A model generated the notes under the pieces. It did no database searches and had not been told where the DNA came from. It worked only from the letters and a program-made list of their open reading frames with translations. 64,000 bases of DNA. It comes from Thozetella sp. PMI_491 (lineage: Eukaryota; Ascomycota; Sordariomycetes; Chaetosphaeriales; Chaetosphaeriaceae). Every line of letters starts with the position of its first letter. Within the stretch, counting starts at the first letter, position 1. Of the stretch, positions 1 to 64,000 are shown piece by piece. The DNA is taken from the NCBI GenBank assembly GCA_021432635.1, contig MU270103.1:124001-188000 (forward strand). Direction: 5' to 3'. A program made the translations under genes and the position numbers.

Positions 1-14
1 TGCGTCGCCCGCCG

Positions 15-1749
15 TCATGAATTTAATGCCCCATCAAATGCATCCTGGCCTGGTCTTTCGTATACCTCGGGGCTTGTCGCAGCATAGGTCTTCTGGAACT
101 TGGCCAGAACCCCTAGCAACCAGAGCTGCTCGCGGAGCTCGGCGAATTCGTAGGCGATCCGGACTGGATATCCAACCCGGTACGGCCCCATCACGCCGGC
201 ACTCACCGTCTCGACGGAGCGGAGGATGTTGCGGGCCAGTTCCTTGTTGTTCTCGGCGTAATCGACTGGGAACCCGCAGATGGTCAGGCATCCCTGGACA
301 ATGCTCAAGGTTGCCCAGTAGCCCATGTACAGGCTTCCATGCCAGGGACTCTGGTACTCCAGGACGTGCTCAAAAATGGTCCCAGGATCTTTGGATGGGA
401 TATCTACTGGACCTGGCGCCATGCTGCTGAATAACTGGTACCAGACCAGCAGGTCGTCCCGCAGCTTTACTGCCTGCTGGATAAGTGCAGGCACCCTGCT
501 AGTGTCTACCGGCAGGCCGTGTCTCATGGCATCTCTCATCACCCACGCATACTTCAGGATGCTGGGGACTTTGGCAAGGCTGACAAAGTATAGGTCGACA
601 AGCTGCGTGAGCTCGGGCACGATGGGCATGTGATGACCCTCGTTGCCCAGCAGCACTCTCTGCCAGCTCGGCCTTGCTAGAAAGCAGTCTTTTAGGTTGA
701 AGAGACAATCCATGACCTAGACGTGGTTAACCTGTGTGGGCGGCGAGGCATCGGACGACCCGTTGACCACAGACGGCTCGGGGACCGGGAAGAGACTGGT
801 CAGGAAGAGGCGCTTACCATCATCGGCCGCATAGAAAGCAGCATCTGCCTGTCGAAAGGATTCTGGTGCGCCGCAGGGCCACGTTGAAGAATCAACCAGG
901 CCACGCCGCTGGCGTGCTTCATCCAGGTGTCTGGATGACTCGTTCCTGCGAACATCTAAAGGTGAACGAGGAGGTATTAGCCCCGCGCGCTCGAAGGCCA
1001 GGCACTCGAAGCCCGGGCCGGCTTACCTCAAACATAGCCAGAATCATGGCCGAAGCCAGAGTTTCCGAATTGCTCCATTCGGTGGGGTGGTCCAGGGCTC
1101 TCTGGAGGGCCACGAGAGACTGGCCGTAGACGTGCCGACTCTCGGCAAGGAGGCGCTGGTCGTCGTTGGCCTTGCCAAGCATCTGCAGAACGAAGGCGGC
1201 CATGGCGGAGTCGAGCGTGATCTTGTTGCCCAGGTGCGGGGGCACCATGGTGTTGATCCAGGTATTGAAGATGCGGACCTCGTCCGCATGAGCGCCTTCG
1301 CGGAGGGATTGTAGAATGTTGCCCAAGAACAGCCCCCGGTTGTCCGCCGGGGTCAGAAGCGTTAGGGATTGGCTGTTGGGCAGAGAGCCCGTGCGGGAGT
1401 TCGCGCCGGAAGAACTGCTGCCGTCGACGGAGAACACGCCGGGCGTGCCCGAGGCCGGCGTGGGGTCCCCGGGGGGAGAGGTGCGCGCGCCGCCGCCGCT
1501 CGACTTGGCCGACGAGGATGAGGGAGTGGCGGTGGATGATGATGATGAGGATTGACCATCTTCCGGGCTTCCAGCCTTGTTGCGGGAACGGACGGCATGC
1601 TTGCCAGCCACGAACTTGAAGCCACGTTCATAGCCGGGGCAGTCGGCGCCGTACTTGATACAATTGCCACAGGCCGGCTTCTGCTGGTCGCATTTCACCC
1701 GGCGCTTGACGCACAGCTGGCAGCCGGTGCTCCGGGGCACGCCGACCAT
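15..1749 (-). CDS. Zn(II)2Cys6 fungal transcription factor
   Basis: Predicted nuclear DNA-binding regulator of about 520 residues in three exons: 1749-1027, 955-818 and 716-15. Donors are GTAAGC at both introns and acceptors are TTTAG and TCTAG; the joined frame is open to a TGA at 17-15. A fungal binuclear zinc cluster lies at residues 10-37 (Cys10, 13, 20, 27, 30, 37; spacing C-x2-C-x6-C-x6-C-x2-C-x6-C) near the N-terminus. A low-complexity Ser/Gly/Pro linker follows, then a helical C-terminal region of the type seen in the fungal-specific 'Fungal_trans_2' proteins. The start was set at the Met nine residues before the first Cys; the frame stays open upstream to about 2040, so a longer N-terminus cannot be excluded, but that stretch looks like untranslated leader. 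The target genes are unknown. It is transcribed away from a 6.9 kb intergenic region. Confidence 0.88.
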
Positions 1750-4700
1750 CTTGACAGCAGGCGCACGGTTCGGTCGCCGACGCTGAGGTTGACGATGTTG
1801 TCCGACATGTTGTTTGGGGGCCCCTCCCCAAGTGAGGCTGAACTTGGACCCCTGCTTGCGCAAGCTCCGAAAGGTGTGTGTCGGGGGTGCTAGGTGGCTT
1901 GGCGCTCTCTCCAGTCCGATCCCAGATCCCGCCGCCCGATCCACCGGCCCTGCTGCGGGGCCAATCCGCGGCCACGGGCGCCGTACCCGGGGCGGCCCAG
2001 AGCACGACCCTCTCGCAATCGGTATGCACGCTAGATACAAACTAGGTAAGTTACGTACGCCAGTTCGGAGTAATTATAGCCAACGAATACGCCTTACAGA
2101 ATTCGAGACACGCCAAGAAGCCCTTCGGCCAGCCGCGACTGGACCCGGCGGTGGGGAAGCAGCAAAAGCAACGAAAATATACACTTCGTAGTACCTTACT
2201 ACGGTGGACATGGCGACACGTCCGAAAGACACATATTAGCCCTGACTGCGGCCGTAGATATTTTTCAAGTTCTGTCTCGGCTGTCTCTTGCCGGTGGCAA
2301 GAGGTATAAGGGAGGGAGATGAGAACGAAAAAAAAAAGGAATAGGAAAAAAAAGAGCAAGGGACCGGCTCATCTCCCTCTGCAGCAAATTCACACCCGAA
2401 CCGCAGCGGTGTATGGTTCGTATCAAAGCTGATGGCGCCGCAAAAGCAAGGTCGAATCGGCAATCAGTCCCCGACGGCTCACCCTCAACTTCCACCTACT
2501 TTTGCACCTACCTACTATGTAGTAGCACCGAGTAGAATTCAAGGACAGGGACATCTCATGGCCAGAGACAAGGCCGGGCCTCGCGAATCTCAGCGAGGCG
2601 TCGATGCCAATTTGGATCACGTTTCATCAAAACACCGGCATACACTGGCGGGCTGTCGCTTAAAAGAAGCCAAGCGGTCTCACTGGCCCAGCGGGCAATT
2701 TGGCCCCGAGCTGGCTCTTCTCGATTCCGTCCCCCCCTCCCGGGGAACCTGCCGGGCCCTCGAGGGCATTGGCTGCCGCGAGGAAACAGTTTCCTCTGGG
2801 CGTGTGAATCGGCATGGCGTCTGGGACATGGGCGGCTTTGCCACCCAACCCCCCCCACCTTGTCCTCCGTTGGAGGCCCGAGGGATCATGCTGTGCAGCG
2901 GGTTTTCTTTGTTGTTTCCCTCGTGCGCGCGGCACTGCATGCACATGGCGCACATGCTACCTTGGCCGTAGGAAGTTGCCGATGCACCCAGTCCGTCGAC
3001 AGCCGTGGGTCAATGCCGCCGCGCCAGCAGACATTCGAACAGCCCCGTGGCCAGGCCAATGAGGGCCAATGACGGCCAAGGGAGGCGTTTGGTGGGAAAC
3101 CCCCGAGCTCAAGTCATGCAGAAACGGAGAATCAGGCTGAGTTGAGATCGTCACGTATTCTTTTCTGGCGAAGACTGGCGAGAGGGCCGTCCGTGACGAG
3201 CCCGCAATAGGTCGCTTCCAGCGGATGACAGCTCACCTCGCCGGTGGGCGTCGTGCGACCTGACGCGGCCGCATCCACAGCGCCCGCGGAGGGTGGAGGA
3301 CTGCGAAGGAATTTGCCGGATGTCGATCCTATCCTGCCCGCTAGTATACTATTCGGAATTTGTGACGGCAAATCGCGGGGGCGGAGAGGCAGGGCTTGTG
3401 ACCTGGTATGTGTCACTCGAGACGCCGCCGGATTGGTCCTGAGGCGGCCGCTTCCGTAGAGATAAACACCACCTAGATAGAGGTGCGACTTCCTCTTCCG
3501 GACAGCGACCTGAGACTAGTCAGTGGGAAGGTCGCCGAAGCTGGAGGCCGGGAGACCCAGGCGCTGGTGGCTCTAGTGAGCCCCCCGCTAAGAAGGGGGG
3601 AGGATAGACAGAGACAAAAGCGTCTGTTTCACCTCGAATCGGCTGAGGAGTAATTAGTCCTTGGCGAGAGCGTGCTTGTGCCGCAATCTAGGTCTGGGGT
3701 CTGGTTCAGGGCTCAAAGTCAACGGATGGCCGAGCCTAGCGACAATTTCCACCTCTAGCTACTCCGTATTTACTGTGCTCACCGCTTAGCCAGCCTGACT
3801 GTTGCTGCAGTGGCACCGAGCGGCCGGAAGACACCGGCCATGTGGGTGCATGTGCGTGTGTTCGTGTGTTGTCTCTAAGTATTTCTGTGTCGGATACAGC
3901 GTCGGGCACCCATTGGCAGGAAGCGAGGGCGGGGCCATAGCTCGCAGCAGGCAATACCCCGCATGCTCTGTTCGGCGGTCGAGATACGAATACATAGAGG
4001 CATGCCACTAGCTAGCTACCGGCTCAAGCGGGCCTGTTTCGACGCTGGCCGCCAGGAGACAGTGCTAAGTCTTCAGAGTTTCTAGGCGACGTCACCCCGG
4101 TCGGCAGGGTGTCGGAGCGACGCACTCTGCGAGCCATCGGCTGAAGCGCCGGTCCTCGCTCCAGTCAGTCTAGCGCCCAGCCAAGGCCCCGTTTCCTGAA
4201 GATGGGTTTTCTCGAGTCCCAGAATGATGTTTCAAGGTCCCAAAATAGGAGGGAAGCCCAACAAGTGGGATCCCGTCGGTCGGTCGAAGAGGGACCCCCA
4301 CCTGCGTCCGTCCAAGACGGTCGGCAGGATGTCGTAATCAGACGAAAAAGAATGGAACCCCACATTGCTCGATGCCGTCGCCGGCCCTGTCGATCGCCCT
4401 TTCTCCTTGCGGTGATCCCATTCCCGTGCTGGCACGCTGAGACCCCCTCGGCGGGGGGCTGGAGGCAATCAAGAGAGGCAATCAACAGATGCAGGTCGAC
4501 CAAAATTAAAGGGGGTGGGGAGGAGAGCACGAGATCTACGCTGACTGATCATCGGTGACGTCGTGTAGTGAGCTACGCAATAGTCCGCCCTCCCCTATCT
4601 CCCGACCGACACGCTCAAGGAGCGGAAGCACGTGCAAACGTGCGAATACTTAAGGAGTAAATAGGGTTCAGTGGGCGGAAGGCGGCACACGGCGCCACCG

Positions 4701-6341
4701 AGTAGCCTGTGGCTTGGCGCTACGTCCTCTGTTTAGCGGTGTTTAGCGGTGCTGAAGGGCGATTCTAGGCCCTAAAAAAAAAAGAGCCCGAGACGGCGCT
4801 CCCTGAAACCTGACAAGCGGAGCCCTTACGCGGTCAAAGTTCTAAACGGTCTTTCGGCATATGCTTCCTTCCTTCGCACGGCCTGGTTGAACTAGGCTGG
4901 ACGACATGGTCTTCTTCTCTTGTCCTCTGCCCTGTCTCTCTGTCGGTCGTTCTGTCTGACTGCCTGACTGTCTGATTGTTTCCCCTAGGTCCTCTTCCAC
5001 ACGACGCCGGCCCCGTGGAACGCGCCGAGGGACTCGAGAAATTAAATCTAGAAAAAAGAGAAAAAAAAATAGAAAAAGGGAGCATATCTCGAGGGCCTGG
5101 TGCCGTTCCCCAGATTGATATTCGACTAGAAGAATTCTCTACACATTCCTCATATGAAGGACTGAGACTGCCTGCGTGCTAGCCGGGACTGCCCTTCTGC
5201 TCCTCCCTGCCGCCGGTTTCAGACGGTCTACCTAGCTGATAAGGCACCCCTGAGAACAATTGTCCAGCTACCGCCCCTCAATTTCCAGGCTGCTGCCGCT
5301 GATCAGCCTTGAAGCAGAAGGAGATGATCCTCAATTCTCTCCTGCGTGCGGACAGGAACACCTATCATTTCCTTCACCGCTGGTTTATTTTGTCATATTT
5401 GCCTTTTTTTTTTTTTCTGTGATTCCTTGGTGGTGCCTTTGTGCCCGAGGAGCGGCTAGCATTGTGCAGCCAACAGTGTCGTATTCTACATGTATGCTAT
5501 TACAACCACTGCACGACTTCCCTGGAAGAGGGTCGAGCTGCAGGAGGGCCGCGGAGCCGGCTAGCCTGGATCGGGGCAGGGGAGGTTGTATGCAGACCAG
5601 CGCCTACCAAGCACGATGGCGAGCATGTGGCCTAATTCGTCGCCCGAGGCTCCTGCATGGCGCCGCTGTGCGGGCCTCTCTCCAACCGCGCCACCGGTCA
5701 CTCGCCCCCCTTCCGCAAGCCCGCCGCAGTGACCTACATGACACTATTCCCACTCAGGCACGCAAGCGCAGAAGCCGGCAGAAATGGAGCACACAAACCT
5801 CGCCAACGGCCTACCAGTGCCCGTGTCTCCCTCGCCTCTTGGGGGCCTTCCCCCCTTTTTTTCCTTCCCTCTTCCCTGCATCCGGAGAGGAGGGGGTGTC
5901 TTCTACTTAGCTGTGCATGCCATCGTGGGGGGGGGAGGGAGGGGGCCGACTCCTAGGAGCTGGGGGTCGTATTGTGGGAGCCGACCATGGCAGAGTGCCG
6001 CACAGTACGATACTACAATACCCGGATATGATTCTTAATACGAACCACTCTCTGGACACGTCGGTCCATTTTCCCTGCACGAAGCGGCCCCCCCTTGTAA
6101 GCGGCTAGCTATCCATGAGGAAACATGGCATTCTTTGACATTGGATACTCCGGAAGACGGAGGAAATGGAGAGTTGGACTCTAAGTTGTACTATGTAGCG
6201 GCAGCAGCGGCACTGGCTCGGACTATCCTCAACGCCCACTCTATGTAGCCGGCCGTTGTGGTGGTGATAAGACTCTTTTTGTTTTCCCGCTTAGGTAGGG
6301 GCCCGTTGCGGGGGCGCCGGCGCCTTCTGTCGGGCGGCCGC

Positions 6342-6365
6342 TGTGTGTGTGTGTGTGTGTGTGTG
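6342..6365. repeat. (TG)n microsatellite
   Basis: About twelve TG units in an uninterrupted run within intergenic DNA. A simple-sequence repeat likely to vary in length between strains. Confidence 0.9.
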
Positions 6366-7384
6366 CGAGTATGTGTACGTGTAAAAAGAGGACCGGACGG
6401 AGGCTTGCGAGAACCCGTGTTGCAATCTCAACTGCCCTGGGTTCCGACTCGCCCCCGTATGGAAATATATTTGCAGCTCAATGCTGTGGCCCCCCTTTGA
6501 CGTACGATACAGTACGTATTTACCAACTACGTTTGTTCTTCGGCCAGAGCACGACCGCGACCGTGGACGCGACTGGGGCAGGGCTGCGAAGGGGGGTGAA
6601 GGGGATTGAAAGGGCAGACATGGTAGGCCCTTGACAGAACTGGCTGGACTGGTTGGCCGTGACTGGACGGCCGTATTTTGGCTGGGCATGGATCCCTGTT
6701 AGCGTGACCTGGGTCAATGCCATCTGGCGACGGTGGCCAATCAGACGGGGGTTCTCGGCCCTGCGCCATCAACATGGGCCCCCGCCAGCCAGCGAGGAAC
6801 GATGCCCTTGGGGAAACCCTGAAAAATGGCCATTTGCTGGTGGGCTCTACTTTTTTTTTTTTCTGGCCAAAGGGAAAGAAGCCACCGACAACAATTGGAT
6901 ACGTACGCAGCAAGGGGGGTTGTTGAGCAGCGTACATGCAGTTCAATCTCGTCTGTCAGCCAAATACCGCCCTGTCAATGCTCTCAGAACCTGATCTACC
7001 GTAGTAGCCAAGGTAGAGAGGCTCGCAAGCTCGGGGCCTCGCTACCAGCGCTTTCCTGGCACAGTGCTCCCAGCACGGCGCGCCCGCGAGATTAGATCCC
7101 CTGGCGGCGCCCTGCTCGGCCTGTGCACCCGCGCCGGCTTCATACTGTGTCGGGCCTGAATCTGGGCAGTCTGGACGCTTGGGTAGGGGGGGGGGGGCAG
7201 AGAGATGGGGGGAAATCGATTACGGTAGCTAGTGCGAATGCAAGCGTTGCTCGCCGTTCCCTTACGGGCAGCGAGCGCCAACGGGACGAAAGCCCCTGCC
7301 TGGCGTGTCTCTGAATATGGGGCGCCGTAACTGGCCGGACGAGGAAAGGGAGCACCACCGTCTCGATGCAGAATTGCTCTCGTT

Positions 7385-7850
7385 CGTGTACGGCCCTCGA
7401 CCTTCACTTCCGCTTCCCTCCCCTTCCTCCCCCCCCTTCGAGACTTGAACCATCCCGTTGCCTCTCGCTCCCTTCCTCCCTAAGCTCCATATCCCCCCTT
7501 CCCCATCATTCTTTCTCCCCCGTCTCCTTGTTTTCCCTGCCCTCCCGTGCCCCTCTCCTTCTATTCAGTGGTCAGGTCCCGGTCCGCGCGGCTTCGCTCG
7601 CCCGCAAATCGCCCATTCCCCCGACTCCCTCGAGATCGCCCGTCCGCCCGTGCCCCGAGCCTTCTTCGACCAACCCACTCTCTCCCGCTCTCTCCCTCCG
7701 CCCCAGCAGCGTCGACAACGCGCCGTCCAGTCCACCGGGCCTCGTCCTTTCTCTGCCAATTTTCGATTCTTGGCTGCTCCGGCCGTCGATACCTTGTTGC
7801 ATCCCTCCCCCTATCTCGCCTCAGAACCGGATCCCCTCTAGCTGGGGAAA
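7385..7850 (+). promoter_or_regulatory. Pyrimidine-rich leader upstream of the BNI4-like gene
   Basis: For about 460 bases the plus strand is strongly C/T-rich, with long runs of CCTTCC and CTCTCTCC type. Such CT tracts are common around fungal transcription start sites on the coding strand. It lies about 0.8-1.2 kb upstream of the BNI4-like start codon, suggesting a long 5' untranslated leader. The open frames here are low-complexity Pro/Ser/Leu translations of the tract and were not taken as genes. Confidence 0.4.
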
Positions 7851-8612
7851 CGACCCAAAAAAACAACCCCCCGGCAACGCCTTTTCTTCTCGGAGCCCAC
7901 GCAGAGAGCATCGAAGCCCGGTCCTTCTCATGCTCTCTTTTTAATACCAAGGCATCCTCAACGTGTCATTCCGTGGCACTTGAATTTTTGCCATCCTAGC
8001 GGTTCCGCTTCCTGCTCGGACGTGCAGAGAGACCGGACAGGCTCGACAACACTGCACGCAACAAGGCGTCCACGGTGACAGTGGGCTTCTTCCGGAGACG
8101 AGCAAACCCGTCTCCTCTGGCCGCAGGCGTCCTTCGATTCCATCCCCCGACATCCCTTTTCACGCCTACCTACTGGTTCGTGGCTCAATTCTAGCCTCGA
8201 ATTCCCAGGGTTGGGTAACGCCATCTTTTTGCTGCGGGTAAGATGCCCCGTCCGTCCCCGAAACTCCGCTCAGCACTCTCCCCAACTGGGAAGACCTGAA
8301 CACGAGGTCGAGGCCTCCTCAAGAGGAAAGAAAACACAAGCCTCACAATCCTGATTGCCGCAATGCGTTGGCATTCGCTGTTATTTTCCTTGTCTGGTCC
8401 AGTAAAATGACGCCGGTTGCTAACACTGTTTGATGTACCAGATCGTCGTCCTCGATCCTTGATTTTTTTTTTGCCTCTAGTCTCTCGTTCGCGTCTCCCA
8501 GTATCCAAAACATTGTCTCGAGCCTTCCCTTAGCCCTCGACTCTGACGATCGGTGTCGAGACTCGAAATTGAAGCTTGACGCCAATCACACCTAGTAGAT
8601 TGGTGCTTGAAC

Positions 8613-11317
8613 ATGGCTGCTTTGGTCCAGACCTATCCTCAGCAATCGGGCACTGTCACTCTGCTTCACACAAGGACGACGTCAGCGTCCGGCATCATGG
8701 CAGGAGGACAAGGACAGAACGGTCAGCAGTACGGGCATGGTGCCTCGCAGAGAGGCGGCAGCCACGGGACTCCTATGGGCGGCCCCGTATATCGTAGCAA
8801 CACAGCGCCCATCCAGCCGTACGCATTCACAAGCACACCGAGCCTCACCTCGAGCCAGCAATGGCAACAGTTCAGGGCCTCGCGGACCGCCTCCGCCTCG
8901 GCTCTGCCCACGGCGCAGACCTTCGATTACAACCAGCAGCCCCGGCGGGTTCTCTATCCTGCCAGCGCCTCGATGACGAACCTGCCAAGCAGCACACAAT
9001 TATTTGGGCCGCAGTCCGTCGGCGTGAGAGACGACTCCGTACTCCCTGCTCACGGCACGCGCAGAGTGGCATCCACGCCACGCCCTCAATCGGCCCACCT
9101 GCAGGCCACCTCGTCGCAAGCCCTGTCGGCGCCCGTCTCGGCCAAGGCCTCCCCTGAGCGGTACAGGCGCCCGTCTGCGCGCAGCGCGGGCTCCTTCAGC
9201 TCGGGGTCAGATCAACAGCCGGCCTCGCATGGGCAGCCTTCGATGTCATCCAGCTCCGCCGTAACGGCCATGGGGCAGAACTATAATGCCACCATGGGGC
9301 TCGGCCAGATTCCCCACCTACGGCCGCAGCCTTACGCGCTGGTAAACAGGCCAAACAGCTATGTGGGCGCGCACCCGACGAGCATCGACGACATGCAACT
9401 GTATCGCGATCCGTCTTTGGAGGATCTCAAGAGGTTTCGACGGCGCAGCATGCCAGCCTTGGATTCTGCCGGTTTTCCCAAATCCCTGGCCCCACCCGAC
9501 CGCAAGCAGCCGGATGAATCAGTCCGCTTGGAACAATCGGGGGCAAAGACAACGGATAAGGAGCCAAAACCCGCACATCTCGCTGTAAAGAACGACCACC
9601 CCGTACACGCTCGCTCTGGCAGCGCTGATAGTCGGGGCTCGAGCCGCAGCACCACCAGCACCTCGCGCCCATCATCGGTGAGTCCATTCCCTTTTGTACT
9701 TGATCGCCGATACAGCGGCCCGCATTGCCCAATCACGGCGCTCTTGGCCCCAATCGAATGCTACCTCGAGTGAGTACGAATCACTAACCGAATCCATTTC
9801 TACCCTTCTAGTCCGCCAACCGCAACGCAAATGTGTCAACCCCCACCGGCAACCCCGCCTCGCTCTCGTCTGCCGCAGAACAGAACGGCACGCCCCAGGA
9901 CTACCCCCGGCTGGTGACCATCCCCCCCCGAAGCTCGTCTTCCGATGCCGCGACGACGAAGCGGGTCATCAATCCCTCTCCCTTGTCGAAGCCGGTGACG
10001 ATGGACTCGGATGCGGAGCAGGCCAAGGCGTCCGGCGCCGTGTCGCCGTCCAAAGTAGCCCCTAGGCCTGAAAGCCCCGCCGTCAAGCAGTTGGCTGCCA
10101 TCAATCAGAAGGGCAAGCTGAGGAGTAAGACGTCGAGGCTGCGCCGTGCCTTCTCCTTTGGCAGCGCCGCGGAGTTCAAGAACGCCACGACGCCCGAGCA
10201 GGACGCTGCCAAGGATGCCAGCGCCAACGCCGACGCCGACGCCCCGGGCGCTGGCCCCTCGAAGCTGCATAAGGAGCCAAGCTCCGAGGAAATCTATGAT
10301 GCCGAGCAGGCCCGCATCGCTCAGCAGCAGGAGGAGGCCGGGCTGGGCAACAGCATCTACTCGGGCAAGCTCTTTGCTGGGTCGACAGATAACATCTCGA
10401 TCTCTTCGACTGCATCGTCCGCTTCGATTATGATTCGCAAGATGGGCCGTGGCATGAAGAAGGGTACAAGGTCGCTTGTCGGCCTGTTCAGGCCCAAGTC
10501 CATCATCGGCGTTCCCGCCGCTGATGCTAAGCTCCCTGAAGCCAGCCAGGCGACAGTGTCTATGGTGACTGTCGAGGCCGAGCAGACTCGCGTCAACGTC
10601 AATGCCGACCCGCACAGCCAGGCCGGAGGCGGTACCGGCTTCCCCCGCCTAGAGAGGAATTCGATCGACGCATCGCGGGCGGCCAGCGCCTCGTCGGAGC
10701 GCCTCGGCAGCTCAGGGACCGACAACTCGGGTCCTCGGAAGAGTATCGTCGGCGGCGAGAAGGAGCGCGCCGAGGTGCTCGCAGCCGTGCGCAAAGGAAT
10801 CTTGAAGCACACCAACGGCTCGCCCAACCAATCCCCCCGCCCGTCGGACGTGAAAGGGCCGACTTTTGAGCTGCCCAACGTCCCCAACATCTCCGAGTCG
10901 CCAATTTCCAGCGCTCCGAGCACCCCTAACGAGGAGATGCAAGGCCACCGGCGAACCGGCTCCGTCGCTATCGGCAGCGAGGACTACTTCATGTCCGCGC
11001 TCCGGCTGCGGCAAGACACCAAGAGCGCCCCTGCTACGCCCCAAGGTACGCTCAAGCGCAATGCCACCTTCAGCCCCCGCATCGTGTTCTACGACACATG
11101 GCCCAGCCAGGAGTACGATCGCCGCGGCGAGATTGCGACCTGCAACCGCCTCACTCCCATGCTCGCGCAGCAGATCAAGGAGGAGTTGAACAACTTCAAG
11201 ATGGTAAGCGCCCCCACCCGGTCCCGTTTTCTTCGTCCCGCCACGGGCTGCTGACAATTCGCTTCGTAGGAGATGGAGGTTCACGAGAACTCCAAGATTT
11301 ACACGCACTTTTTCTGA
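8613..11317 (+). CDS. BNI4/AFR1-like protein, PP1-docking polarity scaffold
   Basis: Protein of about 834 residues in three exons: 8613-9677, 9812-11203 and 11270-11317, with GTGAGT and GTAAGC donors and TCTAG and CGTAG acceptors. The first 750 residues are mostly disordered and rich in Ser, Pro, Ala and Gln. The C-terminal 65 residues match the conserved end of yeast Bni4 and Afr1: an RIVFYDTW segment (R778-F781 fits the RVxF protein phosphatase 1 docking motif), a conserved stretch around ATCNRLTP, and a terminal HENSKIYTHFF. The last 15 residues sit alone on the third exon, so an unspliced model would lose them. In yeast, Bni4 brings the PP1 catalytic subunit Glc7 and chitin synthase III to the bud neck; in a filamentous fungus a role at septa or tips is inferred. 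The start is the ATG opening MAALVQTY; the preceding in-frame TTG was rejected. Confidence 0.88.
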
Positions 11318-13222
11318 ACGACTACGAGCGAATGGTACAAAATTATCAGCTGCATTCTCCGGCCTGTTTTATTTCGATAGATGGTTGTCCAGCCTCTACG
11401 TGTATTTGACCAAGGTATACATTTCCATGGGCGTTTCACCGGACAGCATTGTATGGTGTCGCGGCGTTTGTTCGCATCGATCTCGACCGCTTTGTGTCTA
11501 GAAATCTGGCAACGACGAACTTAATCTTAGGAGGCGCCTGCAGCCGGCGGCCGCCTCTCTACTCCATCGCAGGCCACGTCATTTGGCCCGGGGTCGGCGC
11601 CGTCGATTTTAGCGACATGCGAAGGAAGAACTCGGTGCGTTAGAAGTGGTGTGGGCACCACCGAGACAATCGATTTCTCTTGGTGGGAAATACCCATGGA
11701 AGGGCGACGGCACAGCAGGGTTGTGGCGGCCGGCACCAGTGGCGGCCACAAACTGCGTGGCAGCCCAGAAAGAGAAACGCTCTTCGAAGGGGAGCACCCT
11801 CTTCCCAGTTGTTGTGGCAAAGGGCAGTTGGCTGTTTTTGCGCGGACTCGGCATCTGTATATCTAGACCCCCCACCCAAAGACAATTTACGCGCGCACAC
11901 ACACACACAAGACAGGTCGGAGTGACAAGATGAGAGAACCCAAAGGGTTGAAGAGTTCACAAGCAACGGCATCATCGCAATTACGAGGCGCGGTTCGACG
12001 GCATGGTGTTGGTTGGAATGGTTCGGGGGATGGCTTTTGTTATTTTTCCTTTACCCGTCTTGCCGTAGACAGCACTTGTCGGTCCAGCTAGCAACAACGA
12101 AGAGGGATGTTCCCACAAACTGGCGATACCAATCTTGCAAATTCGTGGGCCTAGATCAGACGGCCGGGTGCTACTACCTAGACCGAAATGCTCCCCGGCT
12201 TCCCAGGGTCCAGGACCCTTTCGGCCCAATCCACAGTGAGAACCGGACGGCGACCTAGCGGGGACCCCGTGGTAGTTTGGCACGGATGTATGGTAGCGTT
12301 GGGCTATGATCTTCCGCATCGGCGCTTCAAGCAGGTTTCCAAATCCCATGCGAGGGAAGGCCCCTCCCGTGACCAATCAACAAGGGGCCCAGCCTGTTGC
12401 TCGGCCAAGACTCTCGTCCACCATCCCGGCCCCCTAGCTAGGTATGTGATAGAGAAATGATGTCGAGCAAGGCGATTTTCGTCAATCAGCGTCATGGGGA
12501 GGCAATCATGTCCTCGTCCGGGCTCAAATTCCTGCTCGACTTGGAAGTCGGCTGAGAGGAAGCACGCATGCGGAGAGAGTCCAGTCGGTCGTTGCGTCCG
12601 GACGGGACATGGTGATGGCGGCTCTGGCGCTGGGCCGGCCGCGACATGCACCATCTCTGCCGAGGGGAGATGCAACCTAAAGCTGGAGAGATACCGGACC
12701 GAAGGACCACCATCGCTATCTACCCCCGTAATTTATTTCTCGATAATCGCGCGAGATCTTTGGGGTAAAGGGGGGGGGGGCATGTGAAATGGCTTTCAAG
12801 GGGGGGGACGGACAGGAAGTTAGGAAACGGAGAGGCGCCGGGTCACAGTTCGTCCAAACTGTGTGGGAACGGAAGGGTGGAGATCTAGGATTACCCCTGT
12901 TGACAGGCGGGTCGGAAGTTACATCATTCTGCCTGAGAAGCAACCAATCATCGATGGCGTGGTAACCCCAGTTATCAGCCTTGCAGACAAGGCGGCCAAA
13001 CCTTTTTTTTTTTTTAGTATCCTTCCGGATTAGTGACTCCGGCCCTGGTGCCTGAACGAAGCACAGCGCGGACGATCGACCCCGAGGCAAGCAGAGCGAA
13101 CGGTACACGAGCAGCGGGACGATTCAGGTGGTCGCCACTTGCAAAATCTGGATTTCTGGGCGTATTTGGCCCGTCCCCGGAGGCTTCCGGTCCGCATACG
13201 TTGCGCACGCTCTTTCTTCGCG
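11318..13222. other. Intergenic region between BNI4-like and DUS1
   Basis: This holds the 3' end of the upstream gene and the promoter of DUS1. A short AC repeat lies at about 11895-11908, a G run near 12771-12780 and a T run near 13003-13015. No open frame shows a domain or codon bias. Confidence 0.6.
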
Positions 13223-14955
13223 ATGGCTTCCGAGGGGGTGGCGGCAAATGCGCCGACGCCGTCCGGGGCGGATGCGCCCGCGCTGCCGAACAAGAAACTG
13301 CGCGGTCGCGCGTTTTACGAGAGCATCGGGAGCCCCAAGTTCATCATTGCTCCTATGGTGGACCAGTCCGAGTTTGTACGATGGCCCCCTCCCCTGCTTC
13401 CTCGTTCCGCCGCGCGCCTTGTGGAACCTAACATGACTGCAAGGCATGGCGCATGCTCTCGAGATCCTTCATGCCCGAGGACCAGCGCCGCAGCATCCTC
13501 GCCTACAGCCCCATGATGCACGCCAGACACTTTTCCGAGAGCCAGAAGTACCGCGATAAGAACTTCCAACCAACGAAAGAGCCTTTGCGAGGCCCCGACG
13601 CCAAGACCACGACACCATACACCTCTTTCCTCGATGGCAACCCGGCCATCGACAGGCCCCTATTTGTCCAGTTCTGCGCCAACGAGCCCTCGTACCTCCT
13701 AGCCGCCGCAAAGCTGGTGGCTCCGTTCTGCGACGCCGTAGACCTCAACCTCGGCTGCCCCCAGGGCATTGCGCGCAAGGGCCACTACGGCGCTTTTCTG
13801 CAGGAGGACCAGGAGCTGATATACAACCTGATCCACGCGTTACACGAGAACCTGGATGTGCCGGTGACAGCCAAGATCCGCATCTTGGAGACCAAAGAGG
13901 CGACGCTGAAGTACGCCCAGAACGTGCTAAGTGCTGGCGCTAGTATACTGACGGTCCATGGCCGCCGGAGGGAGCAGAAGGGCCACTACACCGGCCTAGC
14001 GGACTGGAAGATGATCCGATACCTGCGCGACAACCTCCCTCCAGAGACGGTACTGTTCGCGAACGGGAATATCCTGGAGCACGGTGACCTCGAGAAGTGC
14101 CTCGAGGCTACCGGCGCAGACGGCATTATGAGTGCCGAGGGAAACCTGAGCAATCCGGGTATCTTCGCTACCCCTCCCGACCCAGGCCATGAAGAGAAGC
14201 TGTACTGGCGGGGAAAGGACGGCCGTGGCGGATGGCGCGTCGACGAAGTCATGCGACGCTATCTAGACATCCTATACCAATACGCCCTGGGCCAGGAGCC
14301 GCCGCAAAGGAGACCCTTGTTCATGCCCGGCGATGACACGGCTTGGGTGACGGCCATGGAACAGGCTGCGCAGGCCGAGGACGAACCGCCGACGAAGAAG
14401 CAGAAGAAGGAGGGAGGCAGAAATAAGGAGTCGCCGGGACCAAACTTGGGTGCCGTGCAGCCCCATCTGTTTCACCTACTGCGACACTTCGTGGCGCGCC
14501 ACCACGATGTGCGCGACCTGCTCGCTCGCGCGAGGCAGAGCGACATGGCAGCCTTCGAGAAGGTGATGGACCTAGTGGAGCTCAAGGTAGCCCAGGGCTT
14601 GCTCGAGTACGAGCGGACGGACGGGAAGAGCGTCGAAGAGCCGCTGCCGGAAGGGGCGGCCGAGGAAGGAGACGACCCCGAAAGCTCGCAGAAGACGGTG
14701 CGCGAGTGCAAGCGCCCGTGGTGGGTGGTCCAGCCCATCGTGCGGCCGCTGCCGAAGGAGGCCCTGGCCAAGGGGGCCGTTCGACCCAAAGCCAAGAAGG
14801 CCAAGCCTGAGGCTGGGGCTGGGACCGAGGCCGGGGCCGCAGAGGACAAGGTCGTGGAGAAGGTCGTACAAGAGGAACCTACACGGCAAGAAGTGGGGCC
14901 CGAGCTCTTAGAAGCGCAGACGGATTATACCCAAAGCGAGCTTGTGAGTGGATAG
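13223..14955 (+). CDS. dus1: tRNA-dihydrouridine(16/17) synthase
   Basis: FMN-dependent enzyme that reduces uridine to dihydrouridine at positions 16 and 17 of the D-loop in cytoplasmic tRNAs. Two exons, 13223-13375 and 13444-14955, give 554 residues; the intron has a CTAAC branch point and a GCAAG acceptor. Recognisable Dus features are the N-terminal PKFIIAPMVDQSE (flavin-barrel strand 1), the catalytic cysteine C156 within NLGCPQGIARKG, a VTAKIRI strand, and a VHGRRREQKGHYTG loop binding flavin and tRNA. The last ~200 residues are a charged, low-complexity extension with Lys-rich segments (TKKQKKEGG, PKAKKAKPE) that may help bind tRNA or direct the protein to the nucleus. This extension is longer than in yeast Dus1 (about 420 residues). 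The gene ends convergently with the GH54 gene. Confidence 0.93.
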
Positions 14956-15773
14956 GCGTAGAGTAGCATCTATACACCCAAAACCAAATAACGTACTACC
15001 CCCACAGCAGGCGTCAGGTTGCTCTTTCACCCATGCCACCCCCGATACGTGAGCGTTACATTGCGGATATCATCTTAAGTTACACGGCGGCGTGGGACCC
15101 ATCTGCATCTGGATTGCCTATACATTTCTCGCGAGGTTTAGTTCGTCTTCCGGCTAAGGTGTGGATTATATCTCCCGCCTACTTACCATTAACCGTGTTT
15201 ACGTTTAGCAACTAAGGCCCTCAGCTAATAAAGCAATGCTAATATATATCCCTTGCCTCCTCTCCTCACACACCAATTCGCGGTAGAGCCTCTAAGCCCC
15301 GCGCCTTGGTACACTGTATAGCTGAACTATATCCCATGAACATGAAAGCTTAGCTCACCATCCCGTGCTCGCTCGATGAGTTGGCTATATAAGAAGCAAT
15401 GCTAGTGCTGTATTAGGTCTAGAACCCCAACCCAACCGTAGGTATCATAACTCCAAAGCCTAGCCGTAGATGGCCTTGCTCTCGGGCAGTGCTAGTCCCA
15501 AGGACGGGCAATAGTACATTTCACATCATTTGTTGCGCCGAGCATATATGCGGAAATTTTAGAGAATATTCACAGTGAATTCAGAATACTAAAATCATTA
15601 CATGCCGAAGAGAAGCCGCTATCGACTCCAGCTACGGACATGACCTATAACACTCCAGTGGTTATCCGGCGAAGCTATAGCGTTATTCTAGTGGTGTTTT
15701 TCACCCCCCCCGACCCCCAATTTTTTAAATCATCGACGCTGGCACTATTAATAATAGCAAAGGGGCGTTAGAT
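14956..15773. other. AT-richer intergenic region, left flank of the GH54 gene
   Basis: About 0.8 kb with visibly lower GC and many TpA steps compared with the neighbouring genes. An 11-base word AAGCAATGCTA occurs twice (15231-15241 and 15393-15403). No coding frame. The look is of decayed, possibly RIP-affected DNA, but no element family could be recognised. Confidence 0.5.
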
Positions 15774-17309
15774 TTAAGCCCAAGCAGTGCCGACCACCCA
15801 GGAGACATCGTCGTTGAACGAGGATGAGGTCTCGAAGGCGTTGACACCGCCGTTGCGGGCGGCGTAGCCGATGGCCTGGTAGTGACGGAAGAAGTGGGTG
15901 GGGTAGCTCCAGGAGCGGATCGAGTTGCCCTGGCCGTTGAGGCCGGACTGTGGGCACCAGGTGGCGTCCTCGCCGAACAGCTTGGAGCCGTCGTTGGCGT
16001 TGACGTACAGCTCGAAGCCCGAGTGGCGGATGAAGCTGCCGGGGGTGTCCCGGGACTCGAACGAGAAGCAGGCGCTGTTGGCAAGACCGGTGCGGACGGT
16101 CCAGCTGGCCTGCTGCTTGAGGGACGTGGCGCTGTTGTTGTCAACGACCTGGGTGTTGACGGTGGCGCCGGTGTGCGCGAGGTAGCGCGTGGTGCAGCAC
16201 GAGGTGGTGGCGCGCAGCGAGACGGCCGAGCCGACGGTGAGCGCAGGGCCGCTGGTCATCTGGCCGGCGGCGTAGCCGGCGGCGGCGATGTTAGCCTGCA
16301 CGGCGTTCTCGGTGGCGTCGGACGGGTAGCCCGTGGTCATGACACCCTCGTAGAAGGTACCCTGGGACCAGTTGCTGTTGTCACCACCGATACCGAGGAT
16401 AATAGCACCCTCCTTCTTCATGGGGTTATAGTTGCTCGTGCCCTGTCCGGGGCGCGGGCCGCTGTAGTATGTCGAGAGCGTGGCCGAGTTGGCATCACCG
16501 CCGCGGACCGCCCACTGGTTGCCAGAGTTGCCCTTAACAATGGCAGTGACGAACCGGGAGGTCATGGAGGGCAGGTTCGCGAGCTTCGAGTGGCCATCCG
16601 CGCTCGCGTACAGGCCGTTCTCAAGATCGGCCAGGATCCAGGGGCCGTTGCCGGCGCCGGTGTCGTAGCCGGTGCCCAGGCCGAAGTAGACGGCCTCCAT
16701 GTGGCCATCACCGGGGTCGGTGCTGGTGACCTCGGCGTTGCCGTAGTCCATGCAGCAGCCGCCGTTGTAGTGGGTGCCATCGAAGATGGCGTACATGCCC
16801 TCGGCGGCGTCGCCCGTGGCGATGCCGTTGGGGACGTTGTTCCGGTAGCCGGTGCCGGGGGAGATGAAGACACCGTAGGCTTTCTGGCCGTTCAGCGTGA
16901 CCGGGGCGCCGATGGCGCTAGCCAGGTTGTCGAAGCCGTTGGCCTCCGGGCCCTGGGCGGCGCCGCCGGGGGGAGCCTGGGCGAGGTGGTTACCCTTGCC
17001 GGACTGGTCGAAGAGGATGGTGATGACGCAGGTAGTGCCGGCGCAGAACGAGTCCTGGGCGGCGGCGTTGGCCACACCACCGGCCGACAGCGGCGAGACG
17101 TTGAGGGTGCCATAGTCGGAGTCACGCCTCACCTGGTACAGCCAGCCGTTGTAGTTGCTGTACAGCGCGCGGGTGCTGCTGTGCGCGGCGACGCAGGGCG
17201 TGCCGCCCGAGGCGTAGATGTCGCAGGGACCGGCGACGACCAGACCCGCGGTGGCGATGAGGCCCACGGCGATGGCGCGGACGCTCTGGAGGGTGGACAT
17301 CAACGGCAT
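15774..17309 (-). CDS. abfB: Secreted alpha-L-arabinofuranosidase B, GH54 with CBM42
   Basis: Releases terminal arabinofuranose from arabinoxylan and arabinan outside the cell. Single exon, 511 residues. Residues 1-27 form a signal peptide (hydrophobic stretch AIAVGLIATAGLVVA before GPCDIYASGG, the usual mature start). The GH54 domain covers about residues 28-345: the vicinal Cys185-Cys186 pair in GGCCMDYGNAE, Glu230 in ADLEN, and Asp310 in GIGGDNS correspond to the sugar-binding disulfide, nucleophile Glu221 and acid/base Asp297 of Aspergillus kawachii AbfB. The C-terminal ~155 residues form the arabinose-binding CBM42 beta-trefoil. All key residues are present, so the enzyme should be active. 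A second in-frame Met three codons downstream (17300) is an alternative start. An ATAATAAA-like element lies about 150 bases upstream. The flanks are AT-richer than the gene. The long open frame on the opposite strand is a by-product of codon bias. Confidence 0.96.
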   Translation of the reverse strand: MPLMSTLQSVRAIAVGLIATAGLVVAGPCDIYASGGTPCVAAHSSTRALYSNYNGWLYQVRRDSDYGTLNVSPLSAGGVANAAAQDSFCAGTTCVITILFDQSGKGNHLAQAPPGGAAQGPEANGFDNLASAIGAPVTLNGQKAYGVFISPGTGYRNNVPNGIATGDAAEGMYAIFDGTHYNGGCCMDYGNAEVTSTDPGDGHMEAVYFGLGTGYDTGAGNGPWILADLENGLYASADGHSKLANLPSMTSRFVTAIVKGNSGNQWAVRGGDANSATLSTYYSGPRPGQGTSNYNPMKKEGAIILGIGGDNSNWSQGTFYEGVMTTGYPSDATENAVQANIAAAGYAAGQMTSGPALTVGSAVSLRATTSCCTTRYLAHTGATVNTQVVDNNSATSLKQQASWTVRTGLANSACFSFESRDTPGSFIRHSGFELYVNANDGSKLFGEDATWCPQSGLNGQGNSIRSWSYPTHFFRHYQAIGYAARNGGVNAFETSSSFNDDVSWVVGTAWA

Positions 17310-19502
17310 GGCTGGTTACTTCTTGGTCGGGGACGGCCAACAAAAAGAAGACAGACACGGAGACAGGGACTACTGGGCTACTCGTCGCCAAGAAGCTTGA
17401 AGCGCACGACGAAGGGCTGGCAGGTCGTCGTCCGGGCGTAGCGTGCGGCTCTAATATGCCTTTATTATCCCCCATCGCATCTACGCCGTAGGGGTCCTAT
17501 CGAACCCATCTCGAGGCTCTCTACCTGGAAATAAGATGAGGTACTATCGATAATGCTACGTTCCCTCACGTTATGCAGGGTATAGCTTCCTGCTCCTCAT
17601 AAACGTGCCGATCCTTTAGTGGTCACAGGGGCGGATCAGGAAGGTAATTTTTAGGTATAATGCGACATAGCCCCGGTAATCCACTCGATATAGGATTCGT
17701 TTATAACCATACGCCTTGCTGGAACAGAAGGATCCCCGTAATCACTAAGCAGAGCTTGTACTAAACCCGATGTCAATCACGTAGTATCAGCACCTATTAG
17801 CACCAGCCTGGCCCTAGGAAAAGGCCCGAGAATCGCCTCGAGCGCGGCCGCTGTGGCGGCGGACTTATGTCGCCGCCCCCGATTAGGCACCAAGATTATT
17901 AGTTTTTAAGGACGACCAACCCCCAGATCTCGTTCCTTAGACCGGGGCCCTAGCGCGCGAATAGTCATTTGTGATATTGTGCGAGCTGGTTCGAGGCAAG
18001 GGGCCGGTGACACTATTTAGCAGCAAATGCTGCGCTGCGCTGTACTTTGTGTATTCCGAATGGTCGGACGACAACTCTGTCTCTGTTGTTCTGGCGGGCA
18101 GCTGAGAAACGTTGCGGCCCACCACCGCGCCGCGGTCAATAATACAGCTCGGGACTACTGAGGCGCATTAATGCAGGAGCCTGGATAATCTACCGAGGAT
18201 CGGTTCCTAAATATGCCCCCCCTTCATGACGTTTCGGGCGAGAAAGCGAGGAACTGAGGCTCAACCCCCATCTGACAACAACCCCGAAAGCGTAACCCCG
18301 AGGAAAGTCCCGAGTCGGGTGTTGACGCTGTTCTATTTGGGGTTAACCTCCAAACTGCGCCGCGCGACGATCCGGGCCCGTAACCGATCTCCCGATAGGG
18401 AAATCGAATCGAATCGATTTCCCGTCTACGTCCACGTGGTAACCAAAGAAGAGAGTTCAAAAAAAAAAAAAAAAGGAAAAGAAGAGAGGACGGGGGGGTG
18501 TGCTAAGAAAGTACTTTACATGGGTGTTCTCTGTATAGCATTACCTTTATGGTAAGCATTTGGTTTTTGTCCTACCTCATAGAGTTTATATACATAAGCC
18601 AATGAAAGTTTATCTGACAAGTCTTGGATTTCCTATGCTAAAGACGCCAGACAACGCAAGCTCGAGGGCCTAGAAACTAGGGCACACCATCTAGGAAACA
18701 GCTTGCAACTGAACCATAGAACCAATTTCCTCTTGCCAAGATGTAGCTTCATCGGCTGGGTAGCGACAATTACGACCGTAACCTGATGCCAAGCATGCCC
18801 GATGGATTCAGCCCAAGTTCGCCGTCCCCTCATGATTGATAAAGACATTTTCAAGAAACAGACCTATCTCTATAGGAATAGTTTCCCCGCCGCAGCATAT
18901 CATCTTGTGGAAAGTCCCTGTCGAAGCCCCACTGGAAGCTTCGGGGAACGATCGACAAGCCGACCGGCCCCCCCCTAAAGACCACTACCGAGTTGGACCG
19001 AACGCGGGGACCAAATGCCACCCCTCGCCTTCCATGCTTGGGTTAGCTGGGTTTGCTGTGAGGTCACAGGTGTGCAACTCACTAGTGTTTTAGACAACTA
19101 AGGGTCCAAGGGAACCCTCCCAAGGACGAGATGAGCGGCCACGGGAGCACGATCAGGTGGTTGACGAGTCAGTTACTGATACGAACATCACAGACGGGAT
19201 TCTGTCGAAAGTCCCTGACGGCCATGAGATCGACCCCTTCAAGTTGGTCAAGAGCCTCGGTTAAGCAAGTAGCAGATAGTCCGGATTCAAGCGAAACGGC
19301 AGTGTGGTATAGATGGTGATATTGGGCTACCTACATATGTGGGACAATTTGACTACGCTACGCGCCTAAACCGTTACGGAATCCCGGAGCATACAAGCAT
19401 TCCCTCTCCACCCGTTCCGCAACGCTGCTTCCTCCTCCCTCTTGGCGGTGTACCCGCACCCCTGCCCTAGGCGGGCGTTCTCTTGCGGCATCTCATGCTT
19501 GG
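17310..19502. other. AT-richer intergenic region, right flank of the GH54 gene
   Basis: About 2.2 kb holding the GH54 promoter and the 3' end of CWC22. It is TpA-rich, has an A run at about 18459-18473 and an imperfect inverted repeat around 18398-18423 (GGGAAATCGA paired with TCGATTTCCC). No coding frame is supported. It may contain eroded repeats, but none could be assigned to a family. Confidence 0.5.
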
Positions 19503-22028
19503 CTATCGCCCGGCGTCCGGATCTATCCGAGCCCGTCTCCTTGGAGGGGAGCGGCTCAAGGAGCTACTGTTTCTCCGCTTCCTCTGCGGCTTCTCCGGCG
19601 GCGGGGAGCGGTCCGCCGACACCGATCTCGTTGGGCTCCGGCCGCGGCTGTACGAGCGATCCCTATACCGCGGAGGACCGCCCTGAGGGCTGGCCGAGCG
19701 AGAGCCTCTCCGCGCTGGGGGCTGGCGGCGCGGTGGGGGGGAGCGCGACCTCGGGCTCTCGGACCGTGAGTCCTTGCGAGCCTGGCGGCGCGGCGCTGGA
19801 GACCGCGACCGAGAAGAGCCGCTGACGGAGCTGGAGTTTCTCCTTCTGGCTGCGCCGCGGCGTGGCGTAGGCGACCGCGAGTGGGACGGGGACCTACTCC
19901 GAGAGAGGGACCGAGAGTCCCTGCTGTCGCGGCTGTAGGACCGGCCACGCGGGTGGCGTGATGGGGTCCTCGAGTATGATCGACTGCGCCCGCGGCCACC
20001 CGGGCTGTCCGAAGAACGTCTTGCCCTGCGCGGGGGCGTGCGGGACAGCGAGCGAGAGCGCGAAACAGATCGGGAGGGAGATCGCCTGCGGTCGACAGCC
20101 CTGCGGCGCGGGGAACCCGGTGCGGAGCGGGAGCGGGAGCGGGAAGAGTAGGAGGACCCGGTGTAAGACGAGTAGCTCGATACCGAGTCGGCATCTGAGT
20201 CATCGTGGGCAGGCGGTGCCGGCAAGGCAGGCTTGGGCATATTTTGGAGGAAGGTGCGCATCTCCTCGGTGAGGTAGCCCATCTTGATGGAGGTGAAATA
20301 GTTAATGGAGAAGCGGATGTTGCGGGGGTTGTCGTGGGGGAAGAGGCCTTCTAGGCTGGGCTTGAGTGTCTCGTCGCTGAGGCGGGCCGTGAGCTGCTTG
20401 GCGCCGATGTTCTCCTGTATGTCCTCGAAGAGAATCTTGATGAAGATACGACTGGCCGCTGTAGTCTCCTCCTCGTTTAGGTGGATGACGGAGAGCACGT
20501 GCCAGCCTAGAGCATCAGTCGCAAACAGGTGGCCGAAGAAGCGCGCGATGTTTCGCAGCTTGTTCGCATCGTACCTGTGAATGGTCTCGAAGTACTTGGC
20601 GAACGACTCCTCGTACAGCTCGCGCCACATGCGGTTCAGCCGCGCGAAGCGCTCGCCTATCAGTCCGAAGAACTTGATGTAGGTCCGCTCCTGGGCACAC
20701 GACTCAACCACCATGCTCACGAGCTCGGTCTCCTGGCCGGGGGGCAAGCGCAGCTTCATCAGTTTGTGAGTGGCTTCCTCGGGGTCTGCGCTGGACTGGA
20801 TGGTGAGGTAGATGGTACGTCGGAGGTTGACGAGATCGGCATTGCTCTGGTCCTTGATGTCCATCGCCTTTTGCTCCTCGTCCTCCGAGCCCGACTCGCT
20901 CTCGTCGTCCTCATCGTCGTCCTCGTCATCGCTCCCCTCGCCTAGAATCTCGGCCTTCAGCTTTTTGTATTCCTCCTCGTTCTCCTCCCAGTTTTCGTCA
21001 AACTTGAAAATGTTGAGCCCATCCTGGACATCAATATCGCCGTCGAGGTCTATCTGGTGCGTGATCTGGTCCTCCTCCTCAACCAGGTCGAGCTCCTCCT
21101 TGATGGCAGGGTTGTCTTTGTATTTGTCCTTCCGCGTCTGAAACAGAACCTCAATCATGTACTGGACGCGGCGGTCGATGTCGGCCTCGTGCAATATCGT
21201 CCGGAACTGGTCAAAGACAGCCATGGAGATGGCCGGTTCCATCTGCTCCAAGAACGACCCGACCTCCCTAGTCAGCCCTACGGCAATCTCGACGCTGTCG
21301 TCCGTCGGCTTGTGCAGCAGTAGCAGGAGGATCTGCGCGGCGAGCGTGGCGCTGCAGACCTGGGTGTTGACTAGGTGGGCGATGAACATGGTCGACGAGA
21401 GACAGACCGTCTTATCGTTGCGACGGAACGCCTTGCGGAAGCGCATGACCAGCCGCTTGGCGAGCAGCTCGCCCAGGATTGGCAGCTTCGTGTTCGCGAT
21501 GGCCATCAGGGCGGCATAGATGGGCGTGAACGGCAAGCTCGCGTGCTGCGCCTGGATGATGCTCTGGCAGAACAGGCCGCGGCCGCGGATCAGGTTCTCG
21601 CCAAAGAGCTCGGGAATAATGTGTTTAATGTTGGACACGTTGATCTTGTTGATGAGACCCTTGATGGACTTCTTGAGCGCCTCCCACGCCATGCGCTGGT
21701 ACTCCTTGCTCTTCTTGTCCGTGATCTGCGCCTGCAGCGCGCGCAGTCGCGCCGGCGGGATATAGGTGCCGCCAGACCGCATCGTCAGAAGCTTCTCATA
21801 CTCGGCCTTTGCGGCGGCCTGCTTCTCCTCCTCGGTCCGGACGGGCACGGGCGGGGGGGGAGGAGGAGGCGGCGAACGGGCGGCCCTCGCTGGGCGGTAC
21901 CTGTCACCTCCATCGCGGCGGCCGGGCGATCGGTTGGGACGGCGCGGGGAGCGATCCCTGCTGGCCTCGATGGTCGGGGGGCGCTCCTCCAGGTCGCGCG
22001 ACGGCGACTCGGCGACTGCGGAGGCCAT
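19503..22028 (-). CDS. cwc22: Pre-mRNA-splicing factor CWC22
   Basis: Spliceosome component that, in yeast, supports Prp2 function before the first catalytic step and, in animals, delivers eIF4A3 to spliceosomes for exon-junction complex assembly. Single exon, 841 residues. The N-terminus is Arg/Pro-rich (residues 1-65). A MIF4G domain spans about 112-300 (EYQRMAWEALKKSIKGLINK through YMIEVLFQTRKDKYKDNPAI), followed by the family motif DGLNIFKFDENWEENE (336-351). An acidic stretch is at 364-390, an MA3 domain at about 398-515, and a region to about 600 ends in YLTEEMRTFLQNMPKPALP. Residues 615-841 form an Arg-Ser/Ser-Pro rich tail. The start is the ATG of MASAVAES; the frame is open upstream to 22202, but that part reads like leader. 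The gene is head-to-head with DPM2, 484 bases apart. Confidence 0.96.
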   Translation of the reverse strand: MASAVAESPSRDLEERPPTIEASRDRSPRRPNRSPGRRDGGDRYRPARAARSPPPPPPPPVPVRTEEEKQAAAKAEYEKLLTMRSGGTYIPPARLRALQAQITDKKSKEYQRMAWEALKKSIKGLINKINVSNIKHIIPELFGENLIRGRGLFCQSIIQAQHASLPFTPIYAALMAIANTKLPILGELLAKRLVMRFRKAFRRNDKTVCLSSTMFIAHLVNTQVCSATLAAQILLLLLHKPTDDSVEIAVGLTREVGSFLEQMEPAISMAVFDQFRTILHEADIDRRVQYMIEVLFQTRKDKYKDNPAIKEELDLVEEEDQITHQIDLDGDIDVQDGLNIFKFDENWEENEEEYKKLKAEILGEGSDDEDDDEDDESESGSEDEEQKAMDIKDQSNADLVNLRRTIYLTIQSSADPEEATHKLMKLRLPPGQETELVSMVVESCAQERTYIKFFGLIGERFARLNRMWRELYEESFAKYFETIHRYDANKLRNIARFFGHLFATDALGWHVLSVIHLNEEETTAASRIFIKILFEDIQENIGAKQLTARLSDETLKPSLEGLFPHDNPRNIRFSINYFTSIKMGYLTEEMRTFLQNMPKPALPAPPAHDDSDADSVSSYSSYTGSSYSSRSRSRSAPGSPRRRAVDRRRSPSRSVSRSRSLSRTPPRRARRSSDSPGGRGRSRSYSRTPSRHPRGRSYSRDSRDSRSLSRSRSPSHSRSPTPRRGAARRRNSSSVSGSSRSRSPAPRRQARKDSRSESPRSRSPPPRRQPPARRGSRSASPQGGPPRYRDRSYSRGRSPTRSVSADRSPPPEKPQRKRRNSSSLSRSPPRRRARIDPDAGR

Positions 22029-22512
22029 GGTGGGGGGTGGAAGCGGGTGATGGCTTCGGTTGATGTTTTGGTTTGAGAGGCGACCAACTTTGACAGACCA
22101 AACTTTTCGACGAGGCTGGGTGGGGCCACAGCCTGCAGGCGGCGGTTGCAGGGATCTTTCCAGTATGCACATACGGTACAGTACAGTGCCTGTGCCCCAC
22201 ACAGCTTACAGTTTGACTTATGGACACAGTGAGTATGAATGATGGCACGGGCCACAGTCGGCTAAACCGTGGGTGGTTGCGCCACGCGCAGACGCGAACT
22301 TCACCCCTGAGTTCTCGTGTCTAGTCGGATAGCTGTCCAGAGCGGCCCCTAGCTCTTGACTATTTTTTGCCTGGTTCACATTCGTCGACAAGGCCAGCTT
22401 TCCGACGCAGAGCCAGCGCATATCCGCCTCGAGTCGCAAAGAGACAAGCACTTGGGATTTCTCCTTCATTCTCTCCTTAATCACATTTCGGAAACTCTAC
22501 TTGTAATCAACA
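22029..22512. promoter_or_regulatory. Bidirectional promoter of CWC22 and DPM2
   Basis: The 484 bases between two divergent start codons must contain both promoters and 5' leaders. A GGTACAGTACAGTG word lies at about 22175-22188, one of several similar words in intergenic DNA of this window. No clear TATA box. Confidence 0.5.
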
Positions 22513-22955
22513 ATGGTGCGCCTCGCCCACGTCTCTCTCCGAATCCCCCCCCTTTTCAAGTCGCTGCCGCCATAGCTAACACGGCTCCGCCCCTCCCCTT
22601 TAGCTCGACAAAATTGTTGGCCTTGCCATGCTCGGGGTTGCCTCCGTCGTCTTCCTCTACTACACCATCTGGACTCTTCTGATCGTACGTCCCGACTCCT
22701 TGGCTTCGTCTGAACTGGCATCGCGAGCTCCCGGAAGCCACCCCCTGCTAACTCGGTCGTGCTCCCTAGCCCTTCGTCGACTCGGATCACCCTCTGCAGA
22801 ACTTCTTCCCCCCGCGTGTCTGGGCGATCCGAATCCCCGTTATCCTGATCCTCCTGGGCTCGGCCGTGGTTGGTTCCTTCCTCAGCATTGTCATGATCCG
22901 CAGCAACCGGAAGAAGGCTGCCAAGGCCAAGGCCGCCGCGAAGAAGAAGGCGTGA
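22513..22955 (+). CDS. dpm2: Dolichol-phosphate mannose synthase subunit DPM2
   Basis: Small ER membrane subunit that stabilises and regulates the Dpm1 catalytic subunit, which makes dolichol-phosphate mannose for N-glycans, O-mannosylation and GPI anchors. Three coding exons: 22513-22515 (the ATG alone), 22604-22684 and 22770-22955, giving 89 residues. Introns have GCTAAC/CTAAC branch points and TTTAG and CCTAG acceptors; the first donor, GTGCGC, is weak but gives the expected start MLDKIVGLAML. Two hydrophobic helices lie at about residues 5-28 and 47-70, separated by FVDSDHPLQNFFPPRVWA, and a Lys/Ala-rich tail faces the cytosol. Length and layout match the family (about 80-90 residues). 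Because the start codon stands alone on its exon, ORF-based prediction would miss the true N-terminus. Confidence 0.93.
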
Positions 22956-23771
22956 AGGGCTCAACAGTTGGAGCAAAAGCGGCGGGGCTCAGTCAGAGAC
23001 AGAGGGACGCGACCATCGCCATGCTGGTCGTAGTCGAGATCTGCCTCGGCATTATGCATGCAATGAATGTACTTGTCCCATATAGGGAGGGCTTCCACAG
23101 CCTAGCGGGGGGACCTAGGCGTACGCTGTAGGAAGAGCCCGACGAAGTATCTAATACTACAAACCATCCTGCCCCATCGAAGAGCAGATCGTGAGGAACA
23201 AGACAAAGTTGACATCACCGCCCATCGTGCGATAGAAGGTGCTTTGACCTGGGTGTATTCCAGGCCCCGTCCGGCTGAGGCATCTATCTAAATATATATG
23301 TATATATGGCTGCTACATGGGAGCAGCCATGGGCCTCAGCGAACTGGTTGCAGGGCGCTAGCTGCTAGCCTAGTTGTGCCCGCAAAAGATGGGATGGGCG
23401 CCCAGGACCCCTGAGCAAAACAAGTCCCGCTAGACCAAACAACCGGGGCTAGCAAAGCGCAGAGAGGAGTTCCAAGTTCCGAATCCAGCCGCCTCCATGT
23501 TCCACGCAGCGAAGAAGTGTTGCTTGGCACACCAAATGTCAACCAAGCGAATGCATCTCACGCATCCCTCCAGCAGCCGAGCCCGGCCGCGAAAGTCATG
23601 ATCAAAGCCATTGCGAAGAAACCAAGACTCGGTCGCACCCATGAAAGTCCCCTCCCTAGAGCTACTCAGGAATTAATGCTCCATCCAGTCAGTCATGTAG
23701 CAAGCGAACGAGAACCGCACAGTGTCGTCGGAAGCCTAGGGGGCCGGTCCGCCCCCTACACAATCACTCGC
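22956..23771. other. Convergent 3' intergenic region
   Basis: The region lies between the stop codons of DPM2 and the BCAS3-like gene. A short TATATATGTATATAT tract lies near 23291-23307. Nothing else recognisable. Confidence 0.6.
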
Positions 23772-26700
23772 TCACACTCGCTGGTCGGCAAAATCGAGCA
23801 CTTCGCAGTCGTCTTCGAAGAAGCCGTCCTCGTCCGGATCGCCCGCCCGCCCGGCACCTCGTCGGCGGCGGGTGGTGACCACTATCTCTCCGTCGTCGTC
23901 GCCGCGGTGGAGGAACCGCTCCATCGCCTCGACAGGTAGAGCCCGCGATGCCTCGAGGTCCGCAGCGTAGAGCGCTTCGTCCGCGACCGGAGGCAAACCA
24001 ATATCCAGTTTGATGGCCGCAATTGGCTGGCCGAAGGCCCACGCTCCAGATGGTTTCAGAGACATGGGTCTTGTGTCTGGTGCCGCTTTGTTTGCCTTAG
24101 ATCCCTTCGACTTGCGCTTTGGTGCCTGCGTAGACGGCTCATCCTCGTGGCCAGCTGCGTCCACGAGGTTGGAGAAAGACGGAACCTGAGGTACAGCCGC
24201 CCCATGGAGCTGGCTTGAGGTATATTCGTACAGCGCCACGCGCCTGTCGGTATGGAAAGGCTGGTAAGGCGCGCTGGATTCTATTTCGGCCTGAGGAATG
24301 GGCGCCTCCGTACCGACCGGCTGGGCGACTGGGCGCGGTTTATGGGCGAGCACCATGGTGTTGTTTCCTGCATCGAGATCTCTCTCCGTGAGATCTAGGT
24401 ACTCTTCCGGATCGATGTATGCCCTCACCGACAGGGCGATCAGGTCGTCGGGGAGTCTCGGGACCTTGAAGTCTTTGTACCGGGAGAGGCGGGGCACGCG
24501 TTGGCTGTCGCCGCTGGACGTCTTCCGGTTCTTAATCGGGAACGTCCGCACCAGGCCGTCTCCAAGAACGAAGAGAAAGTGGTCCCTCTTGCCAGCGATC
24601 CACGTGACACAGGACGGGCCGGGAGCCGCCGTGGTGCTCGGGAGCGAGACTCTCTTCTCGCCCGTGTGTCGGAGCTGGCTGATGGCTGTGCCCGTCTTGC
24701 CGAGGGAGTGGCTAATGCTCGCCGCGATGACCTTGCCGCCATGCGTGGCATAATCGCTGATTCCGGACGCGACCGTCGCTTGCTGATTATTAGAGCTGCT
24801 TCTACGCGGGCGAGTAATCAGCGGGCGGGCGGCATCCCGAACCGAGCTCAGGGCATTCGAGGCGAGCGAGACCGCCGAGGCAGGTCCCTCGGCGGAGCCG
24901 CCCTTAGCGTCTTGCTGCCGCGTTCTACGGCGTGGAGGGGGCCAGGTGAAGGCGCTGGGCGGAAGGTCCAAGAGGTGAACGGTGCCACGCTCCGTCACCA
25001 TTGCCACCCGCTGCCCGTTAGGCTTCGTCCAGGCAACGTCGACGATTCGCGCAACCGTCATGCGAGAGAACTGGGCAATCTGACGCACGCGGGGTCCACC
25101 AGAGAAGGGAGCTCCAAACGACTGAAGCGGCGATGACTTAGTGTATTGAATACGCATCAGATCCCACACTGTCTGTACATCTCCTTTGGTGCTTGCGGTA
25201 AAGAGCGAAAGGCCCGTGGGCGAGAAGGAGAGGAAGCCACATCCCTGAGGGATCGGGAACGTAGCGATGGGATGGAGATTGTTTGAGGCGTTCATTGACT
25301 CCACGTCGAGAATAGACACTAATCCGGGCTCCTTCGGCGCCGGAGGCGTGACAGTGCCATGCGTGGGAGGAAACTGTGCTGCATCTGGACGACCGGCGTT
25401 GCCCCAGGACTGCGGTCCCGGTGGTGGGGACCGCGGGGGCTGGTTGGGCTGTGAGCCTGGATTCCAGTAGTTGTTCCAAACCTGCCAACCATGCTTTCCC
25501 ACCCATTTGGCCCCTTGAATAAGCTCTTGCGTGGCATCCCGCATGAACTTGTTCATGACGCTCTCCGACAGCGGAAGGTCGACGTCGGCATTGGCCGGCG
25601 GCAGTTGCGGTGGCGTCAAAGATGTGAGGAGAGGAGCACGTCCCTGGGTTGCCACAGGGATCGAGGCGCGCAGGGCGATCTGGGAAGACGGCGCCGCTGG
25701 GCAGTAGGCGATCCATCTGCCGTTGAGGGCGATGATCGCGCTCTGAGGGCGCGGGCGCGGAGGAGGCGCCTGTTGGAGCCGACTGGTCTCGGGCTCCTGA
25801 GATGCGTCACCTTTAAGAGGCTGCTGAAGTGTAGTCCAGAGCTTGCCGAGGCATCGGAACTGCACTCCGTGCTCTGGAGAAATCGGAGCCTGGCGATATA
25901 CCCAGCACTCGCCCGTGACCCCGGAAGCCACCACCAGATTTCCGGAATCGGCTTTAATCTGGAAGGCACCGGTGGGAGGCGGTGCCTTGAAGATGGGGCT
26001 GGTGATGGGCTGCTTGAGGGGAATCTTAGGCGCCTCAAGGAGCGTGCACACATGCTTACCCGTCGCTAGAGAGTACACCTCCACCGTGGTCTGATACGAC
26101 TCGACAAAGCCCGGAGTCGTCTTGGCGCTCAAGCCATCCTTGGAGATGGCGTCACCGACGTTGGCCATGGCCTCCGACCTATCAGCAGAGACAGCGTCAT
26201 AGTCTCCATCGACCTGAATTCCAGGGGCTGACAAGGGGATGTGTGGACCATGCACGACGGCTGCCACTAGAGGAAATAGATCAGATAGATCCGAAGTCCA
26301 GGGCAAGACCCTGGCGTGGTACACGCCACCTCGCAGTCCCTTGATGCTGGCACGGGGCTCCAGGCCCCGCTTGCTCACAGCGTGAACCTCCAGGCCGCCC
26401 TCGTAGCCGGCCAGGACCACAGCGTCCTTGCCCGGCAGTTGATCGGCCTGTAGAACCGGGATGGAGTCGAAGCCGAAGTAGTAGCTCCTCTCGCCTGCCA
26501 CCATTCCCGACTGCGGGTTCAGATCGAAGTCGATGTCAGGCGCGCCGTAGAAGTGCGGCTGAGGATGATGCGGGAGAGGCGGTTTCGAAGCCGAGGCGTT
26601 TCGCATCTGAGCTGCGTGGGCATAGTGAGAATGCATGGAGCTCCGCCGAGTAGAGGGCGGCTCGGCCCGGTTCAGACTGTGGAGGTGATCGGGCGGCGAG

Positions 26701-27476
26701 TAGTGGGCGTCCATGTGGAAGCTGAGAGGGCGACGGGCAGGCGCGGCCGGCGGGGAGACCGAGGGAATATGGTAGGGGCGCGGCGACGACCAACCCGAGG
26801 TGATGCCACGGTGATCTTCGTAGGAGGAGGGTGCGGTCGGCGGGGACTCTCCCACGAGGCTGATGAGGTTTCCAGGCGACCCGGCGATGCCAGCAGAGAT
26901 GGCCTTTGTCCATTCCCTCGTGTTGGGCGAGTTGCTTGTTGCGAAGGACGTGGTGGAGACGGCATCGAGGAGGGGGCTCGGCGCCGGTATCTCTTTGGGG
27001 GGAGGGCTAGAGGGCTTCATTTCGGGGGACTGAATCGCAGGAGGCGAGGGGCTTGTCGAGGGGCCCTTGTTGCCGTTCCCCGACCTGGCGAGAGGGGTGC
27101 ATGTTAGCTCACTTGTGCTCTTTTCGGGGCGCGGAAGTGAAGAGCTGTCTGCCCACTTGGGGAGGCGGGCGGTTACACAGCACCAGGGGAAGGGGGCTAG
27201 GGAGGACGGGGTTCGAACGCACGAGAACTTAGAGCCATTTTTTGTCACCGCTGCGATAACTCCTCCACTGTCTTTGCCATTCTTCCTGTCCTTCTTGGAG
27301 CCTAGGTGCAGACACAGAGTTTGTTAGCCCGGTCCATGTGCAGCACGCGACGGGGCGTCGTGAGCGGCGGCGAAGCTGTGGTTCACGTAGCTCCGAGGCG
27401 TATCCAGTCCGGAGGGACGGCAAGGGAGGACGCGAGGGCCGAACGCGTGCGGACGGCTGCATGACGTACCAGGCAT
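23772..27476 (-). CDS. BCAS3-like WD-repeat protein
   Basis: Large beta-propeller protein of the BCAS3 family; in animals BCAS3 associates with the phagophore during autophagy and with microtubules, while the fungal role is not established. Proposed exons are 27476-27470 (ATGCCTG), 27301-27223 and 27084-23772, giving 1132 residues beginning MPGSKKDRKNGKDSGG. Both introns end with GCTAAC branch points and CCTAG or GCCAG acceptors, and phases match (1, then 2). The first ~200 residues are Pro/Ser-rich and disordered. The propeller starts near YYFGFDSIPVLQ and includes blades with GYEGGLEVHAVS, SGNLVVASGVTGECWVYR, GCGFLSFSPTGLSLFTAS and RIVDVAWTKPNGQRVAMV followed by GTVHLLDLPPSAF. The C-terminal third is low complexity with an acidic end (DEDGFFEDDCEVLDFAD). 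The body is secure; the two short 5' exons are inferred from splice sites alone. Without them the frame would start at 27248 in what looks like intron. Confidence 0.8.
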
Positions 27477-28016
27477 TAATGGCGACGCGGGAGACAGGCG
27501 AGCAGTTCCCTCGGAAACTGCTCGAAGATGGGCGGGAATCACCTCCCAACGGCTTCGTCGGACCGAAGCGACAGTCGGGGATCTGGTTTGCTCTCGTCCG
27601 ATGTGGTAGCAGCTATTCGGAAGCGGGTTGCTCTGCTCTTCGTATGCAGTGCGGAGGGGAGTGATACAATGCGATCGATGTATGACAGCAGGCGGGCGCT
27701 GGGCCGGTTTCTAGCGCGCGGGCCTGGGAGGGAGGGTTCGAGGACAAAGGAGTGGAAGAAGCAAAAGGACACACAAGAGGGTACGCCGCGTCGGGCAGGA
27801 GGGGCGTGACCACGAATGCAAGAAGCGGAAAGAAGGAGGGGAAGCAACCGACGGCGGCTCCGGATCAAGTGCCCCCCAAAACGAAACCAAGGTGCGGGAA
27901 TGCCAGGCGCGATCGATGGTCAGGTGACGGGCCGTGTCGTTGGTCGTATTAATTAATCCAGGTCAGGGGCAAGTGGCAAGGTTGGACAGAATGAGTAGGT
28001 TTCTCCTGGGGGGGGG

Positions 28017-28081
28017 NNNNNNNNNNNNNNNNNNNNNNNNNNNNNNNNNNNNNNNNNNNNNNNNNNNNNNNNNNNNNNNNN
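28017..28081. other. Assembly gap (65 N)
   Basis: Undetermined bases that begin inside a G run. The gap is flanked by CTCCTG on the left (just before the G run) and CAGGAG on the right, which are reverse complements of each other. A hard-to-read G tract and/or hairpin is the likely reason for the gap. Confidence 0.95.
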
Positions 28082-28370
28082 CAGGAGCCAAGGTCAACAA
28101 GACACGGGGTGACTCGGTCGAGGTTCACAGGCGGCGGGGGGCCAGCTCGGGGAGCGAGGGGTCGTCCACCACCTCCAGCCGTCGATAGACGTAACCGCTC
28201 TGATGCAACGCGAGGGCGGGGCCTGCTTGAGCTGGCAGGCTGGCTGCGGCCGGTTCCTGGACGAGTTGGGGAGGGGGGGCGGGGATGAGTGGGCTGCATC
28301 GGTATCGAGGCTAAGCTCAGTACAGACAGTACCACTACGGACAGCCCACGGGCCCGGGGGTTAGGGAGAA

Positions 28371-28427
28371 AGGGGGGGGGGGGGGGGGGGAAAAACCCCC
28401 CCGGGGGGTTTGGGGGGGGGGGGCCCC

Positions 28428-28491
<64 letters not shown>
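28371..28491. repeat. Poly-G / G-C homopolymer block
   Basis: The block is built only of G runs, short C runs and two A or T stretches, ending in 62 consecutive G (28430-28491). Either a real G-tract able to form quadruplexes or a sequencing or assembly artefact; its closeness to the gap favours caution. Confidence 0.9.
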
Positions 28492-28492
<1 letters not shown>

Positions 28493-30667
28493 ACGAAACT
28501 CCACCGGCGTGTTTTGGGGAGGAGGTCTCCTCTGGGTGGATGAATTGGGGGAAGAGGGGCATGAACACCTCCCATTTTTGCTGAGGTCCTCGGCAAAATA
28601 CAGTTCAGTTCAGTGCCGTGCAGAGGGAGTACATACCAATAGGCATGTCCGATGCGTACAATCAGCATAGGCAGCTAGATAATGTACTGTACGTATGGTA
28701 CTTGGGTACTTGGCCACCGTGCTTCGGTGATTTGGTGGCGGCAGTCGCTACGAGACCAGATGCCAGCCCCGGAGGGGTATGGGGTATGACTCCCAATCTC
28801 CCCAATGCCTGGGTACTACTGTAGGTACAGTACCTACTTGCTTCCTCGATCTTCTATCGTCGCGCGGTTGATCAACACAAGCAACGAGCAGGGCCGGCGG
28901 CATGCGCCTCGGCGAGCCCTTTGTCTCACCTACCGCCTGTCGAGCCCCTATCTTTAGGCGCAGGCGCGCCCACGAACCTTTGTACTGTGCAGCACAGTTA
29001 TCTGGGAATCCCCGGGGCCTGGACGCCTCAGGGCTAGCGCTCAGCTCGCAGCTGCCAGAACATACACCTTGTCTCCCCTTTCGCCCTCGTTGACGTAAGA
29101 TACTTCGCCTCTCGGGTCTTCCTCCAATCCCTCGGCAAAGCACCCCAATACAGTGCCTCTTGTACATCTGAGCGCGCCGTCTCTATCCTGCCAGGCCTGG
29201 CTTCCACGGCTGTCGTCGTATCTTACGCCTTGGTACACCTTGGGGCGTCGGAAGAAATAGATCAATCCCTCGTCCGCCGCTCCCACCCTCGCCATCGCCC
29301 TTCGCCAGCGCCTTCCCTTTCTCATCTCGTAACCGGCGGGCCGTACATAATAACAAAATGGGTCACCGCGCTTGCCTCGTATGCTGTGCTACCTAGTAAG
29401 TAGGTATAGACGGCTTCTGCCGCATCGTGCATGCCGCCCTGTTTTTTTCTTCCCCTGGTTTCCGCTTCTGCTGGTTCCCAACCTCGTCAATCGGCATGAG
29501 TCCTCTCTTGCCTCGCTCTAGCGGATCCCGTCTCGGACACCCAGAGTCACGCCGTGGCGCAGAGGCAGCGAGCTGACTCCCAGGCCGTCACGGGCCGTCA
29601 CCGCTGACCTCCTCCCACGACGGCTCGTCAGCTTTTGCCTTTTTCGTGATCCCATCATCTCCTCCCCTCCCCCCTGTCCCAGGACACCTGGCCGGATGAA
29701 TCACGGACGTCATTGGCAGTGGTCATTGGACATGAATCACCCCAAGGTGCTCCCAGCCCTGTCATGTACGGATATGTATGTCCCTGCTGTACCCACCGAA
29801 TGCCTAGAAGCCTCGCGCGTTTTGTTACCCTACCCGTCTGCACGCTGCATGGGTTTTGCCCCGCCGAGCCCTCCCTTGGCAGGCGGATGCCGGGGAGGGG
29901 GTCCCAGTACTTGGGGGGGGGGCCAGGCATGAGGGGTCAGATGATAAGGACCACTCACTAGCACCACGAGGACAGGCCCAACCCCAGCGGGCGTTCTCCC
30001 CTCGCGCGGGGCGGATGCTAGCAGTAGATCTGTAGTTCCTGTAGCCCGTAGCTCCGGCAGAATGAGGCCGGTATCCTGGCCACACAACAAGTGAGTGCAC
30101 GACACAAAGACGATGGAACCTGGTGGAAACTGTATTATTCACACGCCCAGCTCGCGTAACCCTTATCTCTCCCTCTGCGCCGACCGGCCTCCCGCGGCTG
30201 GCGGCGGCTGCTTGCTTCGGCATCGAGCCCGGGTCGCCCGAAAGTCCGTTCCTGCAATGACGCCCGAAATGTCTGTCCTATACTACAATAAATTGCCCCA
30301 GAATAATGTCTCAGGGCCTTCAAATGCCGCGCATGCGGCGGGACGCTAGCTATTCCATGTCCAGAAGAAATGTGCTTCGTAATTCCTAGGCCTCGGTCTC
30401 TTCTCTTGCGCTCCGCAAGCCGACATCGATTGTCGGCTTGGACCGTGGGCTCTCCTGTCTTGGAGTGTCGGCGCAGGTGCGCCAGGCCGTATCGCAGCTC
30501 GGTCCGTAGCATGTTGTTAGTAAATAGCGGCTGGTTGCCCCCGAGCTCCTAATTCGTACATCTAAATTGCTCGCTCTCAAACAACACCCCCAAGTGATGG
30601 CAAGCCGCTCGCCCCATCTCTGCCCTCAGCAGCACCGAGGATTCGGGACTCGAAGCATGCCTCTCCC

Positions 30668-33472
30668 TCATGCCCTTACGCCCCGCGAATTCACCTCGCC
30701 TTTCTCGCCAATGTTTAGCAGGATGCGGCAGTCGGGGCAGTACCACTTTGTCGTTCGGGCAGGGATCTCCTGGAGGCCGACGCACTCCAGATGAAACCAT
30801 TCGTGCTTGCAATTCTGTGCCGCGCTGTCATTAGTCTGAGACTGCGGTTTGCCGGTCCCTCGGCCATGGGGACGGCCGGGCCGGCGGTGGTCGCTGCCGC
30901 TGGAGTCGGGTCTACTCACATCTAGATTGTCGCACTGGATCATGGTTCCGTAGCTCACTCGGTTGCAGAGGCAGTAGCGAGGCTCGTCCGGGTCAATGAC
31001 GTTACCCTCGTCGTCTACCTCCACCTCGAGCGTATCGCTGCCGCCGGCATCCGCGCTTCCTCCGCTCTTGTCTTTCTTGGCCGCCTTCGCGCTCTTCTTC
31101 TTCGGCGCCGCCTTCCGCTTGGTCACCGCGCTGCTGCCCCCACTGTTAGTGCGGCTGATGACTCCCGGGGCCGGCCGTTTCGCTCGCTTGCTGGCGGGGC
31201 GCGGTGCAGGCTGCTCGCCTCGCTCTGGAGCCGGGGTGTTTCGCGCGGTACTGGCGCGGCGAGGACGGTCCACGGCAAGAGACGAGGGCGGCTCTTGGCT
31301 CGACGCTTTGCCCCTCGATACAGGCCGACGGCCGGAGGCAGCTGCAGATGCGGAGGCGCTGTTACCCGTATTACCAGAGGGCTGGGCGTCGGGGTCTGGC
31401 TTGGGCGTCAGTGGCGACGGGGTGGTGGCACGGGAGCTAGGCTTGACGGTTAGCTGTTGAGGCTGGGTTGTCTCCTTTTGCTGGTCTTGCTTGCGGGTGG
31501 CCTGTGCCTTTCGCGTCTCCCTCGTCGGGGGGAGGATAGGTGTGGTCGATTTCTTGGGAGAATGGGGCGGAAGCGGAATCGGCGTTTCTGCTGGTGGCTT
31601 CAGCGGCACAGACGTTGTGACAGTGCTGGTGCTCGCGCTGGGCCCAGGCGACGTGGCCATCCGAGCAGTTGCCTGATCCTGACCATGGACCGGCAGAGGA
31701 ATCGGAGTGGTCGAGAGTGGTATCGCCGTTGCCGGAGGAGCTACAGGGCGCTGCTGCTGCGGCGTCTGCGCTGGCTGCGTTTCCGGCTGCGGTTGCTGAA
31801 GCTGCGGCTGTGGCTGCGATTGCGGTTGCGGCTGCGGTTGCGGCTGCGGCTGCGGCTGCGGCTGCGGTTGCGGTTGCTGACTGCTGCTCTCCTGGCTCTG
31901 CTGGGTTGTCTGGGTTGTCTGGGACGTCGCCGTGCTCGTCCCGGCGGCCAGCTGGGGAGGCGGGACTGGGGTCTCCGTTTTTGTACGCTTCTGCGATCTC
32001 TCTATCAACTCGGTTTTATCTACCTCGGCCTCTGCCTCGGGGATCGAGTCCCTCTTGCGCTTCTTCGGCGGCTTGGGTGCCTTGCTGGGCGTCTTGCCTG
32101 CTTGATCTTGCTGCTTCCCCCCCTGGGGGTTAGCTGCGTCGAACATAGCTCTCGCGGCTTCGACCATCTTTCGGGCCGACTCTTCAGCCTCCTCGGCTGC
32201 CAGCTTCGCTAACTGCTCACGCTTAAGCTTCTTGGCCTCGTTCAGCTTCATACCCCGGTTGCTTAGGTTCTGCTCCTCGGCGGCTAGCGTATCTTTGCTC
32301 AGGGCTCCTGGGGGCAGCGTCTCAGCTCCCGTGTCCGGATCAACAATAGGCGCAGGAAGCATCCCATCGAAGGGCTTGCCCTCCTCTTCGGCCTTCTGCT
32401 TAGCAGCGTTGTACGCTTCGACGCCTCTGCCCAGATTCTTCAACTCTCTCGCAATCATAGTGTCGCTGGGGGCCCAGGCAGCATTTTTCTTCATCCGCTT
32501 CCTAAGTCTGGCGAGTTCCCACTGTGTGAGCTGTCCCCATGGCGCATCTACACTGCCGATCACGGCGTTCTCAGGAGGCGGTTGTAACTGTGCCAAGGCG
32601 CTGCTTGTAGAAAGTCCCGGAGCCAGAAACGGCGGAGGTACCGAGGTCCGCACCTTGGGGGTCTTGGGAGTCTTGGGCGGCTTGGAGCCCTTCTTGACTA
32701 GCTTGATCCGCGGGTGCGGGCCCGGGGTGACGCGCGCCGACTGTGAGTCGAGCTCCTCGTCGTCGTCTTCGTCCAATTCGGAGCTGCTCACGTCGTCGTC
32801 GCTGTAAGTATCGTAGTTCAAGTCGTAGGGGGCTAGGACCTCTCCAGGCACCGTAATTCTCGGCACGTTGGGCCTGCGGATCCTGGGGCCGTCCCCGCGT
32901 GGGGCGGGCTTCGGCGCGCGACTCAGCTGTGGCGACTTGGCCGTGGCGACAGGGCTCCTCTTCTCCAGCTCCTCCGCCGAGGGATAATTCTCTAGCATCG
33001 TCTGGAGCTTGGTGAGAATGGTATTGGCGCGCGTATAGTGGCGATTGATATTCTCAGCCATGCGCACGGCCTCGGCGTGCGAGTAGATGCGCGCATCGAC
33101 GGCATGGTTCAGGTTCTCTGAGATCTCAGCGCGGAGCCGCGTCGGGTTTGGCCGCTGGTCGGCCGGCAAGTTGGGAAGCTTCCCCCATTTTTTGGTGAGC
33201 TCGTGGACATTCAATGATGCGTCGTCATACTTCTTGTCGAGGTTGCCGATGAGGGTCAGCGACCGATACATGTCGGCGTGAAGGTATTCAGTGAAGTCGA
33301 GGAAGTCGGTAACGGTTGCTTGGGCATCCGGATCCGCGCGCATATCCAGGGAACCGAGAGCGCCATTACTGATGGAGCCGAGCGATGGGATGGTCGGATT
33401 CGGAGGCGACTTCTGGCGGGGGGACACCTCGCCGTCCGCGTCGGGCAGCGCAACGTCGGTGGTGGCGGCCAT
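30668..33472 (-). CDS. ING-family PHD-finger chromatin protein
   Basis: Reader subunit of a histone acetyltransferase or deacetylase complex, related to yeast Yng1, Yng2 and Pho23; which one cannot be decided here. Two exons, 33472-30920 and 30814-30668, give 899 residues; the intron (GTGAGT donor, ACTAAT branch, CACAG acceptor) splits the PHD finger. The ING domain is at about residues 53-163 (TDFLDFTEYLHADMYRSL through LTKLQTMLENYPS). The PHD finger is at 833-882 with all eight zinc ligands (Cys834, 836, 847, 853, His859, Cys862, 877, 880) and the aromatic W857 expected for H3K4me3 binding. Spacing between the third and fourth ligands is five residues instead of the usual four. The ~650 residues between are low complexity, with acidic patches, a KRKRDS nuclear-localisation-like motif and a long Gln-Pro repeat. 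The protein is two to three times the length of its yeast relatives. Confidence 0.9.
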   Translation of the reverse strand: MAATTDVALPDADGEVSPRQKSPPNPTIPSLGSISNGALGSLDMRADPDAQATVTDFLDFTEYLHADMYRSLTLIGNLDKKYDDASLNVHELTKKWGKLPNLPADQRPNPTRLRAEISENLNHAVDARIYSHAEAVRMAENINRHYTRANTILTKLQTMLENYPSAEELEKRSPVATAKSPQLSRAPKPAPRGDGPRIRRPNVPRITVPGEVLAPYDLNYDTYSDDDVSSSELDEDDDEELDSQSARVTPGPHPRIKLVKKGSKPPKTPKTPKVRTSVPPPFLAPGLSTSSALAQLQPPPENAVIGSVDAPWGQLTQWELARLRKRMKKNAAWAPSDTMIARELKNLGRGVEAYNAAKQKAEEEGKPFDGMLPAPIVDPDTGAETLPPGALSKDTLAAEEQNLSNRGMKLNEAKKLKREQLAKLAAEEAEESARKMVEAARAMFDAANPQGGKQQDQAGKTPSKAPKPPKKRKRDSIPEAEAEVDKTELIERSQKRTKTETPVPPPQLAAGTSTATSQTTQTTQQSQESSSQQPQPQPQPQPQPQPQPQPQSQPQPQLQQPQPETQPAQTPQQQRPVAPPATAIPLSTTPIPLPVHGQDQATARMATSPGPSASTSTVTTSVPLKPPAETPIPLPPHSPKKSTTPILPPTRETRKAQATRKQDQQKETTQPQQLTVKPSSRATTPSPLTPKPDPDAQPSGNTGNSASASAAASGRRPVSRGKASSQEPPSSLAVDRPRRASTARNTPAPERGEQPAPRPASKRAKRPAPGVISRTNSGGSSAVTKRKAAPKKKSAKAAKKDKSGGSADAGGSDTLEVEVDDEGNVIDPDEPRYCLCNRVSYGTMIQCDNLDVSRPDSSGSDHRRPGRPHGRGTGKPQSQTNDSAAQNCKHEWFHLECVGLQEIPARTTKWYCPDCRILLNIGEKGEVNSRGVRA
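31790..31875. repeat. Hexanucleotide repeat encoding (Gln-Pro)n
   Basis: Near-perfect TGCGGT/TGCGGC tandem units inside the ING gene encode about a dozen Gln-Pro pairs on the minus strand. It is a coding minisatellite likely to differ in length between strains without breaking the frame. Confidence 0.9.
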
Positions 33473-34715
33473 TGTTTCCCGGTTGGAGGTTCGCGCTGTA
33501 TTCCTTCACTGGAAGGAACTCTCCGCACACTGTCGCAGTCGCTCGGTCGTCGGCTTGCCGTTGTCGGGCTGATCGTCGCGGCCCAACCTGGTGGTTGTGT
33601 TGGTGCAACGGCTCTGTTTTGTCTGACTGCCGCGCACAACGTCAAATTGCTGTCGCGTCCTCGCTAACGAGACGCCGTGGAGAAAATGGCGGGCGATAAA
33701 CAGCGCTCATGCTAGCGCGAGGAAGTTCTGGCCTAGCTCGGTGTCGTCGTAGACGATAGAGTTGGTGGGCAGGCGTGGGCGATGCGAGGCGCGAACAGCG
33801 TAACCTGTCGTGGGTTTTGTCACGTCCGCGAAGCTTGGATGCATGTCCAGATGCGCGCTTGGACACACCGGGCGAGGATGCTCCACCCTAGCAGCTGTAA
33901 CGGGCACCCCGCTAACTAGCTACCGGGGATCTTCCTTCCTCTTCAACCGGGGTTCTGCCGAACCCAACTAGCTGACCATTCAGCGTTCTTTTGGCCAAGG
34001 GTACCCACCAGCGATCGACTGCTACAGAATATCTCGACATCTCAGCGCAGGGAAAACGGGAAAAGTAAACATCAAGTGGTCCGACTTCCTACGACATACC
34101 GAGATGATCTCATCATGTTGAGAATTACGCGAGTCCAAAAAAATATTTTCGGGGACGAGCCTTCTGCCTCATCACGTGGCCATTCTCCAATTCCGTGCAC
34201 AGCACCGAATACCCGATTATTGTTTCCTTGTTGGTCTAGTATACCGAAGACTGATGTCTGGAAACGGAAACCCACAGCCACAAAGGAGGGTAACAATTCG
34301 CTAGTTCAAGGCTTAAATCCTTTATTGAACGGCCACTTCACCTAATCCATTTCCTATCTCGGCCTTCATGTTTCTTGTTTCCATGGACCCACGTCCCTGG
34401 CTGGGGACTGCCACTCTTGCCGGGCGTTGAGAGCGCGACCAAGACAAGGCGCTTAATAAATGCCCCCTTTCCTAGTAAATACCAAGTCCCTCTGCCGAGG
34501 GACCAACGGAGTAAAATGTATTCTTCTCTCCCCCCTTATCTCCCTGCCGCCCGGCCGATGCGGACGTAAGAGAAAGCAGTAATCTATTCGACAAAAGACA
34601 AATGATGCCGGGAATGCTGCGCCAGGAATAAAAGCAAAGAACAACAGCCGCCAAGGGCCTTCGAGTGGGCAAAAAGATTAAGCTTTCAAACGAGTGGCGA
34701 AGACCCAGCGACTTC
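33473..34715. other. Intergenic region, ING promoter
   Basis: About 1.2 kb between two minus-strand genes. A GGGTTC-TGCC-GAACCC hairpin lies at about 33949-33964. No other feature recognised. Confidence 0.55.
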
Positions 34716-35589
34716 CTAGCCTTGATAGTCGTCCCTCTGAAGAAGCTTTGCACCGTATACTGTCTCCGACTCTTCCGCTTGGTACCAGGAATGGTCGCCG
34801 ACCGTGGTGACCGAAGCGTATGCTGTCAACGTCTTGCACTTCCTATAGTCAAGATTAGCAACTGCCGCATAGAACACCGGGCAACCGGCGCCTAGGAAAG
34901 GAAAAGGAAAGAGGGCAGGCGGAAAGGTGAGAGTCATACATGCAGCCATCGATTGTAAGCGCGCCCCAGACTTCGATTTCTTTGTGGCACTCGAACGATC
35001 CGACAATGCTAAGCTTGCCAAAGATCTTCACCTTGTCCCTGGATCGAAGTCAGTCTCGGCGGAGGGTATGTGGATGGAAGAAGCATTTGGCGCGCGATGA
35101 CTTACACGCATACCATGTTCCCAGTGATCTGGACGTTTCCGAAGGACTTGAGCTTGTTGCTGTTCCTCCCCGTCAGCATCTCTTCCCCATCCAGGCTGGA
35201 AGCATGGATCGGATGGGGGTCTAAGTGACGTACTAGCATGTTAAACTCCCGTTAACCTCGACGTTACCGTACGCTTCGATGCGGTCGCCGACGGAAAAGT
35301 CTCCGTTGAAGGTGACGGCGCCTCCAGATTTGACCGAGCCGGCGATCTCCATCGGTCCTTTGAGGTCAACCGACTTATCTGACTTTACGGCTTTCTTCTT
35401 CTTGGTGGCCGACGATGACTCGCCTTCCGTCTGGGCGGAGGCGCCGTATGGGTCTTGGGGGTTAATGGGGCTATCGAACGTCATGATCTCCTCGTACTCC
35501 ATGATGGGGTGGTCGGGCAGCGTCGTCGGGGTCGCAGCGGAGCCGGTCATCGGCGACGTAGTCGTGGCAGGCTGCTTACCCTTCTTCAT
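34716..35589 (-). CDS. Bactofilin-like beta-helical repeat protein
   Basis: Four exons, 35589-35234, 35159-35106, 35038-34940 and 34842-34716, give 211 residues. All three introns are phase 2 with GTACGT, GTAAGT and GTATGA donors. The first ~75 residues are disordered and end in KKKKAVKSDKS. From about residue 76 the chain is a regular repeat. Four consecutive units read IEAYGNVEVNGSLTCYNK, LKSFGNVQITGNMVCVDK, VKIFGKLSIVGSFECHKE and IEVWGALTIDGCMKCKT, with alternating hydrophobic residues and a Gly at the turns. This 17-18 residue period and pattern are those of bactofilins (the former DUF583, 'polymer-forming cytoskeletal' family), right-handed beta-helices that polymerise into filaments in bacteria. 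Exon 2 (54 bases) equals exactly one coil. The tail (about 35 residues, ending KLLQRDDYQG) is outside the repeats. Function in fungi is unknown to me; a scaffold role is inference. Confidence 0.85.
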
Positions 35590-37586
35590 CTTGGTCTAGG
35601 CGGTGATGGTGATGGCGATGGCGATAGCGGCGGCGTTGATGGATGGTTCTGCTCGAGTTGGGATGACTCTTCTAGGCGGCACTTTTGCGATGGCGAAACG
35701 AAGGCGCTGATCATCGCTCTGGGCCACAGCATTCGTCGAGACGGGAACCGATGCGGTCTATATAGCTGGCGGACGACGCCGCGCACTCGAACTGTTGACC
35801 CGATTTCGCGGATGGGTGGTCTCTTTTTTTTGCGGGATCGGGAGCTTCTGCCGAAGCGAACGAGAAGAGCGGTTTGCGATGTGATGCGGTACCTCTGTTC
35901 TCCTCTGTTGCTGCTGGGTTGGGCTGGTGCCTTTGGCCGCGCTGCCTGTTCCAGACCCTGCACAAACAGGCCGTCCGTGTGGCTGCTGTCCGCACCGGGG
36001 GAAGCACAAAGAGTTCTGGCGCGTGTGATGGGCTCGAGAAGGGGAGAGCGCTGCATGAGAGACACCCCTTCCTCGCAGCCGTTGATGCCTTCTCGACACC
36101 CTATTCCCCCTTGTCACCACGCCGTGGTTCTCAGCTACGGACAGAGGGCTGCAGATCGACGATCCTCCCTGGTCGAGTCGGCAAGAGCAGAAAAGCCATG
36201 ATGTAACGTCTACCTTTCCGGTCTCCCCCCCTCCTCCTTAAGGATAGTGCTCCGGACCCCTGGGTCTCTCGTAGGGCAAACGGGAAGACAGCAGGAGCCC
36301 GGTCCCCGCCCGGCGGATAGAGATGGCACTATTCTAGCGTAGAAACCCGGTGGAGGTACGCCGCACGAGTATTCGACGCCATCCCCATACCGCATACAGG
36401 GGAAAGGGGGGAGGGGGGCGTCCCTAGGGAGAGACACCCGATGGCCTCGGAACGGCGGTATCGGTCGTGATTGGAGAGCAGGCGACATGATACGAGGCGC
36501 AGGCTCATTGTCTGGACTCTACGGCAGGGCCCTCGCCTTTTTTCCCTCTAGGAAACATACACAGGCCCTACGGTGGCTTCGTGAGGCTGCAGCCGTTATG
36601 ACCCGTCCGACGCCAGCCCCATCATCCAACGACGGCCCTAGGTCGACTGGCTGCAGGACGGGCCAAACGGGGGAGGGGAGGGAGCCCAGCCGTCCACTGT
36701 GCGCGGAGGGTTTGCCGATGCTAGCTAAATTCACACTGGCGCGCTGGCAGCCCAAGTATCGCGACGGCCGGGACCGAGGCTTGTTTAGCATTTTCCTGTG
36801 ACCTTGCAGATGGGGCTGTAAGTGGGTGGGCCTGTTATTCCCTCAGCTGGCGGACAAATATCGAGACGATGGCGCAGCATGACGGCTGAAAAGACTACTC
36901 CCCCCCCCTTCTTCCTCTCTGCTCCCAGGGCGACGTCACACAATCGAGACATATTCTGTTGTTGCTAGTCCTTAAACCCTGGAACTTGCCGCTAATTAAC
37001 TCGGAATCTTTGCTTCATCAGATCACGCCTGTCTATTCCTGGCTCGCCGGCTGTCCTCTCTCGGAGCGGTCCCCCAAGCCCGGGCGAGGCCCATGGCTTG
37101 ACGCCTTCCATCCCTTTCGGCCAAATAGGGCACAGAGGAGATAAGGCAAGGCAGAATGCCATCGTTTCTACCATCGCGAAGTAGCCTCGCCGCCGGTTTA
37201 GCTAAGAGAAATCGACCCCATTGCGTACGCGCGAGACACACGATGGACCCGGCGGCGTCCCGGATCTCCAGGAACCGGCGCCTAGGTCCGCCACGCCCTG
37301 GCCAAAGCCACCACCCTGTCGCGGCAGATGGCGGTAAGTGATGCAGCAGGTCTGGGACCCTTCCCCGTGACTGCCGGGGGGCTAAGCAATTTCCCTAGTC
37401 GTGCCACTATACCTGATTCCTAACCGAGATCACCGGGAAAGGCCCAATCTTCTTGCACGGTTGACCCCGGTGAGAAACCCGGCATCGTCTAATGAAGCCG
37501 TTTTTTTTACTCATGACATCATCCCGGGCGAACCAATCATTTGCTCGTTTCCCCCTCGCTCGTGAGCGCAAGCGCGGGGTTGAATC
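35590..37586. other. 2.0 kb intergenic region
   Basis: The region lies between two minus-strand genes and carries the promoter of the bactofilin-like gene. Several short C or G runs and no recognisable gene or RNA. Confidence 0.55.
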
Positions 37587-38973
37587 TCATACGGCGAGGA
37601 CGTAGGCCAGCGATTCTCCAGTCAGCATGGTCCCGATCACCCAAACAGCCGCATATACGGCCGCCCCGAAGGGTTCCACACCGTTGAGGCTCCGGCACTG
37701 CAGGAAAGTCTGGACCCCAGTGACGAGCATGGCCACCACCGTGCGCTTGATGGTGGTCTTGGACCTGCTTGTGTACCCCCACAGGTTCCAGAGGATTGTC
37801 TCGCTGAGCGTCGCGATCTCTGGGTTGAAATTAGCAACCGCCAGGTCCGCATCGGTCGGCCCGGTACCCGCCGCCGGGGTGAAGATGAAGACTCGGGCGG
37901 CTAGCCCGAAGAGCAGGCCAAGAATTTCAGTCGGCACAGTGCCGAAGAGAGTGGCGCCGACGGCCGGTTGGATGCTCGGGATGCCCTCAAAATAGAGCAC
38001 AAAGATCGAGGGGAGAAACAGCTTACACGCTAGGAAGAGCGTGGTGCTGTAGACGACGCCGGCCAATAGCGTCGTGAATCCCTGGAGGGGCCTGTCCAGG
38101 ATGACCTCGCGGTCGGGAGTGTTGGGTGCGGCTGAGTGCGCGCTGAGAGGGGACGGAGGAGCAGGAAAGGCACGAAGCTGGACAGCACGTCGACGCCCAG
38201 GATCGCGGCCACGGCCCGGGCACTGATGCCATAGAAGGAATAGAGCAGATAGAGCTACCGGGAGGGTTAGCTTGGACTGCTCTGTGGCATGCATCAAAAC
38301 CAACCCCAACGGATGAAAAATGTCCGATTGCGCGCCTTGTGGGTGTCGAGGAGATGCAAATAAGAAAGCCAAGAGACAAAATTGCGTCCAAGCCGCACAG
38401 GGTGGGACGAGTCAGACACACACTCACATATGGACCATGCGACAGCAGGTTCAGCGCCGCCAAATCGTAGCCATCATAGCCTCCAAACCACCCTAGGGCG
38501 AGCTCGACGCTGTTTTTCCGAGGGTTAGCGGAGTGCTGTTACGCGAGACCAGTGACAGGCCTGCCCCCCCTCTTCAGCCCGAAGCCAGGGTAAGGAGACC
38601 GAGACCCAACGAGAGGGTGAGGAAGAAGGGGAAAGGGGAAAAAAAAAAGAGGGACTACTCACATCTTCCAGGCCGCTAGGAGGGCGATCTCACTCGCGGG
38701 CTCCGGGGGGCTCGCGATGGTGTCCAGTTCCCCAATGGTCCATTCGTGGAGGAAGGAATGGGCCAATGAGGACAGCGCAAAACTGAGGAGGATGACAAGG
38801 GGGAACTGTAGCGGGAAGGGGAGTCGCGGTGCTCGCCGCTTTTTGGCTTCCCCAGCGGAGGCCACCGAAGGTGAGTTTGAGGGAGCGGAGGCAGAGGCGG
38901 CAGCCGATGCGGCTCTGTCTGCGCAGCTGAGGGTCACTGCCCCCGCCACCGCACTTTCTTCTGTCTGCGCCAT
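37587..38973 (-). CDS. Uncharacterised multi-pass membrane protein, apparent frameshift
   Basis: Three exons, 38973-38663, 38509-38428 and 38254-37587, with good splice sites (GTGAGT donors, GCTAACC branch before the second acceptor), give a ~353-residue protein. Exon 3 changes frame near 38149-38154: the part reading VLSSFVPFLLLRP and the part reading LSAHSAAPNTPDREVIL lie in frames one base apart, next to a run of four G on the plus strand. The total coding length is one base short of a multiple of three. A hydrophilic Ala/Ser-rich N-terminus is followed by about six hydrophobic helices (for example FPLVILLSFALSSLAHSFL and SIFVLYFEGIPSIQPAVGATLF), including a conserved-looking ETILWNLWGY segment. 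I recognise the type (fungal, ER-like multi-pass) but no function. The frameshift may be an assembly error, a strain mutation, or an unrecognised short intron; the intact codons on both sides favour an error or a very recent change. Confidence 0.7.
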
Positions 38974-39481
38974 GGCGATGTTGCTCGCAAAGTGACCAGT
39001 GTACGGGACTGCGGTGAGGGAGTCGCAAAGACAAGAAGCTCTTGGCGTCGGTCCGGCGAGGGGTGGTGGACTGGGGTAAGGGAGCGCGACAGCCAAGGTT
39101 GAATTGAAGGGGATGGGATACGTCTCTTTGCGCGCGCCTCAGGCACCGTCGACGTGCGCGGTTCGCGAGGGGTGAAAAATAAGCCCTAAACGAACGTTCC
39201 GAAGTGAAAAATGATGCCGGTTCGGGGCGACGCCGTTTTTTATCAAAAGACGATATAGGCAGGTCGATGAGAGATGGTGGTGTTGCTGGAGGTGGTGACG
39301 AGCTTCAGCCCTGGGCCCCCGGGAGGTCGCCTTCAGCTCCGGATGTGGGGCACGCCGTCTGTGGAGGGGACGGCAGTGACGTCTTGGTCCGATGCTTCTC
39401 GATGGGGACATCCTGCCTTGAACCCCGGCGCCAAACGGTGCTGCCTTTTACCCCACGCTTTGGGTCAACCACACACACACA

Positions 39482-39526
<45 letters not shown>

Positions 39527-40580
39527 TCATATGCTTGCACTAGTTAGGTACTCCCCTCTCGTTCTCTGGCGTTTAGGTACAGCTCGCTACCTGGCTACGT
39601 CGGACTTCGACAAGGTATGCACGGCGCGCCCGCCTTACCCGTTTTCTCAACAGCCCACCGGGGCGAAGACGACGCGGGAGACAGGGCACAGCTTGCGCTG
39701 CGGCCAACCAGAGGACGCGAAACGGCGAGACCTTGACAGGAGCAGAGATAAAAACGGCATATATGCCGCTCAATATCTCCGGCGCTGAAGCAGCTCATGC
39801 CGGCTTTTCAGCTTGCCAAGGGTTATTGGACGAAACATCTAAGCGTGTATCGCGGCATCCTTCTCGATCTCGGCCATTTTCGTCATGTCCCTAGCCAACC
39901 TAAACCTCCCGCTCGGATACGCACCCCCCCTGGCCCCCTCGTACGCCCCCCGTCCGCGCGGGTGGTCATCGAACGGTATCCAAGCTCTGCGCACCCCGCG
40001 AGTCCGTAGGCAGCAAGCTCGCAACGAGTGCCGACCCAGCAGACTGGCGCTCGGACAACCGCGGAGAAACACACCGAGCCAAGACTTTGGCGGCCTGCAT
40101 CCCTTCGAACTACAACAAGAAGCTGGCGTCAGGCATGTAACGTCACAGTGAGCGTTCCTCGGTGTTTTGTCAATGTGCTTTGTTTGGTTTAGTCGGCACT
40201 GGCTACGTACAGAACCGAGAAGCATCACGAGGCCCGCGTCACGCGCGACCACGACGCTCTCCCTCGTCTTCTGAGATCCATCTGCTCGCCAAGGCTGGGT
40301 AGTTCGAGGCGTTCGCTCAACGCTCGCACACGACCCTCACTTTAACCTCGTGAAGTCGACGGCCCATCCCTCGTCCCTCGCCCCTCGGCCACGGCAAAGG
40401 AGGGCCCGTACTCTCCACTCTTCGGTGCTAAGGGTCGTCGGCGGAGCGACCTCCGTATGTGAGTTTGGTTTCAAGATAGGTGTACAAAAGAGACAAATTT
40501 CCTTCATCACGTTCATAATCCTGGTATAGTGGCATATATGAACGCCACGCGCCGGTCGAAGTCGAATACGCCAAGAAGAG
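38974..40580. other. 1.6 kb intergenic region
   Basis: It contains the promoter of the membrane-protein gene and the 3' end of the C2H2 gene, plus the AC microsatellite listed separately. No coding frame is supported. Confidence 0.55.
39471..39521. repeat. (AC)n microsatellite
   Basis: About 25 AC units with one AG interruption, in intergenic DNA. A simple repeat likely to be polymorphic. Confidence 0.95.
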
Positions 40581-42205
40581 TTACTCCTCCATCCGGCCAA
40601 AGACTCCGTCGTCGTCCTCGTCGCTGCGACCCCGGGACTGAAGGTCGTCCTCGTCTTCGTCCATAACGCTGTCTCCGCTACCCTCCATCTTGACGTCCTC
40701 CCTGCGCATCTCGCCACGCATCTCGCCACGAGTGAAGCTCTCAGGCGCCCTACTAGGGAAGCTATTGAGGAAGCTCGTGCCGGTCAAGGCCGCTTGGTCA
40801 AGATACTGGGCGGGCAGCGGAGGCACAGGGGGGGCGTCGGCGGGTAGGAGGACCGTCCGCGATCCACCGTTGCTGCCGAAGCTGCAGCTCAGTAACTCCA
40901 CGGCCGCCGCGAGGTCTCGGTCTTCCTGGCCAGTGGCGTTCTTCCCAGACGACGGAGGGCGCTGTTCCTGGCTGGCGTGACGGAAGTGGCCGAAGCCGGA
41001 CGAGATGGGTATGCTGCCGGCAACAGAGCCGGTGGACGGAGCCGACTGATACGACCGGCCGAAACCACTGCCGCTGCTGTATCTCTTGGAAAAGGCTCCA
41101 AAGGGCGTGCTGGGGCCTAGGCCGTCCAGTTGTGGTGGAGGCGTCGTATCGGCTGAGCTGCCGTCCTGATGGTCCGAATATCCGGATGCCGCCGGCGACG
41201 CCGAGTCCTGTTCGCTGGCAAAGTCGCGCGCAGAATCCGGAGGGGTAGTCGCGTCGGGCTCGCTCGTGTTCATGGCGACCAGAACCGAGGCGGCCTCGAG
41301 CAGCTGCACCTGCTGGTGCTTCGATATGAGAAGTTTCGAAGTGAAGGACCACTCGGGAGTGTGCTCCCACCTAGCGGACAAAGAAGTCAACACTTGCTCT
41401 CGATACGACGCAGGCTCACACTCCACCGCTCGGCCCTCCCGGCCATCTCGGCCCCTTGAGCGGGCAGCCGAGACAGAACGGATGGGAGGGGTTGGGACTG
41501 GGGAGCGAGCACTAACAAATGCTTGGTCAGGCAGCTGCTGTGCTTGTATCCTTTCCCGCAGGTCTCGCAGCGCAATTCGGGTCGGTTACTCTTGCGACCC
41601 TCCTTGAGCAGCGGCTGTCCGTCGCTCGCTCTCCTGACGCGAGCCTTCAGGGTATTCTCGTCTCCCTCCTCAGCAGACATGCTCAACTCGTCATCGATTG
41701 CGCTATCCTGCATGGACGCGTTGCCCTCGGTCGAGACGAACCTATGGGTCGGGAGGCTGGCTGGGGGGGACGGGAGGCTTCCGACGATGGCGGAACGGGA
41801 GACGCCATTCTTGGACATGGTGTTTCGGCGGCCCGAGATGGCGATAGGGAGCGGCATGGCCTTGTCGCCGGCTTCCTGGAGGGCAGCGGCCACAGCGGCG
41901 GCATTGGCGCCCGTGTTAGTCATGCTCTTTCGGCGGGTGACGCGGTTGGCATTGACGGGGCCCACGAGGACCGAATGCGAATTGGTACGTGAGTGGGATT
42001 GGCGATTGGCCGTCAGCGAGCCGGCGGCCGAGTTCGAGGAGAGGGAAAAGCGATGCGTGAGCGGCCTCGACGATTGCTGGATGTCCTGCGTGGGTAGAGC
42101 GAGAGCGGATCAGCGCGGGTGGGTTCCGAGCGAAGGAGGGGGGGTTCCCCGAGCTAGTGGGCAACAAGAGCAGAGGGTGTATCTTGTTACCTTAGACGAG
42201 GCCAT
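40581..42205 (-). CDS. Single C2H2 zinc-finger protein
   Basis: Predicted nuclear protein of 457 residues in three exons: 42205-42191 (MASSK only), 42085-41517 and 41370-40581. Donors are GTAACA and GTTAGT, acceptors CGCAG and GCTAG, and the frame is continuous. The only recognisable domain is one classical C2H2 finger with Cys178, Cys181, His194 and His198 (C-x2-C-x12-H-x3-H), cut by intron 2 between its two histidines. It is followed by a basic, helix-prone stretch (TPEWSFTSKLLISKHQQVQ, then LLEAASVLVAMN) that looks like a conserved extension. The N-terminal part is Ser/Asn/Arg-rich with several RRxS sites suggestive of phosphorylation. The C-terminus is acidic (DEDEDDLQ, RSDEDDDGVF), as in activation domains. 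One finger alone rarely gives specific binding, so a partner or the extension probably contributes. Targets unknown. Confidence 0.88.
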
Positions 42206-45200
42206 TGCGAGAGAGATCCAGAGACGGGCTCTCTGCAAGCTCACGCAGTATATATAGTCCCTCTAAGAGGGAATTGGGGAGAGGACGAGTCAGCAGGGTC
42301 GATGTGTAGGTGGTGGTTTTTTTTTTGTGTTGAAGATGGGAGCGACGATCGCGGGTGGTGGGAGGACAAAATGGGCCGGGTTGGCAAAATAATAATTATT
42401 TTTGGGCCGAGCCAGCAAGGGTTGGTTTGGCTGTGTGGCCACTGAGGTGGTGTGTGTTGGGACGGCCCAGCACGTCAAGCTCTCCCTCCAGCGTAAGTAA
42501 AAAGGTGGCGTGCCGGTAGCGTAGCGCAGCGCGGCGGCAGCAAAGGATGGGCCAAACTGCCTGGTCAGACACGGCGGACAGATGGCCAAGACCCCGGCGT
42601 GCAGGCGAATCGAGATCGATGACTGGCCGTCTCTGTAAACGGAGGAGAGGATGTGGGGGGGGAGGGACAGAGAAGGGGAGCGAAAGGACAGAAGGTGAAA
42701 GGAAAGGCAGGGCGGGAATGTGGGCTCGAGACGAAGATTGTTTGAAGAGACAGAAGGCGCCCTGGAATGGACGAAACGGCGAAACAGCTCAGGTCAACTG
42801 TCGCAAAAAGGACAATTATTAAAGATGGATTTGGGGAGACAAGCGCCGCCGGATGCCGGTCTGCATTGGGGGTGGGAAAGCTACTACGAGGTACCCGAGC
42901 CTACCTGGGCCATGGCACTACCAGTGGGTGCCTCGCGCTTCTCTGAGGAGGGAGCACGACACAGCCACGTTTGCTATCACTTGTCCGGGGCTCTTGCTCT
43001 CTTCTCATCCTGACGAACATGGTCTCTCTTATGGATCCAATGCCCTCGGGGGCCCAGGCTGACACCATCATCGACCCCTGGGACCCTGACTCCGTGCCTC
43101 TCTCTCTCTCTCTGTTTTTTTTTTCTCGTGTGTTCATGAGACGCGCGAGAGGAGAGCTGGACCTTGGAACTGGAGGTTTCAAACATGTACTCCGTCCCAA
43201 ACCGGAGCCGTAAGATACGCCATTCGAGGAGGGAGAGAGGAGAAGGGGGGGCGTGATGCTCGTATCGTTTACCCACGCCCTTACTTTACTAAGTACTTCG
43301 TACTCCGTTCACGTCCCGGACCGCCCAAGTTTCGCGGGGGAGGGGCGTGTCTCGTTCGCCACCAAATGGGCGCCGCCTTCCTGGCACTGTGCCGGGTTGG
43401 TGGGAGAATCGGGGGGTAGATCGACCCAATATTGACAGGGTTCCACAGAGACTAGCTAGACCTGCACAAAATTGGAGGATTGGGAGGCAGGTGCGAACGA
43501 TGCCGAGCGCGTCTACTCTCGATATCGACCAGCCAGTGCACTGCGCTATCTATCTTCTGGCATGGCGTCGTCTGTGTCCAGTACACGCGAAGCCACGCCC
43601 AGAGCGAGAAAGGGCGAGAGCAGTACTTCGTAGCAGCAGCTGGGGATAAGCCCGACCACGGCCACCCCGTGGGCCCCAGGCCACCATGGCTTTCTCAGCT
43701 GGACGTCTAGGCCCGGTGCATCGGCCTAGGTTGGCACACAACCCCCCTCCCTCCCCATTCCGCCCCAGCCCGGTGCCCCGTGGTGTAGCTGTGCTGCGTG
43801 GTGAGGCGTCAGGCGTGATGCGGGAATCGGCCTATTGATCCCGTCGAACGCCTGGGGCTGGCCAATTGCCGGAGAACTCTTGGTTCTCTCTTTCTTTTTT
43901 TTTTTCCTCTTTCTCTCTTTCTCTTTTGGGTTTCCTCAAGGTTTTGTCTTTGTGTCCTTTGTGGCAACAAGATGGTGCTCCCTAGCTTAAACACTTGTCA
44001 CTCGGGCTCGGCCCTGGCTCACCTGGTGACCTCGAAGGAAAATGGCGCAGGCGAGATAAAGAGAGGCTGTAAGACAGGCTGCCTTCTCCATTGTGCCAAC
44101 GTGACAGCCCTGAGCCACGATCCCGAGGGCTCCTTATAGTCTTGCACCGGCTCATCTAGTCTCCTGGTCTTGGTGAAAGTCAATTGCCAACATGGCTCTG
44201 GCTGGTGCCTGTCCGCAACGGGACCAACCCTCCGGGTCTCCACCCCCTTGATATCTACAACGAACACACAAGAGGCATGAGAAGGAGAGAGAGAGGCAAC
44301 TAAGTCCGGGGCGAGGCCGATCTTCATTGTAGTTGCTGTGTATGTCTGGTGTGGCAGCTACCTGCTGTACAAACCTATCGACAACTTCCCGCTGCGTCAA
44401 TTACCCCACCTGCTGTGTGTCTCTAGATGCCGGCAAAGACTGGGGAGGAGGGGGGTTGTGTGAAGCCTTTGTGGAGCCCAGAGATTCAACCCGAGAGAGG
44501 GTTGCGTCCGTGGCTTCGTGCAACAAAAGTGGAAGCTTGCTTCCGAGTCCTCCGTCCAGCATCTACACGTAGGAGGGAGGGGCTTCAGGTCATGCCCGAT
44601 CGTCTTCAAGACCGTCCTCCACCCGGTGTGCTCTTCGGATTTGGGACGCACACACAAAAAGTTCGGAGTTGGAGAGCTGACGGCTTGCATAACTGGTGTG
44701 CTATCACGGGGCTAGGCCGCTCCCAGTTCCCAGTGCTCGGGTCACCCTAAACCCTAAGTTGGTCCATACATGGCATCAACTTTTTTTTTTGTTTTTTTTG
44801 CCTTTGACCTTGGAACCTTTCCTTCGTCTCGTGCGTCAGCCTAGCTTGCTGAGAGCCGGCCGGGCCAGTCTCGAGAGGCCTTGTTCATCCTCCGCTGCCA
44901 CGGCAGTTTGACACATGGAGACAATTCCGTCGTCTTCCCGTAACCTCCAGCTGCTGTCTCAACGCATGGTTGGATAAATTCGAGGTCATTCAGAGACGCC
45001 CGGAGCCACAGTGCGATTTGGTTTCGAGGCACTAAATCCACGCCCTCCCTGGTTCCGGCTACCGTCCAGAGTGGAAAGTGGCCCATGTCCATGCAGCTCA
45101 TCGCAGGTACCTTGCCAGGCCCCAGACACAATGCTACGGTGGCCCAACAAGGAGACAGGCGCCCCTCCTTGTTTGCCGCTCCGGGGCCGAAGCTGGTTAA

Positions 45201-45369
45201 TCTTCTTTCGACACGTTCCACGCAGGGGGGGGGCCGTGAGCTCTCTCTCTCTCTCGCGAGGGGGGCACGATGATGTATGGAAACGAGCAATTGAGCTCAG
45301 AGAATTGGCCTGCTTTAGCTCACCGAGGATCAGAGCCAGGGAGATGAAGTAAAATTCGAATAGCCGCTC

Positions 45370-45469
45370 AAAAAAAAAAAACCAGGAGCTCAAATTGGCA
45401 CAGGATTGAACCCTGTGCCTGGGATGGCAAAACGCCGTGCCATGGCCTATCAGCTCGCCCATGTCAATG
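45370..45469 (-). ncRNA. tRNA-like Pol III element, possible SINE or tRNA relic
   Basis: Read on the minus strand, 45469-45393 can be drawn as a degenerate cloverleaf. Acceptor halves CATTGAC and GCCAATT pair at five of seven positions. A D-arm-like GGGCGAGCTGATAGGCC resembles box A. A stem TGGCA/TGCCA sits at the anticodon-arm position with an eight-base loop. The T-arm-like hairpin is perfect: GGCACAGG, loop GTTCAAT, CCTGTGCC (45419-45397), giving a box B-like GGTTCAATCC. Twelve bases after the acceptor is a T12 run (45381-45370), a strong Pol III terminator. The T-loop is shifted by one base relative to a true tRNA and the anticodon loop is too long, so this is not a functional tRNA. A tRNA-derived SINE or a tRNA pseudogene fits best. 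Only one copy was seen in this window. Confidence 0.4.
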
Positions 45470-48040
45470 GATTCCTCGAAATCGACCTGGCCAGCCACGA
45501 TCCACTCCACCACTTTCTGAATGGGCGAAGGTCGAAGAGAGCAGTTGTGTAATCTGCTGCCAATGGCAATCCGCCATGCGGCCCCCTCTTTTGGGTTGGG
45601 AAGAGAGGGGAAAGGGGAGGAGGGGGTGGACATGGTGGAAATGGCCGCTGGGCATTTCGGCAGCGGCTTTCCCACCTCTGGCAGGAGGAGCGCTGTACGA
45701 TTCTACTACGTATGGATACGTACGCAGCGTATCTTAATCAGCAGCAATCCCCCTTGAGGAGGTGCTCCCGCCACACCCTCTCATGCTCGCGCCAACGACT
45801 CCTGTCCAATCGTGATGATCACCAGGCCATTCCAGCGCCATTACCAGCCTGTCCTAAGCGGCCCCAAGAAGGAAACGGCCCCGCCAGCCTAAGGTTTCCA
45901 GGCAAGCATGCGTCTTATGCCCCAGTGCCGTGGGACTTTGCTGGGCCTACTGCGTCCCTCCCTGCGGCTAATCGACAGGTTTGTTGGGTCTCGGACCAAG
46001 AGAGGGCTCAAGTCGTGTTGTTTGATGCTAGATCGAGCAGGCGAGCTGCGGCTTCCGTTACCCCCCTCTCCCTTCTCCGTCCCCCTCCTTCTCCTCATCC
46101 TCCTCTGCTCGCCATTGCTGCGTTTTTGACTTCCCGGTGCGTACAGAAACGGCGCGCATAGTAGGAAGGATGCTACGGCGCGTTGGGCAGGGCGTAGCCG
46201 AAGGGGGGCGCGAGCTATTTTTTGCTCGACCAGGCCGTGCGGGCACCGCCAGGCTGCTGCTTCGCACACGGAGAAGGAGGATTCCCCAGTCGTCAGCTAG
46301 GCGCGGGTCTTGTAACCAGTCTGGGGTGGGTGAGCGCCCTCTCACCCCCCCGGCACTGGGCCACTGGGCGGGTGGTAGGTCATCTGAAAGTCGGACTACG
46401 TCGTATGAGATTCTTGGAACAGCCTGCCCATTGAAATGGTTTCCCAAATGGCTACGGCGCCATTCCACAGTGCCTGCCGACCACACTCTCACGATCCTCA
46501 TATCCAACGCAGGCCACCGAGACCCAGAACTACTGCATCGTCATCGTCGCCGCGGCTCAACAATTTGGACGGGGGGGTGGCGGATTGGAAACGCCGTTGT
46601 TTAGGCAAAGGAAATGCATATCTAAACTCGGTACTTGCGTCTACTTTGTCTTTTTAGTCTCCAACCGAAGGCCCGAGATCAGCAAAATTGAGCGTCAGGT
46701 ACCTCGAGCACGTTTGCTCCACTCCCAGTCATGCCTGCCTTGCCAGCGTAACAACGCCCGCTGGAGGGCCCGCAGGATTACATGATCACCACCTGTCGAC
46801 ACGTTTGTTTCTCAGGATGCCCGCAGGAGAAAGAAAAGGAAGCTCCTCTGCAAAACGCCCAGCTGTGCTTGGCTGGGCGAAACACAAGAGCAGAAAAAAA
46901 AAATTCGACATACCCCCCGTGACCCTCCAGGGGCACTGGTCTAGGACACTGCCGCGTGGACCGGTGCTGTGCTCCCGCAGCGTGACCATTGTACGGCTTA
47001 CAGTACAGTAGGTACGGCGCGCATTTACGCCGTACTTAGAGCAAAGCGAACTCCGCCCAGCCCGCCCGACTACTAATTACACCTGGTCTGGTGCAGGGGA
47101 CTTGCTTCGGCCACCCTAAGAGTATGGCGCTGAAATGCAGTCTGGGCTAGGGCATGACGCAGCAAGGTCCTGTGGCTCCTCCCAGAAGCGCCTAAACAGC
47201 CTAGCACGGAATGCTGGAGAAGAGAATGACGTTGTTGGGTGCAGCACCTGACCCGGTAAAAGACGTGGCTGACACCGGATTGAGCTCCTGAAAACGGAGC
47301 CCGAGCACGGCAGAGAGAAGTCACCAGGCTCACCAAGACAAAATGACGCCTACGTTTCCGATCGCGCGCACCCTCTCAGCGACCTCCAGTCGAGAGACAG
47401 GACGGGAAGGATGAGGAGGCAGCGGTAAAGACTAAAAAAAAAAAAAAGAAAAAGAAAACATCTCAAGAGGCACGCAGGGGGGTAAAAAAAAAATAAACCT
47501 CCTGCAAAGTTCCGACGAGAGATCGTCGCTGTCACTCTTCAAGATCCTACACCCTCCATCTTGCAAATACCGACTCCGAACCACCCGGATGTGCGCCGAC
47601 CTCCAACCAGACGGGCCAAAAACCCACCGGCGCAGAAAATAGCCATCAAGCAATCGGGAATCCGGGGGGTGGAAGGTGGAACAGATCAGCACTGCCCTAC
47701 CCGCTCGGGTTAGGCCCTAGGGCCTAGGGCGTCCACCCCTCGCTCCCCCACCCTAGGACGCTGTGTTGCTCCGTGCCGCTGCACATCACGGGCGGGCGAT
47801 ATCCACACGGGTCAGTACTCCGTCCTCCCGTGGGCCAGACCCCTGTCTGCTGTCTGGCCAGACTTGCCAAGCAGGTGAGAGTGGACAAGCAGGCCTAAAA
47901 GCCTGGAAGTGGATGACCGTCCTGGGGGGCTTCATCTCGTCGGAGTCACGAAACGTCCGGGGCCAACTGGATGCCAGGTTCGGAGAGCGAGCGGGCGGAC
48001 GGAGCCGCCGATGGATAGAAAATAGACCATGTAGGTACGT

Positions 48041-48103
48041 ACGTGTGAGTGTGTGTGTGCACGCGTACCGCGTGGTGTGTGTGCTTGTGTATGTGTGTGT
48101 ATG
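48041..48103. repeat. Imperfect GT-rich simple repeat
   Basis: A run of GT/TG units broken by GC, CT and AT steps, intergenic. Confidence 0.7.
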
Positions 48104-49122
48104 TCCCTGCTGGCCGTGGGAGCGGCGGCCCCTCTTCAATATCGGACATCGCTGAAGAATCCAGTCGCGCGCGTACCTGCGCAAGCACATCTAGGCGACA
48201 TGAGATGGCCGCCTCGCTGGACCAATCCCGAGACAAACTCACCTCCCCTTGGGTCGCGGACGTGGCAGAGGCAGACTGGTCGGCTCCGGAGTCGAGGAGC
48301 CGACGCCGGCGTCCTCGATCATCCAGCAGCGTCCGCCGGCACCGCCGCTGCATCCCATTGTTTAGTCTGCAAGAACAAGAGGCAAAAAAAATAAAAAATT
48401 TCATGCAGTCCTTTGGAGACGGGGATCCCTCCAGAGGGTGCGCCATCGCCAATTGCTAGCATGTGGGCTGATTGGGGCGCCAGGAATCGCGTTAAACCCC
48501 TTGTCCCCGCCCCCCGTGCGTGTCTACAGGCACTGTACCGTAGTATACTTTTCGCCTATCCGTAGGGCTCGACGGCTCCAAGGTTTAGGATCTCTTAGCG
48601 CAATCCAACCGCTCGAGGATGGATGGGAAGCGAGGCGAGATCTCATCTCAGTGCCGATCGCGTGCAACGTGTACGGAAAGTGCCTAGGCCTTTGCCCGAC
48701 ACATTCGACGGCGCGGGCGGGCGGCCGGGCGCAGATCCAAAGAAAAAAAAAGAGCCGCACGGCGATGTCGCAATCGGCATCCGCATGCGCTGATGTGGTA
48801 GAGAGACATAAAAATTTTGGTGGGCAGCGGGCTGAGATGTCAAATGCTCGTGTCATAGCTGCGCTGTGCGAGCGATTTTGCTGCGTCGTCCGGGAGCGTT
48901 ATCGCTGGCGGCCTTTTTTTTCCCCAGCGGCCCCCAGCCTTACTCCAATGCGCTGCCATGGATCTTGGCTGAGTCTTTGCGCGGAGGAAAAGCAAGTCCA
49001 AGCGATCCCACCTGATACACAAGAGCTCATGACCGCCTTGTAGACGAGCTCGTCTTTTTTTCCCTTTCCATAGGCAATACCAGATTCTCTCAGAAAGCGT
49101 TATTCCCTCGATAGATCAAATC

Positions 49123-49708
49123 ATGTCTACCGACGTATTCAGGAAGGTCGGCCGCGGCGGCGCGGGAAACTTCTACAGCCAGAAGGACGTCGAGGAGGTC
49201 CAGAACGCCAACACGGAAGTCAGTTCCCCCTCCCCCCCCCTTCCCACTACGCCATACCCTTCCTACCTCTTGCGTTTTTCTCTGCTCCGTCTCTGACGCT
49301 CCACCGCAGGATCTCGAGGCCCAGAAGCCCTCTGACCTTCCCCTCGACGCTGCCCCTCCTCCGTCCTCCGACCAGGCGGGCACGTATGCCCGGGCGGGGC
49401 GGGGCGGCGCCGGCAACTTTTACGACAGGGCCACCGCCGCCGACTCGACGGAGCAGGAGAAGGAGGTGGCCGAGAAGGCCAAGGCGGCAATCGCCACGAA
49501 TCTAGCTGCCAAAGGCCGGGTAGGTGCCACGGGCCGCGGCGGGATGGGCAACTTCTGGGCCGACAGTGCGGTGCACGACGCCCAGGTGCGGCAAGAGGAG
49601 CAGAAAAAGGCCCAGGAAATAGCTGCCAAGACACTGCAGGACGTAGAGGCCGGACTGGCTCCGCCACCGCGGGCGTACCAGCAGCACGACCGGGACATGC
49701 AAAAGTGA
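49123..49708 (+). CDS. PAR32-like protein with GRGGxGNF repeats (DUF3602)
   Basis: Two exons, 49123-49218 and 49310-49708, give 164 residues; the donor is GTCAGT and the acceptor CGCAG. Three copies of the short motif GRGGxGNF lie at about residues 10-17, 62-69 and 107-114, with otherwise hydrophilic, disordered sequence rich in Ala, Glu, Gln and Lys between them. This motif defines the fungal DUF3602 family, which includes yeast Par32, a protein phosphorylated after rapamycin treatment that downregulates ammonium transporters. A role in nitrogen or TORC1 signalling is therefore inferred from the family, not shown here. The second exon also has a charged, helix-forming stretch (residues ~118-145). 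It is convergent with RLP24, with 281 bases between stop codons that hold nothing recognisable. Confidence 0.9.
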
Positions 49709-49989
49709 AACGATGGGCAGGTGCCGACCCGGCGTGTGAATATAGTATTGTATGATAGCATGCACAGTGGATGCAAAATGATACCCAGCACGATTCCCCG
49801 AAGGGGGAGCGAGGTGGTTTTTCGTGCCACTATACGATTCTCCAGAGTGCTGTCATTGGTATCGATTTTGCTACCTTGCTTTTGTTGCAACCCGAATACA
49901 GGTACCCCAACCCCAACGCCGGTTTCTATGCCCCGAAGATGCCTGGAACGCCCCAAACAGAATAGAAGCAGCGATGCGCGGCGACGAGA

Positions 49990-50928
49990 CTAGTCCATGT
50001 CCATATCGTCGTCGTCGTCGTCATCATCGTCGTCATCGTCCTCGTCGACGTCCTCGCCCATGTGCATACCGCCGACCACCGTTTCGGATATCTCCTCCAC
50101 GCCGCCGTCGACGCGCACACGCAGGCGGCGGGTCTCGGCACCGAACACCTTGGTCTTCTTCTTGACGCGCTTGGCAGCGAGCTCCTCCCTCTCGAGCTCC
50201 TCGGCGTCGAGACCCTGTTCGGCGGCAAGCTCGGCGAGGCGGCGCTTCTCTGAGCCACGGAGGCGGGGCAGAAGGTGCTCGTTCTCGGCAACGAGCTTGC
50301 GGGCGGCAGCAAGCTCGCGGGCGCGATTGCCGGCCATGCGGCGCTTGTAGAAGGCCCGTTCGCGCTTCTCCCGGATCTCCTGCACACGCTTCATAACCTT
50401 GACCGTCTTCTCCCACAGCTCGCGATCGTAGCGGATCGGGACGTTGCGACGCTGGGCGAACTGGAGGGTGGAGTCGCTAGATCGAATGTCAATACTCGAG
50501 GATTAGGAGAGGACGGCTCCAGATTATGAACTTACACCTTGAGCTCCTTTCCTTTCGAGTGCCGGTAGGCCTTGGTCCATCCCAACTTGCGAGGGTTGCG
50601 CTTCATCTTGAAGTTCTTGTGGCACTTGGAGCGACTTGAAGACATTAGCAACCGCTCAACTGGCGAGAGGGTAGCCCCTGTATGAGTTTAGGTTTCCATT
50701 GGGTCCATGACATACCAGAACCTGAAGCTTCGGCCATCATTTCGCATGAAGGTGATACCCTTGGAAGGGTAGGACGCTACAGAGCAAAGGTCAGCCAGAG
50801 GAAAACTCCCATCCACTCAGGGCGCCTTACGTCGGCCACAGAAGTGGCACACCTCGACTCTGCGGTGAATTAGCAATTTCAACTATGCTTATTTCATATA
50901 CGAGGAGGATAAATCCCACATACCTCAT
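49990..50928 (-). CDS. rlp24: Ribosome biogenesis protein RLP24 (eL24-like)
   Basis: Nucleolar placeholder for ribosomal protein eL24 on pre-60S particles; it recruits the AAA-ATPase Drg1 (Afg2) in the cytoplasm, which removes it. Five exons: 50928-50924 (ATGAG), 50859-50831, 50776-50716, 50634-50536 and 50476-49990, giving 226 residues. The joined N-terminus [18 protein letters not shown] with [12 protein letters not shown] carries the four-cysteine zinc ribbon of the eL24 family. The middle contains [12 protein letters not shown] and [20 protein letters not shown], both diagnostic of Rlp24. The C-terminus is a long charged helix ending in a run of about 12 Asp and DMDMD, which in yeast is the Drg1-binding tail. 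The protein is slightly longer than the yeast one (199 residues). It is head-to-head with PAM18, 291 bases apart. Confidence 0.96.
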
Positions 50929-51219
50929 CTTGACGGTCGAGCGGCTGTGTCCTTCGAGGTGGCTAGGTGAAGTATCACGGCTCCAGATTTTTTTTGGTGG
51001 TGAACCTGTAGCGGGCTCCAGAAACTTTTTGGACTGTCCCGCAGTGGAGGTTCCGATAGGCGCGGAAAAACTTTCGATACGGCACTTATCGCTTATCTCC
51101 CCGGGCCGATCGGCTCAACGCCGGTTTGTTCCAGTCCAATTTTCTAGCGCGATGGGTGACTTTGCGCATCATCGCTCCCTTCTCTTCGAAGAGCATACCA
51201 GACTATCAATACCTGAAAT
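50929..51219. promoter_or_regulatory. Bidirectional promoter of RLP24 and PAM18
   Basis: A compact 291-base interval between two divergent start codons. No TATA box or other distinct element recognised. Confidence 0.5.
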
Positions 51220-51653
51220 ATGGCCTCTGCAGTTGCCATCGGTGCCGGCGTAGCTGCCGCTGCGTTCCTTGTAAGAAGACGCTCCTATCCCCCCCGCCTT
51301 TCGCGGCCTGCTAATCTTCCCTGGCGCAGGGCCGAGCCGGACTGGTCGCATGGCGACGGTCGCGAGGAGGAGTCGGAGCGATGGGCAAGGCTTTCTACAA
51401 GGGGGGCTTTGAGCCGCGCATGAACAAGCGCGAGGCTGCTCTGATCCTGTCTCTGCAGTGAGTATCCGCTACCACGACCTCAAAGCAACAGCAGTACTAA
51501 ACGTCGACTAGGGAGCGGAGCATCACCAAAGACAAGGTCCGAAAGGCACACCGCACGCTGATGCTGCTGAACCACCCGGATCGAGGCGGGAGCCCTTACC
51601 TCGCCACAAAGGTCAACGAAGCGAAGGAATTCTTAGAGAAAACAGCCTCATGA
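51220..51653 (+). CDS. pam18: Mitochondrial import J-protein PAM18/TIM14
   Basis: Inner-membrane co-chaperone that stimulates the ATPase of mitochondrial Hsp70 at the TIM23 channel, driving matrix import; it works with Pam16. Three exons, 51220-51270, 51330-51457 and 51512-51653, give 106 residues. A hydrophobic N-terminal segment ([24 protein letters not shown], broken here by an intron) is the single membrane anchor. A Gly-rich linker ([19 protein letters not shown]) precedes a J domain with HPD at residues 81-83 followed by [18 protein letters not shown]. Length agrees with the short form of the family (human DNAJC19, 116 residues), lacking the N-terminal extension of yeast Pam18. The catalytic HPD is intact. 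Confidence 0.96.
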
Positions 51654-52331
51654 GCGCGACAGCCGTTACTTGTAATGCCCACCGGCTCGCTGTCTGGGCC
51701 CATTCGCGACTCGGCCGATAGCTCATTTCGCATCCCTGACCTAAGCTAGGCGCGTCTTGTATAACCTGTACAAATCACATGGATCATAGCATCGGCGTTT
51801 GGGGCTCTAGGTTAGAAAATAGGTGATTTATTAGGTCCTGCCCAGAATCTGGGCACGAACACTTGTAGTAGAGATGTCTAATGCAGCGCCACTGCCGTGG
51901 CTACTTCTCTCCTCCACCAAGTGTTCCTTTGCGCTATGCTTGAAAGCTTAGAATTTCTGCCCGATGGGTTAATCCCCAGGGCTTGTTTCTTAGACATAAA
52001 GCCGACCCATAGCTCTCGCCGAAACTGCTGCAAGCACGTATGGCCTCTTCACCATAAGCTCAGCGGTTTGCGCCGCGTAGTGTTAGCCTAGGGAGTACAG
52101 CAAGGCCCAAGAATAGCTTAGCAATAAATGCCAGCGTGGACCGAAGTCTTTGCATCGCTAAGCTGCGAGCTACCACGGACCTCGCAGCCTGTCGGCGAGG
52201 CCGCCATCCGTTTCTTCGCCACCGCTACCCCAACCTTCGTCATTAGCAGTCAATTCGGAGTACGGTATCGGCTCGTTCGGGTCCCTAGGTGTGACGGTTA
52301 GCCACAAGTTCACGTCAAGCAGCGTGCTTGG
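51654..52331. other. Convergent 3' intergenic region
   Basis: About 0.7 kb between the stop codons of PAM18 and the GFD2-like gene. A CGGAGTA word lies at 52256-52262. No gene recognised. Confidence 0.6.
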
Positions 52332-54358
52332 TTACACGGCAGCCGGAGGTTCCACTAACTTGACCTTGTCTTCTTCCTTGGAGACGCCAAAATACTTGTC
52401 TAGGGCGTCTACCCGCTTCTTGACGGCAAGTCCAATCATGGCGAGCATGGTGTAGGCAGCATCATTGCCGGCGTTGTGCAGGTTCTGGCAAGGAATTTCG
52501 AGAAAGCTCAGCACCGACTCAAGCTTAGTTGGGCTGGCGCCCCGCACCATGTGCTGGTGCATGTTGCGGGTATCGACGATTTCGAGGACGTTGGGGTACG
52601 CTTCGATGTTGAAGTTGAGCTTCTCGAGATACGCCACATCCTGGGATCCATCGTGGAAAACTAGGGCGGTGGTACGCAACTGCCCGTCGGCTCCGCGAGC
52701 CTCGATCACTTCCTGGAGAATGCCAGGGACATGAGCCTTCCGGACAAACTCGCTAGGGCTGTCAAAGTAGCAGAGGCGTGTTAGCACGGAAATTATTTCC
52801 AAATTCAAGGGGGTATAGCATACCCAAAGTCAAATCGGTTAGGACAGCCCTTGAGGAACTTGCGGTTCACCGCCCAGCTGTTCTCCTGGATGCGAAGGTG
52901 GCGAGCCTTGATGTGAGGAAACCAGTTCTTTCCTCCCTCGCCTGGCGCGATATCTCGAATATCCTCCGTGTCCAGCGTGACAACGCCAACCTCGGTAATG
53001 CAGTTTTGATCGAACTCGTACGCCTCGATGTCGATGGCAATGAAGACCATCGAGTTCTCCGCCTTGTGAACCATGGGAGACTTCAGGTCAAGAGGTTTGG
53101 GGGGAGCGATGGGAGTACCGTCGCATGGGTAGTAGATCTTGTGTCGAAGACCAAGATAGCGCTGGACACGTTTCGAGGACTGCCCCCACGCTTTGTGGTT
53201 CTCGAAGCGCTTCTGGCGGTTTTTCTCCGACTTGGACTTGCCAGACGACTTGATGGCCTTGTGAATCATGTCGAGACGCGAAATGAAGTCTTCCTTGGCG
53301 AGAAATCCCGAGTCCTGGAGATTATCTGCGCTATCGAGGGGAGGGATGTTGTCAGACAGATCCTGGAAAGTCTTATGGCTAGTCGAACGTCCTAGATATC
53401 GAGGTCGTGGAGTGTTGTGTGCACCGAAGCTCATCGCAAACAAATCGTTAGTGCTCCCTGCCGGGATAGCGAGGGATAGATCTAGTTGCTCGTTGATGGT
53501 GTCCAGTAGATGCTGGAACTGTTCCGTAGGAACAAACAAATAAGGCTTCCGTGCGGGCTCATATGGGTGGTGGAGAAAATAGCTTTGGGCGAGTTAGCTC
53601 GACGGTGAACAAAACAAGAAAATGAGAGTGAGGAGGGAAAGGGCATCCCGCCCGATAGAGGTTGCGGGCGGTCATGGTCAGGCGGACGGGGTTTGCTGAA
53701 GCGATACTTACATATCCCAGACCCTGCCTTGACAAATATCCTCCGCTTTGAAGAAGTCCTCGCACTACCTACACCGTTAGAAAAAAGTTGTTCTAGTAAT
53801 ACAAGAGGGGCAGATACCCACGAGCTCACGACTGCGGGCGCCGACGAACGAGTAAGGGTACTTGCGCACGATCTTCCACGGTGTGAACGGCTGCCCCTCC
53901 CGCGATGGTTCGTTCAGTGCAAGGCAAGGCTGCTTCCATAAATTCAAGTCAGCATTTTCTAGTGAATCTTCAGGCTGAAGACTTCTAGATGCGCTGTGGC
54001 CGTTATGTCCCGGTGACTCGGGGTCCTGGTCATCGCCCTTCTTCCGATGCTTGATGGACAGGTGGCGCACGTTGAGAATCATCTCAGTTGAATCATCCGA
54101 CTCCCAGTCCACGCCCTGAACTCGCTGGGCGAACTCCTCCTCTGTCATGATTTTGGCCCGGGAAGCGAGATCCTCCTCGTCCAGGTAGCCCCAGTCGGGC
54201 TTCTGGTCGTTCAAGTCGGTCAACTCAACCCCTCCCGCCTGGTCTGGGTCAGTGTCTGGCTGGGAGAAGTCTTGGTAGTTTTCGTCCCAGATAGTATCGT
54301 CCCCGGTAAGCTGACGCAGACGACGCGCGAACTCTTCATCGCTCAATAGTCCAGCCAT
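52332..54358 (-). CDS. GFD2/YDR514C-like protein with DEDDh nuclease fold
   Basis: Four exons, 54358-53822, 53764-53712, 53582-52824 and 52758-52332, give 591 residues with continuous phases; branch points GCTAAC precede two acceptors. The C-terminal ~220 residues form an RNase H-like exonuclease domain of the type in yeast Gfd2 and Ydr514c. Motif I is [10 protein letters not shown] (Asp381, Glu383), motif [12 protein letters not shown] (Asp490), and motif [13 protein letters not shown] (His544, Asp549). All five candidate metal-ligand or catalytic positions are present, so an active 3'-5' exonuclease is possible. Yeast Gfd2 was named for a genetic link to the DEAD-box mRNA-export factor Dbp5. 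The N-terminus has two short helix motifs ([14 protein letters not shown] and [12 protein letters not shown]) that look like a repeat. A middle region ([21 protein letters not shown]) is well ordered in composition. The substrate is unknown. Confidence 0.85.
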
Positions 54359-55914
54359 TGGGAGGTGGCTATGACAGCTCGCGAGCCGGAAGTCACGGCT
54401 AGGCTAGGACGTGTCTTTGGCCGTACAACAAGGAGCGAAGACACACGGCCGAGCTTACGAGTTGCGAAGAGGCTGCTCTAGTAATACCTGGACCGGTCTG
54501 GTGAAAAGAAAGTTGGGCGGTGGCGTGGTGGTGAAGAATCTAATCCGAGGGAGGGCCGGCCGTCGCGTGAGAACAGTGTGGGTAGCCCACAGAAGAGCTC
54601 GCAGCAGGAGAAAGGTCTGTGATTATGGCCTGCCCTCACTTCCCCGGGCTTGAGGTCAACTTGGCCCAGGAACAGCCCAGAGTCTTGGAGACGGCGGTGC
54701 TGGTCCAGCACATCTGCCGGCGGTCGAAGTGGATTAAGCGGCGCACGATGACTCAAAACGTTGCAGCTGGTGCCTGCCGGACCTGGATAGGGGACCGTGG
54801 GTGACCGCTCCTTGCCAGCAAGACCGACCTCTGTGGCTGCCAGAGGCGAGACAGCTCGGTGGTGAAGACGGTCGTTGCTTTTGGCTTTAGTGCAGGGTTG
54901 AGAGGCGCGATGGAGAGTTTCCCTATTCGGCCGTAGAATTCTTGCAAGGCGGTCAAGCACCCTTGGAACGGGTCCCAATCTACAGCACCTAAACGTGTAC
55001 GGAGAGGGGAAGGTGCCCCCAGCAGCTAGGCAAACAGTCGGCAGGTCCTGGCAAACTTTCGAAAACCCATCTACACCAACGATGGCTTCTAGTCGCCCGG
55101 ATTTGTTTGGCATTAGCCCATCATCACCTTCACGGGACTATGGGCGTGAGCTGAGCTCTCTCTCCCATCCCCCCCCACACACAAGCCTCTTGGTGGGGCC
55201 CCGAGCAGCAAACAAACAGCAAACAACGAGCCAAAAGAAGTTGCCGAAATTACGGGTACGAATCCAGGCCTGTCCTGTACCTCTCCGAGCATTATCTGTC
55301 AAATCTTCCGAGATGTTGCTCGATGGGCTCCATAGCCAGCTTGCCGTGTAATTTACAATGGGCTCCCAGAAAGTATTTAGTCGGCTCCACATTGTATACA
55401 CTTATACGGCCATCTACCTCCAACAGGGGGATTTCCACCATTTCCTCCCTCGATTGCTTCCAATCCGATCCGTACCTCTGTACCACATCGTTTATTCCTG
55501 TACTGCTCTAGACACGATGCTTCCATGCACGTTTGACACCTTACCCAAGCCTATACGTTCATAAGTAGGGATAGGCTGCTCTTTGCCCTAGCCATGTTAA
55601 GTATCAAGCTGATGGGCCCAACTCGGCTAACCGAGCTCGCCCAGCGATTTATCGATCGTGCCTCGACTGCTCCAACCTGTAGGCCGTCTATCAGCTATAC
55701 CTCTACCACGAGGCTTTCTCCTATCCATACGACAAGCCCTACCGTAGTCAACAACTAGGCAGGCAGGTATCAAGTCGGTGCGAGCTGACCGAATACTATT
55801 CGTCCCAATGTACACTTTTCACAGGCGAGAGAGCATTCAGAGTGAAGATTGTGGTATTAGCAAGGCTACATCAACCTTGAGAGGCGTGGTGGCCCGCCGG
55901 CCTGCTTTCTACAG

Positions 55915-55952
<38 letters not shown>

Positions 55953-56313
55953 AGTCCGTAGGTACGGATCACACAACATTGCAAGCTTTTTTGTTTCCCT
56001 CCCGTCCCCGCAAACGCAGTGGTATGCCACAAATACAGCGAGGACCTGACCAGGCACCTCATGCGCCCTCTCCCACCCTGCGGGGTTTGCCATTCTATAC
56101 TTGTACAGGCCGATTTTATAATAAATAACAAGAGAAGGTACTTGTACAACTCGCGAAGGAAGTGCCGTGGTTTCGTGCGCCCATGCATGCTAAGCCAAGT
56201 TTTTTGTCCGGGGAGATGTTTCTTCCTAGGTAGTCGTACAACATAGCGCCGAGAGAACCGGGCCTTAAATACCGGCCAGAGAAGAGGAGAGAGATTCTGC
56301 AGCAAAAGGACGC
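54359..56313. other. 2.0 kb intergenic region with poly-C tract
   Basis: The region lies between the GFD2-like promoter and the CLU1 3' end. Apart from the poly-C run listed separately it shows an AT-richer part at 55.3-55.8 kb. No coding frame with support. Confidence 0.55.
55915..55951. repeat. Poly-C homopolymer (37 bases)
   Basis: Uninterrupted C run about 360 bases past the CLU1 stop codon. On the minus (transcript) strand it reads as G37 and could form a quadruplex. Length calls in such a run are unreliable. Confidence 0.9.
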
Positions 56314-59300
56314 TTAGGCCTTGGTGCCTACCGGCTCGACACCCCTCCGTTTGGGGTTGCTACGTCCGGTGCGCTTCTTGCTGGAGCTGGCCTTCTTGTC
56401 GGTTCCCTCGATGAACTTGATCAGCTCGTCGATGTTGCGGCTATCGATCGAAGGAGCGGTCGGGTTGCCCGGGATGGTGGGAAGGGTACTGGACGGCGAG
56501 CCGACCGAGACCTGGCGGGGCATGAAGCGGATGCCGGCCCGGAGCCGGCGCGCCTGCGAGTCCTTGGCCTGCTTGGCGATCGACACGGCATTCTGCGTGA
56601 GCTGCTCCAGCCAGCTCTCGGCCTCCTTGGTGTTCTTGTCCTCGGGCCCAAGAGCCGTCAGGAAGATGTTGTAGCTCTCCTTCATACGGTTGACCGCGGC
56701 CTTGGAGTCTGAGTCCAGGGCGAGCGCCTGAGCGAGCTGGAAGAGGAGGGTGGCCGAGTTGACCGACTGCCGGCCGAAGACCTTCTCGCACACGCGCAAG
56801 GACTCCTCGAACCAGCGGCGCGACTCGTGGTAGGCCTTGAGGTGCTGGAGCATCACGGCCGCGTTGTTGATAGTCGTGATGGTGTCCGGGTGGTCAGGGC
56901 CGTAGATGGTCTTCCACAGGTGCAGCGCATGCTTGGCGTAGACGAGCCCGTTCTTGCTGTCGCCCAGCTGGTGGAGGAAGAGGCTGAGGTTCAGGTAGTC
57001 CAGCACAGTCTCGGCAGAGTCGATGCCCATGGTCCGCTCAGAGACGATAACGGACTTGCGGGCCAGCTCCACAGCGGCCTCCTTCTGGTCCAGCTGGTAG
57101 TAGATCTGGGAGAGGGTGTGGTAGACCTGGGCGACCTCAGGGTGGACGAGACCGTAGATCTGCTCGTGGAGAGACAGAGACTCGAGCAGAAGCTCCTCGC
57201 CGAGCTTCCTCTGGCCCTGGATGATGGAGATGCGGCCCGCCTCGAGCGTCTCCTCGGCGATGGTGCTCCTAGGTGCGGAATCCTTCACCAATGGGACCAC
57301 GTTGACAATGTCGTCGGGAGTGAAGGTATGAGGCGTGGTGGTGGAGGAAGCGATGGAGGCTGGCGATCCATCGCGGGCCTTCTTCTTCTTCTTCTTGGAC
57401 TCACCGTTGGCCTGGCCATTGGTAGCGGGCTTGCTGGCATCCGCGGCGGCATCCTGCTCTTGCGCAAACACGTAGTCCTTAGCCTGGAGTTGAAGGCCGA
57501 GCTTCAGGGAGACGTCGCGGAGCACCTGCAGGTGCTGCAGCTGGCTCCACCAGCCATCCGGCAAGGCATACCGGAAGCGGCGGGCAGTCTCCTTCGCGAT
57601 GTCCTCCCTGAGCGTCTCAGGTGTAACCTTCTGGAACGCAAGGTCGGCATCGTCGTAAAGAGCGCGCAGCGACTCGTCAATGTCGGTGCTGGGCTTGGGG
57701 TTCAGACCAAAGCCGAGCAGGCAGTTCAGAAGGTGCGCGATGCAGGATGAGGTGAGGGGGAGCGGGAGGTATCGGAGGTACTTGGAAGCGATGTGCTTGA
57801 AAGACCTCGTGATCATCTCACGAACGCTGAGGTCACGCAGGCACTGCAGGCGGGGGTCGTCGCTGAGGGACGCGATCTTGCCGAGGTAGCGGATGTTAAT
57901 ACCGCGGCGGTGCAGGTTGCGGCTCAAGGAGCGTCCATCCATAGGGAAGCTGATGTCGGACTCCTTGAGGTCGTTTAGGAAGCCCGGGATGACGACGTCC
58001 CGGAGGAAGACGCAAGCATCCCGAACCTCTTGCTCGTCCTTGGTCATCTCCTCCTTCTCGGCGTCCGTCTGGGGGACCTGGCCGCTGAACACATCGGGGT
58101 TCAAGGCAAATTTGAAGTTGGACATGTCGATCCGGTCCTTGTTCTCCTCGGCAGGCTTAGCCTCGCCATCCTCAGCGCTGTCCGCAGCCTTGGCCTCCTC
58201 TTTCTGAGCGTCGCGCTTTTGGATCTCGGCGTTAACGTACTCACGAGCCTTCTGCTTCGCCAGAGCCTCGACCAGCTCAGGGCGCAAAACGGTCATCCGG
58301 TGAGGGTACTCAGAGCCCTCGAGGTCGCTGTCCTCCATCCAGGCAACATCCAGGGGAGTGATGCGGTACAGGTCCAGGACGTATTTGCGTCCATCCGTAC
58401 CGTGGAGACCCTTCATCTCCACGCTGGCCTCCAGGTCGAAGCGCTTGTTCTCCTTGTCCCAGACCGGGTGCTTCTTGATCCGCAGAGACTGCGCCAGCTT
58501 CTCGAAAGGCTGCACGAATCTCTCATCCAAGGCCACAATGTCCTTGCCCTCGACGGCACCGTAGTGGATTTGGTGCTCACCGGGCTCGGGTTGCTTAAAG
58601 ATGCCAGGTACGATGCTCTGGCCGACAATTCGCTTGCCGAGGTAATCAACCACGATGGTTCCGGGGGTATAGAGAGCGTCGATATCAAGCTGGTTGACGA
58701 GCTTGACGCCAAGAACGTCCTTGGCAGTGGCAACACGGGCGGCCTCGTCACCGCCCTCGCTGGTGAAGGTGCCAACGCCATCGGCACCGAACGACAGGAA
58801 CACGTTGTTGTAGATGTAGATCTGCGCATCCCGGCCCTCGGTGGGGTTGAGGGGGGCGACCTCTCCGCGCGCCACGAGGGCAGCGCCACGCACGGCGGCA
58901 TCGTTGTACTCGGCGAATAGCTTGGAGAGCAAGCGCTCGCGGAACACCCTATCCTGCACGGTTTCGGTAGGAAGATCCTTAGCAGACTGGAACTCCTCAT
59001 TCCAGTCCCTAAGAGTATCCGAATTCTCGGCGCCGGCGAAGAGGTACGTCTCCTGCGTACGGGTGATGTCCGGGCTGTGCGCGCAGTTGGAGGAAGACGG
59101 CGCCGGCACCAGCCAGGGGGCGGCGGGGATCGCGTTTCCGAACTGGAACGTGGCGAGAGGGTCCTTGCGGTTGAGGAACTCCTGGAGCTGGGTGAAAGCG
59201 TCCTTGAACGAAGGCGACAGCTCCTCGATCAAGGTCAAGAGAGAATGCGCCGAGTGGCCCTTGGGGGCAGCCCGAGGCAGGGGATCGAACTTCGTGTTGG

Positions 59301-60250
59301 AGGACTTGTTGACATAGAAGCCGCCGACGTGGGCGGTGATCTGATGCTGCTCGCCCTCGTTGGTTGTGACGATCAAGTACAGCAGATGGCCCTTCTGGCG
59401 CAAATGGGCCGGCGGAGGGTTCCACGAGGAGAGCGAGATGGACTTGACCGTCTTGGGTGCCGGGTCCGTCTCCGGAGGCAAGAGGGTCGACAGCGGAGGA
59501 GTGGCCTCGAAGTCGTACTCCTCAACCTCGGCCGACTCTGTGCTCTCGGGGGCAACCGTGTCGAACAGCGAGACTCCAGCCAGTATGCCCTGGGCCGTCT
59601 CGGTGCGGTCTCCGGCTGCCCCGATGAGCTCGCGAACGCGAATCATATGGATCCTAGCATCCTTCTCCGTGTATGGGTCCTCGACGAGGTGGAGCTCGTC
59701 ACCGTTGGAAATGCCCTTAATGTCTCCGATCTGTATAAAATCGTTGATGCGCTCGTCGTTGTGTTCGAGATGGAAGCACGAGTACTGGAGGGCCTGGGGG
59801 AGCTCGATTATCGACTGCCGAACCTCGTGAACCTGCTCCTGAGGAGCGACCTGGGATTTGTTAGCACACGGGCGTACCTGTCGCACTACCGAGGCGGTTA
59901 CTGACCACGATAGCGAGCTTCTTGGGCTCGTGGGGCAGAACGACGGTGATGTTGAGCAGGGCATCTGGAGTGGGTTAGCCCGGATCCTCGGGGCACGCGA
60001 GCATCTCATAAATTTTTTTTCCGAGCTGCGAGGTTGCAGTATGCATACCTTCAGGAGCTGGCTCGGCGCCCTCCTCGGCTTCTGGGGCCTTGGTGGGCTG
60101 CGTCGCATCTGGAGAAGCTTTAGAGGTCTTGCTGGCTGATCAGACGAGGCGTGTAAGTCGGAGAGGCCATATTCAAAGGGGCTTGTAAAGGGGCGTACCA
60201 TCGCCGGCAGAGCTGCCTTCGGACGGCCCGTTTGATGTCGCACTGGCCAT
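56314..60250 (-). CDS. clu1: Clustered mitochondria protein CLU1/TIF31
   Basis: Large cytosolic RNA-binding protein needed for normal mitochondrial distribution; loss makes mitochondria cluster in yeast and Dictyostelium. It co-purifies with eIF3 in yeast. Exons are 60250-60199, 60135-60049, 59964-59906 and 59850-56314, giving 1244 residues starting MASATSNGPSEGSS. The three 5' introns have clear branch and acceptor sites and matching phases. An N-terminal ubiquitin-like CLU-N region follows the start (LLNITVVLPHEPKKLAIVVAP, then QEQVHEVRQSIIELP). Next come the central CLU domain (FGADGVGTFTSEGG, VDYLGKRIVGQSIVPGI, KKHPVWDKENKRFDL), the eIF3 p135 segment and, near residues 960-1130, tetratricopeptide repeats (for example LVHPEVAQVYHTLSQIYY and PDHPDTITTINNAAVMLQHL). 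The C-terminus is basic (SSKKRTGRSNPKRRG). Length matches fungal homologues (about 1250-1300). Confidence 0.96.
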
Positions 60251-61207
60251 TGTGTCTAGGTCTATCTTTCAAGGTAAACCTCTATGCAAAGGCTAGGAGA
60301 TGCAGGTCTTGTATTAACGATCGCCGACGTATCCGAGAAGGTAGGGACACGGAAAGGACGTCGGTCGAGTCACTGTCGCCGGGGAACAGCAGGGTGCATA
60401 AAAGGAGAGGAAGTACCAGATTCCCAGAAAAAACGAAACCCAATTGGAAAAACTGGGCTATTTCGGGACCAGGAGACAGCAAAAGGAGGGGAAAGTAAGA
60501 GGTGGTGAAGTAGGGGACCTCGAGAGGCTTTTTGCCAAAGTCATGAACAAGGCTCAAAAATTTCAGAGCTCAGCTTTTTTTTTTTCCCCGATGATGTAGA
60601 AGAACGCGGTCCCGGGCCACGGGGACTGGCAGTGGGGAGGGGGCACCGCATAGCGCTACTATGCTTACACCCCCCCAAGGCCCTGGTTTGGCCCCTGACT
60701 CGCCGGCTCCCCTTCGCATTCCTTTTGGGCCAGCACGTCGTCTCGGGCAATCAAAGGTGAGGCGATTCTAAAATCAATGCACCAGGATGGGAACCCGACG
60801 CCCTTGGTTCGCCCGCAAAACTGTGGGCTCTGTCCCCAAGACACGAGCTGAAGGACGCGGTCTTTCTACTATGTGCAAAAGGCGCCTGGAGGCTGCATCT
60901 AGTATCATGACGCCCGCCGTAAGCATAGCGGGCCATCCCGTCCCAATTTCGTGCTATTACCGGTAGCCGCTCGGAGCCGTCCAGCGCTGGACGGAACTGG
61001 CGGACGGGCGGCCCCAGATCGGACCCAGTTTTAAGAAAAATAAATAGACTATTCCCAATCAGGAAATCAAGTAAACAACATCCTCACAACTGCGAGCATC
61101 CTTCACGCTCCAACTCGCTTCGTCAGAGTGCCATCAACAGCAGGACGGCAGCCGTGATTTCCTGTTCTTAATATATATCCTCAGCATGCTTTCGGTATAC
61201 TTCGACC
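60251..61207. promoter_or_regulatory. Divergent promoter region of CLU1 and the 729-residue protein gene
   Basis: The 957 bases between two divergent starts hold both promoters. A TTAATATATATCC element is at about 61168-61180, only some 30 bases before the plus-strand start codon. A T run lies near 60585-60596. No RNA gene recognised. Confidence 0.5.
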
Positions 61208-61221
61208 ATGGACGTCGCTAA
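61186..61221 (+). other. Upstream ORF overlapping the next gene's start
   Basis: An 11-codon frame (MLSVYFDHGRR) begins 22 bases before the main ATG in another frame and ends 11 bases past that ATG's third base. If the transcript begins upstream of it, it would compete with the main start. The nearby TATA-like element makes it possible that transcription starts too late to include it. Confidence 0.35.
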
Positions 61222-63397
61222 CCTTTCCTCGCTGTCTTGCACCGCGCTAGAGGCCCGACGCGTCTCGGCCCCCGCACCCTGGACGACAGCCAGATGCCTC
61301 AGGTTACTTCGCCCGTTGGCCGCCAATATTTCTTCTCTGAAAAAGTACTCACAACCTAGTCCTGCGGCCGCGGACTGTCGCAAGCGGCCGCTGGCTCCGG
61401 AGGCGGAGGACGCTGCGGTCCGGCGAGTTCGGCAACGAACCTACTCCCGGGCCGAGACGCGTGGGCGGAGAGGCCGGGGCAGGCCGCCTGCCCGGGAAGC
61501 CGCCCGGGAAACGTTATCTTTAGAGGAATTCCTTGCGCCGGCCACGCCGGAGAAAGCGCAAGAGGTGTACAGTGAACGCCAGACTCATCTAAAGTGTCGG
61601 CATTCCGTCTGCAGCTGGTCGACGCCTGCCGAGCGCCCTGAGTCGGCCGAAAAGTGCTTTTTTGAGCGAGAGCTGGGCTATCTCCGCCGTCTAGTTGGCC
61701 TTGATCTCTACCGCAATTATGAGTCCATTCTGCGGGATCTCGACTCAATACTACGCGCTACAACCGAGGATGGCGACGCGGCAGAGCCAGCACCGAAGTC
61801 GCTTCTCGGTCTCTGCCTCCGCAAAATTCCAGACGCAATAGCCCACCAGGAGGCGTTCGAAGAGCAGGAAGCTGAGGAGAACCGAGCAAAGACCTTCTTG
61901 GACCAGTCTCACGTGTCGTCGAGCTTCTACTCTATGATCGAGTCGAGGCTGTCCGTAGCCGACGGCACCGGCTACACGCCCTTGAAGACGGTCGTCCGCG
62001 CACACGCTCTCCGGAGTATCTCACAAATAAACGCCATGGGGATTCCGTTCGGTACTGACTTCTGCTGCGTGGCAATATCGCTGTGCAGGACCTACCGCGT
62101 TCCGCTCCGAGAGCTGGAGGGTCTCGTCACTAGCATCACCGACGCCCGCATGCCCAACCCCACCGCCGTGGACTCGGACGTATTCAAGCTGGACACGATG
62201 CGTCCTTTCCTCCTCCCAAGGTACTCCGGCCACGGCTACCGAGCCCTTACCCATCGAGTGCTCTCGCGCGTGCTCGCCAATGACAACCTACCGCTCGAGT
62301 GGATTTGGACCTCAAGATTCACTAGGATTTGGGAGCGTGCCATGGAAGCCTTCTCGCAGGAAGACTCATGCACAGATGTGATGGGACTCGTGGCCAGCAC
62401 GGTAGCTCTTGTCGGCAACCATAAGGCGGTTGAAGGACCGGAGCAGCCACCGTTGTGTCGCCGCCGTTCGTCTCGGATGGCGTCGTTAGAACCAGGAGAC
62501 GTTCTGTTTCCTCTTTTGACGCGCCTAGCCGCAGCGGTTGTCCATTCTCGGGGCTCAGGCGTCCCGCTGACTACCCAGCAAACCGTCCTGGCGCGGAGGC
62601 GAGTCCGACGAGTCCTCGATGCCTGCTTGAGCGAGACTCAGCGCGGCCACAAGCACATCAGGAAGCAGCTGACCACGTACCTCCTGGCACTTGCCGGAAT
62701 CTTGTCCTCGCACACCTGGGCCTTGGCTGGAGACGACAACCTAGCAGTTGTTGAAGACGAGTTCTTGGATCCGCGCTGGATCGCGATCGTCAACAACACC
62801 TGGCGCGACCTAGGCCGAGACGAGTTCCGCCACAATCTCTACTACGACAAGACCAAGATGCTGGTATCCGAGCTCGCAGAACTCAGCGGATGCCCTACGC
62901 ACTCGAGGATGGAGCACTTGATGCACTACTGCGACCAGGTGGACCAGCTACGCGTCTCCGACCTGGAACATCTGCGGTTCGATGCCGCCTTCTACCTCGC
63001 CAACCGGACCATGAAGTTTCACGATCGGTCCTTCGCTGAGCGGCTCACCAAGGAGAATGGAAACGTCAGCCTCGCGAGCTGGCGCTGGGACGACGGCATC
63101 AGCGAGTGGGTCACCAAGACACCAGTCGTGCCGACCCAGGCGAGGACGACATCGGCGGACAACCAGGCTGTGCTGGCCGATCCACCCAGCCCGTCCCCGC
63201 AGGTGGAAGACTGGGGGACGATACCAGGAGGCCTCGACGAGCTGGCCGTGGACAACGACGACCTAGGGCAAGAGAACCTAGGCGGCGGCGTCGTCAGAAC
63301 GAGCAAGAGGGTTGTATCGGCCAGACGGCGTCAGCCCTTGAGGCGCATCTCGAACCAACGCGTGGCATACAGCTCCGATGACGAGTTGGGGATCTGA
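61208..63397 (+). CDS. Uncharacterised 729-residue protein
   Basis: Single long exon with strong GC-ending codon bias, ending at a TGA. I do not recognise a named family. The N-terminal ~100 residues are basic and disordered (KRPLAPEAEDAAVRR, RVRQRTYSRAETRGRRGRGR), with nuclear-localisation-like clusters. Residues ~110-640 look like a largely helical, folded region with Cys/His at CRHSVCSW, a charged coiled stretch (HQEAFEEQEAEENRAKTF) and well-ordered segments such as GIPFGTDFCCVAISLCRTY and DPRWIAIVNNTWRDLGRDEF. The C-terminus is disordered and ends ARRRQPLRRISNQRVAYSSDD with ELGI. The layout suggests a conserved nuclear protein, possibly part of a larger complex, but that is inference. The start may be affected by the overlapping upstream ORF. 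Confidence 0.8.
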   Translation: MDVANLSSLSCTALEARRVSAPAPWTTARCLRLLRPLAANISSLKKYSQPSPAAADCRKRPLAPEAEDAAVRRVRQRTYSRAETRGRRGRGRPPAREAARETLSLEEFLAPATPEKAQEVYSERQTHLKCRHSVCSWSTPAERPESAEKCFFERELGYLRRLVGLDLYRNYESILRDLDSILRATTEDGDAAEPAPKSLLGLCLRKIPDAIAHQEAFEEQEAEENRAKTFLDQSHVSSSFYSMIESRLSVADGTGYTPLKTVVRAHALRSISQINAMGIPFGTDFCCVAISLCRTYRVPLRELEGLVTSITDARMPNPTAVDSDVFKLDTMRPFLLPRYSGHGYRALTHRVLSRVLANDNLPLEWIWTSRFTRIWERAMEAFSQEDSCTDVMGLVASTVALVGNHKAVEGPEQPPLCRRRSSRMASLEPGDVLFPLLTRLAAAVVHSRGSGVPLTTQQTVLARRRVRRVLDACLSETQRGHKHIRKQLTTYLLALAGILSSHTWALAGDDNLAVVEDEFLDPRWIAIVNNTWRDLGRDEFRHNLYYDKTKMLVSELAELSGCPTHSRMEHLMHYCDQVDQLRVSDLEHLRFDAAFYLANRTMKFHDRSFAERLTKENGNVSLASWRWDDGISEWVTKTPVVPTQARTTSADNQAVLADPPSPSPQVEDWGTIPGGLDELAVDNDDLGQENLGGGVVRTSKRVVSARRRQPLRRISNQRVAYSSDDELGI

Positions 63398-64000
63398 GCG
63401 TCCTCTGATAGCATGTAAATAACTGTATACCTAAGAATATAGACTAGCAATACGACATGTCCCACACAGGGCAGTTGCCCCGGTGGCAGCACGCGTCCGG
63501 CGTGGCCCAGGACACGTCGTCGACCTTGGCACTGCGGACATATACCAACATAGCCACACAGTTGCGCGAAGCGCATACCTAAGCTCGGTAGTAGGCTGTG
63601 TAAGTGTGGGTGTATAACGGCCATGCTCGCTTATATCGGTTATACCCGCCTGGTTCTGGCAGAGCAGCCCACTTGGTTTCTCTCCGTGATGACTCCACGG
63701 CGGTGGAATTGTCGATCATGAATGATACCGGTGAATCTATCTTTGGCAGTATGCCCGGCCAGCCCTATGCATGTCCGACCTCAGGCTTGCTACGCAGTAC
63801 ACCACCTCATGCGTCCCGCCAGGGGGGGGGGGAGAAGAAAGTGTTCGATGGATGCAGGTTCAATGCGAGCTTCGAAGCCGACTCTGTTTCGCAAAGCGAT
63901 GATGGTCGCCATCCCAAAGAAGGGCCGGGCTGCTTGCTGCCCACCTCTCAAACATCGGGTACACAGGAGGCTATCTCTCACATACTGATTCGAGCCCATT
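63398..64000. other. Downstream intergenic region to window end
   Basis: The 3' flank of the preceding gene. A G run is at about 63823-63832. Nothing else recognised before the window ends. Confidence 0.6.

Follow-up and report, generated by a model that had tools for sequence, protein, structure and literature searches.

Within the 64,000-nucleotide stretch of Thozetella sp. PMI_491 DNA that was analysed (hereafter, the window), a gene of four exons and three introns, with a joined product of 211 residues, occupies positions 35589-34716 on the minus strand. Exon 1 (35234..35589, 356 nt) encodes residues 1-118 together with two bases of codon 119 and opens with the start codon and an N-terminal tail of ~71 residues, in which a TKKKKAVKSDK stretch occurs, and then covers the first two coils and the greater part of the third of the repeat described below; an in-frame TAG lies nine bases 5' of its ATG. 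It is followed by intron 1 (35160..35233, 74 nt; donor GTACGT, acceptor CAG, branch-like TGCTGAC), exon 2 (35106..35159, 54 nt, the length of one 18-residue coil), intron 2 (35039..35105, 67 nt; donor GTAAGT, acceptor CAG, branch-like ACTGAC), exon 3 (34940..35038, 99 nt; the end of coil 4, coil 5 and the start of coil 6), intron 3 (34843..34939, 97 nt; donor GTATGA, acceptor TAG, branch-like GCTAAT) and exon 4 (34716..34842, 127 nt including the stop codon TAG; the remainder of coil 6, what may be part of a seventh coil, and a polar C-terminal tail), all on the minus strand. All three introns are of the GT-AG type and in phase 2, and each brings in an in-frame stop when retained; the donors, acceptors and branch-like sites (the latter located by eye) have the look of short fungal introns. 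Rebuilding from sequence thus bears out the structure put forward in the original prediction, namely, four exons, three phase 2 introns and 211 residues.

When the product was compared by tblastn with the organism's own 72.3 Mb assembly, the four exons, including exons 2 and 3, were recovered at this single place, and no close paralogue was detected by this search, which a diverged paralogue could escape (the next matches were at E = 0.41 and 4.47). The GC3 of the coding sequence is 0.74, compared with 0.80 in the CLU and CWC22-like open reading frames of the window; the neighbours in the window include an alpha-L-arabinofuranosidase B gene and CLU, which, like the assembly size and the short introns, fit a fungal origin. 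At the gathering score, there were no Rfam matches within the window, and for the 5' region, 197 of 200 shuffles folded at least as well as the actual sequence. Frames and splice sites of the gene are intact, and the assembly search showed no close paralogue.

Downstream of the gene, also on the minus strand, there is a long open reading frame (30668-33472) with a PHD-finger-like, ING-type end recognized by eye; it gave no Pfam match at E ≤ 0.001, perhaps because the frame reads through an intron that splits the PHD finger. Inside this frame, a 6- and 18-base tandem repeat (31750-31877) encodes a Pro-Gln run. Elsewhere in the window, a 62-base G run (28430-28491) and a 65-base N run (28017-28081) are ~350 bases apart, and the stretch around them may be poorly assembled.

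An exact 18-residue repeat

In the product, six coils follow one another, each exactly 18 residues long and with no insertion or deletion (residues 72-89, 90-107, 108-125, 126-143, 144-161 and 162-179), and the motif G-x-h-x-h-x-G occurs at residues 90, 108, 126, 144 and 162. The four clear units of 17-18 residues that had been described earlier are thus confirmed and exceeded. At lag 18, 24 of 102 residues are identical, a count that was reached at any lag between 10 and 39 in none of 20,000 shuffles. Coil columns 3, 5, 9, 11, 15 and 17, i.e. three mostly hydrophobic pairs assigned as inward, have a mean hydropathy of +3.07, compared with −1.38 for the other twelve, outward columns, and this contrast was again matched by none of 20,000 shuffles; hydropathy autocorrelation has its peaks at lags 6 (0.56), 12 (0.56) and 18 (0.61). 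Column 7 is Gly in all six coils, column 11 is Cys in four of the six, the last four (C118, C136, C154 and C172), and column 18 forms an aromatic stack in coils 2-5 (Tyr, Phe, Phe and Trp).

By sequence, residues 1-71 and the last ~26 residues are hydrophilic. No transmembrane-like stretch was detected in the 211 residues (the best 19-residue mean hydropathy, 1.16, is inside the coil region), and the hydropathy scan revealed neither a hydrophobic core near the N-terminus nor a signal-peptide-like N-terminus.

In principle, open frames and signals resembling splice sites might have come together at this locus by chance, without a functional gene. However, the 18-residue pattern continues in frame over three introns, the GC3 is high, like that of the neighbours, and the periodicity was found in none of the 20,000 shuffles, so that we consider this explanation extremely improbable. 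Very probably, this is a genuine gene of the beta-solenoid type with an unusually exact repeat. Because the six-coil, three-faced 18-residue pattern is the sequence signature of a beta-solenoid, it appears highly likely that the product adopts a three-sided fold of this kind. Only two Pfam families, Bactofilin and FapA, matched below E 0.01, and both are beta-solenoid families. Of the original reading as a bactofilin-like beta-helix, the helix stands, as a coil repeat of the beta-helix (beta-solenoid) type recognized from the sequence pattern, whereas the bactofilin identity is not supported. In sequence searches of the PDB, the best match, to phage baseplate proteins, had an E of 0.21. Structure prediction for the exon 1-coded residues 62-118 alone yielded a mean pLDDT of 69.9 and a pTM of 0.32, with no secondary structure assigned, and Foldseek with this partial model, limited to residues 62-118, gave no PDB matches at E ≤ 10. 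Right-handed beta-helices are described in fungal cell-wall adhesins in the available part of PMC8746771, so that, going by that text, beta-helices in fungi are not new.

Comparison with bactofilin profiles

A repeat of this kind might belong to a true bactofilin, that is, a fungal protein of the PF04519 family that was inherited, or taken up from bacteria, has diverged and would polymerise into non-polar filaments by end-to-end joining. Consistent with this possibility, PF04519 is the best Pfam match of the whole protein (26.0 bits, E 1.1e-5; 26.5 bits for the coil core alone), and the size, the coil length and the tail-core-tail layout fit. However, both scores are below the curated cut-off of 27.9 bits, and the reversed protein scores 24.4 bits. 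The PF04519 search that had been proposed as a check of the bactofilin identity thus returned a match under the cut-off, with FapA (PF03961) matching nearly as well (22.2 bits, below its cut-off of 31). The match to MinC_C (PF03775) covers residues 67-100 only (12.4 bits, below the cut-off of 33.2). Exon 1 alone and exon 3 alone had no PF04519 match at E ≤ 10, a six-frame, exon by exon run of PF04519 over the organism's own genome gave no matches at E ≤ 0.001, and none of four scanned shuffles of residues 67-211 (nine were made) had a Pfam match at E ≤ 10.

The same comparison was made with a model of our own, built from 33 bacterial bactofilins, of which one comes from a MAG and 32 belong to a single phylum: two were taken from a Caulobacter genome, and 30 were the top matches in a sample of 200 genomes, 94 of them with a match. 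With this model, the whole protein scored 14.8 bits (14.2 reversed) and the 108-residue coil core scored 16.0 bits (15.6 reversed), values to be read with the caution that one fungal sequence on its own probes such kinship poorly and that the model mostly represents one phylum. Permutations preserving nothing but position modulo six scored as well as the coil core in 135 of 500 cases and those preserving position modulo eighteen in 37 of 500, compared to none of 500 full shuffles; in a first round with a threshold of 14.8 bits and 30 sequences of each kind, the respective numbers were 12, 3 and 0. When twelve bactofilins (the first of the 33) were each left out in turn, they scored 76-151 bits forwards and 17-34 bits reversed. 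The hhalign probability for the fungal protein was 3.6% forwards and 12.2% reversed, against 0.9 to 66.9% for eight modulo-six permutations and 0.1 to 1.4% for four shuffles.

Weak members of PF04519 show how far such scores can be trusted. Seven regions were fetched and five frames were included in the forward/reverse test (L146 and L145 were left out). Four weaker real bactofilins scored 63.3, 54.5, 46.5 and 39.2 bits forwards and 26.5, 15.9, 14.8 and no match reversed, respectively, so that a reversed bactofilin (26.5 bits) outscores the fungal protein forwards (26.0 bits) with PF04519. An adhesin-like repeat frame (L148, G013) reached 46.6 bits forwards and 25.3 bits reversed with the same model; hence, a protein without the look of a bactofilin can still exceed the PF04519 cut-off. 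The low-complexity frame L145 scored 32.4 bits with our own model, which is a further sign that such scores are unspecific. Because the reversed protein comes close and permutations that preserve the pattern frequently reach the same level, the PF04519 match of the fungal protein is what the six-residue pattern alone yields. On these sequence comparisons, kinship with bactofilins is unproven, a distant one, including a link to branches outside the phylum that dominates the model, being conceivable; the name bactofilin is to be held back, and a true bactofilin appears rather unlikely.

The N-terminus of the fungal protein (MKKGKQPA) is basic, with no hydrophobic residue at position 2, as compared to the BacA-type peptide, and the mean hydropathy of 12-residue windows that begin within residues 1-30 is at most 0.18. 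In the available part of PMC12448750, the BacA membrane-targeting peptide is given as MFSKQAKS, such a peptide being typical, not universal, and the bactofilin core is defined as a right-handed triangular beta-helix of ~110 residues.

Relatives and published eukaryotic members

In tblastn searches with the fungal protein at E ≤ 1e-3, no relatives were identified in viral contigs (12 stretches matching a pattern) or in genome contigs (102 stretches), and bactofilin alignment A1 matched none of 44 stretches of viral contigs. A plasmid search with the fungal protein returned one record, a PilV gene, at E 0.1, and the phage search 13 records, the best at E 0.03, with identity of at most 26.8% among the matches listed; the collections searched are those of bacteria, archaea, phages and plasmids and are uninformative on fungal orthologues. 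The best matches in NCBIfam and PHROGs were, respectively, MinC (E 4.1e-4; 19.9 bits compared to a cut-off of 273) and a family of unknown function (E 7.6e-5).

Among 299 genomes of the phylum that includes the Caulobacter genome, 25 contained a match to the fungal protein when the threshold was E ≤ 0.1 per genome. The strongest of these matches (6.9e-6; L146, in G081) was rejected as a candidate: it lies in a repeat frame of 371 residues, which reaches just 10.6 bits with our bactofilin model and, by eye, resembles the phage protein matching YdcK. The latter (L007:881-1510) is annotated as a 'polymer-forming cytoskeletal protein' and matches 2f9c (YdcK) at E 6.4e-16, which makes the annotation doubtful; the same annotation is doubtful for a second phage frame (L008:860-1264) that resembles the first by eye. 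Neither frame entered the later comparisons.

In the open-access literature, no paper with, judging by its title, a fungal bactofilin as its subject was found among the matches listed, and none was found on an oomycete bactofilin. The abstract of Deng et al. 2019 reportedly names Oomycetes. The accessible part of PMC7203096 contains no mention of bactofilin. According to the accessible part of PMC13393453, bactofilins occur in bacteria, archaea and some eukaryotes, and a second paper, likewise available in part, places them in a few eukaryotes; in the corresponding part of PMC12448750, bactofilin is listed with those polymer-forming proteins that eukaryotes typically lack. These reports would favor the assignment of the fungal protein to the bactofilins; at the same time, with members in few or some eukaryotes already in print, as far as these texts go, a eukaryotic member as such would not be a first.

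Intron positions and coil growth

Introns 1 and 2 are 54 coding bases apart and occupy the same coil column, 12, whereas intron 3 is in column 9, three residues earlier. This agrees with the register described in the original prediction, including an exon 2 that is one coil long, except that introns 1 and 2 do not fall right after the Cys codon: they split the codon that follows it, two bases past the Cys codon.

The shared column brings up an alternative origin, whereby the solenoid grew by coil duplication, in fungi or from another beta-solenoid family, with the bactofilin likeness due to convergence on a shared six-residue pattern and the one-coil exon left as a trace. Coils 3 and 4 (residues 108-125 and 126-143), in which introns 1 and 2 are located, show the greatest similarity among the 15 pairs (33 of 54 bases and 8 of 18 residues), although the likeness of the coil DNA may merely mirror that of the residues. 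The regularity of the repeat points in the same direction, the hydropathy autocorrelation at lags 6, 12 and 18 being far above the mean values for the 33 bacterial bactofilins (0.27, 0.08 and 0.04, respectively). However, intron 3 is out of register, and when three introns were placed randomly in six coils, some pair was in exact register in ~4.6% of the trials. Furthermore, the introns are not detectably alike (shuffles as good as the actual pair: 69 of 500 for introns 1 and 2, 55 of 500 for 1 and 3, 457 of 500 for 2 and 3). Thus, of the exon duplication proposed originally, the register of introns 1 and 2 persists as a hint, against the position of intron 3, the dissimilarity of the introns and the chance expectation. 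Growth of the helix by exon duplication is possible, judging by these sequence features, and the broader scenario of duplicated coils with convergence towards bactofilins is a tentative one, to which we would give somewhat less than even weight.

Discussion

Taken together, the observations are best explained, with moderate confidence, by a small soluble beta-solenoid rod with a polar tail that may serve as a scaffold. The N-terminal tail (residues 1 to ~71) is hydrophilic, probably unfolded, and would precede a rigid, three-sided rod with six complete coils of 18 residues and, perhaps, a portion of one more. Every coil would present three faces of six residues, with alternate residues pointing inward and stacked as ladders of V/L, I/L/V/F, M/F/L, Cys and V/I/L, with Gly occupying one corner and aromatic residues forming a ladder at a second. 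A reducing compartment is suggested by the Cys ladder in the interior and agrees with an N-terminus that does not resemble a signal peptide, and the protein might accordingly be pictured as a cytosolic (or nuclear) scaffold that offers stacked rod surfaces to partners. End-to-end joining through the open coil edges may occur as well, as in bactofilins. Beta-solenoids without caps tend to stack end to end, and bactofilins polymerise in that manner; it is from this tendency that a role in scaffolding or self-assembly is guessed, by analogy and with more doubt than assurance. A bolder version, in which a Cys-ladder beta-solenoid, either a diverged bactofilin or an independent invention with coils partly added as single exons, forms a nucleotide-independent filament or scaffold in the fungus, seems quite unlikely.

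Should the protein polymerise, a type of filament described chiefly in bacteria and archaea would be present in a fungus, and in a gene where one exon equals one coil, the growth of the solenoid would be readable from intron positions. If the diverged bactofilin or the independent invention were real, a bactofilin-type polymer would exist inside fungal cells. The results also carry a caution: a near-threshold PF04519 match of a very regular beta-solenoid was obtained from the reversed protein, too, and hence, PF04519 annotations of such proteins need a reversed-sequence control. The adhesin-like frame that passes the PF04519 cut-off calls for similar caution over naming repeat proteins polymer-forming cytoskeletal proteins.

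Several known systems resemble the putative rod. Left-handed hexapeptide beta-helices, such as those of dynactin p25/p27 and eIF2B subunits, have three six-residue faces per coil. The fungal protein would share these faces but has no hexapeptide-repeat family among its Pfam matches at E ≤ 10. The FapA domain (PF03961) and the C-terminal domain of MinC (PF03775) are beta-solenoids with a similar alternation of glycine and hydrophobic residues, and both yield weak matches, with the fungal protein well under the cut-offs of 31 and 33.2. Closer in taxonomy, Candida glabrata Awp1 and Awp3b, as described in the available part of PMC8746771, contain a fungal beta-helix with inner hydrophobic and other stacks and have bacterial relatives; they are wall-anchored and possess an alpha-crystallin cap, whereas the fungal protein analysed here lacks a signal-peptide-like N-terminus, a distinction drawn from the description. 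Bactofilins (PF04519, IPR007607; PDB 2n3d, 6ria) are alike in being small, with polar tails and a core of ~110 residues that carries a three-sided pattern with ~18 residues to the coil. In contrast to them, the fungal protein shows no obvious BacA-like N-terminal membrane peptide, scores under the Pfam cut-off and hardly above its own reverse, and is far more regular, with exact 18-residue coils free of insertions and deletions, ladders of Cys and aromatic residues, and introns.
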